Shown one piece after another: positions 1 to 64,000 of a stretch of 64,000 nucleotides of DNA. The stretch covers positions 31,248,001 through 31,312,000 of the forward strand of contig OU612068.1 of NCBI GenBank assembly GCA_914767715.1. The letters run 5' to 3'. The position numbers were made by a program, and so were the translations under genes. The stretch comes from Membranipora membranacea. Its lineage: Eukaryota > Bryozoa > Gymnolaemata > Cheilostomatida > Membraniporidae. Within the stretch, counting starts at the first letter, position 1. Each line of letters starts with the position of its first letter. Under the pieces are notes generated by a model. It ran no database searches. It had not been told where the DNA came from and saw nothing but the letters and a program-made list of their open reading frames with translations.

Positions 1-872
1 ATCATGAAGGCGTGGAAAGGCTGTACAAAGTCAGATGAAGCATTGTAAGCTATAACTCTCAGAAAAGGGCAAAGGATCACATATAACTTTTGTTTCACCA
101 TCAGCATTGAGAGACCACACTTTCGGAAACAACAAACTTACACTTCAGTATACAAAGCATGTTCAACAACGGAGCACACCACGCACACAAAATAAGCTAA
201 TAGATTACCGCCACAGAACGTGATATAACGCTTCGCCGGATTACATTGTCGATTCAACTGTTAGGGTCTCTCCAAAAAACTGTAGCCAGAATTGTCACAT
301 TGGAATGCCATGTCAGGTTAATATGGAGGTCGTCAGTCGTCACTGTCACTTTTCTATGATTCTACATGCCATCTTGTCCGTCACCCACTAAACCGCTTTT
401 GTCAAATTGCCAGAATTTGTGGTGGGACCCTCAAATGTGCCAAAAATAAAAAAAACCTGGATGAACAGTTACTTACCATGCACTTTTAAATAATTACTGA
501 AATAAGGATAAGTATGATCAACCCTGAATGAATCTACCTGTATATATATTAATTGGTAGTTTTTAGTGAGGAAGCTCCGACTTATACCATATCAAACACA
601 TTATATGGCTAAGCCATAGATAGAGACTGATCAAATTTTCCTGCATTTGAAGTTGCTCCCCTTTGCACCGTCTGCGGCTTACCAGTAGAATGAGAGTAAA
701 AGGAAAGCAGGCAAGTTTGATCAAACTTGATCTAGCTAAGCCGCAGTCTCCCTTTTACACTTGGCTTATAACTTCTGTTAAATTCTGTTGAGGTTGGTGA
801 TTTCTAATCAGATCTCTTTAGCTAGAATTTATGTGCATTTTAAAACCATCATCATAACCAACTAACACTCAC
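1..872. other. intron or flank of the PX-SH3 gene, no exon seen
   Basis: The upstream gene should continue here on the minus strand because its exon ending at 873 is in phase 1. I see no open stretch with good splice sites. A 25-35 base segment near 640-740 appears partly as an imperfect inverted copy (tcaagtttgatcaaact and relatives), suggesting a small foldback. Confidence 0.3.
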
Positions 873-3800
873 CTGCATCTCCGCCGCCAAGTTTAGAAGG
901 TGATTTGACGTCTGACAAGGATTCCTCTGTGTAATGATTGTCCACTACATGTAACTTTTTAGGTATATCCGGAGCAAGAAATGAACCAGGAGCGTATCCC
1001 TGGTGCCCATCTTGTTCCCTCATTATAAACCACCATCCTGATAAAATACACACAAAAATCGGTAGAGTGTTATATAAGTGGTGTAATGTTTTGCATAGGG
1101 GAGAAAATTATGTCTCTAACTCCTTGCTCTCCTCATTGCGGACAGTTTTTATGTAATTCATGGTTGTCTTCTCTTTGAAATTTATATCAGAGAGAAGACA
1201 ACTAAATTAGAATGGTCAAACCATCGTGACAAAATGCTATCAGCAGGGTGTTTGGAACAAGGCAAATACAGCTTCTTGGTTGAATTTTAATATCACAGTT
1301 GTTATTGAGACATGACATACCATCATCATTTCTTTCAAGGACGATACATTTCATGCCTTCAGTGATAGAGAGTTCGTCCCTGCTGTCTGGTACATAGTCA
1401 GCGGTACATACATATATATCCGCTGGCTCATCATCTGGAGTGATGCTGCGGTGTGGAGTACTGTTACCATTAATAGCACCTGGTAAGGATGAGGTTGCTT
1501 CAGTAAGTGTTGCGTATTCAGCAGATATGTCTTCATATGGTGCTGATGGTAGCTGTCTGTCAGACAAGGCCATCTTCTCCTACAAAATTAGATATCAGAA
1601 AAAAAAACTATAAACTAAGATGTGAGATGACGGGATCGGGAGAACAGACCAGAGATTGGGAGCTTATGTTATAACAGACATAATATCACATCACATTTAT
1701 ACATATTGAGTTCTTATATCAATTTGTATGCAAGAAGATTATCTTTTGACTACTGCAGTGTATTGTACCTACTAGCCTGCCTTGACAAGCTTTGTGTTGT
1801 GACAAAGCTTGTCAAGGCAGGCTATATACATACATGCACCGTAGGGTGAGTGTAATATGACATTCTAGAGGTAAAGTATAGACGACTGTGTTTAGAGAAG
1901 TAGTTTGTAGACATGCTAGTCTGCATTTCATTTGTCAGGGTCTAGGTTGGGCAGTGACCAACACGGCAATAGTTAGGTCTAAGAGTGATACAGTTGCTTC
2001 CCCCTTAAAACAAGCAGGAAAATAATGACTAACTACTAACACAGTCCAGTGTTTCATCGGATAGTGAAGGTTTTTTCTTCTTCCCGTCTTTCTTTCTGAC
2101 CCTATATTAAAAAATCAGAAAATGTTATCATATCTGCTATCAGTATTGCGGGTGTGACTCTGATTTAGCAGTTATTTATTTATCACAGCATGTGATGTAC
2201 ATATGAGCCAATATCTCAAACATAGTAGACCAATTGAGAGATAGCGGGCGGCCACACGCAAGCATACACACATGTCATTCAGATCCTTATCTTAACACAT
2301 TCAACTACAACCATGAAAGTATGTCCATTTGTGCTCTCGTATTACATTTTATGGTTTTATTTTTATCATACTATTGCTGATCTGTGCATTGTTCATTATG
2401 TTAAAACTGATAACATACCGATAAACTGACTCAAACGGCAATTCAGTTTCTACAAGTATGGGGTGCATACCACTCATGAGTTGGTCACTGCTATATAAAT
2501 TGACCCGACACTGTATATAGACATGGGAAAGGTTTGACTACCATTAATTTCTGGGTCAATCCTACACCCCTGATGCTTTATGCCCCTCCCAAGCAGCCAA
2601 GTTCTTCCAATATCCATGTAGATATGTATTTAAACATTAAAAAAAAAAAATTGGAAGTTTTGTGTGCACTTAGTGAGCACACGAGAATTACTTACTTGTC
2701 TGTGTCGTTGTGATCCTCAGTTGGAAAGTCTGAAAGCCAAATCTCAAAAAATGCTGACACAGTATGAGAGCTGACGATGTCAGCAGGCAGCCGTAAAATT
2801 CCCTGTAACAGAAGCGAGAAGATAAACACGAAATTAAAGGAAAAAAAAAGGAAACAATGCCAAAAAAACATCTCTCAAGGTACAAATGTGCATGAACATT
2901 CTAATCATGCCCAATGTAAAGACTGGAAAACTATGCTATGTTTTGTTAATGTGTTAAAGTAACAATGCTTCATAGTTTCCGAGGTTGTTAACAATTGAAG
3001 CCACTTCTTTGTTACGATAAAAAATCACACGGAAGTATAGAAAGAAGTAAGCTAAGGCAGTTACTGGTAAATAAATAATAGGTCAGTAGGAGTGGCACCC
3101 AGTCTATATATTCTTGGTATGTATTTAAGTTGACTATTCATGGAAGATGATATCAAATGGGTCAAGAAATTATTGTAGACAAGCACTGATTTAATGACTG
3201 AGTGGGCAGGGCCTTCAGGCCGACGTCTCAATATCATACAATTATAGTGAGCACATTCTTAGATTAGGCAACATGCCTTTGAGCGGCTTATGATGTCACA
3301 AAAAGAGAAACCAATTCTGAACTCATCCCTCAATGAACTGAGAATTACTCATGTAGATTTTTAGCATTTTGTTACTAAAATTAATTATCGGCTACTAGCT
3401 TCAACTTTCAGAATGAGAGTAAGTCACACATGGGAAGTAGTATCTACCAGACACAAATACAACATGTACCTACCAGACACAACCACAATATGAACATACC
3501 ATGCAAAAATCATTAATTTCATGTACATGATTCTTCTCTATCTTGAATGCCTTCTGAAGAACGTTCATCGCTAAAAATTAGAAAAAAAGAATGCAAAGTT
3601 GAAGATCCAAAAACATGTATACCTATAAACATTGTAGATTAGACAGGATGTTATTGTTTTTTTAGTTCCTGTTATGGGGAAGACAAATAGACTTATCTTG
3701 TTATGAGGATTGCATAATTGACTGTATTTTTGGGGCCATTCATAACATAACTGATATAAGGCTCGGCAAACAGAAAAGTAAACCATCACTACAACTCATA

Positions 3801-6798
3801 ACAAGAAGATAAGCAGTCTGAACAAAAATCACAGCATGATAAACTAACCAACAAAGTATCTATATATAGCATGATATGAGCCTTTTTAGATAGCGCTGCC
3901 ACTGTTTTGACCTCTCAGTCCCAAATAATAGATGGGGCAGTTCCGCTAGAGCTAGACTAATATGCTCTACAACAGACTACCTTACAACACCTCATCTATC
4001 TTCACAGCAAACTTCATTTCTCAGGCATTTGCCGGGGAAGGAAAGTTTGGGGACTGGAATTTATCACACAAAAAACGAGCAAAATAACAGGACAACTCTT
4101 GATAAATACTAAATACTCACTGGGTAGTTCTGGTAGGTTGTGATTGTTACCCACTCGCTCCCTCAGCATTCTCTATAACAAACAAAAAACATATAGCAAT
4201 GAGAGATCTAAAGCAGCAGTCACTCCACACACGGCTGGGACTTACACATAGGCTATACAGGTGGTAAGTTAATCTCATGGTTTGAGAAGCTCAGACTCAT
4301 CTAAACTCAGGGAGAACACGGTGACTGGCAATCAAAGTGTTTATGACAATACTATTTAAAAGTCACTAACAATACAATTCATGTGCAATGAGCAGAAAAT
4401 TACTATCCTTATTATAGTATTATATTAAAGACCGCAGTGATCAGTCTGACAAGCACTATTCACAAAAACATATTATCAGCATACGATTCGATTCACAATA
4501 AGGATATCAGGATCTACATAGATTCGCAATAAGGATATCAGGATCTACTCATCCACACCATACATTGAGATTCTGTAACACTATTTAGCAGTCATGCGAC
4601 TATTTAGGAGGACATATAAATAAACTCCAGTCCAATATGGTAAACATATTAAGAGGTCAAATTCCAAGCTTAATTTATGTTAATGAAATGAAAAAATTCA
4701 TGACTAAATTTGTTTAAACTGGAAGCCAACCAATAAGATCCACTTGGCAGCGATCAGCAGCAACAGCAGCATAATAAGGTTCAGCCTCCCACTGATGTTT
4801 ACGTCAAACATCCAATTATACAAACAAGGAAATATTTTATCCTTGGCATAAGCTTCTATTTTCCTTCAACAAATTAAAAAAATCATTATCTTCATAAATA
4901 GCTTTGCTTGTCATGCTTACCTCATAGTCATAGAAAGATGAATATTTTCTGTATATTGGATATTTTTCACCGTCGCTCCACTCCACTATGAGAACATAAA
5001 CCTACAGAACAAATATATAGATAATATGTCAATTCGTATGACTTACAGGCTGAAAAATAGCTGTTGAGCAAAACCGTTGTAAATATGTGCTTTTTTTCAG
5101 GGATACAGACAGAATACACATAGAGCCACACTATAATACACATAATGAAAAATACACATAGTATGGCCAAAGATTATGGTATGTCTATCTGTATCATATT
5201 TGACCAAGTTCACTTCACATGCCATTAAACATTGTCATAGTCATCTCATTCATTAACACAAATGCTTGCGTCAACAATTCATAGATGACGATCAACAGCT
5301 TAGCAGTTTGCATGGGACATCAGAAGGTATGTATATCAGAGTATGAAACTTAACACAGTGCCTGCTATTGGTGAAAAGCTAACAGCCCAGGCTAGTCACC
5401 AGCCATACGTCTGATAATAAAATCAGTCATTATTGCTCAGGAACTTTTGGTGGATCCTGGCCGTTGACGAGGGCGATGACAGGGACTTAGAGGTATAAAT
5501 GGGTCACAATAACTTTGCAGCCAAGTTACCTAATGTTGACTACTCCTGTGACTGTTTTACATTGCGCATGTAATTACATGATTTGCCTCTCTGCTATTTC
5601 AAACAAGGTTTGAGAGAAGTTACATATGATGGCCATTGAGTTAGATGTGTGATATCAGGATTGATCAGTGGTGATTCTCCAACTAGCCTTGCTACAGTGT
5701 CTCAAAAATAAAATTGGCAAACTAACGAAGAGACCTTTCTTAGCATATCCAGGGTAATCTGCGAAAGTCTGCGTATACAAGAATTACATAAAATGGGCTG
5801 AAGTATAATGGTAACTTCCTTCTTCATATTGACATTGTGTAAGACAGGGTGTGATCTTATCGGACTATCACTAGGTAGCCTGTCGATCATAGGTAGCCTG
5901 TCGATCTGATCGGTTACCAATAATATATTATCGAGGGATTGGTTCCTTGTTACCCTGAAGCCCTTCTTCAAATCGACAAATGTGAGGGATGATCAAAACC
6001 ATTTCTACTCAATTGTGCACTATCCCTTTAGATACCATTCCACATTATAGCGAACAAACAGATAAGACAGATTCCTATACTTTGTGTACATTTATACATA
6101 TTTTGGTTTTGGTGTGGGTCAATTCAAGGCAAATATAAGAAATTGATTAACATTAAGGAGCTTCTGGTGGATCGAATTATCAACCAAGAAATGCATCCAC
6201 AAGGTACAAACAACTCCTCTGGTGCCAACCACCTGTCAGTACATAGCAATATTTCTATGAGCGTGGAATTGGGTGATTTGGGAATTTCGATTGAACAGTC
6301 ATTTGAGCAGGGTGTAGCAATAATCGCTTGAAACAAGTTTTTGTAGCATAGGGAGTTTTGCGTGGATTGACAAGGACTCTCTGGGTTGACATAGGCCTAG
6401 GAAGAGGAAGTTTAATACTTGAATGCTGCTGTAGGCGCCAATAGCTATTCAATGACAGTGCAAATTCTTTTGCACTGTAATATATAGGGAAAAAATTAGA
6501 TTTCCTTATGCATGGATCTCATTCATGAAACACCACAACTTGATAAGGGGGCTTATGATTTATAGGAAATGCTTTAGATGGCATAACACTTATCTTCATA
6601 CACATGGATCTTGAAAAATAATTGATGTGTTTCATGAAGATTCCTTTGTTGTATGTGAGAGGAAAAATGATAGAATTTATTTGGAGAGAGCATCAAGGAT
6701 CCCGTTACAGGGTAACAACTTACATAATATCTGTTGGGAATAAATCCTCTTTTCTCAATAGCGATACATTCTGCTGAGCGTAGTATTTTTGAACTCAT
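873..6798 (-). CDS. PX-SH3 adaptor, p47phox/NOXO1 or Tks-like (3' end not seen)
   Basis: Eight exons in consistent phase on the minus strand: 6724-6798, 4921-5001, 4121-4172, 3500-3570, 2696-2802, 2041-2101, 1321-1579, 873-1037, about 290 codons so far. Residues 1-125 read as a PX domain: FEKR-like start (AIEKRGFIPNRYY), VYVLIVEWSDG, the phosphoinositide-binding-type YRKYSSFY (Arg43), an LPELP turn, then LPADIVSS and a FFE helix. A Lys-rich linker (exon 6, weak gttagt donor) leads to an SH3 domain at about 204-260, with DELSITEG, the GWWF motif and the GYAPGSFL end. The order matches p47phox and SH3PXD2 proteins, which scaffold NADPH oxidase at membranes. The start is the ATG at 6798, placed as in p47phox. 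The last visible exon ends in phase 1 at a good donor, so more exons follow; I found none convincing in 1-872. Only one SH3 is visible; p47phox has two. Confidence 0.75.
1164..1203. repeat. short inverted repeat in intron of PX-SH3 gene
   Basis: GTTGTCTTCTCT and its reverse complement AGAGAAGACAAC flank a loop of about 16 bases, inside the intron between the two SH3 exons. It is a hairpin, possibly a small foldback element. No target duplication is obvious. Confidence 0.5.
1773..1824. repeat. palindromic element, TAGCCTG family, copy 1
   Basis: A near-perfect palindrome with arms TAGCCTGCCTTGACAAGC... around a short GTTGTG-type loop. The 9 bases on the left (tgtacctac) and right (tatacatac) match at 7 of 9 positions, suggesting a decayed 9-bp target duplication. 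A perfect relative lies at 54355-54388. It sits in an intron of the PX-SH3 gene. Confidence 0.65.
4488..4549. repeat. two-copy tandem duplication, unit about 30 bp
   Basis: The string CAATAAGGATATCAGGATCT is repeated twice in tandem with its flanks (gattcac / gattcgc), inside an intron of the PX-SH3 gene. Confidence 0.7.
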
Positions 6799-7405
6799 GA
6801 TGCAATAATGGCTTCTGTCCTGCTCTCACTTTAAAATCGAACATAATACACGCAATGAGCAAATTTCATTAGTGTGTTGCCGGTACTGGCAGTTCAGTCG
6901 GCAAAAAGTGAATACAAATTATTGCTATGTGGAAATACTTTCTATAGGGAACTGCAACATTAAAAACCTTGGAAGTGATGCAAATAGCCTATGTAAAATT
7001 TAGCATTATCTGTAGTCAATGAATGAGTAGTAGTATTTTAACTAGTATGTGCCATCTGCTCACCAATGAGTAAACTCATGGGTTGTCCAAGCCATAAGAC
7101 TGCCACAATTATCCCACCCACCCCAAAGAAACGTGACAGTCCTATGGTCCGAGGCTTCTAAGCAAATACTCAGTATTAATCCAGTCCCCTTGGAGGATGG
7201 ACTTGTTGGTTCAGGGCTTGGAAAAAGAACAATCTCACACACTAACAGCACTAAGTAAGAGACATATGTACGGTTATGATAAGTATAATACTACCGTGCC
7301 TTTATATGTCAGTATTACTTCAGGTCACAGCATGTAGGCAGATGCAGTAACAAGACTGTCCCTCCCAGTCTCCGCCCCTTGTCCCTGATGGGGTCATTTT
7401 GCCTC

Positions 7406-7512
7406 TAGGCATATAAGGAGTTTGCCAGCCAGTGAACTGCCCCCCTATGAACTGAAAGGTGGGCAGTTCATAGGGGGGCAGTTCACAGGCTGGCAAACTC
7501 CTTATATGCCTA
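7406..7512. repeat. foldback element (long hairpin)
   Basis: Arms of about 47 bp begin TAGGCATATAAGGAG and end CTCCTTATATGCCTA, with only about 8 bases of loop. Ten bases just outside (T[C/G]ATTTTGCC at 7394-7403 and 7513-7522) form an imperfect direct repeat, as expected for a target duplication. There is no coding capacity. It looks like a miniature foldback transposon. Confidence 0.7.
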
Positions 7513-8652
7513 TGATTTTGCCATATATATATACTTTCTGCTATGGAATAACTTACCTCCTTTCTGGTCTTCTCAATATTTGAGGATATCCTTTCCTGAA
7601 TTCTCTTTCTATTGGCTAATACTATCCTATAGGTCCCACTATGTCTGTCTCAGTTTTTTGTTCTTGTTTCTTTATTCCACCTACTTACCAGTACTATATA
7701 ATATAGTATAGATCTTTATTCATTCATTTATATGTCTATGTTTATTTGTTTAAAGAGGTTTTCTAGAAAGTTTACAGATAACAGAGTAGTTAAAAAGTAT
7801 ATGTGGTTGCTTAGACCATTCTCCCTGCTTAGACTCAGAGCCCTCCCGCGATCACTTTGGTAGAGCACAGAGTATGTTTACTGCTGAGGCTGTTCCCTTA
7901 TAGATTAGTGCTCAATATATGAGATGTGCATTTTGATTTATAACACAGAAATGACAAATTTAACACTTACTATAACCTGAGACATCGACTGATCACTATA
8001 TAGGCACTATAAATCACTCACCACCAATACATTTGCATGTGCTACAGCAGGAAATGCTTACCCGGGCTAATGCGTCATTCTTTGTAGAGCCAATCAGATA
8101 TCTATATGAAACTATTTGACCAATAAATGCAGCGTTTACAGACACACCTTTTAAATATCTCTTTGTGGCAAGAGGTAGCAAAGTTTAATAGAATTTGTAG
8201 AAAAGAAATTATTTTCTCAACTCAACCTCAATCTCACTAATTTTTATCCACCTTTGGTAGTAACCCACATTGAGAAGCTTTGTCCGGCTACTGTGGTAAG
8301 TTACATATTTTATGATTGCTTACATGAGACCAAACCCTCTATAAAATCAATTATTTGATCCAATGAATTGATTCGATTGATAGATTGAATTGATTGATTA
8401 ATTAAATTGTTGATCACCTACTCCTAGTCTCGTGAGCTGAGGCTTTTGAACGAATTATAATTAATCACAATAATTGATTACAGTTAGTAACAATTTATAA
8501 AATCATCATTATTAGTAGCATTAAACTAGTGGAACTAGACTCAGACCAGATTTTACATCTGTTTGCTGAAACTTAGAGCTGTGGTGGTAGAATAAATAGA
8601 GGGGTCATTGGCCCAACAATTTGGCCTTGGTTGCACCCCTGTGACTTACATC

Positions 8653-8730
8653 CCTTACTTTACTTTGCCAATGTCCAGTATCAACCCCTGTTTTTTGGGG
8701 TGGTTGATACTGGACATGGGCAAAGTAAGG
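8653..8730. repeat. foldback element with TGTCCAGTATCAA core, copy 1
   Basis: Inverted arms run from CCTTACTTTACTTTGCC through ATGTCCAGTATCAACC, with a T-rich loop, to the reverse complement ending GGGCAAAGTAAGG. The core also occurs in the foldback at 56044-56140, so this is a repeated family. Confidence 0.65.
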
Positions 8731-9035
8731 CATAATCTATTTTCCTTTAGGTTTTACTTTAGGAGTTATATGTTTTATATAGCTCCTCGTGCTTTTATTT
8801 CTGTCTAAGCAATGAATAATTTGGATACAAAACCCATGGCAGGTCTCTCTCTGATCACTACAAGGACCTACCAATCAGAGAAGTCTGGCAGTTTTGATTG
8901 GGAGACCACCAATTAACTTCATTGTACTTTATTGCTTGACTGTTGTATCTACCACCATGTATGTTTGTTCAGGTCCAAGGATATGATATCAGAAAGAGAA
9001 CTGAAGCGGTGACGGAAGCATTACCTATATTGGAT

Positions 9036-12000
9036 ATGAATACTGGTGTTTCATTGTTGGTGATACGCATAGAACTGGTCGAATGGTCTCCCTCTCCTGA
9101 TATCTTCTATTGTGGTAATTAGGAAATCCTCATAAGTGAGAGTAGCCTTGTCACACAAACACTTTTTGTGACAGGGATAAAGCATGAGACGTATCATGTA
9201 ACAAATGTTTGCCCCAAAACTGTGCTTGAAATATATACCTCAACTTCTCTGTGTAGTTCAAATTGTTAATACCTTTATCAATTCACCCGACATCTCATTA
9301 TAGCGCCAGATTTTGAGCTGACTATGGAGAAACCTAGTGAACACGACAAACTAAAATACTCAGATACTGCGGAGATCAGGGGCTGTCGACAGATACAAGA
9401 AATCTCAATCGAAACCCTCACATTCGAAGGTGACTGTCTTATATTATGTTATAAGCATACAAGAATATAGATAGACCATATCATTCAGTATCATAATGGC
9501 CGACCAATCACTATATCTGCCATTACCTTTGCTGCTATGAAAATTACAGAGTAAATTTGAGACAGCTCAATCTTATATTATATCTTATAAATCTTTTAGC
9601 ATTTGCTCTCACTTTACTTTAGCTTTACTGGTATACAGGCACTTTGTGGCACTGTCATCACGGTGCAGAGAGACTCGTATCTCAGAGTCAATCTGCAAGC
9701 AAGTGAATGAATGGAAGGTCATAAGCATAAACTTCTTGCTCTAAATTTGATTGTTTCAGCCGTTTTTCACTTGTGAGTGCATTCAACTGTCTCATTTGCT
9801 CATCTTTACAGAAGATGATGAGGTTATGGATGTGGTTGATGGAGCGGCAGGTAGCTCTGGATCCACCCCTCGTAGCCCAAGGTCTGCAGCCGGTGTTGTG
9901 GTACGCAGACAGCAGACCCCTCGCTCTATTAGTGATAGTGGCGATCCACGAGAGGGGTGTAGCTATGCTGCTGCTGTATCTGGAAAATCATTTAAGACCA
10001 TTCAGTCCTCTGAGCAAAGGGTAAGTCCGGACCAACATAGTATTGTGTAAAATATTTGTCACGCTCCTTTGGAATTCAGACTAATGCTATCTATGTGAGT
10101 CTTTGCAAGATATTTATATGAATAAAAGGATATTGCTTATTTCTAATGCTCTCCATTAGGGTCTTGCATTCTTGTCTCAACATTACTACAGATTTGCCCT
10201 TCTACGGAATGGTTCTCACATGTGATGATAATTCAACAGGGTTCACCTGAAGCATATGGAGAGTCCTCACACAAACGAAGCCGACCTAAATCCTCCACAC
10301 CTAAACTACCCAGCCAAGTAGAGTTTTATTTTGGTAATCCTTCTGTGGAGAGAGTTCAAGGCATTCTACATCTCTTCAAAGATAGGTCGGTATAAGATAC
10401 TGAAATATTCTACGTCTGCTTAAACTCGGTCAGATTCTCGAAAAAATTTATTAAAGCCGTGCTGCATGTCCCACTGATATCATGTTTCATCGGTTTATGG
10501 TGGTAAATTAAAAACTCTTCATCTTCTTATAATTTTCAAGTAATTGTCCACAACTCTAGAAGCCACCGATAATTTAACATGAGGTGACTGCCTTGAATGT
10601 CATTAAAATAACTTGTAGCTACGTCATTTGATGACTATTTCTATTATTTCAGTAAGAAAACACCGATGGATGATGATGCCAGTAGAAGTGAACTGATATG
10701 TATGCTCACTATTCCAGCTTCCTTTACTCTACATGACCTGCTGCGCTTCACTGATCATGTCTAGTAAGACTATCTAAACTCTAAAGGATTCAATGTTTTA
10801 CAGACTTTCAAAAACCAGTTGGGAGCTAAGAAACCATAGGCTTGGAGCTGTCTGTACAAAAGAGAATTCTGGGCAATTCCTGCGAAATTGTAATGCTACG
10901 TATTTTAACCAACAGCAGTGGGCTTAGATTTGAAGCCCACATTCAAAATGTTGTTCGTAAAGCAAATCAAAGGATGTATATCATTAAAAACTTTCTGTAT
11001 TTAAGTACCAAGCCACTAGCATGCATGCGCAAAATATTTAAAGATGCTTTCTCGCTCGGATTACAACTTGATTATGATCTCGACTCCCTAGTAATACTCA
11101 TTTAAGGAATCGTGTAATGCAAATATACACTGATGATGAACATTTTATTAAGAACTACCATGAATGATGTCCCTCAGGTCGGCTCAGACACCCTAAATAC
11201 CGTACTGCCTGGGGAAAAGACTGCTTTTTGAGACAATTGTGCATTTATATTAATAATACTATTTTTTAAACCTTTTTCTCCCAACTTTTACAGTTAGTGG
11301 TAGCAATGCAGTCAATCTTTACGTTACAATAGGCGAGAAGAAGGTTTCGTGAGATATTTAAAGAGCTAGCTATAGCTTCTGTGTCGATTATACAGCCATT
11401 GGACTATCACCCCACAAACATGGTCTATCTGTAATCCAGAACCGTCATAACGTGATACCATCATACCCACTCATGGATCAGAGACGCTCATGAGCTGAGA
11501 CAAGAATGTACTTGACTGTTGCTCGGTGAATTGTAACTTGTAGTAATACATATTACATCTTTGTCTGTAGCCTGTACACTGATCTTAACATGAATATTAC
11601 ATATGATTTCATGTCTTATGTTCTTTTTTATTATCCAGTGAGGGAATTGAGTATATGAAGATAATAAGAGATATGTCTCCAAATCATTACATGGTGCTCA
11701 TCAAATTTAAAGCTCAGGTATGTGACTGACCTGACCTGTGTGAGTCTCTTTTCTCACATTCGTCAATTATAACAGAGTGAGGGCTAGAAAACCACACATG
11801 TACTGATGCTCTATGATATATGTATGGAAGAGCACATGAACTGTATTTTTGCTGTTTATTTGTAACAGAGGCTGGCCGATGAGTTTTACAGAAACTATAA
11901 TGACACACCATATAACAGTATAGAGGACCACGTGTGCCACCTTGTGTACGTCGCCAGAGTGGACTTTCTCAAAGAATCAGAGGTCTGTATAATTATCTTA

Positions 12001-15000
12001 CTTGTGTTACACGGAGTGAGTCAGTCTAACATGTAACAGTAATCTTACCTTCCATCATGTATATATGTGATAGCTTAGATGTTTTGAACCGTTATGCTTC
12101 ATTGCATGACTCAACAAATCAGGATGACAATTATGACATATGAATGAGCTAAATAAGCACTCTCGCTAATTTTGGTATGTCATTATACAATTAGTCATAG
12201 CCATGACCTGTTTTAATTTCAAGAGTCAAAGTATGAATTATTATTTTGGGATATATTGGAATTACAATCCATTGTATGTATCCTAATGCTAACTATAAAA
12301 ATCATCCTAGCTTGGAACCTCAACCATGGTAGGTTTTCTAGTAGACTGGGAAGGTTATTAACGTCGGTATAATACCCAAACCAGGAGTGAAGCGTTCTGA
12401 TGTATAGTGTATATAATGTTATCCGTCTGCTTGTTATACAGGGTGGTGCTGTACCTATACCAGGATTAGTAGAGTTACCCAGCTGTCCTGTCTGCCTAGA
12501 GAGAATGGATGAGTCAGTAGATGGTATACTTACTATACTGTGTAATCATACATTCCACGGACACTGCCTCGAGAAGTGGGGAGACACCAGGTATCTGCTT
12601 AATTATGTGTAGAGCAGCCTTGATCAGTATTTTATTGAGGATTTCACTTGTATGTCAGTCATATTTCCAACCACTGTCCCATTTTTCAAAGTTTGAAAGA
12701 GATGACATATGCTGTGGTGGCGGCGAGATTACTAATCTTTTGCTTAGGCTCAGATTAGTGACAGGTATATTTTTAAATGATGACAACAGAGAATATACAG
12801 CTCATGTTCTGTTTTTATTGTAGCTGTCCAGTGTGCAGATACAGTCAAACTCCTGAGGAGGTCGGCGGAAATCACTGCTTTGAGTGTGACTCAACTGAAG
12901 TGAGTTTATGAGGGATTAATAAGACTCACGCGTAATTTAACTAACTAACATAACTACGCATTACTTCATTTATCATCCCAATCATAATATCAAAACTGTT
13001 TCTAAATCCACTTCAAAAGGTCACTTCATATGACAGGGGTAGATTGTAGGCAAGCTCATGGAGCACAGCCTCGGATTCTACAACTAGCAAAGCAGAGTAA
13101 TTTGATGACGATTGCTGCCCGGTTAGGAGTTATCTTCTTAATCTACATGTGTGCACAACTCCAAAATGTTGAGCTCCGCATGTCAATTCAAAGTAACAGG
13201 ACCTGACGGCAGGCGGACTTTTTACCATGCCATGAGTTCAATAAAGGCATTAAGCAGCCGAATTATATTCACATAAAATGAACATATGGAAGTTAATAAA
13301 TATGCCGTCAACATTTCGTAATTGCAATGGAATGAAGTGGCCATCTCTGTCATTCCTACTTGTTAAGAATAAAAATGCCTTTATTCTCGACTTGCTGAAA
13401 AGTCACTCGGCCTACCAGTGATTTTCATTCAGCTTGGAGGCATGACATTCACATTTGATAGCAGTCATTGTACATGTGTTTTTTATTTTAGTCGTTATGG
13501 ATCTGTCTCATATGTGGACAGGTTGGCTGTGGGAGATATGTAGACGGTCACGCTTACAAGTGAGTGCTGGTAGAAGCTTGTACCTTTCTGTCATTGAGTA
13601 TAGCTCATTTTGATGAGAGCAAACTTTCAATAGAAAAACCTCTTTGTGAAACAACAATAATATATCACCTACTGAGGACTAGAACTTTGTTTTTCGAGCC
13701 TTGCTGTATGCAGACTTCAATTTTTGCAGATGTATTATTACCATTGACGTGAAAAATCCAACTGTAAAGTATTAGATGGATAAGTGTATTCTGAGTTGCC
13801 TCTAACTTATTTTCATGTTCTCTGTAGGCACTTTGAGGGTACTAATCACACATACGCCATGCAGCTGAGTAATGGTAGAGTGTGGGATTACGTGGGGGAT
13901 AACTACGTACACAGACTTATACAGAATAAGGAGGATGGGAAACTAGTGGAGATGGATGAGAGAGGACAAAGAGCTTCTGATGAGAAGATGGACTCTCTCA
14001 ATCTCGAGGTACAAGATAATGATCATCATATTTTACTCTTATGTACTTATCAATTGGACTGGATTTTTTACTGAGGATGAAAGAATATTTGAGTTTTAAT
14101 ATGTGTGTTATTTGTGGTCAGCCCGGGACCTCAATGCAACAGTCGATTATGTCATTAAGTTTATGTTTTACATTGCCGTTGCATGGCGCAATGGGTAAGG
14201 CATGGGTCTTTCAATAGAGAGGTCCCGTCTTTGATTCCCGGCATGTCACGGCGGTGTCAGGAAGAGCATTCGACCTCAAATGCTCCTGTGCCCCATCAGG
14301 ATCCAGTCCATAGACCCGTACTGATACCGAGACAAAAAAACCAAGCAACATCAAGATTTCTCACACGGTATCGCAGGGTAACGAGACTATAAATGGACGT
14401 GAGTTTTACATTGAGAAGATCTACGTAGGATTACCTGAGGTATTGTATCCGCTCTTAGTGACATAAGTTTTTTCTTTTATAGTACACATACTTATTGACG
14501 AGTCAGTTGGAATCTCAGCGTAGATACTTTGAGGAGAAGATGTTGGCTTTAGAACAGGAATGTTCAGACAAGTTACTGAAATCGGAAGAGCAGTTCAACT
14601 CTCTAGTCACAACAAACTCCCTCGAGAACCAAGACATACAAAGCCTTATCAAGGTTAAAGAACAGACTGAGAAAAAGAGTGAACAGGTGATATATTTATA
14701 TTGATATACAGGCGGATTCAGCCTCTCTCCTGCCCCTCCCCTCTTTGGGTCCTCTTATGTTGCTAGTTGTTAGTATAGGTTCAACTTACAAATGGCTAAA
14801 TCAGCTGTGTATATACACTGAGTCCTTCGTTAACTGGTGTGAAGTCAGTCAATGTGGAATGTCACAATTCTTACGGAACTATTAATTTTCTGTTCTGATA
14901 GCTAACGAGTCAACTTAGGAAAGTGCTGAAACAGTTACAGGAGGAACAAGCTCTCAATAAATCACTTCTCAGTAATCAGCATGAGTGGCAGGACAAAGTT

Positions 15001-15830
15001 CGGAGGTTAGAAGACGATAAACAGAGCCAGCAACTTGTAAGTAACTCCTATATTTATAACTATTTAATACATTTTCACATCAACCTTATAATACGTTATG
15101 TGCTTTGGTTTTCACATCATGTCTGACTGGAGTTGTCTGCTCGCATCATGTTGGCAGCAAAACCTCCATTTTAAGGAAAGTGGTTATTGAACAACAATTT
15201 ACCACTGCAGTCCTTCTACTATTTCAAGTTTCATTTTGACATTTAATTAAAATGTAGACCACTCTCGTGGCTCCAGAAATTGCACCGCGGCAGCGTGTTA
15301 GCACCACCGGATGACGTGTTTATGAATGTATTGGTGTCAGCATTCCCACTCTCAGTTACCTTCACCGAATGAGCTGCAACCCCTTGACATGGACGGTCAA
15401 GGAGTAGAAGGCGTCTGTAATTAATATGATGGTGTATATAATTTGCGTAAAAAAGTGTCATGACCATGTTATACACAAAATTTTGTGTGGTTATTGAAAA
15501 TAAGTCAGAATCATCTCTCTAAAGCCAATTTAATGTACGCCGCTACAAAAACTTATTACGGGCTTCCAAACTTATACTCAGTTTGCTTTTGGAAGCCTTC
15601 CTTTTCTAATGAGGGGAGACAATTACTGATTTACTATGTATTTCTAGGAATTGAAGGAGACACAGGATCAGCTGAGGGATATCTTATTTCATCTGGAAGC
15701 GCAGAACAAGTTGACTAGTGAGAATTCTGGATTAGATCAGCATGAGTTGGAGCAGAGCCAGATCAGTACTGGCGCTGCCGCTGATGCTGCCGGTAAACCC
15801 AATACTCGGAAATCTAAGAAAAAGAGATGA
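9036..15830 (+). CDS. BRAP: BRAP / IMP RING-type E3 ubiquitin ligase, 14 coding exons
   Basis: Exons 9036-9114, 9304-9429, 9812-10020, 10240-10385, 10653-10763, 11639-11717, 11869-11982, 12442-12590, 12824-12899, 13492-13559, 13828-14008, 14483-14686, 14902-15036 and 15648-15830 join in phase to 1860 bp (619 aa; human BRAP is about 590). Domains in order: N-terminal [16 protein letters not shown]; low-complexity linker; BRAP2/RRM-like domain ([26 protein letters not shown]); RING, about 303-342 ([14 protein letters not shown] ... CPVC); UBP-type zinc finger, about 352-425 ([35 protein letters not shown]); coiled coil from [10 protein letters not shown]; basic tail RKSKKKR. BRAP is a Ras-responsive ligase that restrains Raf-MEK-KSR signalling in the cytoplasm. 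The frame stays open upstream to an acceptor at 8972, so a short N-terminal extension is possible. I chose the ATG that aligns with the known BRAP start. Confidence 0.95.
9645..9701 (+). repeat. fragment shared with 18186-18243, BRAP intron 2
   Basis: About 57 bases starting TGTGGCAC and containing CGGTGCAGAGAGACTCGTAT recur at 18186-18243 at roughly 85% identity. Both copies are open in the same frame (CGTV.TVQRDSY.RV.LQA) and stop soon after. Using this stretch as a BRAP exon would hit a stop, so it is not part of BRAP. It may be a copied exon fragment. Confidence 0.55.
10842..11105 (+). pseudogene. LINE reverse-transcriptase C-terminal relic in BRAP intron 5
   Basis: The translation contains [20 protein letters not shown], which resembles the thumb and post-RT region of Jockey/CR1-type non-LTR retrotransposons (HI..VVKKANKRLYFI). 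Only a short piece of the frame is left. It has the same sense as BRAP and lies wholly in an intron. It is a dead 5'-truncated fragment. Confidence 0.55.
14176..14402 (+). mobile_element. tRNA-derived SINE, copy 1, in BRAP intron 11
   Basis: The head has an A-box-like TGGCGCAATGGGT and a B-box-like TTTGATTCCCGGC about 35 bases later, typical of a tRNA-derived SINE. The element is about 227 bp and ends ATAAATGGACGT. Exact 11-bp direct repeats GTTTTACATTG at 14165-14175 and 14403-14413 are the target duplication. A second, 5'-truncated copy is at 41411-41629 in the opposite orientation. The long open frame across it is incidental. Confidence 0.85.
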
Positions 15831-16958
15831 GTGGACAGCGCAGAGAGTCAGCTAATATAAATATGATAACAACATTATTCTGTAAATAGTGTACATTGAT
15901 TTCAATTTAACTAATTTATTTCGCTTTTATTTTTGTGTCAATTATAAAGAAGTGGCTGATGAGGTGATACCCTGGCGCTATCCCTTGTGGAGGTTAAAAG
16001 ATCATACAGCTTTTTATCCATAATTTTCGCTCTGATATAATTTGGTATTTTATTGCTGCCAAATTTATTATTTGCCATCCAAAATGTAGAATCTGAATGG
16101 ATTACATTCAATGCCTACGTAACCATTGCCAGAGTCTGTGCTTATGTCCTCTATGTGAGACTGGTTTTTTGGGAAACTTTTCGATTCCTGAAAATATTTT
16201 TTTGAGAATATATTGTGACACTGTAGTTGTGTACCAAAACACAGTCTATCAATTTCATTTAATTTAGGGGAGAAGGGCAGGAGGGTTTTCTGACCAATGA
16301 AAAGGGGGAAAGCTAAGCCTCTTATAAGTCCATCATGTAAACAAAGAGGGGCTATCCACACATAACTAAGTCTCCTGCTGTAGAGTAAATTCTTCAGATC
16401 TTCAAAAGATTTGGGGGTTTCTCTAACTGGCTAGAAAACATGGGATAGAAACCAGGCCTTCTGGTTTAAGGTTACTTTCTGGAGATTTGGAAGAGGTTCA
16501 CTGAAATGGAATACATGTGGTGCTGATCAGAAATCTCTTGTCATTGAGCCTCGGATGTCAATAAAGCTGATTAATAATTACCAATACTCTTTAGTTCTAC
16601 GATGAAAATAGTTTCTTTGGTGTATTACTGAGCTGGGGTCATGATGTAATGCGTTTTGGTATTTCCTATCCAGTACTGCAGAAATGTCAATAACGTACCA
16701 TTTTTACAGATTCATATTTTCTTTTTCAAATCAGCTACCTTATCGTTATCTGTTTTAAAACAGACTATCATTGAATCCAAAACTGCATACAATTTTCAAA
16801 ACTTTGTATCTTCAGTCTTGAATGTCAATAGATGATAATGTGTCTAAAAAATGACATGACATTCAATTTGAGTGACTTCCATTAGATTTCATTATTTGAA
16901 AAATGTAATTACCAGAAGAGGCAATGATTCTATGCTTAAAACAAGCTGAGAGATAATA
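15831..16958. other. 3' flank of BRAP and intergenic DNA
   Basis: AT-rich DNA following the BRAP stop. No gene or strong repeat is visible; the open frames are short and look random. Confidence 0.4.
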
Positions 16959-17462
16959 GACAGTTTTCTGAGCTCTGATTTATGCCTCAATTCGGAGTTG
17001 TCTTCTCTCCAGTTTGGTATTTTTAACCCACACCGCATAGGAAAAACCTGCTGAAAGAGGGTTATCTTGAAAACCGCTTATGTTAGGATAAAAATGATTT
17101 TTGATTCAGAGTCTGCACCATTGAAAACCCTGTGAGACAGGGTGTCCAAATCATTGGAGGCTTAAATGTTGATCAATCTTAATTTTAGTGACGAAAATCA
17201 TGAAAAATTCTGCCAAATTGTCCGCAAAACAGACCGAAAATGCTATAATTGACTATCCAATTACTAAAATTATTTCCCAAACTATGTCCATATGTTCAAT
17301 GTTGCAGATTCTGAATCAAAAATAATTTTTATCCTATTATAAGCGGTTTTCAAGATAACCCTCTTTTCAGCACGTTTTTCCTATGCGGCGTGGGTTGAAA
17401 GTACCAAACTGGAGAGAGGACAACTCCGATTTGAGGCCTAAATCAGAGCTCAGAAAACTGTC
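16959..17462. mobile_element. foldback DNA element with long terminal inverted repeats, copy 1
   Basis: The ends are GACAGTTTTCTGAGC and its reverse complement, each flanked by TA. The inverted arms run for about 180 bp and include CTCTCCAGTTTGGTA and AACCCTCTTT-type segments. There is no coding capacity. A second copy at 26719-27226 lies in the opposite orientation, which shows mobility. The TA flanks are compatible with a Tc1/mariner-like non-autonomous element, but this is not proven. Confidence 0.75.
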
Positions 17463-17504
17463 TATACCAGATGATCTAAGCTTCTTGTAATCTATTCATA
17501 TCAG

Positions 17505-17723
17505 ATTTTGTTTAGCTTTCCTAATAGCCAGCAGGGCGCAGCTGTAGCTTTTATTGTTGAGGTAACCAGTTCTCATAATGAAGTTGCTGGACGAACAGTT
17601 AAGTGGCCATACTCTAAGTATAGCTTCACTAAGAAGATAGATGTGATGCTGCTCTCTTGGGACCGGACACATAGAGCTGACCTGCTGAATTCAGGAGTGG
17701 TCCTATCTATTACACTGCACTGA
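17505..17723 (+). CDS. possible terminal exon, unknown protein
   Basis: It opens right after an acceptor-like catatcag at 17504 and is open in phase 0 for 73 codons to a TGA. The peptide contains GAAVAFIVEVTSSHNEVAG and LLSWDRTHRADLLNSG. I do not recognise it. It begins 42 bases after the foldback element. It could be chance. Confidence 0.2.
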   Translation: MLFSFPNSQQGAAVAFIVEVTSSHNEVAGRTVKWPYSKYSFTKKIDVMLLSWDRTHRADLLNSGVVLSITLH

Positions 17724-17997
17724 TTTTAGTTCTTTATATTTGGGTGAGTTGAAAGTGTTGCAATTTCTTCGCTACGTATTTTTCTAACTGCAGCACAAAA
17801 GGCAAACTGCTGAGCGTTTGTTGTATTTCTTAGCATCAGTGAGAGGTCGCAGATGATAGATATTATTACCTTTGATATGTATTAATGAATCAGTGGTAAA
17901 AAACATAGCGTTGCCATTGTGGAGTTATGCCATCAGTATAAAACTTTGTGTGAGGATCTGGATAAGTCTCATTATATGGCAGCTTTAACGTTATGCA

Positions 17998-18252
17998 TTG
18001 ATTGAGGTCCCAGTAACGACCCGCTTTGCGCATGTGCACCAATCAATTCAGGTTGGTTATCTTTGCACCGTAGTGACTGAACTAATTCAAATGTGCTTGA
18101 GCTCTCTAACTGAAAAGTCACCCCACCCGAACTGGATAAAAGTTAGCTTCTATAGACAAAATGCACTTAGGTCAGTTGGGCCAGATTGTGGCACGGTCGC
18201 TACGGTGCAGAGAGACTCGTATCACAGAGTTGATCTGCAAGCAGTGTGGTAA
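17998..18252 (+). CDS. open frame with TVQRDSY fragment, unknown
   Basis: 84 codons starting ATTG and ending LQAVW before a stop. Its last 20 codons match, with mostly frame-preserving changes, a segment in BRAP intron 2 (9645-9701). No family is recognised and no good upstream acceptor is seen. It may be a decayed exon of the repeated array that follows. Confidence 0.2.
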   Translation: MIEVPVTTRFAHVHQSIQVGYLCTVVTELIQMCLSSLTEKSPHPNWIKVSFYRQNALRSVGPDCGTVATVQRDSYHRVDLQAVW

Positions 18253-19082
18253 CGACCTTCAAAAATTCAGGCCAGCTGCTTGACAAAAGTTTGCAAGGGT
18301 CAGCTATAATAGATCTTGAACTTGTGGACCAATCAAAGAAATGAGAAATGCTTTCCAGCAACCACACATAAATAGGAGTAGCCATGTGCTTGTTCAGGGT
18401 CAGATACGTTCCCCTCATTCATTTGATATATATCAGTGATATTTACATGATTGACTGACTTTAAAGTCTACTGATATAAAAAACCTCTTAGGAGCAGACT
18501 TTAAATTAAAACCATAAAAATCTTACCGTAAATATGATTACCATTTATTCATCAAAAGAATTCTGTATATTTATGATAGGTATCGCGGTTGAAATAATAA
18601 CAAATAGCAATCTTGATTTTATTTCTTTATTTTCAGATAAGATTGAAAGTCACCATTTAAATCCCGTTGAACATCTGCTCTCCTGCACTACGATGACTGT
18701 GACAGTAGCAGTATGCTATCAGTGAAACTCTAAGAACCAAGACACACCATATAGGAGGGAAGTAGGCAGTGTAATTATGAAGAAAATTGAGTATTAAACA
18801 ACACAGACTACTATTTTGCTGAGGCAATACAAATACAGTGAGTTGATGGCCTCACCTTCTAACTTATAATATGATTTAAGACATATAAAAATCCTGTCAA
18901 AATTTTTGTATGAACCCCATTCTCTTTGAATATAAAATACTTTTAGAAAATTCGCAACAAACATTAAGCGTTTACATGTTCTACTTGATTTTCTGTCGTG
19001 ACAGAAGTCGGATAGGAGTGTAGGGTGGTTTGAGTATCCCGATATATTGTTATTGTAATCTTTATCCAACATTATGTTTTAG

Positions 19083-19224
19083 GTTGATCCAGTCCATAAC
19101 AATGAAGATCGAATTGCGATAAGCTTGGTACCAATAAGTACACAAGCTTTCATCAAGGCCATCACGCTGAAAATAGGGCAATATTGCCTGAAAAACCACC
19201 TCGCAGTCCTAACTACAACTCCTG
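19083..19224 (+). CDS. exon-like segment V-D-P-V, copy 1, unknown protein
   Basis: It is bounded by tgttttag and CCTG|gtatgt and open for 47 codons plus one base. The peptide begins VDPVHNNEDRIAISLV and contains KIGQYCLKNHLAVL. A homologous segment at 25280-25431 keeps the same splice sites but has an in-frame TGA. It is probably an exon of a duplicated gene, with function unknown. Confidence 0.35.
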
Positions 19225-19612
19225 GTATGTCGGGCACAAAGCCTCATGAACCTACCATTGATACTAATCACAAAAAGACAGCTATCTAAACTACAAGGTG
19301 AGAGTTGTGTTCTTCTCTCAATGACTTGCAATCTGACCTGTAAAAATTGTTGAAGTTAGTCAGTTTGTCATTTATATTATACGTTATTGGGAAATACTTG
19401 TCTGAGGAATGAACTAACTTCAACAAATGAATTCCAAATTTGTTTAATGAAAATATTAAGACTGCATTATGCTCACCAATATGTTTTTTCCAGCAAGATG
19501 TGAAACTGTTTGCAGTTTCTCATAACCTCATTCTCATTCAATTTTCTAGGGTTATCACAACAGGTAGCCGTCATCTGCATAGGGGTATTCTGATACAATA
19601 GACTGTGTTAAC

Positions 19613-19733
19613 ATGAACGGAAAGAGACGCCAGATTCATGATGTTACGCCTAAATCGATCCAACTAGCTGATAATCCCTTCATATCAACGCTTGCATTTT
19701 GTGATTTTCTAACACTCTCACTGAGCTATGCAG
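19613..19733 (+). CDS. exon-like segment RRQIHDV, copy 1
   Basis: ATG followed by NGKRRQIHDVTPKSIQ and ending LSYAG at a gtaaga donor; 40 codons. Related blocks at 24440, 26070 and 27690 end at the same donor position. Copies 3 and 4 carry small indels that break the frame. Confidence 0.3.
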
Positions 19734-22440
19734 GTAAGACTTTAATGGGATATATAAGAGCTGGCTATTCTCGAGGTTAGAAGTGCTGTACATGTAGCTT
19801 TTTATCATAGTCCAGAAGACACCTAGCTATAAGTGCTCAAAAAAAGGTGTTTACTTTAACGAAATGGGGGCAAAATGGAATTAAATCTTTTCTAGATCAG
19901 AATTTTATGCTGATTTCAAATATCTGGTTTCTACACCTCTCAGTCTGCCAGTTAGAAAGTTTATCCAGGGTTATAGTCCTGAATTAATAACTGAAGTGGG
20001 CAACGATTTGGCAGCATTTATATGTGAAGATATGTTGTGTCAATATTATGTCTTAGTTCTACACCTCTAAGCTTGTCAGTTAAAGAGAAATTAATTTTTT
20101 AAACTTAAAAATAATGGAGGGGATAACTCTAATTATTGCTTTATAATCCCATTGTTTTGCCTGTTGTGTAATGTCTGATTTGAAACCTCACCGTGTGAGC
20201 GATATTAGCGAGTTGATATTATAATATACATACTGTATATATACACTGTATATATAATGTATATATACCTAGAGACTACATATATTGCTTTGTTTAAAAA
20301 CCCCTATGGAGTGCATCCAACCAATTTCTATCAGCTCGCACAATATGAATTAGATGGGGGTGATTGCCCCTGACAACCGTGTTGAACAACGCCCAGAGAA
20401 GATTTTGTAGCTCAACTTAGAGTCAGTGGATATAATGTATTCAATGACATTGGCTAATGTCTGAACAGAAGAGAAGAATCAGAATGAGTCAAATGGGAGT
20501 ACCATACCGTAACTTTGTCTTCCCTAAGAAAATTTATAATATCACCAAGAAGGAAAATAAGGGAAAGATTTTATTCTGTATGGTAGGCCTGAATAGCACA
20601 TGGCATAACGCTTCTTGTTTTGATTTGAAATTATTCTAATCACATTCAGTCTCTCTCTATTCATATTATAAAAATTGTCTCCCTTCTTGGTGACGTCTTT
20701 TGAATAATAAGTTCTAAAAAATAAATAGTTCTCGCGGTCTCAGACTTTTAGCCGCTCTGACTTATTCTGTAAATTTAGACCAGAGAAATAGGCTAATAAA
20801 CCTGATAAACTGGACAACTGATGAATGATAGTGTAAAGGTCTCATTAACATGTTTATGCGTAGATAGTGTTAGAATTTAGGGAAGCTGTAAACGGATGGT
20901 GTCCCCCTTCATACTTTGTCTAGGGGGATGCATCCCCCCCCCCCTCTATATCATAACCCAGGTAACCACCAGCTGGTAAGTACATCAATATGAGTTTTCC
21001 AAAATATGACTAAATTTGATGCATTTTCAATTGTAATCACCATAGGGCTCCGGCGGCCGGGACTCCGCCCACGACCCAGCCGGGGGCATAGGCGGCCCCC
21101 TGGACCCACGGCCTGATTGGCATCCCCCTACCTCATATTTCCACTTCTAACACTGTGCGTAGATATCCCATCCTCAACCGCTGAGGCACTGGGTGGGAGA
21201 AAATAGATAACCAGGTGTATTATCTGAACTAGAATACATTGTTGGCCTTTGAATCTCAATCACATGAAACAGCTGCTGGAGCAGAGTTGCTACCTAAGAA
21301 ATGATCAATACTAGAATCTCAGCTATATATATTTAATTCATGTCTGTGAAATTTCCAGTTGCCTCCCCTACACCCCAGTTACCATCACTATCGGATGGTC
21401 ACCCCCACACAAAAATGTGTACCCATCACAATGGATTATTTCTTATTAAAAGGCACTGTGTCAAGTCCTCAAAATCAGGTGGGGGGAGGGTGGCTTGTCA
21501 AGACAGGCTAAAAAACACCAATCACAGCAGCTGTGCAAATATAATATCGTGCACAGCCTGCATGCAGTCTTGAGGGACTGCGAGGGCTTTTGAGATGTTA
21601 CAAGGCGGTGTTTGGTAACTTTGGGTCTTGAGAAGCAGTCATGTGGCCTAGTACATAGCCTCAGATCATCAGACAGAACAAAATGATTAGGTCAATACCA
21701 ATACAAATAACATTACCAAAAGATTTTGATAGCCACTGGGTTATTTTGCAAGCTATAAGGTGAATGAATTATGTCTGCAAGTGGTGAATGTGGTGGTTTC
21801 ATTATAACCAAGGAGTAGTGCAAGTGGTTGAAAGTTTTACCCTTGAAGCCCCAGTAGCTGCTTCTTCCTTTGCCAGCTTCTCTCAATTCAGCCCTCTAAC
21901 AAACCAAACTGCAAACTCTTATAGCAATGGTTGATTAAGAGGTCATAGCATATACACTATAATTCCCTCTATTGGATTGAATTTGGTGGCTGTAGCCTTC
22001 TAATCTCTTTCTAAGATGCACTCACATCTCTCTGGATATACATTTGCTGACTTAAATTGACTTTGAGTCATAATTGTACCATGTCTCCTAACATTCCACC
22101 CTGCAGTGACATTTACAATCTTGCTCCAATTCCTTTTAAACTGAGCTTAAAATGAATTAAATGGGAATATTTTGGTATTCTAGTGCAAAATAATGGGATT
22201 CCATAGGCAATTATTAGGATTTATCTCCTCCCACATTTTTGAGTTAAAAAACTGATTTTCTCCCAAACTGGCAAACTGAGAGGTGTAGAAACTATGACAT
22301 AGTATTTAGACAACCTATCTACATGTGTAAACACTGTCAAATTCTTGCCCCCAAGCCGTTAAAGTAAACTAAAAGCTAACTGTTGGTGTCTTCTGGACTT
22401 CATGTTTATTTATTATATTAATTTTTAGTAGCCCTCTAAC
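19734..22440. other. gene-poor stretch within the array
   Basis: It holds an alternating TATA-rich stretch (about 20220-20275), a poly-C run near 20934, a GC-rich island (about 21046-21130), a half copy of the TAGCCTG palindrome (about 21492-21511) and half of a CAAGGAG micro-palindrome (21809). No gene is seen. Confidence 0.4.
21046..21130. other. GC-rich island
   Basis: It is strongly GC-rich against an AT-rich background, with blocks such as GGGACTCCGCCC and CGGCCCCCTGGACCC. A similar island is at 56268-56340. It may be part of a repeat family of foreign composition. Confidence 0.4.
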
Positions 22441-24381
22441 GTTTTGATACTTCATATAGGTTAAAGGCTTTCACCTCCAGCTGTTTGTGCCCTTAAACTA
22501 GAACTCACCAGCGGATGTAGTTTCAACTCTTAATTCTGCTACTTTTTTTTGAATAATTTTATCCTCATTTTCTAGATCTCGGATTCATTGACAGCTAGAT
22601 ATATTGAACCTCTGGCTTGGCATGGGTTATATAGCTATCTACAGAGCTTGCAAAACTATTGGATGGTCAGACTATCAACTCCGGTATTCTAAGGTAAGAC
22701 AATTTCAACTTCAGCACGTTCTCAATTAAATCATATGATGCCATGATCGAAAACGAACCCATTCACTTACAAGAGATCATAATCAATTGAGCGTTAACAG
22801 AATGTTGTGTTTGCAATCCTTATTCCCAATCTAAAAACACCACGATAAGAATACTGCTGCCTGATACCGACATGACAAGAGCTCTATTAATCAAAAGATG
22901 AAACAGAGTGTTTATATATCTTCTCTGTGATTATTCTGAAGCTAGGCTCAGAATATATAGATCTCTACAGATTTAACTACCTTTGTTGTTATAATTTTGA
23001 CAGAGCATATTTCAGATCTTGGGTACGTCATGCAGAAAGCAGTTGGATTATTTGCACTGGTATAAGCTTCCTACTTGTCTGTCGCGGAAGGGGTGGTGAA
23101 GCTATCTAATGATATTATTTACCCAACGACTCGAAGGTATGATACTCACTATGTTTCTGGTGGTTTTGAGCTTGAACTAGATAAACCTGAGTTGTCTCCT
23201 ATTGTTTCTCACTAGGAAATTGTGTCCACTCCCATGCACTGAGATTGAGCGATTGAGAATGGTACTTAGCATCCCGCTATAAGTCCTTAGATCTTTACCG
23301 CTCACCCATTCAGGCTGATTCCAAGACCAGTTCCATCTTTGCACTGAGGGCGAGCTGATTGGTGCTTCGAACACAGTGAATATTATAGACTCCTTGTTTT
23401 CTAATTGCCTAGTATCAAGCGTGATCAAGAAATATTGTAAAGATCAACATGATGAGAAAACACACATATATACACACAATAAAAACTTTTTCAAGTCTGT
23501 TGATTATTTTCAAGTACGTGCTCACCAAGACCATATAATTCCCAAGTTGAAATATACAAAATATGGCTGTCCACCCCTCGTGATAATTCTCAAGCTAACC
23601 TTATATATCTTATGTGTCTGCAGTTTTACTAACCATACTGTTTTCTTATTTTGCAGCACCACATTATTACAGATCAGAGTAGGTGCATCAAGCTGAAAAC
23701 TTGTGTAGAGTTGGCTCTGGTATCAGCTTCCCATCTACCTACTGGTGCTAGTCCATTATGAGACGGACAAGATTACAAAACCGTGAAAGAAAACAGTCTA
23801 CATGGTAGGATTTCTCACAGATTCTTACAATCGGAGCCCTAATGTCAATTAATCTACTCAAAGCCTCATACAACATCATTCGATGCTTAAGAGAAGGTCC
23901 CCTGTTTTTTACTGTAGAAGATATTCCTAGTACCCATTTCATAATCTAAAATATATCTGTTAACACATTAATGTCTCGAATCTTGACAACTTGTAGCCAG
24001 AATTAGAAACACTGGAAGCGTCAGATTCTTTTTGCAGAAGATTTTGGTAACTGGTTGCCAATATACACAAGTGAAAGAAGTGTACTGTTTTTATAATGTG
24101 GAGAAAAGTTCTGAATAAATCTGGCACTGCAAAGGAGCAGCTTGACAACTCAGTTCCTCATAAAATATTCCTCAACAGAATTATGTAAGTAAGATAAGAG
24201 TATAGGGTATCTTTGCACACAAAGCTTTAGCTCCTCACTATCTAAATGTAATTATCTTCTCATTGCCTAGCTTGACTAGCTAGACAAACATCAATGCCAC
24301 GATGTGATTTCCATCTTTAATTCTGAAGGTGATCTAAAGCATTTTTAAATAACCTGAATTCCTGTCACTGATATGTTTTAG

Positions 24382-24575
24382 GTTGAACCAGTCGGCAGCA
24401 GTCATGGCCCTATTCCAACCGATCGCTCCGCGTATTTACTTACAAACAGACAAAGACGTCAGATTCATGATGTTACTCCTAAACCGATACAAATAACTGA
24501 AGATCCCTTCATAGCAACAGTTGACTTCTCCATCTGTGCTCAGTTATTTTATGACACACTCATTGAGCTTTGCAG
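24382..24575 (+). CDS. exon-like segment VEPV + RRQIHDV, best-preserved copy
   Basis: It runs from tatgttttag to TGCAG|gtaaga and is open for 64 codons plus two bases. The peptide begins VEPVGSSHGPIPTDRS, continues RRQIHDVTPKPIQITEDPF and ends FYDTLIELC. This copy joins the two motifs found separately elsewhere in the array. I do not recognise the family. Confidence 0.35.
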
Positions 24576-25279
24576 GTAAGACTTCGATTGGCTATTCGCT
24601 AAGTTGAAAAGTACTGTAAATGTAACTTATTATCATGATAATTTATTAGACCTTTTTTGGTAGACCGCTAACATTTTGACATTTCACATAGTTTAAGGGC
24701 TTTTGCCTCCAGCTGTTTGTGTCCTTCAACTAGAACTCACCAGCGGATGTACTTTCAGTTCTTAATTCTGCTATTGAATGATTTTGTAACTAATTTTGTA
24801 GATATCAGATATATTGTGCCGTTGTTTACAGTCTGGATTTGCATGACTTGTAAAGCTGTCTTCTGATACAACACACCATAAGCAACGACTGCAACAGTAG
24901 CAGTATGACTTCGGTGACACACTATATAAGAAGGGAGAAGGCAGTCTTATTATGAAGGAAATGTGAGTATCTAACGCTACAGACTACTATTTTGCTGAGG
25001 CAACACAAATTCAGTGAGTTGATCACATCACGTTTTAACTATCATAAGGATTTTAGACATGTATAAATCCTCGCTAAAGTTAATTGTTTGATGTCAGTTT
25101 TCTTTTGAATATGAAATACTTTGTTTAAAAAATTTGCAAAAAATATGAAGCTTTCACAGAGGTCTATATATTCCATTTGATTTTCTGTTGACGCAGATTC
25201 CAGATTGAATATGAGTCTAGGGTGAATCAAGTACCCTGATTTCTTGCTATTGTAAACTTTATCCAACGCTTCGTTTTAG

Positions 25280-25431
25280 GTTGGTCCAGTCCTTAACAAT
25301 AATGATTGAGTTGTGATATGCTCTTTACCAACAAGTACGTTAAAAGTTCTAAAGGTCATCATGCAGAAAATAGGACAATATTGCCTGAATTACCACCTCG
25401 CAGTCCTAACTAAGACTCCTGGTATGTCAGG
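25280..25431 (+). pseudogene. V-G-P-V exon-like segment with in-frame stop
   Basis: Homologous to 19083-19224, with the same acceptor and the same CCTG|gtatgt donor. It has a TGA about ten codons in; downstream KIGQYCLNYHLAVL is preserved. It is a decayed duplicate. Confidence 0.45.
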
Positions 25432-26069
25432 CAGAGAGACAGCCTCATGAACCTAATATTGATACTGATAACATGAAGACAGCTTCCAGTTGTGAGAGTT
25501 GTGTTCTTCTTTCAACGCCTTGCGATCTGACCGACCTGTATTGTTGCAGGTGTGTTATTTATGTTATTTGTTAGCGGGAAATTCTTGTCCAAAGGATTAA
25601 TTGAAAATTTGTTTAAAAAATGCAGTTGTTTTGACTTTGATATTCACTTTTTATGAACAATAAATAGAAAATCATACAGCATGGATGTTTTGAGGTAACT
25701 GATCCAATTAATCATTAAAATCAATCCCTCATACATCTGTCCCTAGCAAGGAATACTTCCTTGTTCATAGCACCAGTATAATATCAGAGATTGTTACAAT
25801 TAAGTTTATCATAAAAATGGTGCCTACGTAGATCAAAATTTCTGTTAGTGTCCACTGATGTGGGTGGCTGATATGTAAAACTACATAATGGTTATCTCTA
25901 GGACTGAGAAAAGAAAGAAAAGTCCAATTAAACACCTAATTCAAATTTCCAGTTTTTGCTAATTTTAATGCAGTTTCTCATAACCTCATTCCAATTCAAT
26001 TTTCTAGGATTATCAAAACCGGTAGTCGTCATATTCATAGGAGTATCCGATACAAAAGACTGTGTTCAC

Positions 26070-26213
26070 ATGAACAGAAAAGGACGCCAGATTCATGACG
26101 TTACCGCCTGAACTGATACAAAGAGCTGAAAGTCCCTTCTATCAACACTTGACTTCTCCGTCTGTCCTCTGCAGTCAATAATTATGACACTCTCAATGAG
26201 CTAAAGCATGCAG
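26070..26213 (+). pseudogene. RRQIHDV exon-like segment, copy 3, frameshifted
   Basis: It keeps the ATG, QIHDV and the terminal gcag|gtgaga donor, but an extra C in the GTTACC-GCC stretch breaks the frame. The segment before it (GLSKPVVVIFIGVSDT) is open here but interrupted in copies 1 and 4. Confidence 0.4.
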
Positions 26214-26718
26214 GTGAGACTTCGATGGGATATGTAAGTGCAGGCTATTCGCTAAGTCGAAAAGTACTGTATAAATATATAATATGTAGTACTTATAGTA
26301 TCATAATAATTTATTAGACCTTTTCAATAGGCCTCCAACATTTTGAATTTCACATCTTTTATGGGCTTTCACCTCCAGCTGTTTGTGCCCTTAAACTAGA
26401 ACTCACCAGCGGCTGTAGTTTCAATTCTTAATTCTCTATTGAATAAGTTTGAAACTAATTTTGTAGATTTCGGATATATTGTTGACAGCCTGATAGATTG
26501 GCACCTAATTTTGTTACTGATAGCACAAAGACAGCTGCCATTATGACAAGGTGAGAGTTGCGTTCTTCTCTCAACAATAATAATGTTATATGTTATTGGG
26601 AAATTCTTCTCCAAGGAATGAATTAACTCCAACTAATGAGTTCGAAATTTGTTTAAAATATCCAGTCATGTGAAGTTATAAAATGGATGTAATAACCACT
26701 GATTATAAATAATTAATA

Positions 26719-27226
26719 GACAATTTTCTGAGCGATGATTTAGGCCTCAATTAGGAGTTGTCCTCTCTCCAGTTTGGTACTTTTAACCCACGCCGCATAG
26801 GAAAAATGTGCTGAAAAGAGGGTTATCTTGAAAACCGCTTATAATAGGTAAAAATAATTTTTGACTCAGAATCTGCAACATTGAAAACTCATATGGACAT
26901 AGTTTGGGAAATAATTTTAGTATTTGGATAGTCAATTATAGCATTTTCCGCCTGTTTTGTGGACAATTTGGCAGAATCTTTCATGAGTTTCGTCACTAAA
27001 ATTAAGATTTATCAACATTCAAACCTCCAATGATTTGGAAACCCTGTCTCACAGGGTTGTCAATGGTGCCGACTCCGAATCAGAAATCATTTCTATCCTA
27101 GTATTAGGCGTTTTTCAATATAACCCTCTTTCTGCAGGTTTTTCCTATGCGGCGTGGGTTAAAAGTACCAAACTGGAGAGAGGAAAACTCCGAAATGAGG
27201 CATAAATAAGAGTTCAGAAAACTGTC
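26719..27226. mobile_element. foldback DNA element, copy 2, opposite orientation
   Basis: Same terminal repeats and interior as 16959-17462, but the interior reads reversed: the GGGAAATAATTTTAG block precedes the CCCTGTCTCACAGGG block. The left flank is TA and the right flank is slightly changed. It is inserted within the repeated array. Confidence 0.75.
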
Positions 27227-27589
27227 AATAGAAAATCTTGTTCTATCATTTGTCTTATGGCATAAATGTTTTCTCAAATCGATCACTTAAATCAATCCCT
27301 CACTCTTCATGCCGGCAAGGAGTAACTCCCTGTTCATAGCACCAGTCTTATAGATCAGAGATCATTATTTAGTTTATCACAAAAATGGTGGAATTTCTGT
27401 TAGTGTCCACTGATGTGTGTGGCTGATATCTATAACCACTCTTGGTTATCTCTAGTGCTAAGAAAGGAAAGGAAAGTTCAACCGAACGGAAGGACTAATT
27501 TAAATTTCCAGATTTTGCTAATGAAAATGAGATGGTGTTTTGTTCCATGATATGTTATGTCCTGAAAGATAACCATCTGTTTGCAATTT

Positions 27590-27640
27590 CTAGGAATTCT
27601 AGGATTCTAGGATTCTAGAATTCTAGGATTATCACAACAG
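27590..27640. repeat. GATTCTAG simple repeat
   Basis: About five units of (A)ATTCTAGG in a row, just before the RRQIHDV block of copy 4. The paralogous sites have a single TTTTCTAGG, so this is a local expansion at an acceptor-like sequence. Confidence 0.7.
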
Positions 27641-27689
27641 GTACCTGTCATCTGCATAGTAGTATTCTGATACAGTAGACTGTGTTAAC

Positions 27690-27802
27690 ATGAACAGAGA
27701 AAAAGACGACAGGTTCATGATGTCACGCCTAAACCGATAAGACCAGCTGAATATCCCTTCTATCAACACTTGATTTTATAACACTCTCATTGAGCTATGC
27801 AG
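27690..27802 (+). pseudogene. RRQIHDV exon-like segment, copy 4, frameshifted
   Basis: It starts ATGAACAGAG like copies 1 and 3, but extra bases shift the frame so that a stop follows within 17 codons. The gcag|gtaaga donor is conserved. Confidence 0.4.
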
Positions 27803-27824
27803 GTAAGACTTCAAATCAGTGAGC

Positions 27825-28336
27825 ATGACGTTCTCAAATGTGCACAACAGTCAAAAGATCGAGCCGCAGAGATTCTCAATGAGCGGTGACGTTATTGGAA
27901 ACGAGACAAGCACGAAGTTTTTAGGTGTCGTGATTGACAACAATCTGACATTCAAACAACACGTTGATCACCTCGTGAAAAAGACTAGACCAATAATATA
28001 TACACTGATAGACCTCAAACGATCTGGAATGCCTATCAGTGCACTGAAACATTTCTACATAGCATGCATCCGTCCCATTCTCCTGTATGCTTCTCCCTCC
28101 TGGTATTCCATGCTCTCTCAGCAACAAAGAATGAAAATTTGGTACTCAAGGTTCTTGATCCGTGTGGTCTCGATTACAATGACCGAACAGCGAACATTGA
28201 GATACAACAAGTGCTTGATCTCCTCAACCAGACGAGCCAAGAGTACATGTATAATATAGAAAATAACACAGAGCACTGCCTTAATGGTGTGATGGCAAGT
28301 TACAAACCAACAACTGCTCCTCGAAGGTCAACTTGA
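27825..28336 (+). pseudogene. non-LTR retrotransposon RT C-terminal relic, frameshifted
   Basis: The first frame contains TKFLGVVIDNNLTFKQHVDH and LKHFYIACIRPILLYASPSW, the conserved end of a Jockey/CR1-like reverse transcriptase. Around 28130-28150 the match moves to another frame (ENLVLKVLDP, LDLLNQTSQEY). It is a 5'-truncated, dead LINE copy inserted directly after the donor of the fourth array segment. Confidence 0.75.
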
Positions 28337-28692
28337 CTGGCCCAGAAACCAAGACCAAGAGCACGCACCGCACTGAGGGCAAACTCTCTATTTTTATGTT
28401 ACATGTGAGCTTTTGTTTCTCTGTTTAATTTCAATATGCAAAATAGTGCAAACTTTTTTTGCATTTTTCTGATTGAAGATCATTAGTAGATTTTTTGATT
28501 TTATTATCAAAAGATTTGTGATCAATAAATAAAGCCCGATATATATATATAAATCAGATATATGAGAGCTGACAATTCGCAAAGTTGAAAAATATTGTAC
28601 ATGTACCTTTTTATCGTATTAATTAATTATACCTTTTTAGTAGGCCGCCATAGTTTAAAGGCTTTCGTCTCCTGCTGTTCGTGCCCTCAAAC

Positions 28693-28699
28693 CAAGGAG
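28693..28699. repeat. half micro-palindrome CAAGGAG with empty-site paralogues
   Basis: The paralogous blocks near 22490 and 26390 read gcccTTAAACTAG. Here the same place reads gccctcaaac-CAAGGAG-ttaaactag, so seven bases plus a near copy of the target (CTCAAAC / TTAAAC) were added. This is an occupied versus empty site comparison for the family described at 33876. Confidence 0.55.
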
Positions 28700-29486
28700 T
28701 TAAACTAGAACTCACCTGAGGTTGTAGCTATTTAATAATTTGAAACATATTTTGTAGATTTCGGCTACTTTTTACTACTGTTGAGAGCCGGATAGATTAT
28801 TCCTCTGGCTTTATATGGCTTGTATAGCTGTCTACTGATACTATACACCATGAGCAATGACGACTATGACAGTAGCAATACGATATCGGTTACACTCTAA
28901 GAACCGGGACACAACATTTAAGGGAGTGGACAATCTAATTATGAAGGAAATGGAGTATCAAATGCAACAAACCGATTTTTACCCGTCTAAAATCAGTATC
29001 AAATGCTACCGACTACTATTTTGCTGAGGCAACACAAAATCAGTGAGCTGGTCGCATCACCTGTTAATTATCATGCTGATTTTAGATGCGTAAAAATCTT
29101 TGTTTAAACTATTGTACAATGTCAGTTTTATTTTCTGGCTGATACCGATACCAATTCCATCTTTGCACTGAGGGCGAGCTTATTGGTGCTTCGAACACAG
29201 TGAATATTACAGAATTGCGTTGGCCTGCTTGTATTCAAGTGAACAAGAAATATAGCTAATATATATGTTAAAAGAAACTGATTAAATTTTGTTCATCCTC
29301 CCAAGATTTTATTGCGTCTATTTTGGTCTTTTAATATTTTCAAGTACCTACTCACCGGGACGATTTTATACCCAAATTCAAAATACAAATGACTGTTCCC
29401 TGTGATAATTCTCAAGCTCAGCTTATATATCTTATGTGTCCGCAGTTTTACTAACCATATTGTTTCATTTTTCAGCCCATTATTAC

Positions 29487-29684
29487 ACTGAAAACACTGA
29501 AAACACCGAAAACACCGAAAACACCGAAAACACCGAAAACACCGAAAACACCGAAAACACCGAAAACACCGAAAACACCGAAAACACCGAAAACACCGAA
29601 AACACCGAAAACACCGAAAACACCGAAAACACCGAAAACACCGAAAACACCGAAAACACCGAAAACACTGAAAACACTGAAAAC
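29487..29684 (+). repeat. 9-bp minisatellite, 22 copies, encodes (Thr-Glu-Asn)n
   Basis: Unit ACCGAAAAC/ACTGAAAAC repeated 22 times. The frame is open from 29436 to 29735, giving 22 Thr-Glu-Asn triplets. The paralogous locus around 23660-23700 has a single GAAAAC and no expansion. The variant ACT units sit at the two ends, as expected for slippage. Confidence 0.95.
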
Positions 29685-30430
29685 AAGTGGATAGTTGGCA
29701 CTGATATCGGCTCTCAATTTACCTCCTGGTGCTAGTCCATTATGAGACGGATAAGATTACGAAAGAGAGAAAAATCTACATGGTAAGACATCGGATCGGA
29801 GCCCTGTTATCAATGAGTCCACTCAAAGCCTCGTACAGCTTCTCAGCACATTGATGCTTGTGTAAAGATCCCCTGTTTTTAGGGTATAAGGCATCCCCAG
29901 TATCTGTTCCAAAATTTAAATTATCCATTAACACCTACTGTCCCGAATTATATGCTGCATCTTGACATTTTGTAGCCAAAATCAAAATCACCGGAGGCCT
30001 TGAAGTCTGTTATGAAGAAGATATTGCTAACTGGTTGCCAATATGCATAAGTGAAAGGAGTGTACTGCGTTAATATGTCTGTGAAGAAAGGTCCTGAATA
30101 AAATAGGCACTGCAAAGGAGGAACTTGACGACTCTATTTCTGAACAAAATTATGTAAGTAACATAACAGTATAGCTTTGCACACTGGTCCAAACGCTCTA
30201 GATAGACCAATCTTCTCATTGCCTAGGTTGACTACCTAGACAAACCAAAGTTGAGCATTTGCGAAAAATATGTAGCCATTAAATACAATAAAAACTCACA
30301 AATATTCACACATTTAAAGCAATTGTCTGGAGCCGGTAGCGTATTTTTGTGTAGAATTTCACCTATTTGGAAAGATATCCTGCCCAGTGATTAGTTAGAG
30401 ATAATAATTTAGTAGATTATGACATTTGTT

Positions 30431-30689
30431 AATAGGTAACTTCGCGACCTTGGTATCAATATTAAATAATCATTAATTATAATCATTTTGATGGGGAAAT
30501 CCAACTGAATCCAACTTGAATTCAAGTTGTCTCCCTTTTACCAATGAGGAGATAATTCTAAGTTTCATGTCAATATCATTGAAAAACCGTATACCTAATC
30601 ATAAAATCTATTCAGTTGGATTTCCCCATGAAAATGATTATAATTAATGATTATTTAATATTGATACCAAGGGCACAAAGTTACCTATT
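30431..30689. repeat. foldback element with nested palindrome
   Basis: Arms of about 90 bp start AATAGGTAACTTCG and include CTTGGTATCAATATTAAATA, with their reverse complement ending GTTACCTATT. Inside the left arm a perfect 18-bp palindrome, CAACTTGAATTCAAGTTG (30512-30529), is inserted next to a duplicated CCAACT/AATCCAAC motif. It is non-coding. Confidence 0.75.
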
Positions 30690-30969
30690 GGTAGATCATA
30701 AGAAATAAAACACGCTTACATAATATAAATATAGGTTATATTGTGTAGGCAAGTTATCAAGCATATTCCCGATCATTCTTGAGGAGGAGGAGGTCATGTC
30801 CTAAAGCTACTATACATAATTTCTACCCTGAAGAATTTTGAATTCTTCGGCTGTTTAAATCTTGCGTAACTACAACATAGCTGCCCAACTATAAAATGCT
30901 TCGGTCTGTGTGCAGACTTAAATCATTCAATAGTATATGTTATATATATGTGTGTGTAAGTGTAGGTGA

Positions 30970-33445
30970 TCACACATAAGTAAACTGTATTTCCTTCCCT
31001 GCTGTCCACTCCTCTAGAACAGAATCAAACATTGCATTCTCAGCTACAGTCATATGATTCTTCCAGTCTCCTATACCACCTGTGTCAAACAAAACAGTTA
31101 TCTCAATATTCACAATTATATCTCCCACCATATAATTTGAGGATTAGTTATAAACTAATAGAATGGATAATTTTTGAAGGGCAGTCAAAATGATAACTAT
31201 TCCTGATGTAAAACATGAATCTTTGAGTATTTGATGTGCTTTGCTTTGATAAATCTCTTTTTTGTGTAGCTCAGTCATACAATGTGGAGAGTGTCATAAA
31301 TCTTATTGCATGGTGAAATATCCGAAGTCAAAGTATACATTATTATTGCACGGTTTACACCATATTCTTGAAAACTTACCTTTTCGGAATATAGCTTCTG
31401 ACATGTTTGGTAAGCACACTGGAGACTTTCCGCTCTTCATCGTTTTGAAACTTGTTGCATCGGCTATCTGTCGTATCAGGTCAGCTGATCTATTTGTGTT
31501 CATAAAGTCGTTCATTTTCTGTAGTTGAGCTACAGGTTCCTGTAATGTATCAGAAGACCAATGTTTCAGAGAAAGCTACATCCAGATTTTTTTCTTAATC
31601 ATCTCAGCCTCAGCAGTGTTTACACAAGCTTTGTGTGTGCAATGACATATCGATACATAATGAGCAAAGCTGTAAGCTTTCAAGCTCTTTTTTTTTCTTG
31701 ACCTAGCTCAGGTTTTCTAACTTGTCTGTGGTCACTTTAATGTTGACATTTACGGTTAATAACACTGTGACTTAGTCCTACAGGCGCACAAAGTTTTTTC
31801 GCTTACTTCAAAACCAAGAGTCACAATTGATGCTAATGGAGGGGTTGTTTGAGCCCCCCCCCCACCTTGTCATATGGATAAACAGAGGCTGTCCCATCCC
31901 CCACCCAGCCCAGACAGCCTGCCCAGGCTAGAGAAGGAGGCTGTAAGTCAGCTACTAAACTCACCCTGACTACATCTTCATAGTAGACAATCAGTGATTT
32001 AGGATTATCCTTGGCCTTGGTCCACATGTACTCAATGTAGTCAAAATACGAGCCATACAGCTGTTCTTTGTCAAATAGGAATATTTTCAGATATTCTGAG
32101 AATGTAAGTTGCTCTGACCATATTTTCTCTTCCTCACTCCTCCCATACATTGCAATCTGTTGGTGAAGATTATTATTGTTATTATTGTAGTACAGTCATT
32201 ATATATATAATAATATATATAGCAATAATATAGCATTAGATTAATTTGCAAGCATCCGCCCATTTTGAGAACTGGACAAATGTCTTTAATAATTGGACAG
32301 GCCGACGACGACTTAACCTTCATAAAATCGGCCTCCAAAGTACTCACCAGTTTTTTCAGGAAATAAAAGCACGACACTGCTGTATCTTTAGGGTTTCTTA
32401 AAACTGCAAAAAAAATCCCAACACATTTCCAGGTTAATATCAGCTGATATGCGTCATGTTTATCAAAAGAAATTGGCAGGTCACCGTTGGATGAGCTATT
32501 AGATCAAACTTTGTTAACCTGCAGATTTGACTGCGCTTCCACTCAACAGAATATTCTATATACTAGACACCACAATACCTTCGTATATTAGACAGGTAGT
32601 TGTGAGCCTGCTAGGGAGATTCAGAATAAAATTTTTGTGCAAGAACAGTTAGAATGTTAGTCCAACACTTGACTATGGTTTACTATTACTAATGGTGATG
32701 TCCGTCCCCTGTTAACTTACCAAGGATGTGCTTTCTGTTGTGGTACTGTTTGGGTAAAATTTTGAAGGTGAAATGAGTGTTGAGAACTCTATCTGATGGA
32801 ATATGCTTGTCTACATCCCACCAGACTAATAAATCTATCATGCACTTTTCCTTGACCTGACCGATGTAGTCACAGGAGCCATTGAGTAACATCATCGTTA
32901 TCTCCCACATCATATGTGTACCTATCAAAAGTTATAAAACTGGGTTACATGATAAAATAATCAAGATGCAAGAGCCCAAGTTATGGCTGAAACTGAGTAT
33001 TATGTTATAAACTGGGTTTCATCTGATGGTAGACTTTCCCTCCAGTTTTGAAGTTTTAATTTAATATAAATAAAAATAGAAAGGTTAACAGCCCAATGTT
33101 TGGAGGTTTAGTTAGAGTATGCGAAAATAATTATAGGTCATGAAACTTAATTATATGTATAATTGAACAATGTAATTATAATGCGTTGTAATTATATGTT
33201 TGCGTTACGTCGCCTATCTGTGCTTCCTCACCAGTTTTTGGATATGCAGTTAGTAGAAAATCTTGATCCCTCCATTTATATTGATGCATCCATGATCTAC
33301 ATTTATCAGTAAACTCTTTATTGTCTTCCCCAAACCATTTCATAGCGGTGACCTTCTCTGTCCCGTCCTCACTAGTCATATACACTCCACTTACTCTCCC
33401 ACTTACTGGGTTGTAAATATCCTCTTCGTTCGTCCTGACGGCCAT
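30970..33445 (-). CDS. SULT-A, cytosolic sulfotransferase, 310 aa
   Basis: Six exons: 33232-33445, 32721-32921, 32348-32403, 31965-32156, 31380-31539, 30970-31079; 933 bp in phase with a TGA. The family moves a sulfonate group from PAPS to hydroxyl or amine acceptors in the cytosol. Visible: 5'-phosphosulfate-binding loop YPKTGTH (Tyr68-His74), putative catalytic His121 (LNTHF), 3'-phosphate-binding RNPKDTAVS (Arg141, Ser149), dimer-side FDYIEYMW, and the C-terminal RKGGIGDWKNHMT (273-285). Exon 5 fuses what SULT-B and SULT-D split in two and is longer. The acceptor substrate cannot be read from the sequence. All motifs are intact, so it is probably active. Confidence 0.93.
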
Positions 33446-33875
33446 TTCTCTATACAATGACAGTATATATACACACAACATGCTGCAGGTGCGAAGACAG
33501 TATTTGCTTTTGTGCCCTCATCTCAGCTATAAAAATCTCAGAGCTGCAATTGCCATGAAGTTTTGGCGCCAACAGAATAGTGCAGTGGTTCTGAAGCATA
33601 CAAGCTTCATGTCACAAATTCCCCTTCTGCTGGCGTTACATGCTAATGTATATGTGAAAAATCCACTATTCATAAAGAAGCAAAAATAACCCGATAATTT
33701 ATGAAATAAAACTCAAGACAGACTCATCTATATGCTACATTGGGAAAACCTGCATTGATTTTCAAGCAAATACCACAATTTCAAGATTTTGATAAAACCT
33801 GGCAAAATCAGAATGCTCCTCAATGATAAATAGCACATTGCTGAAAACTTGCTCAATTTGTTATACTGATCTAAC

Positions 33876-33895
33876 CAAGGAGTAACAGCTCCTTG
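33876..33895. mobile_element. micro-palindrome CAAGGAG...CTCCTTG with 7-bp repeats
   Basis: CAAGGAGTAACAGCTCCTTG is flanked on both sides by exact ATCTAAC (33869-33875 and 33896-33902). This is the structure of a 20-bp insertion with a 7-bp target duplication. Confidence 0.75.
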
Positions 33896-33940
33896 ATCTA
33901 ACAGACTGGCGTGCTGGAACTACAGTGGCATCTGTGTAAC

Positions 33941-33968
33941 CAGGGAGAATGGAATTCCATTCTCCCTG
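33941..33968. mobile_element. micro-palindrome CAGGGAG...CTCCCTG with 7-bp repeats
   Basis: A perfect 28-bp palindrome (half site CAGGGAGAATGGAA) is flanked by exact GTGTAAC at 33934-33940 and 33969-33975. It lies only 45 bases from a related insertion. Confidence 0.8.
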
Positions 33969-34339
33969 GTGTAACAAAGTTAACTTAATCACCGTCTAAG
34001 ATCAAAAAAACTTACTTTGTGTGTTATGATGTAGTTATTGCAGCTCTTGCAAAGATCGAATGAAGTCACAAATCTGATTCTTAGGGTGTTACCTCTAATA
34101 TTGTGGCTGGTGAGCATTAATTATTACTTGGAAATTTAGTTAAGAGGTATAATTGATATGGCAATCTCTAAAGATAATAACTGACATAACAATGCTCACA
34201 GTGTAATCGCATACAATTAGCTGCACTCTGTTGAGGGGGAGAGGAGGTTTCACCTGTAAATTATCCCTCTCTATATTTATTTTTATTTTTCACTTGTCTT
34301 TTAAAAATATAATGGACATAAGTCATTCAGAAATATAGG

Positions 34340-34470
34340 TTATATATGTATGAGCAGGTGATCACTCATAAGTAAACTGTATGTATTTTCCTGCTGTCCA
34401 CTTAATGTATTGTAAATATACACTTGTTTAATCCTGACGGCCATCTCTCTCTACCAAGGCAGTATTTATA
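34340..34470 (-). pseudogene. fused sulfotransferase relic (last-exon end joined to first-exon start)
   Basis: 34345-34402 matches the end of the SULT-A last exon and its 3' flank (GTGATCAC-TCATAAGTAAACTGTAT and CCTGCTGTCCACT). 34403-34470 matches the SULT-A first exon and leader (TGTAAATAT, CCTGACGGCCAT). The middle of the gene is missing. This is what an internal deletion of a former tandem SULT-A copy would leave. Confidence 0.75.
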
Positions 34471-35376
34471 CAGATCCGTCATCACCATCATAGCTGCTGA
34501 TTTGACAACAACTGTCTTCATTTTGGTCGAATCGTTTGACCTTCTCATGCAAACTGCTTGCAAGGGGGTTTAGGGTACCTCTAGCCTTTGCCTGATTAGA
34601 AGCCCACTCTTGGAAGGATGGGGGGTGATCAGTGGCAAGGACAGGCCTAGACAGACTGATCCCCTTGTCTGTTGCAATGACTGACCAGAAGATAAGTATG
34701 TTGCTATCATGGGAGTGAAAGTCACTTAACCCTGACTGGCGTAGCACACTCAGATCTAGGATGTCCAGTGCCATCATGGTGATCAGTCAAGTCGCTGACC
34801 ACTCCACCCATGAGACAGGTTGTACTGTGTCCAGTAAGTGACCATCAGCCGTACATCTCTGAAATAGGCTATTTGCTTATGACAAATACCCATCCCTGAC
34901 TGGCCAACGATTTCACTTTCTATCAATTTTGAAGTGTGAATGTCACAAACCAATCCAGTTACAAAAAGTACAACAGGATGGCTTTATAACAGCAATAATT
35001 TGTAGCACACACCCATCCTGATGGTATTTGGCAACCATCAGTCACCAAGTAGGTATTCGGATTAGTTGTTGACTGCAGTCACCGCTATAACAAAAACCAA
35101 TCCAGATGGGTGTTTGGCAACCGCTGATCGCCAAATTCCCATCTAGATTGATTCATTTTACAGCAAACCTATCCGGACAGAATTATCCCCCAGATGATGA
35201 GTGCCTGAAATCCATTAACGTCCGTTACAAACACATCCACCCCTATATGAAATCTGTGTCCTGATGCGTTTTATGCAAACGGATACCTATGGCTACTTTT
35301 TGGAAATACCTACCCATGCAAACCAATCGGCTTGTGACTGTCTCTTCACTGCAAGCAAATGAGTTCCACCAGAATC
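34471..35376. other. intergenic, weak internal repeats
   Basis: Variants of CATCC[A/T]GATGG.TTTGGCAACC occur around 35010 and 35100, suggesting a decayed short repeat. A 103-codon minus-strand frame (34466-34777) resembles nothing I know and is probably incidental. Confidence 0.35.
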
Positions 35377-35659
35377 GTGGTTAAGGGAGTATTTCTAGAT
35401 AGATTATTCACCACCTTATTTATTCCTAGTCTTACTTTATGAGAGATGTATTTTATTACAGTGATCCATGTCATGTGACTAATGACAAGGTATACCAACT
35501 ATAGAGCTTATAGAGCAAACTCTCTCATCCATCCTTTTTGACAGAGAATTATGTTTGGGTGGTTTCAGTCATTAAAAGATAATGGACCAGCCATCATAAC
35601 GTGTCAAAGTGCTCTGTATAAGGTTTTATAGTGTTATCTCAAAATATTACTGATTCGGA

Positions 35660-38600
35660 TCAACAAATGTACTGGAATGGTATTTCTTGACCCAAACTCC
35701 AGTTTTCTAGAAAGGCATCAAATTCTTTATTATCAGCGTCGGTGAAATGGTTTCTCCAATCTCCGACATCTCCTGCAAAACAAAAGAAATGGCGGTTACA
35801 TTTACAGCTTATCCATGCTTATATCATATTCTAGTTTAGCAAAAAAGTCCAAGCTTTCCGACTCATATTTATTTTGTACATATTGAATGCCATGAGGCAC
35901 CAGCTGATAAGTATACCTTTCCTGTAGATGGCTCTTGCTGTAGGATAAGTAGGTGGATGGTCAGGATCTTGATTACCGGCGGCTTGAGGTGTTGTGTTCA
36001 ACTGTAAATAAGAGCACAGATTTTTTATGGCAGTTGTGTGTATACTGAGAATAGTCAGGGAAAGGCTTCATGACTGTTTTTGTACTTAGAATTCTTTTCA
36101 GAAGCGATGGGCATCTTTATGAAAACACCAAATAATACAACTTGCCATGTCTGAAAGTTTATGGGCATACAAATAACATACCAATCTTATTGTCTTGTTA
36201 TGAGTAAGGATAATTTATAGCAGCATCATAGTCATACTCAATCAAAGGATATTATTAGACACATAGTGTATGTATGAAATAACATGTTTATAACAGTAGG
36301 AATGTGATTATAGATAAAGCCCGCACTCAAAAAAGGGCAAAAAGCTTTTTTTAATTTTAATGAGATTTTCTACCAACAGAAATATTTCTATTCAGTAGAC
36401 ACTAGACAGCATAACTTTTTAATAGACCATCCAATTCTATCTACATGTTTTGAATGAGTGATACTGTGATGGTAAATATAATAAACTCTAAACTCTAAAC
36501 TCTAAACTCTAAACTATAAACTCTAAATGTTATACTCAAATAATGATTCTAATAAGACAATGACTTTACCTTCTTGCTTGCGAGTTTGCATTCTTTCATC
36601 TTGTCGAATTGAGTAGCATTAGCAATTTGTTTGATGAGGCTATCTGATCTTGCTGTACCCATAAACTGATTTAACCTCTCAATTTCCTTGGCTGGGTTCT
36701 GCAGAGAAAGAGAGATTACAAACACTATGTTACCATATTTCGAATGAGTGGTCCACTCCCATTTCGAATGTTGAATACTAACGATTTCACTGATGAAAAA
36801 AACATGAAAATACATCTGACGGATCTGAACCCGGGCCTCCCGCGTCATTGTCAATTGAAGTCATTGTGTGCAGGCGCACCATCCATGCCACCATAAACGA
36901 TGAATGCGAATGAAATTGGTATCTGGTTTCGCATCAAGAAATGCCTATCGATATCTGCGAAAGTTGACTTAAATGCTTTCCCATGTATCGATTGGGCCTA
37001 AAACTGTTGTCATGTCGACATATGGGAACATAGTGATACCAAATCAGATATTGTGAGCTGCAAGCTTGTAAGCTGGTGGTTAGCACATAATGGCATACAG
37101 TGTCTGCAACATAAAAACAGCCAGCCAACAGTAAGAAGAAATTTCAGACCAATAAACTCTTTAAAAATGATTCATGTCAAATTTGATAGATATTTGATGA
37201 GATCAGATTTTGATAAGAAAACAAGCAAACACTCTAGTCATCGTCCAAAACAGCTGAAGTGGCATGGTAAAAACATATAAACGACTAAATAATACCACTA
37301 ATCAGGATTCAGGAGTTTCTTCTTACTTACTTTTTTCAGATCCTCATAAAATATCACTAGAAAGTCAGGATTGTCTTTAGCCAGTGGCCACATATATTCT
37401 AAATAATCCCAGTAAGTACCATAAAGTTGATCTTTGTCGAACATAATGTGCTGGAGGTAGTCTGAGAGCTTAAGCTCTGACCCTTTGACCTCTTCCGAGT
37501 CACTGTTTTCTCTTAGCTACAACAAGGTTGATCATGTGAGTTCAAGCCATGGACTTAGGCTATTAATAATGAAGTTAGACTCATGGATCAAGCACAGTAT
37601 TGCTTACAAACAAGCAGAACCTTTTCCCAGCCATTATAGGGTGTGAAATTCTACCAAATAGAGCTTCTCTGCTGAGACGAATATCCGGAGATTTACACCG
37701 TTTTATCTATCAAACAGCAACAGCTCTTTAATGTTAATAAAAACGAGGAAGTGGATGAGAACAGGGGGCTGGACTAATTTTTAATGTTTTCTCTCATTCT
37801 GTGCAGGTATTATCACATTTTTGATGTGACGGTAAAACTTACATGGTTTACAATGAAGTGGTAGAAGGACACAGCTGTATCCTTGGGGTTTCTTATCGCT
37901 GTCAAAAGAAACAGGTTATTTGACCACTAAGTAAAATATTTTAAACGTAACAATATGAGGGTGAATACTTGCTCTATGTAGATCAAAGTTGCCGCATAAG
38001 TGTCTTTGACTCTAACTGCCTCCCTAATACCAGGTCATGCCCCAACCAGGCGGTGCCAGTCATCATTCTCAGTGAAGCACACATCACGCTACTGGGGTTG
38101 ATTTTGATCTTTTTCCTGCAATTTTTGCATGCATTGACAGTGAGATTTCTTGGCTCAGCTACTATCAAATTTGATGTAATCAAAAATTGGCAATCAATAT
38201 CATAATTGTTTACCTAGGACAGTTTTTCGCCCTCTGAATTCTTTAGGCAGTACATCATATCGGTAGTGAGAGTTTATTACTCTCGGAGAAGGATAGTCTG
38301 CGTCCATGTCACTGATTGGAACCAGATCCATCATGCAGTCAACCTTAGAGAGATTGAGATACTCTGCTGTCCCTCGCAGCAGCATATTCATCACTTCCCA
38401 CAAAACATGTGTGCCTTTAAATAGTCAGAGTGAGCATCAAATATGTCAGATTTGTGATTATTTCAGATTTTTCAGATTAAAAAACTTTCCTCAAAATGAT
38501 TTAGATTGCCAAATAAAGTATTAAAAGGAAATGGTGAGCTGTACGTTCACCAAAATTATATTAGGAGTAGCGTGATGCTGCAAGATAAAAGAACTTGGCA

Positions 38601-38907
38601 CCTTGTTTATTGTGTTATCAAGTCAAAAGATAAATAGCCTTGTGGTAGTAATTCAGATAAAATAATGCAGACTGATGGTATAAATGATTGACTACTTACC
38701 ATTTTTCGGGTATGCTGCCAACATAAAATCTTCATCTCTCCACTTATACTCGTTCATGGCTTTATCGATCCTTTGAAAGAGCTCTTTATCACCAGGGTGA
38801 CCAGTGGCTACACAAGCTACTCTAACACTCCCATCATCACTAGTTTTATACCTCCCAGTAAACTCTCCGTTCAAAGGACTTCTCAAGAATATTTTGGCAT
38901 CACCCAT
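35660..38907 (-). CDS. SULT-B, cytosolic sulfotransferase, 325 aa
   Basis: Seven exons: 38700-38907, 38214-38414, 37843-37898, 37331-37516, 36570-36698, 35917-36001, 35660-35772; 978 bp in phase with a TGA. Motifs of a PAPS-dependent cytosolic sulfotransferase: YPKNGTH (Tyr66-His72), putative catalytic His119 (NSHYRYDVLPKEF), RNPKDTAVSFYHF (Arg139, Ser147), WDYLEYMWPLAKDNPD, and RKGDVGDWRNHFT (from Arg287). Its exon phases equal those of SULT-D, and exon 2 (201 bp) and exon 3 (56 bp) have the same length in SULT-A, B and D. It is the intact parent-like copy of the SULT-C pseudogene. Acceptor substrate unknown. Confidence 0.93.
36481..36534. repeat. 7-bp simple repeat (AAACTCT)n
   Basis: About six imperfect units of TCTAAAC in an intron of SULT-B. 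It is absent from the matching place of SULT-C, so it expanded after duplication or was lost there. Confidence 0.8.
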
Positions 38908-38957
38908 ATTTGTTCAAACAAGGGACACCTCAAAACACAAACTTATGACTACCTTGT

Positions 38958-39149
38958 GTGAATCAAAACACACTGTCTGAAATGAACATTGACTTTGACT
39001 GGACACAAAAGGTACAACTCAGAGACAAGAACTATGGAGCCAGTGACCCAGTCAAACTCAGATCAGATTATATTTATGGTAAGGGAGAAAAGATTACTGA
39101 AGCATTTCAAAATTGTGGGATGATTGATGTTTTCATAATGCTAAGCTAA
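38958..39149 (+). CDS. short conserved open frame upstream of SULT-B
   Basis: 63 codons containing DFDWTQKVQLRDKNYGASDP and KITEAFQ, starting 51 bases from the SULT-B start on the other strand. The duplicated flank of SULT-C (about 43152-43299) has a matching frame (DFDRTKKLQLSDKNYGVSDP) that stays open over about 45 codons, though its ATG is lost. It could be a small divergent gene or just a shared 5' region. The product is not recognised. Confidence 0.25.
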   Translation: MNQNTLSEMNIDFDWTQKVQLRDKNYGASDPVKLRSDYIYGKGEKITEAFQNCGMIDVFIMLS

Positions 39150-39171
39150 GCAAACCAAATATGATCTAGGC

Positions 39172-40487
39172 CAGCCATTCTCAACCTCGGCCAAATCGGC
39201 CATTTCGGCCGAATTGGTCATTTTGCTCGGCGAAACGCACCCTTACCACAAAAAAAAGTTGAGAAACATTTTCTTTTCTTGATCAATAATAAAAAATTTA
39301 AAGAAAATTCCGCAGCATTTTGTCACAACTGATATTCCAGCTAGCACACACAGAAAAGTCTGATTATTGCTCTATTGTAGTAAATGGTGTGTATTCATAG
39401 GTAGGTAAGCAGGTAAACCGAATATTGCCATAATAGCATAAGTATGCATTGACTCTATTTATGTTTGTCATTATGAAACTGTCGAATTTCTATATGTTGT
39501 CAACAAATTTATAACCAGAACATGTGAACTATCCTTCAGCACTATTAGGCCAGAAGCAGCTATAGCATAAGTTGTTATGGCACGGACAATATTTGATGGC
39601 AGGATACTGATCACGTTTTATACTTCATTGGTGTATGTTCTGTAAAATTCACCGGGTGTACCCAGTTGTAGTGGTCATATTTAGAAATTAAAAGGTGTTT
39701 TGTTTGGGCATTATATGTGTGGGGAAATAACTCCTATTCTGCATAATCTAAGTAATCTAATCATCAGGGAATTCCAGGTTGAAATTGCATTGTGGGATTT
39801 CGTTGACATGGCAATCAATTCACCAAGTAAACTTGGAGAGAAGGCTGCTCGTATCATACCAGCACAAATTGAAAAATTTCAATTGAATTATGTCAAACTA
39901 GTTATGGGACTAGTATCAAAGATTATAAATACTTGATGGCAAGATACTTGATGCTAGTATGATATTGTATGGTCCTAAGACCACTGTCAGAGTCTGAAAA
40001 AAGGATATGCCAGCTTCGCATACTTTCCTAACATGCTAATGACATGATATGGGGATATGCGGTAGCGCTGTATCTCATCAACCATCTCATGCAATGATAA
40101 AACATATACAATGTAGAACCCAGTACTATAGTCTTGACTTGTGCCAACTGCATCAAACTCTTGACTTCCCACTTATCACATATCGATAGTGTGAATATTT
40201 GGGGTATGCAGTAGTGCTGCGGCTGACCTCTTCAACTGGGTACACACTTTTTTCCTACATCAAATTTGTCTCTCTCTATCATGTTTTGAGCAGTCTTATG
40301 TCTAGGCTGCTTTTTGTCTTGTTCTCGTTGAGATGTAGTGCTGTCGCTGACCATAAGTTATAAAAATAATACATGCTAGGAAAAATAGACTGGGTTCTTC
40401 AGGATAGCCTTGCTGCACTTGGTGGTTCGTGATCGTTTGATGTATAGATCGGTCTGACACTTGCTAACAGATCTCATCGTAGGTATC
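39172..40487. other. spacer between duplicated units
   Basis: No gene is recognised. It starts with a C/G-rich GGCCAAATCGGCC-type palindromic stretch near 39190 and has direct repeats of GGGATATGC.GTAG near 40050 and 40200. Confidence 0.35.
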
Positions 40488-40780
40488 GTGGTTGACAGAG
40501 TATTTCTAGATAGATTATTCACCCACCCTATTTATTTCTAGTCCCATTTTATAAGAAGAGTATTTTATTACAGTAATACAGGTTATGTTACTAGTCAGAT
40601 GTTATACCACCCGAATGTTTATAGAGCTTATAGAGCAAACACCCTCATCCATTCTTTTTGACAAAGAATTATGTTGGGGCGTTTTTAGTAATGAAATAAG
40701 TAATTGACCAGCCATGATAACGTGTCAAAGTGCTCTGTGTAGCGTTTTATAGTGTTTTCTTAAAATATTGCTTATTCGGA

Positions 40781-43058
40781 TCAACAACTGTATTGAAATG
40801 GTATTTCTTGACCCAAACTCCAGTTTTCTAGAAAGGCATCAAACTCTTTATTATCAGTGTCGGTAAAATGGTTTCTCCAATCTCCGACATCTCCTACAAA
40901 ACAGAAGAAATGGTGGTTACATTTACAGCTTATGGACGCTTATATCATGTATAGGCCTATTCTAGATTAGCGAAAGATTCCAAGCCTTTCCATTTCATTA
41001 ACTTGCCATAAAACTCATTTATTTATTTTGTACATATTGAATGCCATGAGGCACCAGCTGATAATTATACCTTTCCTGTAGATCGCTCTTGCTACTGGAT
41101 AAGTGGATGGATGGTCAGGAAATTGATTACCGGCGGCTTGAGGTGTTGTGTTCAACTGTAAATAAGAGCACAGATTGTTTATGGTAGTTGTTTGTATACT
41201 GAGAATAGTCAGGGACAGGCTTCATGACTGTTTTTGTACTTCACATTCTTTTCAGAAGCCACGGGCATCTTGATGGACTCACCAAATAATACAACTTGCC
41301 ATGGCTGAAAGCTTATAAGCATACATCTTTTTGTTACATACCAACATTAGTCTTTTTATGAGTAAGGATAATTTACGCTCACTGCAAGATCAAAACAGCA
41401 TCATACTAATAAAAAAAAAGATTTACGTCCATTTATAGTCTCGATACCCTGTGATACCGTGTGAGAAACCATGATGTTGCTTGGTTTTGTTTGTCTCGGT
41501 ATCAGTATGGGTCTACGGACTGGATACTCATGGGGCACAGGAGCATTTGAGGTCCGATGCTCTTCCTGACACCACCGTGACACCCCTGGAAGCAAACACG
41601 GGACCTCACGATTGAAAGACCAATGCCTTATCATACTAATACCCAATCAAAAAACAATATTAGACAAACAATTTATATGAAATATCAGATAAAAATGTAT
41701 GTATGCCTTGCTCAATAATGATACTATATATTATGTAGTCTGAGCCCCCCAGTCCTTTGCCCCTCGCCCGACAGCCCCCCGACTTTACCTTCTTGCTTGC
41801 GAGTTTGTAGTCTTTCATCTTATCGAATTGAGTAGCATCAGCAATTTGTTTGATTAGGCTATCTGATCTTGCTGTACCCATAAACTGATTTATCCTCACA
41901 ATTTCCTTGGCTGGGTCCTGCAGTTAAATAATTAAAAAAAAACCTTCATCTCTATATGCAAAGAGTTTGATCATGTGCGTTCAAGCCATAGAATAGTTAA
42001 TGATAATAAATTTTGACTTGTTGATCAAGCCCAGTTTGGCTTACAAACAAGCAGAACCTTTTCCCAGCCCCATGTAGGGTGTGAGATTCTATCAAATAGA
42101 GCCTATCTGCTGAGACGAATATCAGGAGATTTACACCGTGGATGAGAACGGGAGACTGGACTAATGTTTAACGTTTTCTCTCACTCTGTGCAGGTACTAC
42201 ATTTTTGAGTTGATATTAAAACTTACATGGTTTACGATATCATCTCGTATACATGTATATTGAGTATGGCAGAATGTAATACAATTCAATTTCAATTACA
42301 ATTACAATTATACAAGTGGTAGAAGGACACAGCTGTGTCCTTGGGGTTTCTTATCGCTGTCAAAAGAAACACAGGTATTTAAAAACTGAGTGAAATATTT
42401 GAAAAAACAGTACGAGAGTGAAATACTTGCTCAAAATTTAGCCAAGTTGACGCAGAAATCTCTTATACTGTAACTTGCGCCCTAACAAGATGGGTGCCAG
42501 CCATCATTCTCGTCAGTGATGCAATTTTACACAATCAGGCTTCTGGTGTTGAATAGGATCTATTTATCCAGCAGTCTCTCAAAGCAATGTGGCTGATGTT
42601 TGCATGCATTCATTGACAGTTAGCCTTCAGTTCACTGTTCAGATACTGTGAAATTTATGGTAATCAAAACCGGAAACAGAAATTGGTAATACAGAGTTTT
42701 AAGCTGCGTTTACATTGTCAACTAATCTGCATAATTGAACAACACCGACATACCATAACTGTCGGCAGTAAATGTCGGTGTAATATAGGTTATAACGATT
42801 TTGCTTTTACACTAGATTTGTCGGTCTAATAACTCTACCCTGATCTATCAATCAAGCAACTATATTGACCAATGGTTACTATTACTCTCTCCACTTATAC
42901 TCGATCATGGCTTTATCGATCCTTTGAAAGAGCTCTTTATCACCAGGATGTCCGGAGGCTATACAAGCTACTCTAACACTCCCATCATCACTAGTTTTAT
43001 ACCTCCCAGTAAACTCTCCGTTCAAAGGACTTCTCAAGAAGGATTTGGTATCGTCCAT
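40781..43058 (-). pseudogene. SULT-C, sulfotransferase pseudogene (copy of SULT-B)
   Basis: Recognisable pieces: exon 1 42895-43058 (truncated, so the YPKNG loop is missing and the frame runs into TAA after EYKWRE), part of exon 3 42314-42356 (split by a non-homologous insert), exon 5 41789-41917, exon 6 41071-41155 and exon 7 40781-40893 (all three intact). Exons 2 and 4 are gone although the flanking intron sequence remains. A SINE lies between exons 5 and 6. Without the 5' PAPS-binding loop, the catalytic His exon and the dimer region, no active enzyme can be made. High similarity to SULT-B in surviving exons shows the copy is fairly young. Confidence 0.9.
41411..41629 (-). mobile_element. 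tRNA-derived SINE, copy 2, in SULT-C
   Basis: It matches the SINE at 14176-14402 in reverse orientation and is truncated within the A-box side. Exact 11-bp direct repeats ATCATACTAAT at 41400-41410 and 41630-41640 mark the insertion. On the element strand it ends in a T run after GGACGTAAATC. Confidence 0.85.
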
Positions 43059-44054
43059 TTTATTTTAAATCAAGAGACACCTCAAGGCACCAACTTATTT
43101 ATGACTTATCTTATGTGAATCAAAACACACTGTCTGAAATAAACTGAACTAGACTTTGACCGGACTAAAAAGTTACAACTCAGTGATAAAAACTATGGGG
43201 TCAGTGACCCAGTTAAACTCAGGTCAGACTGTTTGTATGATAATGGGCAGAAGATTACTGAAGCGTTTCAAATTGCTATAATTACATGTATGATGTAATG
43301 ATGTTTTCATTATGTTAGTTGAAACTTGATAACCCATAGACTTAATATACTACCTAGACAGGCCAATAGCATTCAATACTGTCCCACTTAAATAGCACGA
43401 CATGACGTAATTAGTTTGTGCTGTGAGCCATAGTTTACTATATACCATTCAATGAAATAATGTGAAAAATCGAGGGACGCCGGGCATGATATCGGCCTTT
43501 GTCCCGCCCCTAATTATTTAAACACAGAGAAAATTTGTGAGTTTATGTAAAAGACCTTTCCGCACGAGATGGTATAAAAAATTGACTCCTTAGGCGAATC
43601 CAAAGCGAGAACAGACCTGATAATTTACAATCATTAGCCAATAAATATTGAAACAAATACAGCCATCTACCCTTAACACTAGTACCACTACTATTCAAAT
43701 GCACAGGATACCCACAACACAGTATCACAAATACTTTGTTGGATGAGCCAGATCAAAGCACCACCACCATCATCATAGATTTTTGCATAAATATTCCTAG
43801 TCATGACTGAGCACAACCTGCTCAGCTTGGATTCCTTGTTAAAAGATTTTACTGCAAATTTTATTGTCGCTTCATGAGGAAGAATAGATCTGTGCTGTAA
43901 ATTGATTATGCCAACTCCAGATATGTATGTATGATGAAGTCTTTGGTAATCTCTCATCGATGAAATAATATAGTAAATCAAGACACTCAGGGTATAGTAC
44001 CAGCCAAATTATATTAGATCTGTTTTAATTTATGAGATAAAAATTATCAAAACA

Positions 44055-44580
44055 AATACAGCCCTGTACTTAACCACTTATATCACTACATGACAAAAAA
44101 GAGGGCTGTTACTGCGGGATTGTACTATAATTTCTGAGGGCACAACCAAGGCTAACGGCTACCACTATCAGCGATTGCTACCATATTCGATGTGACTGAT
44201 TACAGCATAAGCTAAATCTTATCGACACAAATACAGCCATGAAGCTAGCCACTTCTTATCACTACTTTGTAAAAAATATGAATATATACTGTTGAGTTAT
44301 ACTAATTGTTGTGGGCACGACAAAAATTAAAAACACTACCACTATCAGCGAGCATTGCAAAGTTAGATATGACTGGTTGCAGTATACATTAAACTTAATC
44401 AAATTAGTAGAGCAATGTAAGCTAACCACTTCCTACACTACTTAGCAAAAAAATATATATACTGTGGGATTATACTGAATTTTGCGGATGGGTCAAAGAC
44501 TAGAAAACTACCACTATCGGTGATTGCTGCAAAATTTCCAAATGAGACACTATCACTATCAGCGATCGCTGAAAATTAGA
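44055..44580. repeat. subterminal tandem repeats, unit about 170-190 bp, in the P-like element
   Basis: Three diverged units start with ACAAATACAGCC-like sequence (44055, 44227, 44400) and each contains TACCACTATC[A/G]GCGA or variants (44160, 44338, 44511). They lie on one side of the element only and could serve as transposase-binding repeats (inference). Confidence 0.6.
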
Positions 44581-45649
44581 TATGACTGAACACAATAAGC
44601 CTGCTCAGTTTGGAGCGCTTATTGTCAGTGTTTGCTGCGAGTTTGGTTGTTTCATGGTGTATTCTGACCAGCGTATATCTCTTCACTATTAGACACTGTG
44701 GATAGTGTGGGAAGGAACGGAAAATTGTTGGGATAGCATCCTTTTTTAGCAAAGCTCTCCCACCCACACCAGGAGGCCTTCTAAATGTATCTTGTTTCAA
44801 ATGTTCGCAACAAAGAACATCATATTTGGATGGAGTCCAGTTCTTGCGTTTAACGGCCGAAACCCATACCTTTAGTCTCTCCTCGTTATTTCTGGGGAAG
44901 GCGTGGAAGCTTAAATTAGGATTTCCTGCCGGGTTATTTCCACAGCCGTAGGCTGCACACCAGTTCCTAGATGACTTTTTCTAAAAGCATCACAAATGAT
45001 AACATATACAATAATTATCATTAAACTACAGCTTTTGATATAATAAACAGAAATTGTAAAATCAATTTCATAGCAGTGTCAGCATGGCAAAGAAAGATTT
45101 GCGAGATCACCGATTAAGTCTACTCACACTTTTTGACTGCTGTGCCAGTTCTGAGTTAGATATTTCGGGAGTAAATCAGAATTGTCATCTCAAATAGTGT
45201 CCCTCCAGCCCCCCCCCCCCCCGCCCCATCACTATCGTTCCACCTTTTTTCTCTAACATTCAAATTTTATCACACCCATCGATTATTATTTACGATGTCT
45301 TATATATAGCCTTAAATTTAAGTGCATGTATAGAAGGATGTGGGTATTATTATGTGACAATATTTAATTGATTTCTATTTAAAAATAAATAAGGAAGCCT
45401 GTCCTCTTAGATGGATGGGACAAGCAGAAATTATGTCAAAAAATTCAATCCAATAAAGACCGAAATATGACAATGCATACATGAGAGCCACCACTGGGCT
45501 GTTTCTTACCTTATCATCTTGTGAAGTGGTAGCAGCAGGATTTTCATCTTGTGAAGATGAGGCAGCAAGATTATCATCTTATCATCTTGTGAAGATGAGG
45601 CAGCCAGATTATCATCTTGTGAAGACGAGGTAGCAGGCTGTAGGCTCAT
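44576..45649 (-). pseudogene. THAP-domain protein of the P-like element, frameshifted
   Basis: Exon 1 45510-45649 (ATG at 45649) and exon 2 44576-44980 on the minus strand. Exon 2 holds a complete THAP C2CH zinc finger: CAAYGCGN, SFHAFPRN, the Trp of RKNWTPS, CCEHL, and the diagnostic AIPTIF end. THAP binds DNA in P transposases and THAP proteins. Exon 1 is a Ser-Gln-Asp-rich repeat (SSSQDDNLAA). It carries a tandem 8-bp duplication (GATGATAA), so its first part is out of frame with the THAP exon. After the domain the frame ends at about 135 codons with no catalytic region. Confidence 0.8.
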
Positions 45650-46425
45650 TTAAAAATAGTTTTGCTATAAACTGAGCGGCGTGGGTATTATATCCAAAAC
45701 TTCCATGTTTGCCTTGTATCTCGCAACTGATGATAGTAAAATTGCAGCTGGGCTTACTTGTGAAGATGAGACAGCAGGCCGCAGGTTCACGTTATATAAA
45801 TAAATAATCTCAAGTATGAATATTCATACTTTGAAAATTCAAAGTATGAATATTAAAACCAGTAACCACTTTGTTTACATAGTATCTTTCATCTTCTGTT
45901 TCAGTACAGGGCTGTATTTGTTTTGATAATTTGTATCTCATAAATTAAAACAGATCCAATATAATTTGGCTGGTATTATACTCTGCGTGCCTTGATTTAC
46001 TATATTATTTCATCGATGAGAGATGACCATAGACTTAATATATATATGTTAAGGGTATATGGCTGTGTTTGTTTCAATATTTATTGGCTAATGATTGTAA
46101 CTTGTCAGGTCTGTTCTCGCTTTGGATTCGCCTAAGGAGTCAATTTTTTATACCATCTCGTGCGGAAAGGTCTTTTACATAAACTCAGAAATTTTCTCTG
46201 TGTTTAAATAATTAGGGGCCGGACAAAGGCCGATATCATGTCCGGCGTCCCTCGATTTTTCACATTATTTCATTGAATGGTATATAGTAAACTATGGCTC
46301 ACAGCACAAACTAATTACGTCATGTCCTGCTATTTAAGTGGGACACATTATGATCAGTGAAGCATAAGCATTGTCCTGTCTAGGTAGTATATTAAGTCTA
46401 TGTGATAACCTAACCAAATATGATC

Positions 46426-47290
46426 TAGGCATTCACGAAGCCTTATCTTTCTCTGTGCTAATATTGTTCAGTCCCATTATCAGCATATTACAATTTTCCA
46501 GGCATAGTGATAAACCTGCAAAAAGAATTCAGCATGCTGTAGGTAGACAATGGTTTCAGCAGTGCCTTCAATATCGTCAACATAATACACGGCTGGCAAT
46601 CTCATCATCCCCATAAAAAAGTGGGTTGATGGTGCAAATTAGCAAGGCCGCTATTCACTACTCCGAGTCATGCACTTGCATCCTACAAGCTCTTATCACA
46701 TTTGTTAGTTGTCGTTGCCTACTCAAAAGTTACTGTCCAAAAAATTTGTTCCACAAAAAATGACCAGCACAAATATTTCACTATTTTTAGATTTTCTTAT
46801 AATGCCACGCTGACATCTTCTGCTTGTACTATGACCAACCTAATGGCGTATCAATCATTATAGTTTTTCATTCTTACCAAACTTTTCTGAAACACACGGT
46901 CTAATTTTCTTCAGCTTTGACCACATTGATGATGATTAAAGTTTGTACATGACATGACATGAGATAACATAACATAATTTTAATATTGCTATTTTATAAT
47001 TGATATCCGTCTCACTGTTTATTGCCCTGTAGTGCGACAGCAGGCGTGTTGCTGCTAGACGAGCTCAATTTGTTCTTTCAGAGAATTTATGTTAGTATGT
47101 TAGCTCCCATATCCTACTTTGTTATTTATTAACAGAACCTGCACCGATTGTTTAATTTGTCAGTCAAGCGGTACAGGTCAGTGATCCCATGTCACCTTTT
47201 GCTCCCATTAAGCTTAGCACTAAGAATGTTTGACCTATACGTGCATTACCTCACTTGGATTAATCAAGCTGGACATCAAGCACTGTGAAG
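46426..47290. other. intergenic region upstream of SULT-D
   Basis: No gene is recognised. It should carry the promoter of the plus-strand SULT-D. Confidence 0.4.
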
Positions 47291-50200
47291 ATGAGTGAAT
47301 CAGAGAATTATTTGCTGAATCCATTGAATGGAGAGTTCACTGGGAGATATAGACTGAGCGATGATGGAAAGGTTAAAGTTGCTGGAGTTGTTACAGGCCA
47401 TCCATCCGATAAAGAGATACTTGCTAAGATCGACAAGGAAATGGATGAGTATGTGTGGTGTGAGGATGACTTCCTGTTATCTACCTACCCTAAAAATGGT
47501 AAGTTCTGTCCAGTGTCCCTTGATCTGGCACTGGAACAAAACATCTTCTAACCTCAGTGCACGGCCCTGAAATCACTTTTAGGCTCTTATCTGATATCAA
47601 ATAGTATATTGGCATTTACGTCTCTTCATCAACGTTGTGAGAGCAACAAATGAACATCAGGGCTTGAAAACTGTTGGTCCAGGTGATCTTGCTAAATGCT
47701 ACACCTCTAGATTTATCAATTTGAGCGGGCAACATTTTATTTCTATTTCCAGGAACACATGTACTGTGGGAAGCAATGAATATGCTGTTACGTGATTCTG
47801 CTGAATATTTGAATAACTCCATGATGGATTGTGCTCTGGGTCTGGTGCCTATTAGTGAGACGTTAGAGAACTACAACTCACCAAGAGTGTTCACTTGTCA
47901 TTATCGACACGATGTCCTTCCTAAAGAATTCAGGAATCGTAAAACTGTTTTGGGTGAGGAATGTCACCATCATTAATTGGTTTCACCATATGAGCTAGTG
48001 ATTGGAAAAAAAAGTGTGTCAAATAGCGAGGCTGGCGAAAGGCTTCTGTTTTCATCCACATAAGATGATCCGTATACAAGATAAATAAATTGCTCACAGC
48101 ATGTTGACTTAGACATTTTTTGCATTTTTGTTTGTATTGCTGGGGATTTCTTTTTAGAAAAAAAATATTATTGTGTCATGTAATGTAACACCCTAATTTC
48201 ACACATGGGTGGTTTAGGATGATTGAGATGCACTTGCACATAGTGCTCTCGTCTTCATTTAGTAATGGTAGATATAGCCTCAATAATATGGTTGTGCCTT
48301 GGATGTCAGTAATGTGTCTCTTTCTTTACAGGTATAAGAAACCCTAAAGATGTTGCAGTGTCATTTTATCATTTTTACGCCGAGCATGTGAGTCATCCTA
48401 TCGTCTTGACTGCTTACTTTGCTGATGTACTAGCCCATCGCAACAAAGTGCTTTCTTTTGCTTACGTCAATCCTGTATCCTGTAATCCTGATCGCATTAT
48501 GTGTTAGGACAAAAAAATACACTGAATATTGAGCCGTTAAGAACTTGAAATTTTTTCGAATATGCGTAGTTTGGCACTGAAAAGTTAGAAGCAGTCCCTG
48601 ATATAAGCGATTTTCTTGGTTTCGCCAGAAAGCACTTTGTGGTGCTAGTAATGTGACAATGTTATGTGTGGGGGTTAAGTTTGCGATGACCACTCCGGGA
48701 GTTCAACTTTTTTTCCTTTTTTATATACAAAAATGGCATTCAGTACATTGTTTGTGGTTGTGAGGTTACCAGAAAAGTAATTTACGCTGAACAAACTGGC
48801 ACAAGTATGTTCCCTCTGGTCTACTGGTCGAGGTATTTGAATAATTTGAGATAAGGCTTATCTAGGCTGGATGGTGCAAATTTAGCTTTTTGCAATAGCT
48901 ATAGAGGCCCTATAGCTTGTTTTCCTATCAAATCAGGTGAGACCTAATTTCTGCACAGACTCAGAAGAGGTACACAGTTATAAGTTCACATTCTCAGACT
49001 ATCAGAATCACCTTATGTTTGATAAGGATCAGCCTTATGGTACCTACTGGGACTTTATGGACTATATGTGGCCACTGGCTAAAGACAACCCAAATATACT
49101 CATACTCTTTTTTGAGGATCTTAAGAAGGTATGCACCCAGATTCCATATTAACAAGCCCTTTTTATTACTGTTATGTTTTTATGTAGGTTTATCGGTAAA
49201 ATATGGCGAGTAATTTGCAATGTACTGATGTGTCTGTGACATTTACTATTTTGTTGTATAACCAGAGACTATAGATATATCTATAGTCTCTGGTATAACT
49301 GTGTCGGCTATACAGTCACTACTTACATGCCTCAATCATTACGAAATGATGAGTTTCTATCATACCTTGATTCTAAGCTGAGCTTGCAAAGACGCACATC
49401 CTAAATCAAATCTCGGTGCACTTCTCATAATTATTCTCCCCAGCTCTGTATGCTTCAGCCATATCTGGCTTAAAGAGTATCATATCCAAACTCCAAATGT
49501 TTAATTAACAGGATCCTGTAAAAGAAATCACCAGACTTAACGAGTTCATGGGGGTGAATAGATCAGAGGAACTGGTTCAACAAATCGCCGATGCCATCAA
49601 TTTCAAAAATATGCAGAAGTGGAAGCTTGCAAGCAAGAAGGTAGGTACTGAATACAGAGCCATCTCCTACAGTTTAAGATGAGTATTATAGCTGTGTCAG
49701 TCCTGTACTCGGTGAAGGGCCTCTATACATGTTTGTGTGACATGTTTTAAACTTTAAAAATCATACTCTGTGCAAGAAACCATCCTATGAATCTTGATAT
49801 GGAATGAAGAACACTTCACTCGTGTGATAGACTAACTGCAAATATTTAAAATGTGTGGAAGAACAGTACTCTGAGAACCTTGCAATGTACGCGAACTCCC
49901 CCCTGTTAATGGCAAAACAGAGGGTGGGCTGCCCCTAAAGAGGGACGCAAGTTGCCCGGAGTCCTCGTACTGAGAGTGTGATACATCCTAGTGAACTAGA
50001 ATGCATCCTAGAGGTGAGGCCATGGTGGACCTCCTAATCATAGGTGTGCAGCAAGCTGCCAGAAACTGAAACAATCACTAATCAGCCATTGGCAATGACA
50101 CTTTGATCTTAGCCAATAGGCCGAGAAGCGCCATTGATAGTAAACCGGAATGTATGCGAACTCTCAGTTATTAGACCTGTAACCATTTTACATGTTTCTA

Positions 50201-50767
50201 GCTCAACAGCACACCACAGATTGCCGCTAACAAGGGACCTGATGCTGCACCCATGTATGCAGTGGCCAGTTCTGTCTACAGAAAAGGTAGTTATTCTGCC
50301 TTCTCTTCTCCATAAAAATATGACCGTGCATAAAACAACCATCGTAATGAATCAGGTGAATTTGTTAAAAATAATTTTGCAATTCAAAAGTTTCCAGCGT
50401 GAGTTTTTTTGCATCAAAACCCATTAACATCACAAAGTGTGGGATTGAAAATCATAAGGATTGACCAATCAACAAGAAAAGTGTAACTAAGTTCTCTCAA
50501 ACTATGTATACATGCTACGGCTTCTGTTGGTATGACATTAAATATATATTGCCTACTGGTTATAGCTGTTCATCATTTGAAGTAAATTTGACATTCACCA
50601 GAAAAAAGACAAGATGATAATTATATCGTTCGCTCTCAAAAAGTAATTTATTTGCAGGTGAAGTTGGGGGTTGGAAGAATAAACTTACCGTTGCAGATAA
50701 TGAACAGTTTGACTCATTCCTCGAATCATGGAACTTGAGCAAGGAGATTCCATTCCAATATGAGTAA
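47291..50767 (+). CDS. SULT-D, cytosolic sulfotransferase, 326 aa
   Basis: Seven exons: 47291-47498, 47753-47953, 48332-48387, 48937-49128, 49512-49640, 50202-50286, 50658-50767; 981 bp in phase with a TAA. Motifs: YPKNGTH (Tyr66-His72), putative catalytic His119 (FTCHYRHDVLPKEF), RNPKDVAVSFYHF (Arg139, Ser147), WDFMDYMWPLAKDNPN, and C-terminal RKGEVGGWKNKLT from Arg289. The last motif has Gly295 where the family usually has Asp (GDWK). It is on the opposite strand to the other members, so it arose by inverted duplication or was later inverted. The ATG at 47291 aligns with the SULT-B start; an upstream GTG is not needed. Confidence 0.93.
49263..49292. mobile_element. micro-palindrome CAGAGAC...GTCTCTG, copy 1
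   Basis: A perfect 30-bp palindrome (half site CAGAGACTATAGATA) in intron 4 of SULT-D, flanked by exact GTATAAC at 49256-49262 and 49293-49299. The same 30 bases occur at 51460-51489 in different flanks. Confidence 0.85.
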
Positions 50768-51104
50768 CACGTAATATGAACATGTAATATGACGATAAAC
50801 AAGGTAGAAGAGCATATAAAACAAATTTATTTTAGATTATCTTCCTTTATTTGCTTCAGAAGTTGGGTTTGAGATTGGATTCTATCATACATATAAATGT
50901 TTAACCCATTATTATAACGACCTCATGCCAATCCAGCCTTTTTACTGACATGTGAAATGAGAAATGTTTATAAATTCCAAACTTTTTATGATAGATGTTT
51001 ACAGACTGCCTAGTCTAAAAGCTCTGACGGCTCCATGCATGCCATAATATCTTATTTATGGGTTTTGAATGATTTATATTAGTTCTGGTTGAAGAATGTG
51101 GTCA

Positions 51105-51450
51105 CTGCTGCCACACAGCCAAATTTGTGCTTATAGAATTCTGCATAGCTCAAAACTAATAAAATGAGGCTGCAATCTCAGCATTGTCACCTAATGAGCA
51201 AATAATTTGCACAAACTGATCGTCAAAATTAGGGTATGAAATTAATTATCGACTGGCACGGGTTTACCGGCTTCCTAGTGCAAACTGTACACGTCATAAG
51301 CTGGTGCGTAGATTTCATGCCCTGATTTTGAAGATCAGTTTGTGCAAATTATTTGCCCATTAGGTGACAATTATAAGATTTTTAGTCTCAATTAATTATC
51401 TTGGAGCTATGCAGAATTCAATGAGCACAAATTTGCATGAGTGGCAGCAG
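51105..51450. repeat. foldback element about 346 bp
   Basis: Imperfect inverted arms start CTGCTGCCAC and include AAATTTGTGCT, TTCTGCATAGCT, CACCTAATG and AATAATTTGCACAAACTGAT, each matched in reverse on the right up to GTGGCAGCAG. It is non-coding. A micro-palindrome sits three bases beyond its right end. Confidence 0.75.
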
Positions 51451-51459
51451 TAGTTTAAG

Positions 51460-51489
51460 CAGAGACTATAGATATATCTATAGTCTCTG
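51460..51489. mobile_element. micro-palindrome CAGAGAC...GTCTCTG, copy 2
   Basis: Identical in all 30 bases to 49263-49292, but flanked by a different exact repeat, GTTTAAG (51453-51459 and 51490-51496). Identical cores in different targets argue for movement rather than local mutation. Confidence 0.85.
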
Positions 51490-51898
51490 GTTTAAGTTCA
51501 TGCTCCAGTTGGAATAATCAAGTGCTGGCCGGGCAACATCCTGCATTCATTTTTTGATTGATTTCAATAGTGTTCACATATATATTCAATACACATATAT
51601 ATGTATACTACCCGTATCAAGCTATATATGCCACCTTTCACCACTAATAACGAGATTGAAATTATTGAAATGGCTGTATTAGTATGTATGGATCTGCCAA
51701 ATTAATTCATACACTCATAAAAATTGCCCCACCAATTGCAGTCTGTGCAGTCCTAAGGACATAGCATGTGCTCAGAATATTTAATAGCACAACTATAGAG
51801 GTTAGAAATAGAATACTGCACAGAGTTACCCATTCTAATTTCAAGGGACCCTTTAGACAATGAACTTCATTGCTTTAGAGATGGTTAAATACTACTAC

Positions 51899-52075
51899 TG
51901 TGAGACTTGTCTGCTCTTGAATTGTAAAGTGACCTGAGGTTGTGACATCACACGGCGGGAACTAGGATACTTATAGGAGCTCTCTTATATCTAGGACTCC
52001 AAGGTGTGTGGTTGTATATGATTATCACTCTTGCGGGCATTCTATGTGTATAACAATATATGTGCTAACCCTACA
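51899..52075 (+). repeat. 5' LTR
   Basis: 177 bp, TG...CA bounded, about 99% identical to the 3' copy. It contains CTTATATCT-type AT-rich promoter-like sequence. Confidence 0.9.
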
Positions 52076-52249
52076 TGGCGCAGTCGGCTAACAACGTAAG
52101 TGATAATACCTAGTACTGTTTCTATTCAGCTTGAAGAGTAGCAAGTAGACGCAGGGTGTGTGTGTGACTTGAGCTACGGCTAGTGGATTTGCGTGAAGAA
52201 AGCTAGTGGAGGTGCGTGTGGCGAGTTAGTTTTGTGTGTGTGGGTTGTG

Positions 52250-52260
52250 TGTGTATGCGA

Positions 52261-52293
<33 letters not shown>

Positions 52294-52345
52294 AGTTAGT
52301 GGTTAGTGAGTTAGTGAGTTAGTTGGTGTGTGACGAGTTTGGTTT
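52250..52345. repeat. GT-rich simple repeat in retrotransposon leader
   Basis: Runs of (GT)n grading into GAGTTAGT units between the primer-binding site and the gag frame. Confidence 0.8.
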
Positions 52346-52493
52346 TTGTTAGTGGTTAGTTATTTGTTGTGAAGTTCAGTGGTTATAATATTGCTGGATA
52401 GTGATATCGTTGTGATTTTGGTGTATTTGTTGTGGGAGTGTCGAGGTGACATACACAAGACAAACAAAGTAAATTAAACCCCCAAAGGTCCCT

Positions 52494-53372
52494 ATGGCTA
52501 TGAAATCTCGTGATTTCCCCACCCTCGAAATTAATCCGAAGGATGTATGTGGATCATGGAAGTTATTCTTAGACAGGTTTACTGTCGCAGTTAGATTTGA
52601 AATTTGTAACCGTGGTACTAAAACGGTGACCGTTTCCTCACAAGAAACGGAAGTTAATGTATTTAATGATGAGATGAAATTGTGTGCATTGTTGAAAGCA
52701 ATCAGTAGTGAAGGCTTTCAGGCATTACAGGCTCAAGGAATTGATATTGCAAGTGAAGAGCTGACCTATGCCCAGGTTCTGCAGGCATTAAAAAGCACTT
52801 ATGAGCGAGAAGAATCCTTGAACGTTAAATTATGGAACTTTAATAGTGCTCGTCAACAAACAGGTGAAGATTGTAGGGACTATATAAGACGTGTGGAACA
52901 TTTGTCCCGTACCACAGGTATATTTAAATCCACAGACAGTTCATTTGCGCCAGATATTAAAGCAGGGGCTAATAAAGAATTAGATAGAATAAGGAAAACC
53001 CTAGCCCAAGTTATTGCAGTTAATGGCCTACAGGATTCGACTTTAAGGCGTGAATTGATGGCAAAAGATGACCTTGATTGGGATTCTCTCTGCCGGATTT
53101 TGTCTTGGTGTGGTACAGCTGTCGAGACAGACAAAAAGTTGGAACAGCCGAATTCCCAAGCCCCAGATCCCATTGAACAGAAAGTTGCCTATTCCCATTC
53201 TGACAGACGCCAGCCAGTCAGTCATGACACCAAATCTCGACGTTGTTTTGAATGTGGAAGTTACTCGCACACATATTTAGACTGTCCAGACATAGTCTGT
53301 TATGAGTGCAAAGGTAAAGGCCATATTTCCAGAGAGTGTCCACGCTCATCCCGAAACAATTACAAGAATTAA
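52494..53372 (+). CDS. gag-like protein with two CCHC zinc knuckles, 292 aa
   Basis: Single uninterrupted frame. An N-terminal gag-like helical region (about 20-210, with WKLFLDRF and LKSTYEREESLN) is followed by a polar linker and two CX2CX4HX4C knuckles at Cys251-Cys264 (CFECGSYSHTYLDC) and Cys269-Cys282 (CYECKGKGHISREC). Such nucleocapsid knuckles bind RNA for packaging into particles. The protein ends 632 bases before the 3' LTR, and no pol frame follows. An intact frame and near-identical LTRs suggest a recently active element. Confidence 0.85.
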   Translation: MAMKSRDFPTLEINPKDVCGSWKLFLDRFTVAVRFEICNRGTKTVTVSSQETEVNVFNDEMKLCALLKAISSEGFQALQAQGIDIASEELTYAQVLQALKSTYEREESLNVKLWNFNSARQQTGEDCRDYIRRVEHLSRTTGIFKSTDSSFAPDIKAGANKELDRIRKTLAQVIAVNGLQDSTLRRELMAKDDLDWDSLCRILSWCGTAVETDKKLEQPNSQAPDPIEQKVAYSHSDRRQPVSHDTKSRRCFECGSYSHTYLDCPDIVCYECKGKGHISRECPRSSRNNYKN

Positions 53373-54004
53373 TTGGTATAAACAGGAATTGTCTGAATTT
53401 GTTACATGTATTGTTGAATTTGTTGTAAATCATACCGCCATGATTTTGTTGTCCGCTCGGTCTTGTATTTTGACCCTTTCTTATCCCAGTGAGTTTGAAA
53501 ATAGAAAGCACTGATAGCATGGTATTTATGCAAGCTTTCTCCATTCTCTAACAATGAGAGGAATTGTGATGAGTAATAGCGCTCATTTGAAACATTTGAG
53601 AGAATTTGATCTTAGGCATTGTATTGTTATTTAAGCTTTCACCAGCTAATTATGGTAGCTCCTGAGTCACTTAAACGTGCCTACATGTATATTGATACAT
53701 TATTTACCGTATTATAGGAATTGATAATACAGCGCTTGTGAAATTGAAAGTTGAATTAGAGAGTGGCCTCTCGAAATTAAGGAGGATTGTTTATTGTACC
53801 ATAGCGTTTACGGAATGTCCCTGATTCCAAGGGAAAGGGAAAGCATAAGAGGCTTTCCCGAATTGAAAACCATTCTGAAATTGGATTGTTTTGTGTTATA
53901 CAGAGTTTATTGAAGTTGCCCTTACAGTGAATTGTGAATTAAAAAGGAGTTGACGACGTGACTGTAAAGCGAAAGAAAACGACCACCAAAGGAAAGGAAG
54001 AGCA

Positions 54005-54181
54005 TGTGAGACTTGTCTGCTCTTGAATTGTAAAGTGACCTGAGGTTGTGACATCACACGGCGGGAACTAGGATACTTATAGGAGCTCTCTTATATCTAG
54101 GACTCCAAGGTGTGTGGTTGTATATGATTATCACTCTTGCGGGCATTCTATGTGTATAACAATATATGTGATAACCTTACA
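54005..54181 (+). repeat. 3' LTR
   Basis: 177 bp copy of the 5' LTR with two changes near its end (GCTAACC/GATAACC and CCCT/CCTT). It is followed by the ACTAC target duplication. Confidence 0.9.
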
Positions 54182-54354
54182 ACTACTAGTGTGGCTTGCA
54201 CTGCTTGTATTGCACTGATGAATCTACGAACCTCAATTATCAATAGAGGAATGGTGTATCGCAATGAAACTGTCATCCCGAGTATGGAAATAAGGAAATG
54301 CTGATGAATACTAAATATCTACAATTTGCCTTCACCATCATTCATGATAATCTT

Positions 54355-54388
54355 TAGCCTGTCTTGACAAGCTTGTCAAGACAGGCTA
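54355..54388. repeat. perfect palindrome, TAGCCTG family, copy 2
   Basis: 34-bp perfect palindrome with half site TAGCCTGTCTTGACAAG. The flanking 9-mers are gataatctt (54346-54354) and gatcatctt (54389-54397), 8 of 9 identical. Relatives: 1773-1824, half copy near 21492, shortened copy 56027-56045. Confidence 0.75.
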
Positions 54389-54582
54389 GATCATCTTCAG
54401 CTATCATAATTTCACTCAAATGCTCAGTCAGACCCATTGTAGGACTGCGGCATATCCAAATTTTGGAATACGGGGGGGGGGAGGTCCAAAGGCTTAAGAT
54501 TAGGATATGCGGTACCCTATGCTCAAAACAATTGTATAGGGGAGGGGGTCAGTTAAAATTGGTTAAAATTGTTGGTAGATAC

Positions 54583-54604
54583 CAAGGAGTAACAGGTCTC
54601 CTTG
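54583..54604. mobile_element. micro-palindrome CAAGGAG...CTCCTTG, decayed flanks
   Basis: 22 bases, nearly the same core as 33876-33895. The flanking 7-mers TAGATAC and AAGAGAC agree at 5 of 7 positions, as expected for an older target duplication. Confidence 0.55.
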
Positions 54605-55303
54605 AAGAGACCAAGCCAGAGGTTTTTGAGTAAGGTGAGTGAGTATCGATTTTTGTTTGTTGAATTATTCATCAAGAACTAGTGCCGATCATACTTGCCA
54701 AGTCTCCCGATTTAGGCGTGACCCTCCAGATTTTTACACCCACCTCCCACTTTTTGTAAATCTCACTATTTCCTCCAGATTTTAGAGAAAGCAGCCCAAT
54801 CACAATTTTTTGATAGTTATCCAAGCACATGTTGTTGTTGACTAGTTACTGTTAAGGACTTTGCACACAAAATTGAAAGGAATTATCAAATCAAACAATC
54901 CTAACAAATTTACCTGTTTTGTTAAGATTCAGCCTATTATTGTAAATGACCAATAGCATCCTCTCATAACTCACAACACTGACTGTCATTGGTCAAAATA
55001 TAAAGTAGCTAGTCAAGTGCATACATTTAGTTTTCATTTCCTTTCAGATCACAGTCTGCGCATGTGCGAACTGTTGAGGCATACGTTCGTCTCTGCAGCA
55101 TAGGTAATACACCTGTAATTAGGTTAAGGTCAACTTGTTGCACCCATCCTCCAAAATAAAATGACTAGTATGCTGAAGACAAATCAGGACCCAGGCAAGT
55201 TGATAGTACTGCAGTCAGTAATATTGAGGCATGAAAATGTTGCCTGTTGTATTTGCAATTGAAATTTTGGTGATTTGAGGTTTTAAATAATTTTAGCAAA
55301 ATC

Positions 55304-55515
55304 AATTTGGGGCGCTTTATGCAGACAAGTCAGTTGAGGCAAAATTAGCTGGAAAACCTGTAAAAATGCACTTGCTCCGTTTGATTGAGCACCGAAAAAA
55401 TCTGACAACGAATTTCCTTTCAATACTCTCAAGTATGTCAGAGCAGAAGCAGACCATCGTTTTGAGTGGTCTGGTTAAAGAATTGAAAGAAGCTGAAGCA
55501 GGCTTTTGGATATGA
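55304..55515 (+). CDS. possible terminal exon, unknown protein
   Basis: It starts straight after ataattttag and is open in phase 0 for about 70 codons to a TGA. The peptide contains GALYADKSVEAKLAGKPV and SEQKQTIVLSGLVKELKEAE, with codon use that looks coding. No ATG-based long frame, no neighbouring exon and no recognised family, so confidence is low. Confidence 0.25.
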
Positions 55516-56026
55516 GAAGTCAACATAATTTGCATGTAAAGCAATGGGGAAATAAATAGAGGTGTTGGACCATAGGGCTTGAACTAATTCACCTAGTCTG
55601 AGTACCAAAATTGGGAAAACAATGGAAACCCATAATTTGGAATTATTTGGGCCTAAATGGAACACTGGTTTTGATATCTCATAACGTTGAACCCTGGGAG
55701 TTGCCTTTCTTGATGGAAAGCAGCGCCACCACTGCTGTGCTGCAGAGATAGACTATGTCACAAGGCTATCCTGCAAGCAGTATGTTCAGATCACACATTT
55801 TTTAGTAATAATTTTGTACTGTCTAGTCTAGTTAAATTTAAGTGAAGGAAAATAGAAACCTAACAATTCCAAAGGTAGGTCCACTACAATTTAACAAAGC
55901 CCGGACCAAACACTTTGAAACATATTTAATGTTACTCAAACAGGAATATAGTACCTTATCTGGATTCTCACTGTCTGTGACTGAGCACATTTTCAGATCT
56001 TGATGATGATGCATGGGCACTTGTAG

Positions 56027-56045
56027 CCTGTCTTGACAGGCAAGG
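56027..56045. repeat. shortened TAGCCTG palindrome
   Basis: TAGCCTGTCTTGACAGGCA: the outer arms of the family with the centre deleted, abutting the foldback that follows. Confidence 0.5.
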
Positions 56046-56140
56046 GCCCCTGGGCCTTACATGCCTCTACTTTGCCAATGGGGTGTTTGATACTGGACAT
56101 TGACAATGTAAAGGCATGTATGTAAGAGTCCCAGGGGCCC
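56044..56140. repeat. foldback element with TGTCCAGTATCAA core, copy 2
   Basis: Outer arms GGGCCCCTGGG and CCCAGGGGCCC, inner arms TTACATGCCT / AGGCATGTATGTAA. The core TTGATACTGGACATTG is shared with the foldback at 8653-8730. Confidence 0.65.
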
Positions 56141-56267
56141 ATGGATTGATTGTAATTGTTTAAAGTGTATTTCACCTCAGTTTGATATTTTAGTACTAGT
56201 ACAAACATGAAATTATTTGGGGTCAAATATACCTTTTCAGCCCTTCCTAGTGGCTGGAAACGCTCTC

Positions 56268-56340
56268 AGAGCTTCTGCAGACGGGGCTCCGCCCCGTACC
56301 CCGCTGGGGGGCTCACACCGCCCCCCAAACCCCCAGGTGG
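56268..56340. other. GC-rich island
   Basis: GGGGCTCCGCCCCGTACCCC, then GGGGGGCTCACACC and GCCCCCCAAACCCCC, a sharp compositional contrast to the surroundings. It resembles the island at 21046-21130. Confidence 0.45.
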
Positions 56341-58375
56341 ATGACTCGGGTGCTTCGCACCCTCGAAGCACCACAACGTGGTGCAGTATCGCCGTAAAAT
56401 GGAATCTCCCTATTTTGTATTTAGATTACTTGGCAAGTATGGTGCCGATGCTGTATTCATTCAATCAATGAATAAGTTTGTTTAAAACTAGTCTGCTAAT
56501 GATTTTTGGTTCTCAAAAATGTATTGTAATGGAATACCTGTTTACTCTATTTGTTATACTGATTGGCTAAATAAGCAAATCAAGCCATCCCATTGGCTTA
56601 AAATTAATTTGGTTTTACAAGGCCAGAGGCAGACAACACCAAACTCTTTGTATAGTACTATAAGACTGGTTTTGGTTTTAACCATATCAAAAACTCATTA
56701 TGAATTCCCAACATTGGTTTTGATTGGTTAGCATCTAAGGAAGTTTCTCAGAGCAGGAAGTTGTGGAGATTGAGATACTGTCATAGTATTCCCCTGTGGT
56801 AAAATGTTTAAGCTATGCCTGCTTTGATGATGATTATTTTGCTGGAATGCGACCTTGAACCATACACTCACCAGGTCCGTAGTTCTAGGGGAGGCAGGGA
56901 CGCTATAATGCTGAATAGAGTGGCCTAAATGTCAGAATCAGCTCATTTGGGACTTCCATTTGCTATGTATATCATTAAAACGCTTTGGAGGCTGAGGGAC
57001 TCAGGAGGAGCTTACAATACACAACCTGGTGTTACTTCATACCCTCAAGGATTAGCGCCTCCTCTACCATTTTTCCTAAACAACGGCCCTGCTCACAGTA
57101 ACATTAATTTAATAAAAGTACTTACAACTATCAACTTAGAGGGGTGTCGGTCAATCTCATACATACATACATAATATTATATATTACTATCATAATTTCT
57201 TACCTCAGATCAAAACATCGCACATGAGTAGTAGGATATGGTTGTAATGAAATTCCTCAATGGATAAAACTGATTTGGCAGAGATACACATAGACACAAT
57301 AAAAATTTTATCTTAGTTATGAATATTAACATGGTTCAACAGAGTTTCTGTAGCTGGAGCTCATCATCATGTGGGTGCAATATTATTTTGTTTATTCAAT
57401 CTTTTTGGTCATGCAGGCTCCATGTCTGGTTGAGGCAGGTTGAGTGCCTGCCCTTAGCCCATGTTATCATGCATAGCCTAGTTTTAGTCTGACCAATCAC
57501 ACCGGAGCAGTCCAGTCAGAGGGTGAATTCCTTTTTTGATATCAAAGTTTAAGCCAGATATATGCAACCATGTAAACAGTAGGGGATTTAGTGAGGCACA
57601 GGTCAGTGTACTAGATTTTTCCTAGAAAAGTTTATGTACTAGAACAGTCTATTTGTCAGTTTGTATTTCACTTACTGATTTATCTATAAACTTAACTTAC
57701 TATGTTAATTTTGGTGGGTGGATGTTTTGTGTGCTACAAATTTTTATTGTTATCTCTTCCCAGGCTTCATAGGGCTTGATGTATAAATAAACCAAAGATC
57801 AACAGGCTAAATATCATCACACTGTCAATCCTATCTCTCCCGGGTGATTTGTATGGGCTTCAGAGGATGATGTTACATAATTATACATTATACATTATAA
57901 CATTATAAATTTTAGTTTCAAGTTTTTGTCACAGCACATAAAACTGCATGAGGTTTACTAACAGCCTTAAAGTGCTTGTAAAGGGAACAGGTTTTTGGTA
58001 TCATTCTAGAGCTCTCAGTCTAGTTTAGAACATTATGCTATGTCCAAAAGCAGCCTATGGCCCAGTAAAGAATTATTTTTACTCAAAGTTGGGAGGAGAA
58101 GGTACTAAAAAGGTGCTATTTTTCTCCTTTGGAGTTGTGATCACTTGTAGAAAATAGTACCTTTTTAGTACCTTAGATTATAATGGGAATATACAGTATC
58201 TCGTAAATAAGACTTTTTGTTATGACACAGTGGTTTTGATATTCCCTGCATACAATATTAAACCACGCAGAATTTATCTATTGAATGAATGAAAGAATAC
58301 AATGCAAATTTAATCCGTCTCATGTTATGTGGCTTAGCTGGTAAAATGGGATAGTGTATAAAATTTCATAATTGA

Positions 58376-58603
58376 GTGACAAAGCAAACGATCGAAATCA
58401 AGCACGGCAAAAATTACAACTCTAGCTCATCCGACAGCGAGAGTGAAAATTATAGGGAGATTAACAGATCCAGTGAGAGCGAGATTGAATATCATTCAGG
58501 AGGCAATTGTAGCAAATCGACGTCGAGTCCATGTGATTATCATAGTGAAAATGTCCCTGAGGTAGTCACACCAATGAACTTAGTTCATTGGTCACACCAC
58601 TAA
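58376..58603 (+). CDS. Ser/Asp/Glu-rich open frame altered by a micro-palindrome
   Basis: About 75 codons rich in SSSSDSESENY-type sequence, not recognised; the frame's first codon is GTG, so the true start or an upstream exon is unknown. Its end is created by the insertion at 58572-58590; the pre-insertion frame would have run about 16 codons past this point instead. Possibly a decayed transposon protein. Confidence 0.25.
   Translation: MTKQTIEIKHGKNYNSSSSDSESENYREINRSSESEIEYHSGGNCSKSTSSPCDYHSENVPEVVTPMNLVHWSHH
58572..58590. mobile_element. micro-palindrome CAATGAA...TTCATTG with 7-bp repeats
   Basis: CAATGAACTTAGTTCATTG is flanked by exact GTCACAC at 58565-58571 and 58591-58597. Core sequence differs from the other micro-palindromes, but the CA...TG ends and 7-bp duplication are the same. 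Confidence 0.75.
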
Positions 58604-60477
58604 GTTTAAATCTGTATGATTTCGGCCACTTGAAATAACCCACAGTGCTTTGATAGATACAACATTTTGTATTAACCATGGTTACTGCTCGAGATAGAAA
58701 TTGGCAATATAAAGGCAGATCAATACATGGCTAAAGTATTTCAAGGTTTTGTTTATATTTATTTGATGAATAAATGAGATTGTGGCTACATGGATTGTAT
58801 TGAAGATTATAAATACTAAGATATGCCATTCCAATCAAACTCTGTCTTCAGCCGTTATGCTATATGATTAGTGGCTTTCAATAGAATTTCAATGGAAGAT
58901 ACAAAATTTACACACGTAGACTGGATGTTTTTCTAATTTGCACAAAAATCTAAAATAATTTGTTTTTAAATCTGGACATTTCAGGCATTAGGATGATGTT
59001 AAAATCCAAAGCATGCGATGATTAATACTGAGTGATTTGAAGTTTTGAGAATCTTTACAACAATTTTTGCAAATATTTTGATGTTTGGACTCACAAGATT
59101 TTCTCGGGTAAACTTTGTTGTTTACATCAAAAACTGGAATTTACAAGTCACAAAGTAAATTGAAGTAAATAAAATTGTCATCTAGCTATTTCGGACTTCA
59201 GGGTGATGGAAAATGTAAATGACTTTTACTGCCTCCTAAAGAGAGGAGTATTGATAATCGTGTAAGCAGTGGAATATCTTGAGAAACTTTCTATATTATT
59301 TTACATCAGATCTTGTCCATCTGTGCATCACAGATACTCAGCACATCTAAACATGGACTATCAATATTACTGACTAAGTGCAGCAGGCCATATGAGAACC
59401 TATGTCAAAGCACACATCAGTCACATAGGAAACTAATTTGTCGAGTTTTTGAGTTATTTCATCAGTATGGATCTTATTTGGGGGGCTAGTGTTGGATATT
59501 ATCGCAAGATTTGGTACTAACCTTAAAGCATTGTATGGACCATTTTTAGGTAAATCTGAAATAAGCAAGGCTTTGTCAGCAGGAAGAATCCATTACTCCA
59601 GTGTAATCTTATTTAAACAGAGCAAACAAGCGCAGCGGTATGAAATGAAAATCACTCGCTTGAAAAGCTGTGGACAGGGAATGGGTCATAGTCATTGATT
59701 GTAATGTACAGTCAGTATTTATTATCTTTGGTACAGTGGTTCTTCTAATCTCTTCTTCAACATGGGCTCATAACAGAAATGAAGGTTGTTTTGATTAGCA
59801 GTCTCAACTCATTAAATTTGAACTTTTATGTCATCGACAGACTTGTGAGTGACTTTGTCATGTATTTGCAAAAGTTGTTATCTAACCACAATAGTGACTA
59901 ATATTACTGCATTTCCCCCATAATAGGCTCATTACAAATCACCTGGACAAGTTGGGCTGTGCATGAGTAGGCAACTCAATAGTGTTAATTTATAACCCCC
60001 AAACCTACCAGACCAAGTAACCCTGAAGGCTTATTTTTCATGCAAATGCATGTGTGATAGCTGTCTTAATCTCAATTCAAGCTCAAAAATGATACCAAGA
60101 ACCCTGTTCCTTTACAATCACTTTAAACTTTTATTATATTATGATACCTTGTCCCGGTGACAATAACCCAGAAAATATTTGATAAATGGCAAAGCAAAAA
60201 TACAGGAATATCTGACATCAACGCACTTCAAGGTTTTAAAACCCTTTTTTTGGTCGGTATTATGCCAAAAAATAATACCCATAACATTAACATAAAAGGT
60301 ATTATATGCCTTTGGAAAGATCGAGCCAAAAGGAGTATCAACATATTGATTAAGAAACTGGATATGTCTCTCCCAAAAGACAGCCTACTTATAACAAAAC
60401 AACCAAAATTCACATTGTCTAATAATTATCTTTTCTTCAGATGGCATCGAATTACATATCCTTTACATATAGCTATA

Positions 60478-63400
60478 TTATAGAGCATGACAGAAATCTA
60501 TTTCTTTTCCAACTTCCCATTCATTGAGAAGATCATCAACTAGCTTATTGTCAGCATCAGAGAAATGGTTTTTCCAATCACCAACCGCTCCTAAAAAGGC
60601 AGTACTGATAATTCATGATGCCAGGCTTATGATCAGAATAAGGAGCCAATGTCGACTAGTCTAGTTAACATGTCAAACATACCTAGATAAATAACCAAAG
60701 CAAACCTCTGTTTAGTTTCCACATTACATCTGATCATAATTTGTCCCGTCCATAATCTACTATGCGCAAAAAAATTAGTGGTATGGTATGATTTTGGGCC
60801 ATGATATATGTTGCTGCATTCTAAGAACTACAACAACTATCCTCTCAATTGAGTCTAACTGAATCAAGTAATAGTCTGTGCTGTGAAGCTGCAGGTAAAG
60901 CACCTTCATACTTAAAATTAAATAATATGCATGATTATTGGAGTATAGCATACTAACCTTTACGATATATAGGAGGTGGGGCCTTTTCTTCTTCTTCCGC
61001 TTGCGACTCCATGTCACTTGTAACCCCCTCCCATCCTGTGATAAACTGAAATGTATACTAATAAGTAGTGCTGTGCTTGTTGACCTGCGATGCAATTTAC
61101 TTCATTTAGATATTATAGCAATAAAAGGTGACTTCAAACAAAAACATAAATTCTGGAACAAATCTAGTTACTAGGTTCCCTTATTACCCGACCCAAGAAA
61201 TTATTACCAATACATTAGTTCAGCTAGTCTGAGTGTAAATTGACATAAGCTAGCACTAGCTAGCACCAACATTTGCTAGCTAAGGTGGAAGTTGATGTTA
61301 AATGATGAGGTTGAGTAAGCTAGCGAAAGTTAGCTGGCCATAGATTTCCCTCATCGCTAGCCTGTGTAGAAGGACAATTGTTTCCTCAAGAGAATACTTT
61401 ACTCCTGTACTTCCTGTCTCACCTCAATCATGATCGGTCCGACTGATTCATCGCTTACATTCTTGGATGCTTTCATATTACCAAATGACGTGGCTTCTGC
61501 TACTTCCCGCATCAACTCCACTGATCTCTGTGTACCCATGAAGACATCCACTGCTTTGACGACTGAGTACAGGTCCTATTATCATAATGTGAAAATCAAA
61601 ATATTCAAATTGAAATGAAGACAGTTCTAAAATCAGATATATTTCACTATCATGAAATCGCCTTCTCGTCACGATAAAAACTGACGGAGAGACTTAGAGA
61701 CTGATCGCAGACTATACTGTAATCAGTTGCCTTAATATATGTCACTGATTGAAACTTAGTCGATTTGTTTGCTCCATGTACAACATCCAACGTCTAATTA
61801 ATTCCCAGGGGCAATTTGTATCTAGCCAACAGCTTATTATTATTTTGTGTATCCTGTAAGAGCATGTAAGACATGCATGCATGTGTAGAATGCCGTCATA
61901 GCTGCGAGCACACACTCGTATGCACAAAAATTCAACTCATTTTATCTATACTGGTAGGTGCTGCTTACCAGATTAGCATGTATACCTCAAAGGTCCAACC
62001 CTTACTCGCTATTATCATTGCCGCTATTGCTAACATTTGAGGGAGATTTGTTTTAAAGTGGGGGAGTAATCCCCCTCTATAACACCAAAGTAATCTGTGA
62101 GCCTTAAATCACATATACGTGCCTTCAACGCTGGTGGTTACTCTCATAACTCTGGATGTGGTATTGAGATGCGGGCACCATGCTAATATAGCACATGGTT
62201 GAATAGTATGCATATCATGGTTATCATAAACATGATGGGTTATTCTGGCTCTGTGTGCAAAGCTCTCCACAATTTTGCATTGTATTTGTATTGTTGGCGA
62301 TATCACCGTCACAACTCAGAGATGTTAAGTGGGTGGAGTATCGATCCAATATTGTTTTCTAAATCTTCATAGCGGGCCATATGGGGGGTTTTCCTTCTGC
62401 TAAACCGGTATGGTGGTGCTGTGGAGTCTGGATGGTAAGGGAATGTGTCTACCACTTACCAGCAACCCAAGAAGAGTTTGATAACTTCAACTATTAAAGA
62501 GTATGATTCAGTGAAATACAGAGTCACGGTCTTGTAATGTTGATCAATCAGGACAGCACTTTGAGACATGGTAATTACACTCACCTTTTTCATATCCTCA
62601 AAGAAGACGACCAGAATATTAGGATTATCTTTTGCTAACCGCCACATATAGCTCACATAGTCAAAGTATGTGCTGTAAGGTTGCTCTGTATTTTTGCAAA
62701 AGTGCTTAAGAAATTCAGAGAAGTTGAAGCTAACTTTGCTCTCTGGACTTCTCTTTGCAACCTTGCAATACAAGTATACAAAAATACAAACTGATATATC
62801 TACAAACTTCATCACATGCACCGGTTTTCAATCCATGCACTACATTGTTGACTCTACCTGGCTTCTTTGGATGTCGGATTGGACCGGTGGACATATATCA
62901 GAGCTGTGCTACTCGAGTACAAATTCGAGTACAAGAACTACTCGAGTACCGATTTCAACTACTCTCTACTCTACTCGAAGGGGCCATAAATATACTCTAC
63001 TTGTACTCCCTTGGGAAGAAAGTACTCGGAATCTACAATTGCAAACTTAAATACTCTACTCTACTTTACTCTACATCAAATATACTTACTCTACTTTACT
63101 CTACATCAAATACACTCTACTCTTACTTGCACCAGGGAGTTGTCAACTCCCTGTTGACACATAATACTTCTGCGGCCAGTTTACTATGTATCTGGAGCTC
63201 GCCAGATCAACACCCATGGCAGTACGCGATTCGTTGGTGTTCTGGCACCAAAAGCCGGAAATACTCTTCAAGCTGTACCCTCTTGGCCAAAAAGTGTTGC
63301 GTGTGCCGGCATGTTCTGCTGCCGTCGAGAGGATATTCTCTCACGGTGGCAACTTGATGAGGCCGCATCGCACCTCAATGAGCGATGCCGTTCTGGAGAA

Positions 63401-64000
63401 CCTCATTTTCTGCAAATGCAACAGGCTGCAGGGCCTAGTATAAATAAAGAAAACTAGAACCCGGGGATGGTTGGACATTATACTATTATATTATCATATT
63501 ATTTTATCATATTATTATCATACCCTAATCATTATCATATTATATATATAGGCCTACCTGTACTGGTTAATTTGGCTGTTTTACTTGTTTGTTCGTTTTA
63601 CTTTAATTTAATAAAAAGTACTTGGTTTTTGATTAATGTACTCTATACTTGTACTTGAAATTCAGAAGGAAAACTCTACTTGAACTTGAAATTTGAGAGA
63701 TAACTCTACTTGTACTCGGAATCAAGTTGTGATACTCTTCTTGTACTCGGAATCAAGTTGTGATACTCTACTTGTACTCGGAAGGCAGAAACATGTGTAT
63801 ACTTGTACTTGTACTCGATTTTGTTTTAAGTACTCGCTTACTCTACTTGAACTGAAAAAAAGTACTTGAGCACAGCTCTGACATATATGTTGGCATTCAA
63901 TTTGTAACATGGGACCTGCACAGATAAACAGAAGGTTGAATGATTAACATCATACTCACAAAGGAAATGGCGTGGAAGTAAGCAGAAACAATGGTGTCTT
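60478..64000 (-). CDS. SULT-E, cytosolic sulfotransferase, 5' part off the window
   Basis: Exons seen: 63960-64000 (partial; DTIVSAYFHAISF of the RNPKD motif exon), 62585-62761, 61423-61575, 60958-61045, 60478-60590 (stop TAA). Phases equal those of SULT-B and D. Visible motifs: FDYVSYMWRLAKDNPN, MGTQRSVELMREVAEATSFG, and RKGAVGDWKNHFS. Exon 6 is more acidic (EEEEKAPPP) and exon 5 longer than in B and D, so this is a more diverged member. Exons 1 and 2 (PAPS loop, catalytic His) lie beyond 64000, so intactness cannot be judged. The acceptor at 62761 (tattgcaag) is weaker than the others. Confidence 0.85.
61230..61360. repeat. GCTAGC-rich short repeat in SULT-E intron
   Basis: Six or more GCTAGC-type hexamers spaced irregularly (AGCTAGCACTAGCTAGCACC and later). 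A local low-complexity repeat. Confidence 0.6.
63033..63120. repeat. tandem repeat CTACTTTACTCTACATCAAAT
   Basis: Two to three units of about 37 bp (ACTCTACTTTACTCTACATC...), inside the hAT element. Confidence 0.7.
63133..63153. mobile_element. micro-palindrome CAGGGAG...CTCCCTG nested in hAT element
   Basis: CAGGGAGTTGTCAACTCCCTG (21 bp; given as a palindrome around GTTGTCAAC). Flanks CTTGCAC and TTGACAC match as TTG-CAC / TTGACAC with one base lost. It is nested within the hAT element, so it is younger than that insertion. Confidence 0.6.
63186..63443 (+). pseudogene. hAT transposase C-terminal (hATC dimerisation) fragment
   Basis: 85 codons with the hATC signature: VLRVPACSAAVERIFSHGG, LMRPHRTSMSD, LENLIFCKCN. 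This is the C-terminal dimerisation end of hAT transposases. The RNase-H catalytic core and BED finger are absent, so this copy cannot encode a working transposase. Confidence 0.85.

What the first reader, a model, noticed from the sequence alone, without database searches (positions are those of the whole stretch)
33869..33975. Family of 19-30 bp micro-palindromes flanked by exact 7-bp direct repeats
Five sites share one layout: palindrome beginning CA and ending TG, flanked on both sides by an exact 7-mer: ATCTAAC (33869), GTGTAAC (33934), GTATAAC (49256), GTTTAAG (51453), GTCACAC (58565). Cores differ between sites (CAAGGAG, CAGGGAG, CAGAGAC, CAATGAA starts). A sixth (63126) and seventh (54576) have decayed repeats. 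Targets resemble each other (mostly [G/A]T.[T/C]A[A/C][C/G]). The repeats behave as target duplications, so these are insertions far smaller than ordinary MITEs: either minimal hairpin elements or standard footprints of a larger element with 7-bp duplications. I know of no described family like this, but I could not search.
Basis: seen in the sequence. Interest (0 to 1): 0.88.

Follow-up and report, generated by a model that had tools for sequence, protein, structure and literature searches.

The report
Scars left by departed P-type transposons
The tiny palindromes flanked by 7-letter repeats are healed cut sites left behind when P-element-like jumping genes leapt out of the genome, and this genome holds them by the thousand, a natural record of how broken DNA was repaired.

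Summary
The five named sites are palindromes or near-palindromes of 19-30 bp, CA...TG, between exact 7-bp repeats. The window has a sixth exact site and one one-sided site. Shuffles gave 1 such site in 30 windows, against 6 here. They are not miniature elements. They are excision footprints of P-superfamily transposons with 7-bp target duplications. Intact elements exist in the same 339-Mb genome: 32-33 nt inverted ends starting CAGAGACTATAGATATA|GAGACC, 7-bp duplications, and a 4.5-kb copy with THAP and P-type RNase H pieces. The 30-bp palindromes keep exactly the first 17 nt of that end from each side, overlapping at TATA. P transposase leaves 17-nt tails, and laboratory P excisions in Drosophila give the same layout. 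Genome-wide this end has 831 footprint-type matches with varied centres (control 0); a search for 22 nt or more of one end gave 0. Of 40 read, 32 have exact 7-bp repeats. A second motif has 2008 matches (control 95); 16 of 20 read are exact. The kind is known; what is new is the scale, and the sign of a ~17-nt cut in a 7-bp-duplication family.

The parts
33869..33902 (.). Excision footprint: TSD ATCTAAC, 20-bp core CAAGGAGTAACAGCTCCTTG (33876-33895), TSD ATCTAAC
   Evidence: intact parent element with this end not found
33934..33975 (.). Excision footprint: TSD GTGTAAC, 28-bp perfect palindrome (33941-33968), TSD GTGTAAC
   Evidence: length fits 17+17-6 with GAATTC overlap (inferred; parent end not seen)
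49256..49299 (.). Excision footprint of the CAGAGACTATAGATATA family: TSD GTATAAC, 30-bp palindrome (49263-49292), TSD GTATAAC
   Evidence: the intact terminal repeat of L025/L026/L027 matches for exactly 17 nt per side; 17+17-4 (TATA)
51453..51496 (.). Excision footprint of the same family, same junction, different TSD GTTTAAG (core 51460-51489)
51851..51879 (.).
58565..58597 (.). Excision footprint: TSD GTCACAC, 19-bp core CAATGAACTTAGTTCATTG (58572-58590)
   Evidence: CAATGAAC motif: 2008 matches genome-wide, control 95
7810..7834 (.). One-sided footprint: TSD CTTAGAC, 11-bp insert CATTCTCCCTG (7817-7827), equal to one arm of the 33941 palindrome
54576..54611 (.). Decayed footprint, core CAAGGAGTAACAGGTCTCCTTG (54583-54604), flanks match at 5 of 7
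63126..63160 (.). Decayed footprint, core CAGGGAGTTGTCAACTCCCTG (63133-63153), flanks match at 4 of 7
25740..25770 (.). Possible decayed footprint CAAGGAATACTTCCTTG (25747-25763), flanks match at 5 of 7

Best explanation
Each micro-palindrome is a healed donor site of a P-superfamily cut-and-paste transposon. Insertion duplicated 7 bp of target (shown by exact repeats at intact elements and at footprints). On excision the transposase cut at the outer end of one strand and about 17 nt inside the other, so each flank kept its 7-mer plus a 17-nt 3' tail of the terminal repeat. The staggered cut is inferred from the 17-nt limit and from the known P mechanism. The two tails carry the same sequence, so pairing at a few self-complementary bases (TATA in the modal case), fill-in and ligation give a palindrome; other repair outcomes give blunt, trimmed or filler-containing versions. 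The repair route, microhomology-mediated end joining of the polymerase-theta type, is inferred by analogy with Drosophila. The identical 30-bp cores at 49263 and 51460 are two independent excisions joined at the same favoured microhomology, not copies of a mobile 30-mer. No function is proposed for the scars; they are by-products.
For: (1) Intact elements: L025 2058-3319 (1262 bp, TSD ATTGCAA), L026 290-4812 (4523 bp, TSD GTTAGAC), L027 33-2252 (2220 bp, TSD TTGGTAT), with perfect terminal repeats of 32-33 nt. Of ten further copies, 9 have exact 7-bp TSDs; three of the ten share GTAGGAC and the four bases either side and look like one insertion duplicated. (2) P-type pieces in L026: THAP 9.6e-10, TNP-like_RNaseH_N 7.6e-22 and 4.6e-11 (two frames), RNaseH_C 1.7e-9; one piece matches PDB 6p5a 'Transposable element P transposase' at 7.8e-7. 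(3) 17-nt limit: at 80 ends of 40 sites, matches to the 33-nt repeat run 10-18 nt, peak 17 (30 ends). Of the 8 ends of 18, in 5 (the 24-bp cores) the 18th base belongs to the other arm and in 3 it begins a stretch of extra bases. Whole genome: 831 matches with at least 10 nt per side, 0 with the exact first 22 nt on one side. (4) TSDs exact in 32 of 40, against 2 of 1560 cross-pairings; for the second motif 16 of 20, against 3 of 380. (5) Centres form a repair spectrum: of 40, 18 with 4-nt and 4 with 2-nt overlap, 4 blunt, 14 with extra or changed bases. (6) The Drosophila P excision table has the same layout; one of its two commonest joints, 14 isolates, is a perfect 30-bp CA..TG palindrome between TSDs. 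(7) TSD consensus [G/A]TNNNA[C/T] is close to Galileo's 7-bp GTANTAC.
Against: Intact parents were found only for the CAGAGAC ends; for CAATGAAC, CAAGGAG and CAGGGAG the assignment rests on layout, TSD length and (CAATGAAC) centre heterogeneity. No intact 7-bp-TSD element was found in the window. Some CAATGAACTCCCTCTTC(C) footprints have 18-nt arms, so the cut may be 17-18 nt or a base was added. In L026 the RNase H N-terminal domain is split over two frames, so no intact transposase was shown; a second L026 piece (798-1589) had no PDB match up to E 0.1, and ORFs of L025 matched nothing. Of 40 sites, 8 lack an exact repeat and 2 of these have unrelated flanks. In the Drosophila table, 18 isolates are long-microhomology joints that keep few terminal bases; the patterns used here cannot see that class. 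Excision was not observed directly.
Confidence: 0.95

Rival explanations
1. Minimal hairpin elements: the 15-48 bp palindromes themselves transpose, making 7-bp duplications.
For: The same 30-bp palindrome occurs at several sites with different exact 7-bp repeats.
Against: Centres differ from site to site with the arms constant (listed matches); arms are the ends of real kb-size elements with the same TSD length, cut off at 17 nt; a one-sided 11-bp case exists.
Confidence: 0.02
2. Internal deletion of inserted elements down to their ends (aborted gap repair), not joining of cut ends.
For: Shorter copies exist here too (L025 1262 bp, L027 2220 bp against L026 4523 bp); that P elements yield internally deleted copies is recalled.
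Against: Deletion endpoints would spread through the 33-nt repeat; 0 matches keep the exact first 22 nt of one end beside the other end, and the limit at 17-18 nt is sharp in 80 ends.
Confidence: 0.02
3. Footprints of hAT or another superfamily.
For: CA..TG ends such as CAGGG/CAGAG also occur in hAT (recalled); 8-bp-TSD elements with such ends are in the window (62899-63880).
Against: Duplications are 7 bp, not 8; the coding copy has P-type domains; hAT excision does not leave 17 nt of the terminal repeat on the donor (recalled).
Confidence: 0.01
4. Footprints are mainly somatic: the assembled individual lost elements in the soma, so the germline still carries them. (A variant of the best explanation, not exclusive with it.)
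For: Not excluded; one assembly only.
Against: 8 of 40 sites have mismatched repeats, which for most suggests inherited age, and one site appears in a duplicated stretch (L090/L091). Thousands of clonal somatic events in one assembly would be hard to explain.
Confidence: 0.04

Closest known systems
Drosophila melanogaster P-element excision footprints (PMC2895639, section with Table 1 read)
   Same: TSD + up to 17 nt of each terminal repeat + TSD; joints at short microhomologies, blunt joints, fillers; a perfect 30-bp palindrome among the two commonest joints (14 isolates)
   Different: 8-bp TSD there, 7-bp here; excisions at one locus in flies without Rad51 there, natural sites across a genome here
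Galileo, P superfamily (PMC4168063, passages read)
   Same: 7-bp TSD, palindromic target consensus GTANTAC / GTATTAC, THAP + P-type transposase
   Different: Galileo has long internally repetitive terminal repeats (abstract starts in a listing); here the repeat is 32-33 nt
Zebrafish Pdre2 / THAP9 elements (PMC10983969, passages read)
   Same: P-superfamily transposase, CA-starting terminal repeats
   Different: 8-bp TSD and 13-bp terminal repeats; larger flanking deletions after excision by zebrafish THAP9 in S2 cells
P-MITEs of Anopheles gambiae (PMC1562414, passages read)
   Same: Short non-autonomous P derivatives
   Different: They carry subterminal sequence and 8-bp TSDs; the word beginnings footprint and palindrom occur 0 times in that text

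Membership tests
P superfamily (P element, Galileo, 1360, THAP9-like) | Transposase with THAP domain and P-type RNase H (TNP-like) domains inside an element with these ends | tested here: met
   L026 290-4812: PF05485, PF21787, PF21789; PDB 6p5a 7.8e-7 for one piece, no PDB match for another; pieces lie in separate frames
P superfamily (P element, Galileo, 1360, THAP9-like) | Terminal inverted repeats of about 30 bp beginning CA | tested here: met
   32-33 nt perfect repeats in 10 of 10 further copies and in L025, L026, L027
P superfamily (P element, Galileo, 1360, THAP9-like) | Target duplication of 8 bp (P) or 7 bp (Galileo) | tested here: met
   7 bp: 9 of 10 intact copies exact; L025, L026, L027 exact; 32 of 40 footprints exact
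P superfamily (P element, Galileo, 1360, THAP9-like) | 17-nt staggered cleavage leaving 17-nt tails on the donor | tested here: met
   Indirect only, from retained lengths: peak and limit at 17, 0 matches with the exact first 22 nt; no biochemistry
P superfamily (P element, Galileo, 1360, THAP9-like) | GTP-dependent transposition | not testable with these tools
   -
P superfamily, for the CAATGAAC / CAAGGAG / CAGGGAG sites | Intact P-type parent with the same ends | not tested
   No genome search for such parents was run; searches for CAGGGAGA footprints and for PF21787 were asked and never answered
Galileo proper | Long, internally repetitive terminal repeats | tested here: not met
   Perfect repeat ends at 32-33 nt
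hAT superfamily | 8-bp target duplication (recalled) | tested here: not met
   Longest exact repeat is 7 bp in the 32 exact sites and the 6
Autonomous micro-hairpin element | A constant transposing unit | tested here: not met
   Centres vary at constant ends (listed matches)

The most novel reading that the evidence does not exclude
This genome runs P-type elements in an excision-dominated mode: several diverged families with 7-bp duplications have been cut out and repaired by end joining so often, and so recently, that scars outnumber intact copies roughly ten to one and number in the thousands. That could reflect host-driven removal or a transposase biased to excision. Crude extrapolation of 17 exact sites in 314 kb gives about 18,000. 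The scars would form a very large natural record of germline break repair on one defined substrate.
Probability: 0.25. Interest if true: 0.8.

Novelty: new member of a known kind. Interest (0 to 1): 0.6.

Why it matters
The 17-nt stagger is an odd hallmark of the P transposase, called unusual and atypically long. Here it can be read from the genome itself in a family with 7-bp duplications, so its conservation across the superfamily becomes testable by counting. Many footprints that began as the same two 17-nt tails form a natural, replicated assay of end-joining outcomes: microhomology, trimming and fillers. Such palindromes could be mistaken for hairpin elements and should be recognised as scars. 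Genome scans for TSD + CA..TG palindromes could reveal past P activity where no intact copy remains.

Tried and rejected
Micro-MITE: rejected on centre heterogeneity and the 17-nt limit. Internal deletion: rejected on the limit. hAT: rejected on TSD length and transposase. Coding search of the 1262-bp copy L025: 0 Pfam families in 5 of its ORFs, 0 PDB matches for one, so L025 alone did not name the superfamily; the 4.5-kb copy did. A scan for intact 7-bp elements in the first 264 kb found none; the first came with L025. A scan of viral contigs for the 30-mer gave 0, uninformative for a eukaryote. An early guess that the host is a sponge shaped literature queries and was never tested; the organism is not identified. 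Literature: searches listed no paper that I recognised, from titles and abstract starts, as describing natural P footprints on a genome scale. The lists were capped (for example 20 of 1,047, 15 of 57, 15 of 32), and only the open PMC library was searched. Five papers were opened in part: PMC4168063, PMC1562414 and PMC10983969 (passages), PMC7776569 (passages, outline, one section), PMC2895639 (passages, one section). Limits of counts: one search counts only CA[AG]NGA hexamer pairs, so one asymmetric exact site (L008 8386) and the one-sided window site lie outside it, as does L012 1118-1127 (10 bp, TSD CTTGAAC), which may be another one-sided footprint. sites were selected by a search that demands 10 nt per side. 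Pattern counts are matches; a few are nested (seen at C1:2695257). The ten-to-one ratio compares 831 matches found with 10+10 nt (repeat variants included) with 158 exact 23-nt ends, so it is not like for like. One search asked only for the commoner repeat variant.

Full report
CHECK OF THE OBSERVATION. Three cores are perfect palindromes; the 20-bp one has a 6-bp unpaired centre and the 19-bp one a single unpaired base. A scan of the window for palindromes with adjacent direct repeats of 6 bp or more returned ten rows: these five, one more of the same kind (51858-51872, 15 bp, TSD CTTTAGA) and four unrelated ones. With CA..TG ends, arms of at least 5 and an exact 7-mer there are 6 sites, against 1 in total over 30 dinucleotide-preserving shuffles. 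A scan of short CA..TG inserts between exact 7-mers, 11 rows in the window, added 7817-7827, an 11-bp insert CATTCTCCCTG equal to one arm of the 33941 palindrome. The other four extra rows are poorly palindromic and I take them for chance.

GENOME SAMPLE. The window is C4:31248001-31312000 of a 339,339,785-bp genome in 18 contigs. Twenty 10-kb stretches from near the starts of contigs C1-C5 and five adjacent ones from 10 Mb on C1 were read. In window plus 20 stretches (264 kb), 31 inverted pairs of CA[AG]NGA hexamers span up to 66 bp; 12 have an exact 7-bp repeat outside. Of 457 pairs of other CA-hexamers, 0 do. The next 50 kb had 10 such pairs, 4 exact and 2 with 6 of 7. An asymmetric exact case is L008 8386-8429. 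That is 17 exact sites in 314 kb, about 54 per Mb. Carried to the whole genome this would be about 18,000, a crude figure since 200 kb of the sample is near contig starts and the density is uneven.

THE PARENT ELEMENT. Looking for the outer letters of the palindromes elsewhere in the sample gave, in L025, two inward-facing copies of CAGAGACTATAGATATAGAGACCTTCCACTTGC bounding a 1262-bp element with the 7-bp duplication ATTGCAA. The palindromes at 49263 and 51460 match this terminal repeat for exactly 17 nt (CAGAGACTATAGATATA) and then turn into its reverse complement, overlapping at TATA. The first 23 nt of the repeat occur 78 + 80 times in the genome, control 0. Two longer spaced pairs were fetched. 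L026 290-4812 (4523 bp, TSD GTTAGAC) has pieces with a THAP domain, both parts of the P-type RNase H N-terminal domain in two frames, and the RNase H C-terminal domain. One piece matches the solved Drosophila P transposase, 6p5a, at 7.8e-7; another had no PDB match up to E 0.1. L027 is a 2220-bp copy with TSD TTGGTAT. The next ten copies examined were the first ten pairs of about 1.2 kb in the list apart from the three already held: 9 have exact 7-bp duplications and one 6 of 7; three of the ten share TSD and the four bases either side and are probably one insertion duplicated.

FOOTPRINTS GENOME-WIDE. The pattern CAGAGACTAT-(0 to 28)-ATAGTCTCTG has 831 matches, reversed-pattern control 0. The first 40 listed sites were read with 30-bp flanks, none left out. 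Exact 7-bp repeats: 32 of 40; 6/7 in 3, 5/7 in 2, and 4/7, 2/7 and 1/7 in one each. Pairing each left flank with other sites' right flanks gives 2 exact in 1560. The 7-mers are nearly all different (ATGATAC occurs twice) and follow [G/A]TNNNA[C/T], close to Galileo's GTANTAC (passages of PMC4168063). Against the 33-nt terminal repeat, in two variants, the 80 ends keep 10 (3), 11 (6), 13 (1), 14 (4), 15 (12), 16 (16), 17 (30) or 18 (8) nt. Five of the 18s are 24-bp cores where the other arm supplies the G after TATA; in the other three (L035, L053, L066) the G begins a stretch of extra bases. The search itself demands at least 10. Asking for the exact first 22 nt of one end within 30 bases of the other end gives 0 in the whole genome. 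Taking 17-nt tails, 18 of 40 joints overlap by 4 nt, 4 by 2 nt, 4 are blunt and 14 hold extra or changed bases.

SECOND MOTIF. CAATGAAC-(0 to 30)-GTTCATTG has 2008 matches, control 95, again with varied centres in the listed part. The 20 sites listed after C1:9921 were read: 16 have exact 7-bp repeats, two of these apparently one duplicated site; 2 have 6/7, and one each 4/7 and 3/7; cross-pairings give 3 exact in 380. C1:9921 itself (L001) is exact, with 17-bp arms round 5 bases. L003 7399 and L021 9239 share CAATGAACTCCCTCTTC (17 nt) plus one more base and then part. Some listed sites have 18-nt arms ending CTTCC, so the cut may vary by a base or a base was added. Intact elements with these ends were not looked for.

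MECHANISM. P transposase cuts at the 3' end of the element on one strand and 17 nt inside on the other (PMC7776569, section 5 read). In flies lacking Rad51, excision of a P construct gives joints made of the 8-bp TSD, up to 17 nt of each terminal repeat and the TSD, with microhomology, blunt and filler joints. One of the two commonest joints, 14 isolates, is a perfect 30-bp CA..TG palindrome; the other, also 14, is an 8-nt imperfect microhomology that keeps few terminal bases, a class my patterns cannot see (PMC2895639, section with Table 1 read). That paper links long-microhomology joints and larger insertions to polymerase theta (passages). The window sites have this layout with a 7-bp instead of an 8-bp duplication. 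Shown: layout, TSD, parent ends and P-type coding copy for the CAGAGAC family, 17-nt limit, joint spectrum. Inferred: the staggered cut itself, the repair pathway, and that the other terminal motifs belong to related P families.

AGE AND RATIO. Identity between the two 7-mers is 0.925 over all 40 sites and 0.962 over the 38 with at least 4/7, about 2% change per copy in the latter, a selected set; most scars do not look ancient. Footprint matches of the CAGAGAC type outnumber intact ends by about 831 to 79 pairs, but the two searches are not equally strict. Why scars so outnumber elements is not explained: repeated loss by end joining, host removal, or a transposase that cuts more than it inserts would all do.

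COMPARISON AND NOVELTY. The CAGAGAC sites work like, and by the features that could be tested are, P-superfamily excision products; the other motifs are assigned by likeness. It is not Galileo proper, which has long terminal repeats. Nine answered searches of the open library, with capped lists, showed no account of natural P footprints on a genome scale; subscription papers were not searched. I therefore call it a new member of a known kind, with an unusual scale.

Noticed in passing
window 43335-46402: 3068-bp element with long, ~93% alike inverted ends starting CATAGACTTAATATAC, exact 8-bp TSD TGATAACC and a THAP-domain ORF (44576-44980, minus; Pfam 1.3e-15): a foldback-like P relative with an 8-bp duplication.
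   Followed up: partly
window 54690-56441: 1752-bp element, ends CATACTTGCCAAG, 8-bp TSD GTGCCGAT; the ends resemble zebrafish Pdre2 (CATACCTGTCAAC). The genome may host both 7-bp and 8-bp P-like families.
   Followed up: no
window 62899-63880: 982-bp element, ends CAGAGCTGTGCT, 8-bp TSD ACATATAT, hAT-like by recall; the decayed palindrome at 63133 lies inside it.
   Followed up: no
window 7404-7514: 111-bp near-perfect hairpin element with 8-bp TSD ATTTTGCC.
   Followed up: no
L045 (C1:4896832-4896923) and L061 (C1:12115493-12115585): Two footprints with unrelated 7-mers on the two sides; they could be joints between ends of two different insertions, i.e. rearrangement breakpoints.
   Followed up: no
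L082-L087 (C3 21.77, 21.90 and 22.06 Mb): Three intact copies with identical TSD and identical four bases either side, about 0.13-0.16 Mb apart: probably a segmental duplication carrying one insertion.
   Followed up: no
L001-L020: Exact sites are uneven: L001, L002, L003, L005 (three) and L008; none in L004, L006, L007 and L009-L020.
   Followed up: no
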